In this document: in pieces, positions 1 through 24,068 of the stretch | Layout of the letters: every line of letters begins with the position of its first letter | Position numbering within the stretch: the first letter of the stretch is position 1 | Virus record (IMG/VR): IMGVR_UViG_3300031753_000285 | Location: 1-24,068 of that record | Length of the DNA: 24,068 nucleotides | Origin: a virus | Strand: one strand, 5' to 3' | The notes under the pieces: generated by a model | Database searches by the model: none | Seen by the model: the letters and a program-made list of their open reading frames with translations, nothing else | What the model was told of the DNA's origin: nothing | Program-made: the position numbers and the translations under genes

Positions 1-1159
1 CCAATACTGCGTGATCAACGTAGCCCCTGTTGGCAGTATCATAGACTACCTTGGTCATGTCACCCGGTCCCGGCGGACCTGTCGGTCCAGTCGGCCCAGT
101 CAGACCTGTCGGACCCTGCGGTCCTGTAGCGCCAGTGACGCCTTGCGGACCGGTCGCGCCAGTCGCTCCCTGGGCGCCAGTCGATCCTGCCGCGCCTTGC
201 GGGCCGGTCGCGCCTTGCGGGATCGTGAAGTTGAAAACGGCAGCGGAAGAGGAACCACTATTTGAAACCGCCGCATTAGTTCCGGCAGCGCCCGTAGTTG
301 TGGTGCCGACAGCTACTGTTGCCGCGCTTCCGGCTGGTCCTTGGGAACCGGTTGGACCGATTGGACCTTGACTGCCTGCTGGCCCGGTTGCACCCTGTGG
401 ACCAGTCGCTCCCGTGCTTCCCTGGATACCCGCTGGTCCCGCCGGTCCAGCCGGCCCGGTGGCTCCGACGTTTGCTCCAGAGTTAATGACGGTGGCTGGA
501 GTAGCATTTCCGGTATAGCCAAGGTTTTGAAGTGTAGCGACATTTCCCGCAACACTTTGAGTTGAATAGTAGCCCCCGCCTTGAATGTAGAGAATCAGCC
601 CAAGAGAAACTCCTGCCGAGCTGGTCAGGGTAACATTGACGTTGGAACCGACAGCCGGCTGAGTGTAATTGGCGGCAGTGGTAGTGGCGACAGTTGTTCC
701 GGCAGGCCCAGGTGGACCTTGAGCGCCAGTCGCACCTTGTGGCCCGGTCGAACCAGTCGCGCCGGGAGTTCCTTGCGGACCCGTCGCGCCTGCAGCGCCG
801 GATGGACCGGTTGGTCCCGCTGGACCTTGCGGTCCGGTTGTGCCTTGCGGGCCTGCTGGACCTTGCGGGCCGTTTGGGCCCGTGTTGCCGATTGGTCCCT
901 GTACGCCTTGCGTACCCTGCGGGCCCTGCGGACCAGGAGTACCCTGCGGGCCGGCAATGCCCTGCGGACCTGGTAATCCTTGGGTTCCCGGTGCTCCGCC
1001 CGGGCCGGCTGGTCCCTGTTGGCCCTGCTGGCCAGTAGCACCAGGCGGCCCCTGCGGTCCTGCGCCGGCGGCGTTGAACTGGAGGGTTACATCGACGGGA
1101 GTAAGCGAGACCGCAAACTGCGGCTGCTGCCATGACACCGTGAGATCTTCAGTCGGCAT
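1..1159 (-). CDS. Collagen-like phage fibre protein, C-terminus beyond the window
   Basis: Open minus-strand frame of 386 codons from ATG 1159, with no stop before the left edge. The first ~32 residues are non-repetitive, then 41 uninterrupted Gly-X-Y triplets (about residues 34-156). A Thr/Val-rich globular insert follows ([29 protein letters not shown]), of a kind that recurs in phage fibres, then more Gly-X-Y interrupted by a second insert ending [11 protein letters not shown]. The readable end, [19 protein letters not shown], is the typical exit from such collagen blocks in tail fibre and appendage proteins. GAGG lies about 10 nt before the ATG, and the start overlaps the upstream HTH gene by 11 nt, so the two are probably co-translated. 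Likely role: trimeric fibre stalk in the virion. The receptor-binding part would be outside the window. Confidence 0.87.
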
Positions 1160-1667
1160 TTTCTTTGTCCTCGATCACTTTGGCCTCAGCTCTGGGGAGC
1201 GCCTCAAAGAGCGCCTGCAATTCTTCCTGGGTCAGGGCACGCTTGGTCTCGGTGCGCTGGGTGACGCCTCCGGAGAGGAGCTGTGCTTTATCGATGGTCG
1301 CAGCCAGTGCGTTGGGTAGCCGGTGCGTGGGCAGCGTGTGCGCTTCGCGGGCTAACCGCTCACTCATGACTTGGGATGCTTCGAGCAAGTTATCGAGGAT
1401 GTTTTCTTTGATCTTCGCAATCGCGACCGGGTTTATTTGCCGGATGCGCCGGATGACGTCCTCGCCGAGCCCGAGCCACTGGTTGATCAGGTTGGGGCTG
1501 CAGCCGTCGGCCAGCATGTGCAGGCAGCTCTTGTACTTTTCCGGCATCCGATCAGAGACGATGCGGAGCTTGGCCAACACTATGTCGTAGGGGTCAGCGT
1601 CCTGCGGGATTTCCCATCTCCAGTCTATCGCGGCCCAAGGATCAGCATTCTTGCGGGCTATGCGCAC
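1149..1667 (-). CDS. HTH phage protein, candidate terminase small subunit
   Basis: 172 aa from a GTG start (no ATG in frame upstream). Residues ~48-75 look like a homeodomain-type HTH ([20 protein letters not shown]). An alpha-helical segment follows, with the phrase [19 protein letters not shown], which resembles a recurring motif in phage HTH proteins often annotated as small terminase or DNA-binding proteins. The charged C-terminus overlaps the fibre start by 11 nt. If it is the small terminase, it is placed unusually: about 17 kb from the large subunit in this linear view, although the two could be neighbours on a circular or permuted genome. A transcription regulator of late genes is the alternative. 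No Shine-Dalgarno is obvious. Confidence 0.72.
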
Positions 1668-1676
1668 GGTGTTGGC

Positions 1677-1696
1677 ATTGTGGCAGATTGTGGCAC
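1677..1696. promoter_or_regulatory. Tandem 10-bp ATTGTGGCA(G/C) boxes
   Basis: ATTGTGGCAG and ATTGTGGCAC lie head to tail, one helical turn apart, just upstream of the GTG of the minus-strand HTH gene and facing the ribbon-helix-helix gene. The same TGTGGCA core appears in other intergenic regions of the window (3968, 4157, 5416, 20520, and inverted at 20544). The position between divergent genes suggests an operator, but no binding protein can be assigned. Confidence 0.45.
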
Positions 1697-1718
1697 AGCG
1701 ATCAACTTTGGATTAAAA

Positions 1719-1746
1719 TTGCCAGCCGTCTGATTTTATCTATGCT
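1719..1746 (+). promoter_or_regulatory. Candidate sigma70-type promoter
   Basis: TTGCCA (1719-1724) and TATGCT (1741-1746) are separated by 16 bp and sit 30 bp before the ATG of the ribbon-helix-helix gene. The match to TTGACA/TATAAT is 5/6 and 4/6. The tandem TGTGGCA boxes lie 23 bp upstream of the -35 element. Confidence 0.35.
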
Positions 1747-1776
1747 TTAATCAAATAACTTGGGAAAGCAATACGC

Positions 1777-1953
1777 ATGAGAGGTGGATACAGACCAGGA
1801 TCGGGAAGACCGCGGGAAGAAGAGCGCAAGCTATCGATCATCATCAGGCTGCGGACAGAGGTGGCCAACCTTTTGCGAGCGACTGTGCCGGAAAAGACAC
1901 GCTCGCAGTGGGTCGAAGAGCTGATCGTTAAAGGACTAAAGAAGAAGGCCTAG
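1777..1953 (+). CDS. Small ribbon-helix-helix (Arc/CopG-like) DNA-binding protein
   Basis: 58 aa, reading MRGGYRPGSGRPREEE then KLSIIIRLRTEVANLLRATV and SQWVEELIVKGLKKK. This has the shape of an RHH protein: a basic N-terminal tail, one beta strand of alternating residues (LSIIIRLR, residues 19-26), helix A (TEVANLLRATV) and helix B (RSQWVEELIVKGL). RHH proteins bind operators as dimers through the beta strand. GGGAAAG lies about 11 nt upstream of the ATG, and a promoter-like pair precedes it. The 3' end overlaps the convergent 90-aa gene by 4 nt. As the only obvious classical repressor-type protein near the integrase, it may control the lysogeny or fibre region. Confidence 0.68.
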   Translation: MRGGYRPGSGRPREEERKLSIIIRLRTEVANLLRATVPEKTRSQWVEELIVKGLKKKA

Positions 1954-2222
1954 TTTTCCTTGTTCGAAAAACCAATAACGTGTCCTTGCATCATTTCACT
2001 CAAGGCGCTCGTAGCGCCCATTGCGAAAGCCGTATAAACGAGTTGGCGCCTATTGGCTGGCTGATGATTAATGAGAGACTCGACCACTTCTTTGGTTTCC
2101 GGATCCGCTAAAGCGTTACGCAGGATCGCAACAGCGACTTCCTGCAAATCATCTGGATTTCTCATCGGGATGACTCTCATCGCTCTCCCATCTTCACGTA
2201 CAAAATTTGCAAAACGAATCAT
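1950..2222 (-). CDS. Hypothetical protein, 90 aa
   Basis: I do not recognise the family. It reads as a soluble, mostly helical protein: a basic start (MIRFANFVREDGRAMRVIPM), an acidic helical centre (NPDDLQEVAVAILRNALADPETKEVVESL) and an Ala/Met-rich helix near the end (AFAMGATSALSEMM). The ATG is preceded by GGAAAAT. It lies 18 nt downstream of the 107-aa gene on the same strand, probably in one transcript, and converges on the RHH gene with a 4-nt overlap. Confidence 0.58.
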   Translation of the reverse strand: MIRFANFVREDGRAMRVIPMRNPDDLQEVAVAILRNALADPETKEVVESLINHQPANRRQLVYTAFAMGATSALSEMMQGHVIGFSNKEN

Positions 2223-2240
2223 ATTTTCCAGGTCCGAAGC

Positions 2241-2564
2241 TCATAGCCACTCGATCAGTTTTGAAAGCTTATCGACAGTGAGTTTGGTGTCCCGGCTTTC
2301 GCCGCCTCTAGAATGACCCAGGACAACGCCACGCCCGTACAGAGTCCCTTTATAGCCATCGAGCGTGAAAGCGGGCAGAGGAGGCTCATGGAGCGCGCTA
2401 TGGTCGCCTACGGCAATCGATTCGCCTGGATAGGGGTAAGCAAAAGCCAGGGCGTCTTCACCAACAAAACGGTACAATTCCAGCAGCGTGTACGGCTGGT
2501 CGCCAGGGGCAATGTCGATGGTTGTGAGCGACTTTTCGAATGGGTTAATCAGGATCGCTTTCAT
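2241..2564 (-). CDS. DUF3846-like small phage protein
   Basis: 107 aa. The N-terminus MKAILINPFEKSLTTIDI and the downstream pattern PAFTLDGYKGTLYGRGVVLG...DTKLTVDKL resemble the DUF3846-type proteins common in phages and mobile elements: a short beta-rich start and a GxGxVLG strand followed by a helix. The biochemical role of that family is unknown to me. It is transcribed with the 90-aa gene downstream. A hairpin (2578-2622) lies just 5' of it, so its promoter is either inside that short leader or it is read from the integrase side past the two hairpins. Confidence 0.62.
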   Translation of the reverse strand: MKAILINPFEKSLTTIDIAPGDQPYTLLELYRFVGEDALAFAYPYPGESIAVGDHSALHEPPLPAFTLDGYKGTLYGRGVVLGHSRGGESRDTKLTVDKLSKLIEWL

Positions 2565-2577
2565 TCGGAAAAAGAGG

Positions 2578-2622
2578 CGGGAGCGCGGGCCTCTCTTTCG
2601 GGCCTCTTTGAAAGCGCTCCCG
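2578..2622 (-). terminator. Terminator-like hairpin downstream of the integrase
   Basis: On the minus strand CGGGAGCGC pairs with GCGCTCCCG (9 bp, 27-nt loop). The 3' arm is followed by CCTCTTTTTCC, a short U-run as in rho-independent terminators. Shorter alternative stems (AAAGAG/CTCTTT) exist. It separates the integrase transcript from the 107-aa gene, or it acts as a 5' leader structure for that gene. Confidence 0.42.
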
Positions 2623-2669
2623 TTTCGGCAACCAAATAGTAAACCAAGAGGTGCGTCAATGCTTTGTTG

Positions 2670-2735
2670 ACAAAATCAAACTGCCCTACCTGGAGGCGAA
2701 GTCAGATAGGGCAGTTGCTTTGGGAGGTGATTTTG
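2670..2735 (-). terminator. Nested inverted repeat after the integrase; terminator or arm-site cluster
   Basis: A perfect 10-bp pair, AACTGCCCTA (2679-2688) and TAGGGCAGTT (2707-2716), is flanked by a second pair, CAAAATCA (2671-2678) and TGATTTTG (2728-2735). On the minus strand the inner hairpin is followed by TGATTTTG, a weak U-rich tail, 35 nt after the integrase stop. This fits an integrase terminator. CAAAATCA also recurs on the other side of the integrase (3975-3982), so integrase or Xis arm sites are an alternative reading. Confidence 0.45.
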
Positions 2736-2769
2736 TTGCTGCCGAGGTGGTGACTTATAGAGGTTGAGG

Positions 2770-3927
2770 CTATGCGATCGCAACGATGTTCTGGGCCGCT
2801 TGCGGGCGGATATTGAAGAAGGCGATTCCCTCTTCTCTGGTGCGCCGGTTGTTGTAATGGGCGTAGACCATGTCGGTGCTGGTATGGCCCATCTGGCGCG
2901 CGGTCAGCGCGGCGTTATCGTGCGCGGCTAGGTGATAAGAGCCAAAGGAGTGGCGTAAAGCGTCCTTTGGCCAGGGGCTGGTCATTCCGGCGGCTTTCCA
3001 GGCAGCGGTGATTGCCTGGCTCGCTCTGCCTTCACTCATCGGAAAGATGGGACCGTTTGTTTTGCGGTGTGGCTCGAGCCACTCGATCAAGGGATCGGTC
3101 ATGTCGACCCAGCGGGCGGATGCGGTTTTTGCTTTTGAGGCGGCGACGTTGATCTGGCGCTTGTGCCACAGGATATCGGACCAGTCCAGGCGCAGAATTT
3201 CGATGGGACGGATGCCGGCGAAGAGGCCGATCGCGATTGGAGCCACCAGCACGTCAGGAGCGGTTGCCAGCAGAATGGCCGCTTGTTCCACCGAGAGGAT
3301 GCCGGGAAGCTTGGTATTTTTCTGGGAGAAGGACTTTACTTTACGCATTGGGTTGTCGCGCAGCCAGCCGCATTCCTCTGCGTAATAGAACAGCCGTCCC
3401 ACACTGCGGCGCACGGTGTTCTTGGTCCTGGTAGCCAGTGGCAGCCGGTTAAGCCACTCGGAGATCTGGCAGTTACTGATGTCGCAGATGTACTGGATGC
3501 CGAAGTCGAGGACAAACTTTCTGGCGTTGACCCGCCAAGTCTCGACGTGCCGATTGGTGATTTCCTGGGCCGCGACTTTGCGCAGGTGAAAGTCATTAAG
3601 CCGACAGAAGACTTCGCTAACGGTGAGGGAACTCGCGCGCAGGTCGTGATGCTTCAGGTAGAACTCAACAGCCTCTGAGAGGCTGGCACCGATCTGGTCG
3701 AGCAGTTCCTGGCCGCGCAACGCCTCGACGCGCAGCGAGGCGGGAATGTCGGCATGTTTGTGCCCGTGGTTTGCCACTTCGATGTTTCTTCGGCGCGCGG
3801 CCTCTTCAGCCTCGAGCTTGGTGCGATAAAAGGCGCGGATGCGTTTGCCGTCGATTTTACCCTCCATACGCCAGTGACAGTTGCCGTGAGGAGCGGAAAG
3901 TTGATTAACAGTGAATTTGCCGGTCAT
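2770..3927 (-). CDS. int: Tyrosine recombinase / phage integrase
   Basis: 385 aa. The N-terminal ~75 residues are arm-binding-like (basic, RAFYRTKLEAEEAARRR). A core-binding SAM-like domain follows (~80-185), then the catalytic domain. Visible catalytic residues are R240 (GLFAGIRPIEIL), a lysine in the beta-hairpin (SKAKT, ~265-267), R325 (DALRHSFGSY), H348 (QMGHTS) and Y358 (AHYNN). In the HxxR box the first position is Asp (D322), as in some related integrases. It would catalyse site-specific integration and, with an excisionase, excision. Length is normal for the family. The ATG at 3927 has no clear Shine-Dalgarno and is preceded by an AT-rich leader. The terminal FFNIRPQ suggests a Verrucomicrobia/Planctomycetes-type relative (inference). 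Confidence 0.95.
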   Translation of the reverse strand: MTGKFTVNQLSAPHGNCHWRMEGKIDGKRIRAFYRTKLEAEEAARRRNIEVANHGHKHADIPASLRVEALRGQELLDQIGASLSEAVEFYLKHHDLRASSLTVSEVFCRLNDFHLRKVAAQEITNRHVETWRVNARKFVLDFGIQYICDISNCQISEWLNRLPLATRTKNTVRRSVGRLFYYAEECGWLRDNPMRKVKSFSQKNTKLPGILSVEQAAILLATAPDVLVAPIAIGLFAGIRPIEILRLDWSDILWHKRQINVAASKAKTASARWVDMTDPLIEWLEPHRKTNGPIFPMSEGRASQAITAAWKAAGMTSPWPKDALRHSFGSYHLAAHDNAALTARQMGHTSTDMVYAHYNNRRTREEGIAFFNIRPQAAQNIVAIA

Positions 3928-4205
3928 TGTGCTTGATTAAATAGACTACATATTCTATTACGGCACATGTGGCACAAAATCAACCCAAATCATACCAAAT
4001 TGCACTAATTTATCCTGAATCTAACTATGAATGTTCCCTATGGAACACCGGCTGTAAGTCGCGTAACTCGAAGGGTTTAATGGACTTGGCCCGCTGCGGC
4101 GGGCGAGGATGTTGGGTAGACTTCCAGCCTAGCTATATCCGAGGGTGAGGAAAAACTGTGGCATTTTTGTGGCGTTTGGCAGCCACACTTCCACGCGCGG
4201 TTTCA
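3928..4205. other. Intergenic region upstream of the integrase
   Basis: 278 bp with no convincing gene. It holds AATAGA/TCTATT arms (3940-3959) in the AT-rich integrase leader, TGTGGCA (3968-3974), ACAAAATCAA (3974-3983, also at 2670-2679), the perfect palindrome TGTTCC-CTAT-GGAACA (4032-4047) and a GCCCGC-TGCG-GCGGGC hairpin (4089-4104). TGTGGC also occurs at 4157 and 4168 and, inverted, at 4182. It probably contains the integrase promoter and operator(s), and is a natural place for attP. Neither can be fixed from sequence alone. Confidence 0.4.
4032..4047. promoter_or_regulatory. Palindromic operator candidate TGTTCC-N4-GGAACA
   Basis: Perfect 6-bp arms with a 4-bp centre, located between the integrase and the small minus-strand genes. 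The dyad size suits a dimeric phage repressor. It superficially resembles LexA boxes, but the TGTTC/GAACA half-sites are 6 nt apart rather than 4. Confidence 0.35.
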
Positions 4206-4433
4206 CTATTCGCTTTCCAAATTCGCATTAAAAGCCTCGGAAAAAAACTTGATCGCTTGAGGATCGTTATCACAGCCACGGATAACCCACGCAGCGCTGA
4301 AGGCCAGCGCGTTGAGCGCTTCGTAAACTCGATCGCGGCTTGTCGGTCCCTCGATGTAGTTCTGCCGAATCGCTAAAAGGATCGGCTTGATCAGTCGTTC
4401 AACTCGCTCTTCATCTAAGCCTTGGTTACTCAT
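4206..4433 (-). CDS. Hypothetical protein, 75 aa
   Basis: I chose ATG 4433 (MSNQGLDEERVERLIKPILLAIRQNY) over the upstream start because it overlaps the stop of the preceding gene as ATGAGTAA (8 nt), the usual coupling in this genome. The protein is helical and acidic, with GPTSRDRVYEALNALAFSAAWVIRGC in the middle. It has no motif I recognise. The pair of small genes 4206-4614 shares a promoter region and probably an operon, read toward the integrase. Confidence 0.55.
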   Translation of the reverse strand: MSNQGLDEERVERLIKPILLAIRQNYIEGPTSRDRVYEALNALAFSAAWVIRGCDNDPQAIKFFSEAFNANLESE

Positions 4434-4614
4434 CTGCGTTAAGCTCTTTGAGCAGTTGCTCGCCCAGCGCAATCTTGGCTCGATGATTCGCTAAATGTGC
4501 GGGGCTGGCGAAACGCTCCATAATCGCTGTCCTCGAGCGGAATTCGGTCTGCTGGTTGATGATCGCACAGATCAGATAATCGAGTTGGGCTTCGCTGAAT
4601 TTTTCCCGGTTCAT
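4426..4614 (-). CDS. Hypothetical protein, 62 aa
   Basis: ATG 4614 (MNREKFSEAQLDYLICAIINQQ) is preceded by AAAGGA about 10 nt upstream; a longer TTG-started form from 4644 is possible. It is mostly helical and charged, ending LGEQLLKELNADE. I see no domain. It is first in a two-gene minus-strand unit, coupled to the 75-aa gene by an 8-nt overlap. Confidence 0.55.
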   Translation of the reverse strand: MNREKFSEAQLDYLICAIINQQTEFRSRTAIMERFASPAHLANHRAKIALGEQLLKELNADE

Positions 4615-4654
4615 TTCGCGTAAATCCTTTCCTAATAAAAGCAATTGTGACAGA

Positions 4655-4683
4655 ATTATAATAAATCCATGATATTTATCGAA
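4655..4683 (-). promoter_or_regulatory. Candidate promoter for the 62/75-aa gene pair
   Basis: On the minus strand TATAAT (4660-4655) is a perfect -10. The hexamer 17 bp upstream, TTCGAT, is a poor -35. The surrounding 4620-4730 stretch is clearly AT-rich between divergent genes, and TATAAA at 4707-4712 may serve the rightward operon. Confidence 0.32.
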
Positions 4684-4740
4684 ATTCCGTCGTCTAGCTC
4701 AAAAGTATAAATTTTACCAAATGAAAGGCGGGCTCGAGTT

Positions 4741-5007
4741 ATGTCTAAAAACAAAAAACGCGATGCTCTCCATGACTTCGATCCAGGGATTGAAAAGCTT
4801 GCCATGGAGCGGTTCCTAAGTGGGAAACAAATTTACGATTACCGCGCCCACAAGCTCAAGCCGCATCTGAGAGACCCGTTGCAGGCACGCGCAGTTTTGT
4901 TACGGGCGCAGGAAATGGCCAAGAAGCACGGAAAGGAATTGGTTTTAAGGTACTTCGAGAAAAAGCTCTTAGCGAAGGCATTCAACGACCTTGGTAAAGC
5001 GGCGTAA
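4741..5007 (+). CDS. Hypothetical protein, 88 aa; first gene of the rightward early operon
   Basis: A strongly basic, helical protein (MSKNKKRDALHDFDPGIEK ... LQARAVLLRAQEMAKKHGKEL ... LRYFEKKLLAKAF). I recognise no family. AAAGGCGGG lies about 12 nt upstream of the ATG, behind the AT-rich divergent promoter region. It is followed 5 nt later by the 98-aa gene. Position and charge suggest an early regulatory or nucleic-acid-associated protein (inference). Confidence 0.66.
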   Translation: MSKNKKRDALHDFDPGIEKLAMERFLSGKQIYDYRAHKLKPHLRDPLQARAVLLRAQEMAKKHGKELVLRYFEKKLLAKAFNDLGKAA

Positions 5008-5012
5008 TTTGT

Positions 5013-5309
5013 ATGTTTAATCGAGCCCCCGAGCGATCAATCGTAAATCGCTGGTTAATGGCTGTCGAAGAAGCGTGGCAAGAGTCTCCGCTACCACCTG
5101 TCGATCATGATCATCCGGCGCTTGTGTCCCCAGATTGGCCACCCAGGAGCGAGCTGGACCAGGCCATCTACCGGGTCGTGCATGATCGCTATCCGAAAAA
5201 GATCCGGCGGCTGCACTCTCTCTTTGTGCGTCACGGGTACTCAATAGCTGAGGCTAAAGCGGTTGTGAGGGAACTCACATCACAAAACCGGAGCCTGTCG
5301 CGCGGCTAA
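5013..5309 (+). CDS. Hypothetical protein, 98 aa
   Basis: ATG 5 nt after the preceding stop. The N-terminal half has an amphipathic helix (RSIVNRWLMAVEEAWQES) and a Pro/His/Asp-rich loop (PPVDHDHPALVSPDWPP). The C-terminal half is basic and helical (VHDRYPKKIRRLHSLFVRHGYSIAEAKAVVRELTSQ). I recognise no domain. It is the last gene before the 5313-5341 direct repeats. Confidence 0.62.
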   Translation: MFNRAPERSIVNRWLMAVEEAWQESPLPPVDHDHPALVSPDWPPRSELDQAIYRVVHDRYPKKIRRLHSLFVRHGYSIAEAKAVVRELTSQNRSLSRG

Positions 5310-5312
5310 TTC

Positions 5313-5341
5313 AGTACGATTTGAGTACGATTTGAGTACGA
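5313..5341. repeat. Iteron-like 11-bp direct repeats
   Basis: AGTACGATTTG occurs twice in tandem (5313-5323, 5324-5334), followed by a partial third copy AGTACGA (5335-5341). The 11-bp period puts each copy on nearly the same helical face. They lie in a 140-bp gap just before the excisionase-like HTH gene, so they may be its binding sites, excision arm sites, or replication iterons. Confidence 0.75.
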
Positions 5342-5394
5342 AGTTGTGCGAAATGCATCTGAAATAATCTTAATAAATCATCACCTATTACATT

Positions 5395-5404
5395 GCTTGC
5401 AAGC
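5395..5404. promoter_or_regulatory. GCTTGCAAGC palindrome in the HTH gene promoter region
   Basis: A perfect 10-bp palindrome just before TATTAT (5411-5416, -10-like) and a TGTGGCA box (5416-5422), 46 bp upstream of the HTH start. It probably overlaps the promoter of the gene at 5450 and could be an operator. Confidence 0.33.
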
Positions 5405-5449
5405 CCTTGGTATTATGTGGCATTGGATTCGCCTAACTAAGGCGGAATC

Positions 5450-5638
5450 ATGCCAGATACACAGGATAAGCGGTTGACAGCTCGTGAAGTGGCGCAAATG
5501 CTCGGGCTGGATCGAGACACGATCTACAAGTGGGCCCGTTCCGGACGTATCCCCTGCATCAAGTTCCGGCACCGAATGCGTTTCCGCTTAAGCGATATCG
5601 AGCGCTGGGAAAAGCAGCAGACCGTTGGCAAATTTTAG
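5450..5638 (+). CDS. Excisionase-family (MerR-type HTH) DNA-binding protein
   Basis: 62 aa. Residues 8-55 fit the helix-turn-helix domain of the excisionase/HTH_17 family: RLTAREVAQMLGLDRDTIYKWARSGRIPCIKF with the following basic wing and FRLSDIERW. Such proteins bend DNA at attachment sites with the integrase, or act as small transcription regulators. AAGGCGG lies about 8 nt before the ATG. It stands alone behind a 140-bp regulatory gap with direct repeats and a palindrome, 15 nt before the VRR-NUC gene. Xis function is likely but unproven. Confidence 0.8.
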   Translation: MPDTQDKRLTAREVAQMLGLDRDTIYKWARSGRIPCIKFRHRMRFRLSDIERWEKQQTVGKF

Positions 5639-5653
5639 TCTTTCGGCAAGCCA

Positions 5654-6121
5654 ATGATTACCGGGCGCGAACCAAATATCGTCGCCTGCATGGCTCAATC
5701 TGAGCAGGCAAAGGTGCGTCGCAGTGAAACAAGAGCCATTGCCAGGCGCGAACTTAACGAGCAGAAGCAATTCGCTGCCGTCCTGCGCAAGCTGAAGAAA
5801 CAAGGCAGGCTTCATTACGTTTGGCCGCGCGGCGATAAACGTTCAACGATCGCTATCGGGCATCCGGACTTCAGCATCTGGCTGCCAGAGGGACGCACAG
5901 CGCTTTTCGAGTTCAAACTGCCAGGTGGCAAATTTTCACCCGAGCAAGAAGAGACAATCGGATTGCTCGAAAGCCTCAGCCACTACGTTTACATCGTTAC
6001 CAACGCTTGCGAGGCAGAGCGTATCGTTACCACACTCATGCAGAGCCCGCGAAGAGGCTTCATTTCTTCGACTCCGACTTCGACGACTGACCAGTCAAAC
6101 ACAGAACAAAGTAGTAAGTAA
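5654..6121 (+). CDS. VRR-NUC-type PD-(D/E)XK nuclease
   Basis: 155 aa. The core reads GHPDFSIWLPEGRTALFEFKLPGGKFSPEQEETIGLLES: D72, E86 and K88 form the PD...ExK site, with Q98 after it, as in VRR-NUC domains. These domains occur as stand-alone phage enzymes and cut branched or flap DNA in characterised relatives. It stands directly before recT, so a role in phage recombination or replication (junction or end processing) is likely. ATG 5690 (MAQSEQAK) is an alternative start. The last ten residues (DQSNTEQSSK) come from the first copy of a 34-bp duplicated sequence whose second copy encodes the RecT N-terminus. Confidence 0.85.
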   Translation: MITGREPNIVACMAQSEQAKVRRSETRAIARRELNEQKQFAAVLRKLKKQGRLHYVWPRGDKRSTIAIGHPDFSIWLPEGRTALFEFKLPGGKFSPEQEETIGLLESLSHYVYIVTNACEAERIVTTLMQSPRRGFISSTPTSTTDQSNTEQSSK

Positions 6122-6161
6122 ATCAGATGACCAGTCAAACACAGAACAAAGTAGTAAGTAA
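6088..6161. repeat. 34-bp perfect direct repeat, 40-bp period, at the nuclease/recT junction
   Basis: 6088-6121 is identical to 6128-6161, with six intervening bases. Copy 1 encodes the nuclease C-terminus in one frame. Copy 2, preceded by A to make ATG, encodes the first residues of RecT (MTSQTQNKVVSK) in another. Copy 1 has C in place of that A, so it carries CTG instead of the start codon. Confidence 0.95.
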
Positions 6162-7236
6162 GCCACAAGCAGCCAGGAGGGAATTACGGGAATGGCTGCA
6201 AGGGGAAACCTTCAAGCGCGAGTTGGCAGCTCTACTGCCACGCACCATGAGTCCGGAGCGTTTTGTACGAATCGCTTTCCAGGCAATCCACAGAAATCCA
6301 GAGCTGCTCAAGTGCAGCCAGGAATCGTTTTTCAACTGCCTGCTCTCGCTTGGCACGATGGGGCTTGAACCTGACGGCAGACGCGCGCACCTGATCCCGT
6401 TCGGTGCGGAATGCACGCTGGTCGTCGATTACAAGGGCATTAAAGAGCTGGTGCGCCGCAATCACGACGTGAGCGCAATGCACTGCGATGTCGTTGGCGT
6501 TAATGATGAGTTCGAGATCCGTTTCGGCACGCGCGGCGTTCTGGATCACAAACCCAACTTGGAAGATCGCGGTAAAATCCTGTGCGCTTACAGCTGGGTA
6601 AAACTGCCTGACGGCAACGAAGAGTTCGATGTCATGAATGTGGGCGAGATCGAAGCGGTGCGTAAACGCAGCCGCTCGCCCTCCAAAGGCCCATGGGTCA
6701 CCGACTGGAACGAGATGGCGAAAAAGACCGTGTTCCGGCGCCATGCCAAAGGATTGCCGCTCTCGCCTGAGACTCGGGAAGCGCTGGACCGAGAGAGCGA
6801 TGCTGATTCTTTAAGTGAGCAGGAGCGCTTCAAAGCGGCTGCACCCACCGTTGGGAAAGTTCTGGAACCCCGTGCGCCTGCGCGTCCTCTGTCGGGCATA
6901 GGCCGCGCCGTGCAGCCTGAACTGGACGACACGCCGTGGCCTCTTGATCCGTCGCAGGCGGACCCGGCGGACCAATCCGCCGCCGCGAAAAGGGAGGCAT
7001 CCGCCGCGGCGGATAAAGGTGTGACCCAAGTGCGTGTTCGCTTAGAGCAGGCTGGTTTCACTGAAGCTGAGCTCTTAGGGTTACTCAAAGCCTTGAAACT
7101 CGCGCCGGAGGCAGCCCAGCGCCTGGAGGATTGCGAGCGTGCGCGTCTGTCGATGGTGCTGGCGGACTGGGACAATTGCCTCCAGAGGCTTAACGAAGCT
7201 CGGGCTGCCGCCGCGGCGGATGGAGCTGCGGCATGA
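6127..7236 (+). CDS. recT: RecT-family single-strand annealing protein
   Basis: 369 aa. The RecT core (residues ~15-225) shows LKCSQESFFNCLLSLGTMGLEPDGRRAHLIPFG, TLVVDYKGIKELVRRN and WVTDWNEMAKKTVFRRHAKGLPLSPE, all family hallmarks. RecT proteins anneal complementary ssDNA and work with a partner exonuclease in phage recombination. The last ~140 residues are an extra Ala/Pro-rich linker plus a helical tail; E. coli RecT is 269 aa. The 16-bp palindrome ATCCGCCGCGGCGGAT is embedded in the linker. The start follows the nuclease stop by 5 nt with no good Shine-Dalgarno, so translation is probably coupled. The end overlaps the next gene as ATGA. Confidence 0.95.
   Translation: MTSQTQNKVVSKPQAARRELREWLQGETFKRELAALLPRTMSPERFVRIAFQAIHRNPELLKCSQESFFNCLLSLGTMGLEPDGRRAHLIPFGAECTLVVDYKGIKELVRRNHDVSAMHCDVVGVNDEFEIRFGTRGVLDHKPNLEDRGKILCAYSWVKLPDGNEEFDVMNVGEIEAVRKRSRSPSKGPWVTDWNEMAKKTVFRRHAKGLPLSPETREALDRESDADSLSEQERFKAAAPTVGKVLEPRAPARPLSGIGRAVQPELDDTPWPLDPSQADPADQSAAAKREASAAADKGVTQVRVRLEQAGFTEAELLGLLKALKLAPEAAQRLEDCERARLSMVLADWDNCLQRLNEARAAAAADGAAA
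6999..7014. repeat. Perfect palindrome ATCCGCCGCGGCGGAT (copy in recT)
   Basis: A 16-bp perfect palindrome in the RecT linker coding sequence. Identical copies are at 15376-15391 and 15422-15437, and 14/16 copies are at 7206-7221 (end of recT) and 8362-8377 (end of the RecB-like gene). A partial copy lies at 6975-6987. Confidence 0.9.
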
Positions 7237-8390
7237 ACGATTTAGAGCGGTTGGATCTGGACAGTGCTTCCAGCGCTTACCGGCGCCGGCGCTGTCCAGG
7301 CTCCTCGAACCTGATTCGGGCGTTGCGCGAGGCTGGCAAGCTCTTGCCAGAGCTGCCGGATCCGGACGCAGAGCGCGGCACTCGGGTTCACCGTGGGTGG
7401 TGCGCTGGGCATCCGCCTAGAGAGGACGACCCGCTCGGCCCGTGGGAGAGCGATATGCTTACTAGCCTGCAGCGCTTAGAAAGGCTGGTGGTGACTGACT
7501 GGGCAGGGGCCGATTCCTACGAGTTGCTCGGCCGGGAGCAGCGTTTGTGGCTGCACGAGCGCCTGGAACCGATTCACTCTGGAGCCTTTGATGTCGCCTA
7601 CGGCACGATTGCCACCATGCGGATGCTGATTATCGACGGCAAGACTGGTTTTACGAAAGTCGCACCGGCCCAGACCAACGACCAGTTGCGCGAGCTGGTG
7701 GGTCTGGCTCGGGCTAATTTCCCGAGGTGCGTCGAGTTCAGCGTAGCGATCCTGCAGCCTTTCTTTGAGCGTGATCCTACCAGTATCGCCATTTATGATG
7801 AGCTCGAAGCTGAGCTATGCCTGCGCCAGCTGCGCGCCACCATTGCCGACTGTGCCGACCCGGACGCGCCGCGCGTTGCCGGGATCTGGTGCGACCATTG
7901 CCCAGCGCACACCAATTGCGCTGAGGCTCGCGCTGCGGCGAGTCGCACTTTCGAGTTGGCCAAGCGGATCGAGGGAGGCGAGTTTGAGCTTCCGATCGGG
8001 GACGGCGCCACCCGGCTCTTAGACGCGATCAAAGCCGCTACGGGCGTTTTGGAAAGTGTACGCCAGCGTTACAAATTGATACTGGCCGAAAACCCGGATG
8101 CGGCGCCTGGCTGGTATCTAAAGCCAGGCAAAAAGGTGCGCGTGATTCCGGAGACTTTGGCTGCCTACGGTATCGCCAAGGATTTTATGCCAATGGAATC
8201 CTTTTTCGGCGCCACCAAGGTCTCGATTAGGGCGCTAAGAGAGGCTTGCGCTTTAACCACCGGGCACAAAGGCAAAGCGCTGGATGATTTCTTTAACGAG
8301 CGTTTTGGGGCCGTGCTCGACTGGCAGCAGCAAGAGCCAGAACTGGCTAAGCAAACAGACGCTGCGCCGCGGCGGATCAAAGGCAAATGA
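7233..8390 (+). CDS. RecB/Cas4-like PD-(D/E)XK exonuclease with a putative 4-Cys Fe-S site
   Basis: 385 aa. Motifs of the RecB nuclease family are in order: RGTRVH (H53), SGAFDV (D120), LIIDGKTG (D135, K137) and a helix with QTNDQLRELVGLA (QxxxL/Y-like). Cysteines follow the AddB/Cas4 pattern: one near the N-terminus (C21, RCPGSSN) and three near the C-terminus (C220-x2-C223-x5-C229), suggesting an Fe-S cluster that staples the domain. The CPGS start also resembles DUF2800 phage proteins. Next to RecT it is the likely partner exonuclease resecting dsDNA ends. ATGA overlaps on both sides place it in the recombination operon. The final ~150 residues are of unassigned function. Confidence 0.85.
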   Translation: MNDLERLDLDSASSAYRRRRCPGSSNLIRALREAGKLLPELPDPDAERGTRVHRGWCAGHPPREDDPLGPWESDMLTSLQRLERLVVTDWAGADSYELLGREQRLWLHERLEPIHSGAFDVAYGTIATMRMLIIDGKTGFTKVAPAQTNDQLRELVGLARANFPRCVEFSVAILQPFFERDPTSIAIYDELEAELCLRQLRATIADCADPDAPRVAGIWCDHCPAHTNCAEARAAASRTFELAKRIEGGEFELPIGDGATRLLDAIKAATGVLESVRQRYKLILAENPDAAPGWYLKPGKKVRVIPETLAAYGIAKDFMPMESFFGATKVSIRALREACALTTGHKGKALDDFFNERFGAVLDWQQQEPELAKQTDAAPRRIKGK

Positions 8391-8596
8391 ACTGGGACCA
8401 ATATGAGGCTGAGCTATTGGCCCAACGCAACGCGGCTGAGACTAAACTTGCTCTTTTCGTGGCCGCTCGCCGTCTGGCGACTGAACTGCAGCGACAAGTT
8501 CGTGCGCAGGCCAAGTATATCGAGGAACTGGAGAAGCAGCTCGAGCCGGACGTGATCGCCGAGATCCGCGAGGAACTCTCCCAACTACAAAGTTAA
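8387..8596 (+). CDS. Small coiled-coil protein, 69 aa
   Basis: Starts in an ATGA overlap with the RecB-like gene. Almost entirely a predicted helix with heptad character (AELLAQRNAAETKLALFVAARRLATELQRQVRAQAKYIEELEKQLEPDVIAEIREEL). I recognise no family. It may be an accessory oligomerising protein for the recombination enzymes; that is inference from position only. Confidence 0.62.
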   Translation: MNWDQYEAELLAQRNAAETKLALFVAARRLATELQRQVRAQAKYIEELEKQLEPDVIAEIREELSQLQS

Positions 8597-8599
8597 TCA

Positions 8600-8788
8600 A
8601 TGACTGATCCGATTGCCGCTCTCGGCTTTTGCGCGCTCCTGCTGCTGCTGATTTTCGGCGCTTACCAGTGCGGGTTCACCCGCGGGCTGGCCCATGGATT
8701 TAAAGCTGGAGAGCAATCCGCCAAGGCTTTTGCGCGCATGAAACGCTCTGAAGAAACTCTCCAGCGCAATGGAAACAGCAGAGGATGA
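8600..8788 (+). CDS. Small single-TM protein, 62 aa
   Basis: One membrane segment at residues ~6-24 (AALGFCALLLLLIFGAYQCG), followed by a basic cytoplasmic-type tail (RGLAHGFKAGEQSAKAFARMKRSEETLQRN). It starts 3 nt after the previous stop and ends in an ATGA overlap with the next gene. Function unknown. A small membrane-anchored early protein is as much as can be said; a holin is unlikely in this early operon. Confidence 0.6.
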   Translation: MTDPIAALGFCALLLLLIFGAYQCGFTRGLAHGFKAGEQSAKAFARMKRSEETLQRNGNSRG

Positions 8789-9108
8789 ATAGCTCGTCAA
8801 TGACCTGGAAATTCGAGCGCCGTGTCGAACACGCGTACAGAGAGAAACGATTGCGATTGCGGGTTAGCACTACGATCGATCGGATATGGACTTCTAGCGA
8901 TGGCCATTATTCGATTTTTAACACGCCTGGCTGCAAGACGTTTTCGGCCCAATGCAATCGCTATCCTTATTTTGAGCTAGGCGAGCGCATTCGCTCTCTG
9001 GCTCGGGCCAAGGCGCTCTGTGAGACCAATTGGAAAAACACCGATTGGCCAGCCTGGGATCAAGAGGAAAGAGAACTACACCAACGTTGGCGCAATGGAG
9101 ACTACTAG
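8785..9108 (+). CDS. Hypothetical protein, 107 aa
   Basis: Starts in an ATGA overlap. Basic N-terminal half with likely beta strands (KRLRLRVSTTIDRIWTSSDGHYSIF), two Cys (PGCKTFSAQC), then helices rich in Trp and Glu (NWKNTDWPAWDQEERELHQRW). I recognise no domain. It overlaps the next gene by 14 nt. Confidence 0.6.
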   Translation: MNSSSMTWKFERRVEHAYREKRLRLRVSTTIDRIWTSSDGHYSIFNTPGCKTFSAQCNRYPYFELGERIRSLARAKALCETNWKNTDWPAWDQEERELHQRWRNGDY

Positions 9109-9361
9109 CCAGACTGACTGGGATGCCGAATATAATTTCTGGCACAAGATTATCTCCGAAGAGGTCGAGCGCCTGCGTTGGAACCAGGGTTTTGAGCCGC
9201 TTTTGGTTGAGCTTTACCCCATCAGCTCCATCGGCCGCGGCGGGCTGGCTTATATCGGCAAGACCCAAATCGGCCGTACCCATTTCAATGTCACCGGGCG
9301 CTGGGCCAGAGACCAGGCGGGTAAAAAAGTCCTGCGGGTCGAGGTTTTAAAAACCCCATAA
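9095..9361 (+). CDS. Hypothetical protein, 88 aa
   Basis: I chose ATG 9095 (METTSQTDWDAEYNFWHKIISEEVERL): upstream in-frame starts lie deep inside the 107-aa gene, and a 14-nt overlap is in line with neighbours. Acidic, aromatic N-terminus, then a beta-rich Gly region (GRGGLAYIGKTQIGRTHFNVTGRW). Unknown family. It is followed 2 nt later by the AAA ATPase gene. Confidence 0.58.
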   Translation: METTSQTDWDAEYNFWHKIISEEVERLRWNQGFEPLLVELYPISSIGRGGLAYIGKTQIGRTHFNVTGRWARDQAGKKVLRVEVLKTP

Positions 9362-9363
9362 AA

Positions 9364-10437
9364 ATGGACCGGTTAAGTTTCGATCAGCAGTTGCAAAAAG
9401 CCAAGGATCAGGCGCCGGTCCCATTGCCAGCGCTAGTCGAGTATCTGGCTTTCGAGAAAATGCCCACCGAAAAACCTAAACCGCTGATCGATAATCTGTT
9501 GGATTGCGGCAGCCGGATCCTGTTTGCCGGCGGCTCCAAAACCTTCAAAACCTGGCTCCAGTGCGATCTGGCTTTGAGCTTAAGTGCCGGCGCTCCCTGG
9601 TTGGGTTTCGAAACTCGTCCCGCTCGCGTCCTCTACGTAAACCTGGAACTCAAAGATTATTACATGCAATACCGCTTAAGCGAAATCCGCCGGGTGCGCG
9701 ACTTGGCATTTGCCGAAGGCAGACTCTTCGTCTGGAACCTGCGCGGCGCCGCCTTTACCCGCGACCAGCTCTGTGCCGAACTCTTGGAGCTCTGCACCAA
9801 GCTCGGCATCGATGTCGTTTTTATTGATCCGTTTTACAAACTCCTTAGCCAACTCGAAGACGAAAACAACCAAACCCATATGGGTGCCGTCCTGCGCTCC
9901 TTCGATCCCATTAACCTTAAAGCCATCACCAGCGCTTTCGGCATCCACTTTTCCAAAGGTAACCAGGCCGCTAAAGAACCCGAAGACCGCATCAGTGGCG
10001 CCGGCACCATCGTCCGAGATGCCGATGACATCGTTACCTTGACCAAACACGAGGAAAAAGGCGCCTTTACTCTGGACTTTACCATCCGCGACCATCCCCC
10101 TATCGATTCCTTCGTCGTCCGCTGGCAAGCCCCCATCATGGTCCGAACTGATCTCGACCCAGCTAAAATCAAACGCCTTAAAGCATTCAACGGCTGTGAG
10201 CGAGCCAGTCACGATTTAAAGCCCGATATTCTTTTGCAACTCATTCCCGAGGATGGCGATTTGCAGGCAACCATTGTGTCGAAGGCTAAACGCGAATTCC
10301 GAAAAGGAACCAACGTCATCATTGGCTGGATCAGTGAACTGGTTTCAGAAAATAAGCTCTTGCGCACCCAAGTAGTCGATGTCGGCCACAAAGGAGGTCG
10401 TCGCCCCTACACACTAATCCCTAAACCTAAACGATGA
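9364..10437 (+). CDS. RepA-like AAA ATPase / replicative helicase (RecA fold, AAA_25 type)
   Basis: 357 aa. Walker A GGSKTFKT (residues 56-63), Walker B VVFID (151-155), a sensor-like GIHFSKG strand and a GAGTIVRDADDIVTL segment, matching the RecA-fold ATPases annotated AAA_25/RepA in phages and plasmids. The C-terminal ~70 residues look like a winged helix (IVSKAKREFRKGTNVIIGWISELVSENKLL...GRRPYTLI). Likely role: hexameric helicase or helicase-like replication initiator. It follows the recombination genes in the same operon and overlaps the CoiA-like gene as ATGA. No DnaG-type primase or polymerase is in the window, so host enzymes are probably recruited. Confidence 0.88.
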   Translation: MDRLSFDQQLQKAKDQAPVPLPALVEYLAFEKMPTEKPKPLIDNLLDCGSRILFAGGSKTFKTWLQCDLALSLSAGAPWLGFETRPARVLYVNLELKDYYMQYRLSEIRRVRDLAFAEGRLFVWNLRGAAFTRDQLCAELLELCTKLGIDVVFIDPFYKLLSQLEDENNQTHMGAVLRSFDPINLKAITSAFGIHFSKGNQAAKEPEDRISGAGTIVRDADDIVTLTKHEEKGAFTLDFTIRDHPPIDSFVVRWQAPIMVRTDLDPAKIKRLKAFNGCERASHDLKPDILLQLIPEDGDLQATIVSKAKREFRKGTNVIIGWISELVSENKLLRTQVVDVGHKGGRRPYTLIPKPKR

Positions 10438-10943
10438 GCTATTCCTGGCACAAACAATGGCAAAGCCTCTTCCCTCCAAAGTATCGCGAAGTTACACTCG
10501 GAGTTCATCGCAGTGATATCAGAATTGGCGACACCACTATTGAATTTCAATCTTCCCCAATCACCACGGCTGAGATGAGTGAGCGTGAGCAGTTTTACTC
10601 TAAAATACTCTGGATTCTCGACGCCAGAAGAACAAAAGGACTCCTCTGGAAGGCCATTGAATCCCTTGATCGCAAAGAGTTCTATGTCGAGTTCTGGATT
10701 GAATCCACACTCGGGTCGCGCAATTGGGATGTTCCAGAGTCCTGGTACAGACCTTCCGTCCACGTGATCTTACATCTCGGCGGCCACGATTTGATCTGGA
10801 TTACCAATCTTATAGCCACCACTTTCGGCTACGGTGTTTACATCCAACTCCCCATTCTCGTTGAACGTTTCTGCGCTAGCAACTTTGCTCGACCGCTCAA
10901 TAACCTTTACCAATTGCCAGGAAGGAACAAACCCTCAATATGA
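10434..10943 (+). CDS. CoiA-like nuclease-fold protein
   Basis: 169 aa. The N-terminal third matches the competence protein CoiA-like pattern: HKQWQSLFP, then E...HRSDI with TTIEFQSS (D28, E37, Q39 of a PD-(D/E)XK variant) and the helix EMSEREQFYSKILWILD. CoiA family members have roles in DNA uptake and recombination in competent bacteria, and phage copies exist without a defined role. The C-terminal part is aromatic and unassigned. It is the last gene of the early operon before the structured repeat region. Confidence 0.78.
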   Translation: MSYSWHKQWQSLFPPKYREVTLGVHRSDIRIGDTTIEFQSSPITTAEMSEREQFYSKILWILDARRTKGLLWKAIESLDRKEFYVEFWIESTLGSRNWDVPESWYRPSVHVILHLGGHDLIWITNLIATTFGYGVYIQLPILVERFCASNFARPLNNLYQLPGRNKPSI

Positions 10944-10953
10944 CACTTTCGCA

Positions 10954-11088
10954 GGGAATAGTTATTATTTTATTCCCCAGAGTCTACTACGTACTCTGGG
11001 AATAAATAATGAAACAAACTATTCCCGAATGGTTAATTCCTAGGAAAAAACCATTTCAGGAATTAACCCATATCCCAGGAATTAACCC
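10954..11088. repeat. Dense cluster of inverted and direct repeats; candidate origin or structured RNA
   Basis: Outer pair GGGAATAGTT (10954-10963) / AACTATTCCC (11017-11026). Nested inside is a stem of about 18 bp pairing 10964-10983 with 10993-11010 (with small bulges). Downstream, GGTTAATTCCT (11031-11041) pairs with AGGAATTAACC (11058-11068). CAGGAATTAACCC is present twice (11057-11069, 11076-11088), so alternative pairings exist. It is AT-rich against its surroundings and lies directly after the ATPase/nuclease operon. Confidence 0.8.
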
Positions 11089-11113
11089 TAACCAGCTACT
11101 CCACCATGCCTAA
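11009..11113 (+). CDS. Possible 34-aa microprotein
   Basis: ATG within the 3' arm of the large hairpin. It reads MKQTIPEWLIPRKKPFQELT and ends in an 8-nt overlap with the next start (ATGCCTAA). GGGAA lies 9 nt upstream. It is hydrophilic with no known motif. The overlap style fits this genome, but the underlying sequence is constrained by repeats, so the coding call is weak. Its start would be masked when the hairpin forms. Confidence 0.33.
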   Translation: MKQTIPEWLIPRKKPFQELTHIPGINPNQLLHHA

Positions 11114-11561
11114 TCCACTCCCGCTCCCGATCCATTTCAAACTCCCGGGCCGCTCCTATTCTCAAATCGGCCGCAAAGGTAACGTCGCCCTCTATTCCGT
11201 CTATTCCGATTACGTCAACAACCGCGCTTGTAGCCTCCCTTACATCCTCATCGGTTTCGAACTCATCGTTATCAAAATTAAAGACGGTTACGAAACCTAC
11301 CCTTCCGCTTGGCAATTCGGCAAATCCGCCTGGTCTATCCCCAAAAGCTTCTCTCGAGTTTGCTCTGCTGGCGCTCGACGCTGCGTCTGCGTCCTCGCCA
11401 AACTTCGAAGGCTCTCATTTGATTCCATTCCTTACCGGTCGACCTCTACCCAAGAATCCGCGCATCTGGCGTGGCGAACAGAACCGATTGGTGAAACGTC
11501 CTCGGAACAAGCCACATACACGCCACAAAGGAGGGTCACCCTCCTGAAAGGTCAGCTTTGA
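11106..11561 (+). CDS. Hypothetical phage protein with a probable frameshift after residue 80
   Basis: Codons 1-80 read as a normal small phage protein (PLPLPIHFKLPGRSYSQIGR ... KIKDGYETYPSAWQFGKSAWSIPK). After the CCCCAAAA run at 11339-11346 the same frame turns Cys/Arg/Ser-rich (RVCSAGARRCVCVLAKLRR). The +1 frame continues naturally (ASLEFALLALDAASASSPNF ... GRPLPKNPRIWRGEQNRL) to a stop at 11545-11547. Removing one base from the run would give a 146-aa protein. Either the gene is broken by a one-base insertion, the read has an error, or a +1 shift occurs on CCC/AAA. Function unknown. Confidence 0.55.
   Translation: MPNPLPLPIHFKLPGRSYSQIGRKGNVALYSVYSDYVNNRACSLPYILIGFELIVIKIKDGYETYPSAWQFGKSAWSIPKSFSRVCSAGARRCVCVLAKLRRLSFDSIPYRSTSTQESAHLAWRTEPIGETSSEQATYTPQRRVTLLKGQL
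11529..11545 (+). promoter_or_regulatory. Hairpin enclosing an AGGAGGG Shine-Dalgarno-like sequence
   Basis: AGGAGGG-TCA-CCCTCCT is a perfect 7-bp stem with a 3-nt loop, 13 nt before the TTG start at 11558. It could hide a ribosome-binding sequence or pause transcription. The nearer AAAGG (11547-11551) would be the ribosome site actually used for that TTG. Confidence 0.4.
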
Positions 11562-11857
11562 AATCTACCTCAGACCCAAAACCGGGCCAGACAGGGGGGG
11601 AGGGGGTCACGCGGCCCTCGGCCGGCAGCGCGGCGACCGATCCAATGGGTGAAAAAAACTTTTCAGGGAACGGTGATAGAGGAGTGCTTACGATGGAGGA
11701 GGCAGGGTTTCTGCTACGGTTGATAGGAGAGCATCGAGAGTACTACCGAGTATTAGCAGGGAGCAGTAGTAGCAGTGGGCAGAGTAAGAAGAGGCACGAG
11801 ATGATCGAGGGATTGGCGCGGAAGCTGGAGGGGATGAGGAGAATGAAGGCTGGATGA
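11558..11857 (+). CDS. Hypothetical protein, up to 99 aa, ended by a tandem duplication
   Basis: Starts at TTG 11558 (AAAGG 7 nt upstream) or, equally well, at ATG 11693 behind GAGGAG (54 aa, MEEAGFLLRLIGEHREYYRV). The first 45 residues are low-complexity; the second part is helical and ends KLEGMRRMKAG. The stop falls inside a 20/19-bp tandem duplication (11832-11870). Removing the 19-bp copy would join this frame to the one at 11862-12053, so the protein may be a truncated form of a longer one. No known domain. Confidence 0.5.
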   Translation: MKSTSDPKPGQTGGEGVTRPSAGSAATDPMGEKNFSGNGDRGVLTMEEAGFLLRLIGEHREYYRVLAGSSSSSGQSKKRHEMIEGLARKLEGMRRMKAG

Positions 11858-11870
11858 GGAGATGAAGGCT
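11832..11870. repeat. Imperfect 20/19-bp tandem duplication causing a frame change
   Basis: GGATGAGGAGAATGAAGGCT (11832-11851) is followed directly by the same sequence lacking one A (11852-11870). The 1-nt difference shifts frame and brings TGA 11855-11857 into frame for the upstream gene. Confidence 0.85.
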
Positions 11871-12053
11871 GGATATGGGCGGAATTGGGCGATATTGGCG
11901 GAACGAGAGGTATGGGGGACGTTAGAGAGTATATGGAGGCGATCTGGAGTGGGAGGAGTTGGAGGCACATCGAGCGGCCAGGATGCCTCGCAAACGCACA
12001 GAAAAGGCCTTCTGGCAGCGCGAAAGAATAAAAAGAGGGAATGGGAGCGGTAA
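11862..12053 (+). pseudogene. Probable detached 3' part of the preceding gene
   Basis: Reads MKAGYGRNWAILAEREVWGTL ... ARKNKKREWER and stops at TAA 12051. It becomes continuous with 11558-11857 if the 19-bp duplicated copy is removed. A second open frame overlaps it (11983-12123, MPRKRTEKAFWQRERIKR, 46 aa) and looks equally protein-like, so the true coding frame here is uncertain. Confidence 0.35.
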
Positions 12054-12296
12054 AGGATCAGGCGCGCCTATAAACGCTCCTATGAAATTATCAATACGGG
12101 AATCGAAGAACAGAGCAAAGTAGTTAGCCAGGCTTTTGAGGATGGCTTTAGTGATGGGGTGGCTTTTGAGAGATTATCGGTGGGAGGAAGTATCGGTACG
12201 GGTCTGTTAGAGGCGTGGGTATTGTGGAGGGAGATTTATTTTGATGCTAGAGATACATCTGGTCTGGAGGGCCAGCGGTTAGAATCCCAAGCTTAA
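12054..12296 (+). pseudogene. Open frame without a start codon (remnant)
   Basis: 80 codons of good-quality protein (RAYKRSYEIINTGIEEQSKV ... FSDGVAFERLSVGGSIGTGL ... ARDTSGLEGQRLESQA) directly follow TAA 12051 in the same frame, with no ATG, GTG or TTG near the beginning. It reads as the C-terminal part of a helical phage protein whose N-terminus lies upstream (frame 11862 or 11983). Either a nonsense mutation or an indel separates them. Function unknown. Confidence 0.4.
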
Positions 12297-12398
12297 TGCG
12301 AGCACGCTTCCTTCAGATCATTTTCGCTGCGGTGAGCATAAGACACCGGGGGCTGGTCAGGTGATTAGGATATTGGAGGGGGATTGTCTGACCTTTGC
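12297..12398 (+). other. Gap without a supportable gene
   Basis: About 100 bp between the remnant and the 50-aa gene. A short GTG-started frame (12361-12402, MIRILEGDCLTFA) vaguely recalls the first residues of DNA methyltransferases (I..GDCL) but ends after 13 codons. No terminator or promoter is evident. Confidence 0.3.
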
Positions 12399-12551
12399 AT
12401 GATGCCGGCTAGGCTAGCGCTGGTGCTGCAAGCTGATGGGTGGTATCTGCGTCTCTACGACGAGTCCGCGCCCCGCAGAAAGGAAGAGATCCAGTTAGCG
12501 ATAGGCGAATTAAGGAAGGCGGGTCATGCGGAGTACGGCGCAGCGGACTAA
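12399..12551 (+). CDS. Small hypothetical protein, 50 aa
   Basis: Begins ATGATG and reads MMPARLALVLQADGWYLRLYD then a charged helix (APRRKEEIQLAIGELRKAGHAEYG). It overlaps the HNH gene start by 26 nt in another frame. The residue pattern (compact beta start, amphipathic helix) looks genuine. No strong Shine-Dalgarno; the 13-codon frame ending here as ATGA would allow coupling. Confidence 0.5.
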   Translation: MMPARLALVLQADGWYLRLYDESAPRRKEEIQLAIGELRKAGHAEYGAAD

Positions 12552-12819
12552 GGAACGTATCGAGTGGATACAGAGTTATCGGCAATATCTGGAGAGTCCG
12601 GTATGGCTGGAGAAGAAGCGGAAGGTGTTGGAGCGGTGTCGGTGGATATGTGAGGGGTGCGGGAACCGGCGAGCGAGCGAGGTGCATCACTTGAGGTATC
12701 CGGAGTGGCGGGTGATGCCAGGGAGCGAAGGGTGGAAGCGTGTGGAGAAGTTGTATGACTTGGTGGGGATATGTGAGGAGTGCCACCGGGAGGTGCATAA
12801 AGAAAAGAGAAGGGAGTAA
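12526..12819 (+). CDS. HNH endonuclease
   Basis: 97 aa. YLESPVWLEKKRKVLERCRW leads into the zinc-binding CEGC (C42, C45), then VHHLRYP (H54-H55, the catalytic beta strand), LVGICEECHREVH (C83, C86, H87, H91). This is a complete small HNH domain with two CxxC knuckles. Phage HNH proteins of this size often assist the terminase at the packaging start; here it is 6 kb from the large terminase and points the opposite way, so homing or other nicking is also possible. Codon use is unusually G- and purine-rich (AAG, GAG, CGG, GTG). Confidence 0.9.
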   Translation: MRSTAQRTKERIEWIQSYRQYLESPVWLEKKRKVLERCRWICEGCGNRRASEVHHLRYPEWRVMPGSEGWKRVEKLYDLVGICEECHREVHKEKRRE

Positions 12820-12868
12820 TAGGGTGGAGGAGAGCAAGGATGCTTGAAAAGCCGAATGTCGGGGTTTC

Positions 12869-12897
12869 TTGACAAGAACAAGGTTGATTAGAGTTAA
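12869..12897 (+). promoter_or_regulatory. Possible promoter before the 62-aa gene
   Basis: A perfect TTGACA at 12869-12874 in a 103-bp gap. The hexamer 17 bp downstream (AGTTAA) is a poor -10. An AT-rich stretch with AAGGA (12911-12915) then leads to ATG 12923. Confidence 0.25.
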
Positions 12898-12922
12898 CGG
12901 TAACAAATAAAAGGAATAACAG

Positions 12923-13111
12923 ATGGCAAAGAAGAGTGAAATAAGTGGGGGCAAAGGAGCGCCTGGGGAGCGGAGTGGGACACCTGGGAAGGCGCCGTTA
13001 CACGAGGGGCCGGCTGGAGCTGGGCCCCTTACGAAGAGCAAGTTTAACAAAGAGGACCGAGATAGCGTGAGTGAGAAGGAGCCTCAGAAGAGCCGCGGGG
13101 CGGGTGGATGA
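12923..13111 (+). CDS. Disordered basic Gly/Pro/Lys-rich protein, 62 aa
   Basis: A good Shine-Dalgarno (AAGGA, 7 nt before ATG) and an ATGA overlap with the next gene support coding. The sequence is low-complexity (MAKKSEISGGKGAPGERSGT ... GPAGAGPLTKSKFNKEDRD) with no fold expected. Unknown function. It is the last gene in the strongly purine-rich stretch. Confidence 0.52.
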   Translation: MAKKSEISGGKGAPGERSGTPGKAPLHEGPAGAGPLTKSKFNKEDRDSVSEKEPQKSRGAGG

Positions 13112-13596
13112 ATGCGCGAGATCTCTGGGGATTAGGCGCCGAGCCCATAGACATAACGGCAGCGACGCTTTTATGGAAAAGCCCTTGGTGGGCAAAGGCG
13201 CTTGAGTCGATGCAGGATATCCCTGTCAATGAGAGGACATTTATGCGGGCACTAGGAATACTTTACAGGGATTGCCGCAGGCGAGGGCAGGAGGAGGCTG
13301 GCGGTTTGCAAGAGTTTTGCGATCTGGCGACAATAGCGCGGAAGGTGCGCTGGAGATTTCCGAATGATCGGCCTGGATTCGGTCAGAAGTATTTGGGCAG
13401 GTTAAAGAGGAAACTTTCCTGTCTTGAATGGAACGCATCGATTTGCCGCTTTGAGCTCAAGCCATTTAGACCTCGGCAGCCGCGCAAAGCTCGCCACCTC
13501 CGTAAAGAGCCGGCCTTTAGAGAGCAACGCAAAGCGGTAAATCTTCAAAGGGAAATCGAGGTATCGAATTTAATTGCCAAGGCAATACAAGACTGA
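13108..13596 (+). CDS. Hypothetical protein, 162 aa
   Basis: ATGA overlap with the preceding gene. The N-terminal part has DIPVNERTFMRALGILYRDC, a possible helical DNA-binding-like segment, then a basic mid-section (ARKVRWRFPNDRPGFGQKYLGRLKRKL) and a very basic tail (RPRQPRKARHLRKEPAFREQRK). The size and charge suit a nucleic-acid-binding regulator. No family recognised. Confidence 0.66.
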   Translation: MNARDLWGLGAEPIDITAATLLWKSPWWAKALESMQDIPVNERTFMRALGILYRDCRRRGQEEAGGLQEFCDLATIARKVRWRFPNDRPGFGQKYLGRLKRKLSCLEWNASICRFELKPFRPRQPRKARHLRKEPAFREQRKAVNLQREIEVSNLIAKAIQD

Positions 13597-13631
13597 GGCT
13601 GGTGCAGGTGGATGAGATTGGAAGAGGCGAG

Positions 13632-13901
13632 ATGGACAGATGGTATACGTTGGTGGACTTCCTTGAAGAAGATGTCGAAAACGGACTCCTGATCTCGATG
13701 AGTATCTGGTCTTTCCCAGTTGGGCGGCAGGATAATTTATCCGTTAAGCGCATCATTACCGATGTCGAAATCCAGCAAGCCAAGTTGGACGTCGTGACGT
13801 CCACGATCGAGAAGATGTTGGTGGAGTTATTCCGCACTCACAGAGCCGCCATTGTGTTAAAGGCTAGAGACGAAGCACGAGCGCCGACGAGAGCGACCTA
13901 A
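13632..13901 (+). CDS. Hypothetical protein, 89 aa
   Basis: I chose ATG 13632 (MDRWYTLVDFLEEDVENGLL) with GAGG 5 nt upstream; a GTG start at 13602 would add 10 residues. Acidic N-terminal helix, a short beta region (SMSIWSFPVGRQDNLSVKRI), then a helical C-terminus (EIQQAKLDVVTSTIEKMLVELFRTHRAAIVLKARDEAR). No known motif. It is followed 3 nt later by the zinc-ribbon gene. Confidence 0.58.
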   Translation: MDRWYTLVDFLEEDVENGLLISMSIWSFPVGRQDNLSVKRIITDVEIQQAKLDVVTSTIEKMLVELFRTHRAAIVLKARDEARAPTRAT

Positions 13902-13904
13902 TTT

Positions 13905-14357
13905 ATGAGAGAATCAAAAGAGTGCCTGGAATGCGGTGGGATCTATTTCCGGGCTGAGAACGTGAGCGAGGCGCAGTGGGACGCGCGGAAGTACTGCAGC
14001 AACTCATGTGGGGGCAAAGCGCTGGTGAAACGGATGCGGGCAGCGATAAAAAGCGCAGAAGAGGAAGTGATTAGCCCAGGCGAATTGCCCGCATCGGCCA
14101 CGGCGGATCCTCCGGAGACTGGCAGGCTGCCGATCAGGAGGGACTTACGGATCGTGCGGGTGGGCCCGAACCCGCGGACGGTGACGTGCGAGTATTTTGA
14201 ATTGGCCCAGCGGCGCACCTGCACGGTGCTGGTCAAGCGCAACGACAAGTATGTGCGCGGGATGCGTTTTGCGCTTGAGGAGCCTGTGGGGGAGCTGGAG
14301 TTTGCGCGTCCGTGGGTGTACAGCGGGCCGGCGCCCAGAAGGAGAGGACGGTGGTGA
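13905..14357 (+). CDS. Zinc-ribbon protein, 150 aa
   Basis: C7-x2-C10 and C31-x3-C35 (CLECGGIYF ... KYCSNSCGGKAL) form a treble-clef/zinc-ribbon knuckle of the type seen in many small phage proteins. A long linker then leads to a beta-rich Arg-containing domain (PNPRTVTCEYFELAQRRTCTVLVKRNDKYVRGMRF). Likely a DNA- or RNA-binding accessory protein; role unknown. The end overlaps the next gene as GTGGTGA. Confidence 0.74.
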   Translation: MRESKECLECGGIYFRAENVSEAQWDARKYCSNSCGGKALVKRMRAAIKSAEEEVISPGELPASATADPPETGRLPIRRDLRIVRVGPNPRTVTCEYFELAQRRTCTVLVKRNDKYVRGMRFALEEPVGELEFARPWVYSGPAPRRRGRW

Positions 14358-14551
14358 GCACGCTCGACGATGATTTGGGCAGAGTAGCCTACACGGCGTA
14401 CTGTGAGCGGCAGGGATGGAAGAGTTTCTCGGGTGATCAGTTACCAAGCTGGGACGAAGTTAGGCTGGATATAAAGCTAGCGTGGATCGCGGCTGCGGTA
14501 TCGGCAGTGGAACATTGGAGGATTCACGGGGCGGCGGAGGCGAACGCCTGA
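14354..14551 (+). CDS. Small phage protein, 65 aa
   Basis: Starts at GTG 14354 in a GTGA overlap with the zinc-ribbon gene. Pattern VAYTAYCERQGWKSFSGDQLPSWDEVRLDIKLAWIAAAVSAVEHW matches a small uncharacterised protein type frequent in phage genomes (AY.AY...G...G..LP.W..L...I..AW.AAA.AV). One compact helical domain; role unknown. Confidence 0.68.
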   Translation: MSTLDDDLGRVAYTAYCERQGWKSFSGDQLPSWDEVRLDIKLAWIAAAVSAVEHWRIHGAAEANA

Positions 14552-14572
14552 AGAGGGTTCTCCGTTAAAAGC

Positions 14573-14920
14573 ATGATTTGGGGTAAAGATCCGGAAGGTA
14601 AATTTATCGCCATCGTCGGGAGGGAGTGCCTTATAACGCTCGAACCCCGTCCGCACTATTGCGACCGTGGAAACTGGATCGCTAAGCTCTTCCCGACCGG
14701 CAGCACTTTGCTCCGGGATATCGACGAGGCGGATGGCTGGCCCCGGTACTACTTCGACGCGGACCGGGCTAAAGCGGAGATCGAGGCCTGGCTTATCAGA
14801 AGGGGGCAAGTCGTCACGCCGGGATCCGCCGGGGCGAATCAGTCCGGACCCGGCTCGGGGGTGGCTGGCGGCTCGAGGGGCTCGGCTTCGCGCAGAGTTT
14901 CGAGCGAGCCGATGAGGTAA
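14573..14920 (+). CDS. Hypothetical protein, 115 aa
   Basis: The first ~80 residues look like a small folded domain (GKDPEGKFIAIVGRECLITLEPRPHYCDRGNWIAKLF ... DGWPRYYFDADRAKAEIEAWLIRR). The last ~35 are low-complexity Gly/Ser and lie antisense to the end of the minus-strand 108-aa gene (82-nt tail-to-tail overlap), so that tail may be a read-through extension. Unknown function. It is the last gene of the rightward block. Confidence 0.6.
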   Translation: MIWGKDPEGKFIAIVGRECLITLEPRPHYCDRGNWIAKLFPTGSTLLRDIDEADGWPRYYFDADRAKAEIEAWLIRRGQVVTPGSAGANQSGPGSGVAGGSRGSASRRVSSEPMR

Positions 14921-15165
14921 TCGGCATAGGCGACCCAACCCTGGTAATAACTGACCTTGCCCGGGCTATCAAAGACTGCGTCGTTGCGCAGCATGCTTTC
15001 GGCTTTGTATTTTGCCTCGATTAAGACCTGGGTGATAGCGGCCCACTGGCGCTGGTTTATCTCGCGCAATACGCTGGGTAACGTATCGGGCTTTAACTCG
15101 GGCGCCTCAAGGATGCGGACCACCGGGACAGCGGGAGAACTAGCGTTTTTTTGGAGCGCCGGCAC
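14839..15165 (-). CDS. Hypothetical protein, 108 aa; last gene of the leftward virion block
   Basis: GTG start 15165 overlapping the 49-aa gene by 26 nt. The central part is helical (LPSVLREINQRQWAAITQVLIEAKYKAESMLRND) with YYQGWVAYADYLIGSLETLRE; the C-terminus is Pro/Glu-rich (EPLEPPATPEPGPD). It resembles small helical head/tail accessory proteins in general shape only. Its 3' end overlaps the convergent 115-aa gene. Confidence 0.6.
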   Translation of the reverse strand: MPALQKNASSPAVPVVRILEAPELKPDTLPSVLREINQRQWAAITQVLIEAKYKAESMLRNDAVFDSPGKVSYYQGWVAYADYLIGSLETLREAEPLEPPATPEPGPD

Positions 15166-15289
15166 TTGGTTTTAAGGGTTGCGGGTTGAGAGGTGGAACG
15201 CCCATGTAAGTCGGTATCTGGACCTGGGTAGAGATGTCCTGGCGCCAGAACCAGCGGAACCCATAGAGGATATTTCCTTTGATCGGCAT
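15140..15289 (-). CDS. Small protein, 49 aa
   Basis: ATG 15289 (MPIKGNILYGFRWFWRQDIS) lies 1 nt after the stop of the 54-aa gene, and the protein ends PPLNPQPLKPSAGAPKKR. Aromatic-rich start, Pro/Lys-rich tail. No known family. Translation is probably coupled to its upstream neighbour. Confidence 0.48.
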   Translation of the reverse strand: MPIKGNILYGFRWFWRQDISTQVQIPTYMGVPPLNPQPLKPSAGAPKKR

Positions 15290-15290
15290 G

Positions 15291-15455
15291 CTAGCGAAAC
15301 AAGAGCCAGAACAGCTTGAGCCATGAGAAATCATGTCGCTCGGTAGGCCAGGTGAAAATGATGCGATCGAGGTCTATCCGCCGCGGCGGATCCGCAGGCT
15401 CACCTGCCGGGACCGGATCGCATCCGCCGCGGCGGATAGAATCGGATTTGCTCAT
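15291..15455 (-). CDS. Small protein, 54 aa, carrying the palindromic repeat pair
   Basis: ATG 15455 lies 1 nt after the IPT/TIG gene stop (TAAAATG). It reads MSKSDSIRRGG ... DPPRRIDLDRIIFTW and ends DFSWLKLFWLLFR, a short hydrophobic end. More than a third of the gene is the inverted pair of 16-bp palindromes (15374-15439), present in frame (SIRRGG and PPRRID). The ancestral protein may have been shorter; expression is unproven. Confidence 0.48.
   Translation of the reverse strand: MSKSDSIRRGGCDPVPAGEPADPPRRIDLDRIIFTWPTERHDFSWLKLFWLLFR
15374..15439. repeat. Inverted pair of perfect 16-bp palindromes
   Basis: ATCCGCCGCGGCGGAT at 15376-15391 and 15422-15437, in an inverted-repeat context of 19 bp per arm (TCTATCC... 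and ...GGATAGA), 30 bp apart. A TGCGATC / GATCGCA pair is also present around and inside it. Each palindrome can form its own hairpin or pair with the other. Same element as in recT (6999-7014). Confidence 0.9.
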
Positions 15456-15456
15456 T

Positions 15457-15870
15457 TTAGGTTGCCGTGAAATCCATCGCATTGCTCACTTGCCCGTCAG
15501 GGTTCTTGACGCTCACACCCAACGTGCCAGGCTGGGCGATATTAACCGCCTCGACCAGCACGGAGAGCTCGGTTGGGGTGATGCTCGAGGGAATTAAACC
15601 GTAGGCGCTGCCAATGTTGACGCTCGCCAGAGAATCGAAATCGGTGCCGGTGAGGCCCAGGGTGATATCGGTGTTGGCTGGGCCGGTATCCGGAGCGAGC
15701 GCCGTGAGGACAGGTGTGGGCAACGCCGGGAACCCGCCGGCCGCGCCGAGGTCGTAAAGCGCCTGCATCCATTGCAGAAAGCCGTGGTCACCTTGCCACC
15801 TATTCGGGCAGCCTGACATGAACTTGATGAACCTAGGATCGTCGAGCGGAAGTGCTGATTTAGTGCTCAT
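15457..15870 (-). CDS. IPT/TIG-domain virion protein, 137 aa
   Basis: The N-terminal ~50 residues (DDPRFIKFMSGCPNRWQGDHGFLQWMQALYDLG) form a small helical anchor. Residues ~52-135 are an Ig-like IPT/TIG domain (PVLTALAPDTGPANTDITLGLTGTDFDSLASVNIG ... VKNPDGQVSNAMDF), with the family's P.I..L.P..G....D..L...G..F pattern and final NPDGQ turn. Such domains decorate phage heads or tails and bind surfaces weakly. The start overlaps the 105-aa gene by 4 nt (ATGA). Confidence 0.76.
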   Translation of the reverse strand: MSTKSALPLDDPRFIKFMSGCPNRWQGDHGFLQWMQALYDLGAAGGFPALPTPVLTALAPDTGPANTDITLGLTGTDFDSLASVNIGSAYGLIPSSITPTELSVLVEAVNIAQPGTLGVSVKNPDGQVSNAMDFTAT

Positions 15871-16184
15871 ATTTGAATCGCTTCTTTGAGTGCAGTTTTA
15901 AGTTTGGCGATCGCCTCGCGCAGGTCGCTGCCTTTGTAAGGATCAGCCATCAAGAGGCGCAGCTTGGGCCCATAGTTCAACAACGGCTCACCATGCCCAA
16001 TCTGCTGGATCGAAATCTCGTAGTCACCGAGCGAAGGACAAGTGCAACTCTGGATCCAGTACGGAGTGCCGATGTATTGCTGGCCGCCGCCCCATGTCTG
16101 AGGGAACTGGGGGGAGCAGTTCAGCGTCGCCTGCGCGTTTTGCTTGACGCGCTGAAGCTCTAATTCATATGTCTGGCCGTTCAT
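15867..16184 (-). CDS. Hypothetical virion-region protein, 105 aa
   Basis: ATGA overlaps on both sides. N-terminal Gln-rich stretch (YELELQRVKQNAQATLNCSPQF), CTCPSLG, and a helical end (SDLREAIAKLKTALKEAIQI). No family recognised. Position after the portal and before the IPT/TIG gene suggests a head-associated component. Confidence 0.66.
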   Translation of the reverse strand: MNGQTYELELQRVKQNAQATLNCSPQFPQTWGGGQQYIGTPYWIQSCTCPSLGDYEISIQQIGHGEPLLNYGPKLRLLMADPYKGSDLREAIAKLKTALKEAIQI

Positions 16185-16426
16185 CGTCTACTGCGCCGGA
16201 TATCGAGGTCGCTGGTCGGATGCTTGCCGCTGGAGGTAACCGGCCCACGCTTGTGTGAGGGTGTCGAGGATAGTTCGCTGGTGGGATGCGCCTCGGGTTC
16301 TTTGGCCTGTTCCTGCCGTTTGCTTTGAGTCGCCTCCTGAAATTCGGGCGGGCTAGGTTCTAGTTCATCGGGCTCGAGCGGTGTTCCTGGCTCGGCCGGT
16401 CCCTGGTTATCTTTGTTTTGGTCCAT
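16181..16426 (-). CDS. Disordered Pro/Glu-rich protein, 81 aa
   Basis: A perfect Shine-Dalgarno (AGGAGG) lies 11 nt before ATG 16426. The first ~50 residues are acidic and Pro-rich (MDQNKDNQGPAEPGTPLEPD), the end is basic (SDLDIRRSRR). No fold expected. Its position right after the portal suggests an assembly-time helper or head-internal protein, but the scaffold-type gene is elsewhere (20632). Role open. Confidence 0.62.
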   Translation of the reverse strand: MDQNKDNQGPAEPGTPLEPDELEPSPPEFQEATQSKRQEQAKEPEAHPTSELSSTPSHKRGPVTSSGKHPTSDLDIRRSRR

Positions 16427-16440
16427 TTTTTGTTCTCCTC

Positions 16441-16456
16441 CTATATATATATATAG
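16441..16456. repeat. CTATATATATATATAG palindrome between portal and next gene
   Basis: A simple (TA)n palindrome fills the gap between the portal stop and the strong Shine-Dalgarno of the 81-aa gene. A shorter version (CTATATATATAG, 19484-19495) lies inside the large terminase gene. It may be a structural spacer or weak promoter -10 region. Confidence 0.8.
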
Positions 16457-18706
16457 TCATTGTGCGCCGCCTCCCCCTGCGTTGCCGGCACCACCACCAC
16501 CCATGAGTGTGCTCTGAGGCGCGGGTGCTGGCCCGGTCCCGGTAAGCGACTGAGTCGGACCTGGGGGCACACCGAGTTTCCCGGTGACGGCATTCTGCTG
16601 CTGCGTGACCTGGAATTGGAGGTTTTTCATGCGCCGATCCAGAATCTGCATAGCAATCGGGTTCTGGCGCAGCGCATTGATGTAGCCTTGCTGCTGCAGG
16701 GTGTTCTGGATCACCTGTAACCGCAATTGCGCGTTTTGGCCCGAGGTGTACATGGGCGGCTCAATGCCGTCCGCTATCTTCGATAACTGATCCTGTTCAT
16801 CGTTGATTTCCTGCTGGCTGACCGCGGCCTGCGGCTGGATAAGCTGCCGCGCCAAGGCCGGATCTAGGGCTCGGGCTGCGTATTGGGTCAAGCCGGCCCG
16901 GTCGATCACGCCGGCTGCGTCAGTGGCCACTAACATCTGCTGAATCAACTGCAGTTTCTGCAAGACGTTCTCCTGGTTGAGATCTTTGGCGTCATACTCG
17001 AGCACCAGGTTCAGGTTGCGCTGGATCGATTGCCGGTCACGCTGCGGAACGGCGAGTTGGTCGCCTGAAGCGTTCATCCAGATCTCATCGGGCAGGTACT
17101 GCTGGCAAAGCTGATAGATCTGGACATGCACCATGCGCAGCTCGCCCAGCCAGTTGTCAATCAGGCGCTGCTGTTTGCGCAGGGCTTTGTTCGGATCGAC
17201 TCCCTCCATGTTTTTGCCGAAATAAGTGTAGGTATCCTGCCGGATACTGGTCTCAGTCTGGTAAGTAGTCTGATCGATCGGTGGAGGCTGTAGCCACGAT
17301 AGTTCTCCGGGTCGCATTACGCCCAATTGCGCGCGCGGCCCGAGCTTATACTGTTGTTTGCCGCGGCCCAGCGGCACCTGTAATGGCGGGATCGTGCAGA
17401 GCGCGGTGCGATCGTTACGGGAATCTTTCTGGAATTTAATCTCTGCCTGGGCCGTCATCGCGATATCGCCTACACCGCGGCTTTCCAGGGTCGAACGCGA
17501 ACGGCGCTCGCGCTGACACAAAACGAACGGGAATTTGCCGTGCGCATAGGGCAACGGCAACTGGCGCCCGATCAGCTCGAAGTTCGGATGGAATATATTG
17601 ACCAGCGTCTGGCGCCGGTTTTTATCGTCTTGCCCTCGGTAGAAACCGTAATAGACCTCGCAGAGCTCTTTCATCTCGTCGACGTAGAGCCGGTCCCTGA
17701 ACCGGAACAGGGTCTGCATGCCTAGATTAAGAAGGGCACTGCTCCCGGCACGTTCGAGAATCTCGGTCGTAAATTTCGGATCCCAATTCTCGTAGCGGCT
17801 GCGATCGATTACCGTCGATTTGGGGATGACGTCACGGCGCACGATCCAAGGCAGCCGCTGGAGATCGTAGGTGTTGCGGAAAAAGAAGATGTCCTGGTAG
17901 GTGCGGTATGCGGTCACGCACGGGCGGTTCTCTTTAATATAGGGTTTGTCGTAAGAGAAGCTCCCGGTGCGCATCAGGCTCATGAGAGCTTCCTGCGGGT
18001 TGCGCACGCTCATGTCGGTCGTGTAGGGAGTCGGTTTGGGAGGTGGCCCAACCGAGCGGGTAGTTGGGTCTAGCACCTCTTCAGGGGTCTGCGGCGGGCT
18101 GGCCAGGTCCGGGAAATATTGGGCCAGCATCTGCGCGGCTTGCGCGATATCGGTCTGTGACAGGCGCCTGGCGTTGCGCATCAGGTACTCGAGGAACGCC
18201 TGCAGTTGCGGGTCCATCTGCGCCATTTGCATCAGATCCTGCATGCCGACTGTCGTCACCTCCGAGTCAAAATCCAGATACCAGTCGATCCCGATGACGC
18301 TCGAGCCGTAGTGCTGGCGCCACTGGGCTGCCAACTCTTTTTCCCGGTCCATCTCTTCAGCCATCATGTTGCGCAAGACCCAGTCGAGCACGGCCGTCGT
18401 TGCGCTGGACTGCTCCTGGTAGGTCGAATTGCTCGGCAAGGTCTGCATGTGGCAGTTCTTGTCCGCAGTGCGCATGATGTCGACGTCGTCGATCACTAGG
18501 TCGTCGATGAAATACGGGCGGATGTCGGAGGCGCCTTCCCACGGGAAAACCTCTTTGCCGGTGTTCGCGCTCCATTTGCGACCGTCGTAGGTCTGGCCCG
18601 CCCAACGGCAGTAGCGGGTATCGTCGAGGGTAGATATAAAGGAGATGTACGAGCTCGCCTCAGTCAGAGCCCACGTGAAGGAACGTTTGACTTCCGAAAA
18701 ATTAAT
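16457..18706 (-). CDS. Portal protein, apparent ATT start
   Basis: 749 codons from ATT 18706, or 679 aa if only GTG 18496 is accepted. The 70 extra upstream codons clearly belong to the protein: a helical start (NFSEVKRSFTWALTEAS), then DTRYCRWAGQTYDGRKWS and VFPWEGASDIRPYFIDDLVID, the usual portal N-terminus. GGAGG (18714-18718) sits 7 nt before ATT, the optimal distance. The body has the long helical/wing pattern and Gln-rich C-terminal barrel helices, ending in a Gly/Pro-rich tail (GGGGAGNAGGGGAQ). The dodecameric portal is the DNA entry and exit ring of the head. It lies after TerL and a 2-TM gene, as in many tailed phages. Confidence 0.87.
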   Translation of the reverse strand: MNFSEVKRSFTWALTEASSYISFISTLDDTRYCRWAGQTYDGRKWSANTGKEVFPWEGASDIRPYFIDDLVIDDVDIMRTADKNCHMQTLPSNSTYQEQSSATTAVLDWVLRNMMAEEMDREKELAAQWRQHYGSSVIGIDWYLDFDSEVTTVGMQDLMQMAQMDPQLQAFLEYLMRNARRLSQTDIAQAAQMLAQYFPDLASPPQTPEEVLDPTTRSVGPPPKPTPYTTDMSVRNPQEALMSLMRTGSFSYDKPYIKENRPCVTAYRTYQDIFFFRNTYDLQRLPWIVRRDVIPKSTVIDRSRYENWDPKFTTEILERAGSSALLNLGMQTLFRFRDRLYVDEMKELCEVYYGFYRGQDDKNRRQTLVNIFHPNFELIGRQLPLPYAHGKFPFVLCQRERRSRSTLESRGVGDIAMTAQAEIKFQKDSRNDRTALCTIPPLQVPLGRGKQQYKLGPRAQLGVMRPGELSWLQPPPIDQTTYQTETSIRQDTYTYFGKNMEGVDPNKALRKQQRLIDNWLGELRMVHVQIYQLCQQYLPDEIWMNASGDQLAVPQRDRQSIQRNLNLVLEYDAKDLNQENVLQKLQLIQQMLVATDAAGVIDRAGLTQYAARALDPALARQLIQPQAAVSQQEINDEQDQLSKIADGIEPPMYTSGQNAQLRLQVIQNTLQQQGYINALRQNPIAMQILDRRMKNLQFQVTQQQNAVTGKLGVPPGPTQSLTGTGPAPAPQSTLMGGGGAGNAGGGGAQ

Positions 18707-18724
18707 TTTCAGTCCTCCATTTCA

Positions 18725-18916
18725 TCAGACTCGGATATTAGCCAGCGGCAAGAGCAACCAAATAAGAATCAGCACGAAAATCAGTATGACAATAAAGCGT
18801 GCGATCTGGGCGAACGGCGCGGGCATCGGCAAGTAGTTCAAAGCCCACCAAATCAGCCCAAAGATCAGCCCCAGGATCAGGATCACGATCAGGATATGGA
18901 TCAGGGCCGGGATCAT
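18725..18916 (-). CDS. Two-TM membrane protein, possible holin
   Basis: 63 aa: two hydrophobic segments, residues ~3-28 (PALIHILIVILILGLIFGLIW) and ~38-60 (IARFIVILIFVLILIWLLLPL), linked by LNYLPMPAPFAQ. This type (LP.PAPFAQ..R between two helices) recurs in phage genomes as an unnamed membrane protein. Two TMs and small size fit a class II holin, but no endolysin is in the window. It overlaps terL as ATGA. Confidence 0.7.
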   Translation of the reverse strand: MIPALIHILIVILILGLIFGLIWWALNYLPMPAPFAQIARFIVILIFVLILIWLLLPLANIRV

Positions 18917-20508
18917 AAAGGATCGGCTCCGATCGGATCAACCAGTTGCAAACTCCTGCCCACGTCGCACAGACCGGCAATAGCCATCCAACGGACGCAA
19001 TCGACTGGGTCTTTACAGGCGCCCAGTTTCTCGTCGCGTCCAGTCCAGACTTTGAGGGAAAAGATCACTGCCTTGCACTCGCTCGAGATGAAAAGCTTCG
19101 GCTCTTTACCATTGTCAGGGTCAAAATCCAATAACGAATTAATCAGAGAGACTCCTTCCTCGATCGGATCCAGCGGCGCCGGCGCAAACGGCAGATCCAA
19201 TAACGAGCACTCTTCGATCATCGTCGTAGCGGCATCGCTTTTGAGGTTTGGCGTGTTGCCGAAACGCGAGTCCATCCAGCGGCAAATGATCTCTTCGCGC
19301 TCTTTTCCATTGCCGTTCTGGTGTGTTTCGACTCGTTCGATTTCTGTGGCATAACGTTCTAAACCCCAACCGTAGGAACTTTGCGCCTGGCCCGCGCGCC
19401 CATCGCTTTTGCGCCCGTCCGATTCGGCCCATGGACCAGGGTCACCGACACCGGGGATGTAAACGCCTTCGCACGGCCACTCTCTATATATATAGTGGCG
19501 ATCTCGAGCGTCGACGAGTACCCAGATTTGAAACCAGTTGCGCGCACTGGCCGGATCGACAAAGTGATAGCGGCTGCCTTCCTTCGGGATTTTTTCGGGC
19601 TCAATAACATGAATTCCTTCGCGGAATTTCGGGAACCTGGCCAGGATCGCTCGAGTTGGAATCCCGTAAGCGCGCGTCTTAATTTCGTTTTTCGGCGCGC
19701 CGGCCAGCGTCTTTTTCATCGTTTCATAGCCGCCGAACGGATTGTCGATCGAATGGAAAAAAACGACGCTCGAGCCTCGCCTGACGCAGCGCTGCACTTT
19801 GGGCACATCAGCGCCCAATAGTTCCGCGTGAGCCGATTTGATCGTCTTGGCGCCGTCCAGAAACTCTTTGACCGTGGGACTGTATCCCTCGATCGGCGTG
19901 AAGGTGATTATGAGCAGGCCAGCCCGAGTTATCAGCCGGTAACGCAAGGTTTCAACCAGGGAGAGTGGCACTAGCTCATCGCACCAGATCAAATCGCAGT
20001 CGCCACCTTCAACGTTGATGTCTTCCTGGGAATAGTTCCGGAACACGCATTCGCTGCCGTTGGGGAAAATGAACTTGTTTTCCGAGAATCCGTTTTTTTG
20101 CGTGTAGCTGATGTTTGTTACCTGGCCTTTTTTTAACCCTTTGTATTCAGGCGGGATGTACTTGAAAACGATCGGTTGTTGCATCTCGATCGAGTTCGCT
20201 TCGGTGTTTTGCAGGCACCAAACGCGTCGTTTTTCGCCTGCCTCCATGATCTCAACGGCTTTGCGACCGGCGTATTCGCTTTTACTAGCCCGGTTGCCGC
20301 CCAGAATGAGCACTTCGCGCTGGCCGGCCGCCAGTTCCTCCTCAACCAGTTTCCAAACCGGCGGATGGTATCCGTAGTGCCATGGATCGGTCAGTTCCAG
20401 CTCGATCAACTCGTTGCGTTTGAGTAAATAGTCTTTGACACGTTCGGGGTCCGCAACGCTGTCCTCGAACGAGGGCAACGGATAGACTGGATGCGCCAGA
20501 ATCTTCAT
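18913..20508 (-). CDS. terL: Terminase large subunit
   Basis: 531 aa. ATPase domain: Walker A GGNRASKS (70-77), Walker B LIWCDE (173-178), then a coupling-motif-like ITFTPIEGYSPT. C-terminal RNase-H-like nuclease: D318 (HFVDPAS), D413 (CRWMDSRFG) and a late Asp (D500/D503, CKDPVDCVRW). It docks on the portal and pumps and cuts DNA during packaging. It starts at ATG 20508 beside the divergent intergenic region and is first in the leftward terL-2TM-portal unit. Length and motif order are normal. Confidence 0.95.
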   Translation of the reverse strand: MKILAHPVYPLPSFEDSVADPERVKDYLLKRNELIELELTDPWHYGYHPPVWKLVEEELAAGQREVLILGGNRASKSEYAGRKAVEIMEAGEKRRVWCLQNTEANSIEMQQPIVFKYIPPEYKGLKKGQVTNISYTQKNGFSENKFIFPNGSECVFRNYSQEDINVEGGDCDLIWCDELVPLSLVETLRYRLITRAGLLIITFTPIEGYSPTVKEFLDGAKTIKSAHAELLGADVPKVQRCVRRGSSVVFFHSIDNPFGGYETMKKTLAGAPKNEIKTRAYGIPTRAILARFPKFREGIHVIEPEKIPKEGSRYHFVDPASARNWFQIWVLVDARDRHYIYREWPCEGVYIPGVGDPGPWAESDGRKSDGRAGQAQSSYGWGLERYATEIERVETHQNGNGKEREEIICRWMDSRFGNTPNLKSDAATTMIEECSLLDLPFAPAPLDPIEEGVSLINSLLDFDPDNGKEPKLFISSECKAVIFSLKVWTGRDEKLGACKDPVDCVRWMAIAGLCDVGRSLQLVDPIGADPL

Positions 20509-20631
20509 TCGTATGCCATTGTGGCACTAATCTGCTTGATTTTTGCCACATTTCGACGCAATACACCATTCCAGTGGTTGCTGGGGAGCCCAAAATCCCC
20601 TGGACGCGGCATTTTTCTTGGTTAGCAAACC
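20509..20631. promoter_or_regulatory. Divergent late-gene promoter region with TGTGGCA boxes
   Basis: 123 bp between terL (left) and the scaffold gene (right). It contains ATTGTGGCAC (20518-20527), TGCCA/TGGCA dyad halves around it, and an inverted box TGCCACA (20544-20550). TTGATT at 20536-20541 is a possible rightward -35 with only a weak CAATAC -10. This is the natural place for late-gene control. Confidence 0.45.
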
Positions 20632-21648
20632 ATGGCAGAGGAGAATCAGAACTCCCAGGTAGTCGAAAAACCGGCGGAACCCGCTCCGGTCGAACCGGAC
20701 ATCGACAATCTGCTCGAGACAATCCCAGACTTAAAAGACCTCTTCGGTGAGTCTGGACAACCGGAGCAAAAGCCCACAGAAGCACCTTTAAAGGAATCAG
20801 GTGCTTCGGAGACCGTAGCTGAGGTCGAAATTCCAGAGGGACTCAAGCCCGAAGAACCAACCGCAGAGCCGGAACCCAAAAAAGAGGATATTTTGTCCGA
20901 ATCGGTCCAGAAACGGATCGATAAGCTAACCGCACAGAAGAAAACCGCCGAGGAACGCGCCACTAATCTCCAGACTGAACTTAACGACCTGAAATCGAAG
21001 TTCGTCGCGCCACCACCTGTTGCTCCCACGGCTGCAAGTCCATTATCTGATATCGAGAGCGATACCGATCTTGCAGCCAAGATTAACCATATCCAAGAGG
21101 CCAAAACCTGGTGTATCCAGCATTTGGACGGTGGCGAGGTAGATAAAGGTGACGGGACCAGGCAATGGCTGGAGGGCAATGTTGTTAAAAGCATCCTGGC
21201 CAACGCTGAGCTCATGCTTTCCAAGCATGTGCCGGAACGCAAGGAGTTCATCGCTAACAAGCGTGTTTTCGACGGCGAAGCGCAGCGGCAATACCCTGCG
21301 TTGTTCAAGGAAGGCACCGAGGCTAACAAGACCTACAACCAGTGGCTGAAGGTTTTTCCTGAGTGCCGGCGTTACCCTGATATTTCGTTGATTATCGGGG
21401 ATGCGATCGTAGGACAAAAGATTCGACTTGATAGGGCAAAGGCTCAAAACGGCAAAGTTCCAAATGGCAGTCAGCCTCTGGCGCCTCCTGCGCCTGCGGC
21501 CTCTCCAAGAGTTCCGCAAACCAGAACGCCGAGTGGCCAGCAACTTGCCGAAGCTTTCGCGAGTGATCCAAACGCAGCCCTAAACAGTTTCGTGGATTCG
21601 CTTATTGAAGGCGCAGCCGCTCAGCGAGCAGCAGCAGCCAAGAAATAA
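20632..21648 (+). CDS. Scaffolding protein
   Basis: 338 aa directly before the capsid gene (stop TAA immediately followed by ATG). An acidic disordered N-terminus (KPAEPAPVEPDIDNLLETIP), a central coiled coil (SVQKRIDKLTAQKKTAEERATNLQTELNDLKSK), then a helical domain with HIQEAKTWCIQHLDGGEVDK and YPDISLIIGDAIVG, and an Ala-rich end. This resembles head scaffold proteins of SU10-type and related phages. It would template procapsid assembly and then leave. Confidence 0.82.
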   Translation: MAEENQNSQVVEKPAEPAPVEPDIDNLLETIPDLKDLFGESGQPEQKPTEAPLKESGASETVAEVEIPEGLKPEEPTAEPEPKKEDILSESVQKRIDKLTAQKKTAEERATNLQTELNDLKSKFVAPPPVAPTAASPLSDIESDTDLAAKINHIQEAKTWCIQHLDGGEVDKGDGTRQWLEGNVVKSILANAELMLSKHVPERKEFIANKRVFDGEAQRQYPALFKEGTEANKTYNQWLKVFPECRRYPDISLIIGDAIVGQKIRLDRAKAQNGKVPNGSQPLAPPAPAASPRVPQTRTPSGQQLAEAFASDPNAALNSFVDSLIEGAAAQRAAAAKK

Positions 21649-22689
21649 ATGCCCAGCTTAACTGAGCCGATTCAAGTCGGCAAACGCGAAGATTTCGCGG
21701 ATGTAATCGCTATGGTCGATTACAAGGACACCCCGTTTAGTTCGATGTGTCCGAAAGGCACCGAGCCAGCCAACACGATCTATGACTGGCAAATGGATGC
21801 ATACGATGCGCCCACTCTGGGTGGTATTGTTGATGGAGTCGATGTCGCAAACACTGACTACGTGAATCCTGCCAGCAAGCGGGCGAAAGCGCACGGGCGA
21901 ATCCAGAAGTTTCGCCAGGCGTTCATGGTCTCCGACATGGCGCAGAACGTCTCTGACGTCGCCGGCATTGGCAAACGCGGCGAAATGCAGCGGGCGGTTA
22001 AGAAGACAATCGTCCAACTTAAACGAAATATGGAGCTCACCTTCTGCTCGGACCAGGACAGCCAAGCAGATAACGGATCCACGCTGCCTTACCTGACTCG
22101 CGGGATCGGCGCCTGGGTTAATGCTGGCGAAGTTACCATCACAGACACTGGCACCGCTTGCCCGCCAGGGTTTGTTCCGCCAGCGGGAAGCGTCATCACT
22201 AAGACGACGGCGACCACAATCGAGAGTGACATCAATACTGCGATGGGATCAATTTACGCGCTAACCGGCCAGCAGAAGGACTTCGACCTGCTCGTTGGGA
22301 CGGCCCTAAAGCAGTTGTTTTCTAGCTTTGCCGCCTGGGTGCCTAGTGCAGTCACCACTGTCCCGTTGCGGCGGTATAACCAGGATTCGACCGCGAAGCA
22401 AATCATCAACACTGTCGACTTTTGGCAAGGCGATTTCGGCTCCGTGAAATTGATCTTGAGCCTGTTTCTCGGAGGTCTGCCGGGAGGAGCACCACCTATT
22501 CCTCAAAACATTGTGAATGGGCGCGGCTACTTCTGCGACTGGGATCAATTAGAGCTCCGTTACAATCGTATGCCAGGCTATCAGGAGAATCCTAACCTTG
22601 GCGGTGGACCGAGAGGCTATGTGGATGCTATCTGCGGGCTAGTTATATACAATCCTCTTGGCTTGGGGAAAATTGCACCAACCGCATAA
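21649..22689 (+). CDS. Major capsid protein, SU10/DUF5309 type (HK97 fold)
   Basis: 346 aa. The N-terminus REDFADVIAMVDYKDTPFSSMCPKG followed by EPANTIYDWQMDAYDAPTLG is a hallmark of the SU10-like major capsid family. QAFMVSDMAQNVSDVAGIG and KTIVQLKRNMELTFCSDQ form the spine-helix region, and the C-terminal GYFCDWDQLELRYNRMPGYQ completes the P-domain. HK97-fold shell protein; about 346 aa is typical. Starts directly after the scaffold stop. Confidence 0.92.
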   Translation: MPSLTEPIQVGKREDFADVIAMVDYKDTPFSSMCPKGTEPANTIYDWQMDAYDAPTLGGIVDGVDVANTDYVNPASKRAKAHGRIQKFRQAFMVSDMAQNVSDVAGIGKRGEMQRAVKKTIVQLKRNMELTFCSDQDSQADNGSTLPYLTRGIGAWVNAGEVTITDTGTACPPGFVPPAGSVITKTTATTIESDINTAMGSIYALTGQQKDFDLLVGTALKQLFSSFAAWVPSAVTTVPLRRYNQDSTAKQIINTVDFWQGDFGSVKLILSLFLGGLPGGAPPIPQNIVNGRGYFCDWDQLELRYNRMPGYQENPNLGGGPRGYVDAICGLVIYNPLGLGKIAPTA

Positions 22690-22708
22690 AAAAACCGCCT
22701 AGCGCCAA

Positions 22709-23056
22709 ATGATCACCGGTTGGGAGGACTTTGCTCGCGACCTTGGCCAGCTGTACGGCGAGGGTTTCGTAGCTGATTTCTGCCGGTCGATCTTGGACGA
22801 GGAAAAAGCAAAACAGGAAGTGGTTTATGGCTCGCAGCAACGTATCGCGGCTGCGAGCGCTCAGCTGGATAACTGCTGGGTAGACGGTCTGGGCGAACTG
22901 CATATGCGCCTGGATCCGACTGTCTATTTTTACTGGACGCAGCGCTACGGTCCACAGATCTGGAACGACAAAGACTTTGTCAGAAAGCTCAAGCGCGATA
23001 ACCCGAGCATCGCTTTGCATGCCCGAAGTCGCAAAACGATGGTCAGACGACCGTGA
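22709..23056 (+). CDS. Hypothetical head-region protein, 115 aa
   Basis: Helical N-terminus (WEDFARDLGQLYGEGFVADF), then aromatic elements (LRLDPTVYFYWTQRYGPQIWNDKDFVRKLKRDN) and a basic C-terminus. Its position between capsid and the 287-aa gene suggests a head-completion protein. It overlaps the next start as GTGA. Not recognised. Confidence 0.68.
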   Translation: MITGWEDFARDLGQLYGEGFVADFCRSILDEEKAKQEVVYGSQQRIAAASAQLDNCWVDGLGELHMRLDPTVYFYWTQRYGPQIWNDKDFVRKLKRDNPSIALHARSRKTMVRRP

Positions 23057-23916
23057 ACCCGCCAGTTTCGACGCAGCGCATTCTCTATTCGATTGCCAGA
23101 CGAGTGGGGCTCGAACCCACCGGCGACGATGCTAATCTTTCTCCCAGTAAAGCCAGAGAGATCCTCGAGTTCGTCGACACAAGACTCAAGGAAGCTTGGG
23201 AACTATACGATTTTTTGGAAACCACCCTCGTTGAAGAGCGGGCTTTTGCTCCGGATTACGATCCAACGGTGTCCTACAGCCAAGGTGATATTGTTTGGGA
23301 TTGGTGCTCGCGATTCTACTATCAGGCACTTGTCCCCACAATTGGCGGTAGTCTTCCCAATGCCGCAGTCTGGCAAGCAAACGTAAGTCCGCCTACGCGC
23401 ACGATACTGTTTCTGCAACCTGGGCACACTCCCATTGGGACTGCTTATACCGCCTGGAACAAGAATCCCTATACCGACATGAACAGGAATCGCATCCCGT
23501 TTTTGTTGTCTAATAACGGGCTTGAGTTCACGCTGTCGCCGGTTACCCAAACAATCTGGATCGAGTTCAGGATTCTTTACCCTGGCATCGGCTTAGACCA
23601 GTGGAATAGCACCGAGACTTATAACACCGGTGATGCTTGTTTTTACAATACGGACACCTATCTGAGCCTGATCGATAACAATCTGAACAATACGCCGCCG
23701 GCTGTCTCTGACGGAAACTGGCAGCAGTTTCGGATCCCGTGGGTGTTCCGCGGATTCGTCACGCAGGCAGCGTTCGCCGATACGCTGATTGTTTCCGGCC
23801 AGAATGAAAAGGCCCCTGACCAACTGCAGCAGGCTTACCAATTACTCTGGGGCGAATACGACAAGCAAACGATTCAGTCCGGACAGTTCACGGGATACTC
23901 AGCGAGGGTCGTCTAA
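23053..23916 (+). CDS. Head-tail region protein with carbohydrate-binding-like repeats
   Basis: 287 aa from GTG 23053 (GTGA overlap). The N-terminal ~60 residues (QRILYSIARRVGLEPTGDDA ... EFVDTRLKEAWELYDF) are helical and resemble a recurring phage head-tail start module. Two segments look like type 3/5/12 carbohydrate-binding repeats: YSQGDIVWDWCSRFYYQALVPTIG...W and YNTGDACFYNTDTYLSLIDN...W. The C-terminus ends LQQAYQLLWGEYDKQTIQSG. Likely a structural protein exposed on the particle; exact role unassigned. Confidence 0.7.
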   Translation: MNPPVSTQRILYSIARRVGLEPTGDDANLSPSKAREILEFVDTRLKEAWELYDFLETTLVEERAFAPDYDPTVSYSQGDIVWDWCSRFYYQALVPTIGGSLPNAAVWQANVSPPTRTILFLQPGHTPIGTAYTAWNKNPYTDMNRNRIPFLLSNNGLEFTLSPVTQTIWIEFRILYPGIGLDQWNSTETYNTGDACFYNTDTYLSLIDNNLNNTPPAVSDGNWQQFRIPWVFRGFVTQAAFADTLIVSGQNEKAPDQLQQAYQLLWGEYDKQTIQSGQFTGYSARVV

Positions 23917-24068
23917 TGCCGCTCACACCGAAAGGAAAAAAGATAAAAGCGGCGATGACCGAGCAATATGGTGAAAAAAAGGGTGAGGACGTTTTCTACG
24001 CTAGCAAAAACAAAGGCAAGATCACCGGCGTTGATCGGCCAAAGAAAAGGAAAGGATTAATGAACTGA
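23916..24068 (+). CDS. Small basic phage protein, 50 aa
   Basis: TAATG overlap with the preceding gene; its TGA is the last base triplet of the window. MPLTPKGKKIKAAMTEQYGE then KGEDVFYASKNKGKITGVD is a recognised small-protein pattern found in many tailed phages (LT.KG.KI...M...YG.KKGE.VFYAS.NKG.I.GV). Lys-rich, probably a helical DNA- or capsid-associated protein. Function unknown. Confidence 0.74.
   Translation: MPLTPKGKKIKAAMTEQYGEKKGEDVFYASKNKGKITGVDRPKKRKGLMN

Follow-up and report, generated by a model that had tools for sequence, protein, structure and literature searches.

The Portal Locus

The stretch of DNA analysed here, referred to as the window, is a single metagenomic contig of 24,068 bases recorded as viral in IMG/VR. 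On its minus strand lies a putative gene for the portal, the ring through which DNA enters the capsid; the neighbors of this gene are those for a terminase, a scaffold protein and an SU10-type major capsid protein. The portal frame is open from the TGA at 18724-18722 through the stop ending at 16457. The features of the locus, all on the minus strand, are the following; L numbers designate related contigs, and AUH stands for AUU, AUC or AUA.

16457..18706, minus strand: portal protein gene, 749 codons counted from the ATT at 18706-18704; homologues align from residue 1
18494..18496, minus strand: GTG, the first conventional start in the portal frame (codon 71); rejected as the main start
18497..18706, minus strand: 70-codon N-terminal extension without ATG, GTG or TTG; comparison of codons 2-70 with L002 gives 24 synonymous and 2 non-synonymous differences
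18704..18706, minus strand: AUU proposed as the start codon of the portal gene; the same column holds ATG, GTG, ATA or ATC in relatives
18713..18718, minus strand: Shine-Dalgarno sequence GGAGGA, -9.3 kcal/mol to the anti-Shine-Dalgarno, 6 nt before the ATT
18722..18727, minus strand: two consecutive stops, TGA TGA, which close the 63-codon gene and share the portal frame; 18 nt separate the end of the first TGA from the ATT
18725..18916, minus strand: inserted gene for a 63-aa membrane protein, between the terminase and portal genes; absent from L002, L005, L008 and L010
18913..18916, minus strand: ATGA, in which the terminase stop and the start of the inserted gene overlap; its counterpart in insert-free relatives is the portal start
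18913..20508, minus strand: terminase large subunit gene (PHROG 2 terminase, E 4.7e-16), with an ATG start in the window and an AUH codon in L004, L008 and L026

When searched alone, the window portal protein matched no Pfam or PHROG family, and a sequence search of solved structures found no portal. In the family alignment, six of the 40 members match Pfam SU10_portal (best E 1.8e-6), the window protein itself not being one of them, and other members match PHROG portal or connector families. A structure model predicted from 40 sequences reached a pLDDT of 72; a first, poor one built from 12 sequences (pLDDT 47.7) was discarded. The retained model matches the solved portals of phages N4, SU10 and P22 over residues 1-575, the best match being the N4 portal (Z 29.5, rmsd 5.1, 403 aligned), with the SU10 portal at Z 26.9. 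According to this prediction, the window protein has the podovirus-type portal fold of N4, SU10 and P22, and the 70-codon extension fits the N-terminus of the solved portals.

The terminase and portal genes are divergent from the scaffold and capsid genes in the window (18913-22689), L002 and L003, and all four are on one strand in L005, L006, L009 and L026. At the contig end, a long frame (2-1159, minus strand) with collagen-like GPQG repeats probably codes for a tail fibre or a similar protein. No close prophage was found in the genome collection, which yielded only distant matches in Kiritimatiellae and Verrucomicrobia assemblies.

Sequence Context of the Proposed Start

In the portal frame, the minus strand reads GTC TGA TGA AAT across the end of the 63-codon gene, GGA GGA CTG AAA up to the ATT, and AAT TTT TCG GAA GTC AAA CGT after it. 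An earlier note on this DNA had described a portal frame continuing 70 codons past GTG 18496 without ATG, GTG or TTG, which a frame check confirmed, and a GGAGG (18718-18714) spaced 7 nt from ATT 18706-18704, which is indeed present on the minus strand. The Shine-Dalgarno energy of -9.3 is equalled or exceeded at just 0.7% of internal in-frame positions in three portal genes. Counting against the start, the sequence is mostly paired in the predicted local fold (mean unpaired 0.14), a pairing that might be relieved by ribosomes on the upstream gene.

Conservation of the Portal N-Terminus

A scan of IMG/VR yielded 11 portal relatives of full length with 82-92% identity, another that is cut off where its contig ends (L014), and a more distant pair with 36-37% identity; a search with the N-terminus added L026. 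As L005 and L012 are identical at the portal gene, there are 13 close relatives, 12 of them distinct, besides the window. In all 13 (12 distinct), the portal N-terminus is encoded from exactly the codon equivalent to the ATT. Alignment of these homologues showed the extension to be conserved, with a start column made up of ATG in 8 of the 12, GTG in two (L006 and L009), ATA in L003 and ATC in L004; the ATT of the window completes a set of 13 distinct close sequences. Portals at 56-63% identity mostly have ATG at the aligned position. The extension is thus a translated part of the portal protein, and the changes that separate it from its nearest relative, L002, point to strong purifying selection at the protein level. 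The view of the earlier note that the extension is portal sequence is borne out by the alignment of relatives, by this selection and by the fit to solved portals, and its proposal that the gene starts at the ATT gains support from homologues that reach the same first codon.

That the portal starts instead at GTG 18496, the extension lying outside the protein, is barely credible. This GTG is the first conventional start of the frame, but the extension is conserved as protein and present in relatives, residues from 1 on align to solved portals, and no Shine-Dalgarno sequence lies upstream of the GTG. Furthermore, the first canonical codon is not conserved, being codon 27 in L003 and codon 75 in L004. 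Homologues starting at the equivalent of GTG 18496 were looked for and did not occur.

A start further upstream, at CTG 18712-18710, would make the ATT an internal isoleucine codon and would explain the alternation of ATT, ATA and ATC. This CTG, which the earlier note passes over, is in frame, two codons 5' of the ATT (CTG AAA ATT), and the three AUH portals all read AAA-ATH. Moreover, in the terminase clade L157-L159 (67% identity) the aligned Ile codon is internal, with an ATG four codons upstream, so that an AUH codon at the terminase position need not always be a start. Against such an upstream start, the GGAGGA directly abuts the CTG and leaves no usable spacing; L003 has just one codon (AAA) between the stop TGA and its ATA, and the upstream stretch of L004 offers only another ATC. 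The last two cases mean that there is no shared upstream start, and we regard initiation at the CTG as unlikely. It is virtually inconceivable that stop readthrough or frameshifting on the 63-codon gene gives rise to the portal: the two are in the same frame with TGA TGA between them, but readthrough would have to pass two consecutive stops, and the upstream genes of L003 and L004 overlap the start of the portal in a frame different from its own.

Inserts at the Terminase-Portal Junction

The insert-free relatives L002, L005, L008 and L010 have an ATGA in which the portal ATG and the terminase TGA overlap. The two genes are separated by 157-821 nt in the window, L003, L004, L006, L009, L011, L014 and L026. 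The inserts are mutually unrelated, but all of them keep TATGA at the terminase end, and an open frame starts at the retained ATG in the window, L003, L004 and L011. Taken together, the retention of the old ATG at the terminase end and the unrelated nature of the inserts imply that the portal ATG was apparently captured by incoming genes. Five of the eight genomes with an insert, and none of those lacking one, have a portal start other than ATG. Placed on the portal tree, the AUH codons of the three portals call for three changes, and the sister of the window, L002, has ATG. The earlier note had offered an ATG-to-ATT point mutation as an alternative; this proved too simple, for the portal appears to have parted from an ATG, but the old one now starts the inserted 63-codon gene, and the portal therefore had to take a new start.

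With eight unrelated inserts in eight genomes, the junction appears as an insertion hotspot. The 63-aa protein of the window shows a weak match to the Thivi_2564 family membrane protein (E 1.4e-5, below the NCBIfam cut-off), and the L006 insert carries an HNH endonuclease gene (L006:4459-4998) just before the GTG portal. An HNH endonuclease frame is also found in L163, upstream of 3001, just before an ATC terminase. The L004 insert opens with codons (ATGAATTTTCCCGAA) similar to those at the portal start (ATCAACTTTGCGGAA), and this similarity could be the remnant of a duplication.

Removal of the insert as an intron or otherwise would join the retained ATG exactly to the second portal codon (ATG to AATTTT) and restore an ATG start. 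Weighing against this are the search of the window and seven loci, which gave no Rfam intron match at gathering score, and the inserts themselves, which are unrelated, 157-821 nt long and mostly filled by open frames. Removal would also leave the AUH terminase starts unexplained, and we consider it most improbable.

Clade Survey of Non-Canonical Starts

The terminase gene starts with ATT in L008 and L026, with ATC in L004, and with ATG or GTG in the others. All homologous genes across the clade contigs were surveyed, at least three homologous starts being required per gene. Six well-supported genes have no conventional start near the homologous position, and the codon found there is AUH in six of six. 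If any of the 58 other sense codons were possible, six AUH codons would arise by chance with a probability of about 2e-8. All six are portal or terminase genes, 6/23 as opposed to 0/82 other genes (Fisher p 6e-5, uncorrected for relatedness). That the codons are AUH is more secure than that they are confined to packaging genes, because relatedness is uncorrected and the other genes have fewer comparisons.

Two weaker AUH candidates, an ATT in L062 (minus strand, 197 codons) and an ATA in the window (11066-11558), were left out of the count, as each has one homologue and lacks a clear Shine-Dalgarno sequence. A terminase variant, L161-L163 (67% identity, one sequence at the site), has no conventional start near its N-terminus and has an ATC behind AGGAGG. 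A GTG or TTG occurs as codon 8 or 11 of some terminases, a point against the AUH reading. A pattern search for more AUH terminase starts returned the two known cases and otherwise only unrelated frames.

A Shine-Dalgarno sequence precedes every AUH start, with duplex energies of -5.4 to -12.6, and as a group these are stronger than those before the canonical starts of portal and terminase (p 0.005, uncorrected for relatedness). A strong Shine-Dalgarno sequence is also found at the two GTG portals, and the pattern appears to fit a rule by which a weaker codon goes with a stronger Shine-Dalgarno. Relative to the stop of an upstream open frame, every AUH start falls in the span from 44 nt before it to 24 nt after it, which, judged from the sequences, is the geometry of coupled translation. 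The terminase ATG of the window (20508) has almost no Shine-Dalgarno sequence (-1.5; region 20505-20530), and likewise that of L002; as the gene is also the first after the divergent gap, a leaderless message is possible for the window terminase.

These data bear on whether the ATT results from a sequencing or assembly error, the true codon being ATG, as the earlier note had allowed. ATT is one base from ATG, the window comes from one contig alone, and a search of IMG/VR for another copy of its junction returned none. For L003 alone, one surplus A in an A5 run would bring an upstream ATG in frame, which makes that case weaker. Independent contigs, however, have ATA and ATC at the portal codon and ATT, ATC and ATT at the terminase start, and six coincident errors, all yielding AUH and all beside a Shine-Dalgarno sequence, are implausible. 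Error is thus a very unlikely explanation.

Proposed Mechanism and Implications

We consider it highly probable that the portal is translated from AUU 18706-18704, a rare start codon, by genuine AUH initiation, the codon serving as a replacement start after the insertion of a cassette. In the ancestral state, the portal ATG would have overlapped the terminase stop as ATGA. Unrelated cassettes would then have entered the junction in the window lineage and separately in others, the old ATG staying at the terminase end, where it now starts the cassette gene. The replacement portal starts would be AUU in the window, AUA in one relative and AUC in another, GUG in two further relatives and AUG in three. 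Initiator tRNA would read the AUU with the aid of the strong Shine-Dalgarno sequence, and probably also with help from ribosomes arriving from the 63-codon gene, which ends 18 nt upstream.

Portal and terminase are low-copy proteins. The combination of a strong Shine-Dalgarno sequence with a weak codon may yield enough portal, and by analogy the protein may be made from the AUU at a reduced but sufficient level. Such a start would be expected to be sensitive to IF3, and selection might keep portal and terminase low through AUH starts. It is conceivable, if rather doubtful, that the clade uses AUH codons to control the dose and timing of the packaging machine, which would be low and rise late if IF3 became limiting relative to ribosomes, recurrent cassette insertion at overlaps supplying the variation.

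A literature search of partial coverage found no paper that describes AUH initiation in the portal or terminase gene of a phage. In practical terms, gene callers limited to ATG, GTG and TTG would lose 70 portal residues in the window and misplace starts in its relatives. The clade offers matched natural pairs, with AUG, GUG, AUU, AUC and AUA at one homologous start, and the differing Shine-Dalgarno strengths and upstream stops make the trade-off between codon, Shine-Dalgarno and coupling testable. It also constitutes a natural test of bacterial tolerance for weak start codons and points to a way in which an essential gene can lose its overlapping start codon to an inserted gene.

Comparison with Known Systems

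Gene 26* of phage T4 is a case of AUU initiation in a phage structural gene; it resembles the window portal as read here in both respects and differs in that its AUU is an internal start that gives a shorter product. Among bacteria, AUU, AUC and AUA have been reviewed as real starts that IF3 discriminates against (PMC4611024). In the RcsD-Hpt case of Y. pestis, mutation confirmed AUU as a working start (PMC10191623), there as an internal start in a frameshifted gene and not one arising from a cassette insertion. AUU or AUA sites with an extended Shine-Dalgarno sequence give about 10% of the AUG level in S. aureus, where cvfC1 (AUU) and ccpN and citZ (AUA) combine a weak AUH codon with a strong Shine-Dalgarno as the phage genes do (PMC13009471); those starts were established by ribosome profiling and reporters, whereas the phage starts are proposed from sequence.

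The gene for IF3 itself, infC, starts with AUU in E. coli, ATC in Streptomyces and AUA in S. aureus (PMC5472188, PMC4611024, PMC13009471). It shares with the phage genes an AUH start codon, which in infC is subject to IF3 discrimination. While infC autoregulates IF3, the genes considered here are structural and packaging genes of phages, and their start codon varies among close relatives. Lastly, the GTC start of Streptomyces sigR is repressed by IF3 and sets the ratio to the co-transcribed rsrA product (PMC5472188); its codon is GTC, not AUH, and its regulation is proven, and its likeness to the phage genes lies in a non-canonical start that sets, or in the phage would set, relative dose within one operon.
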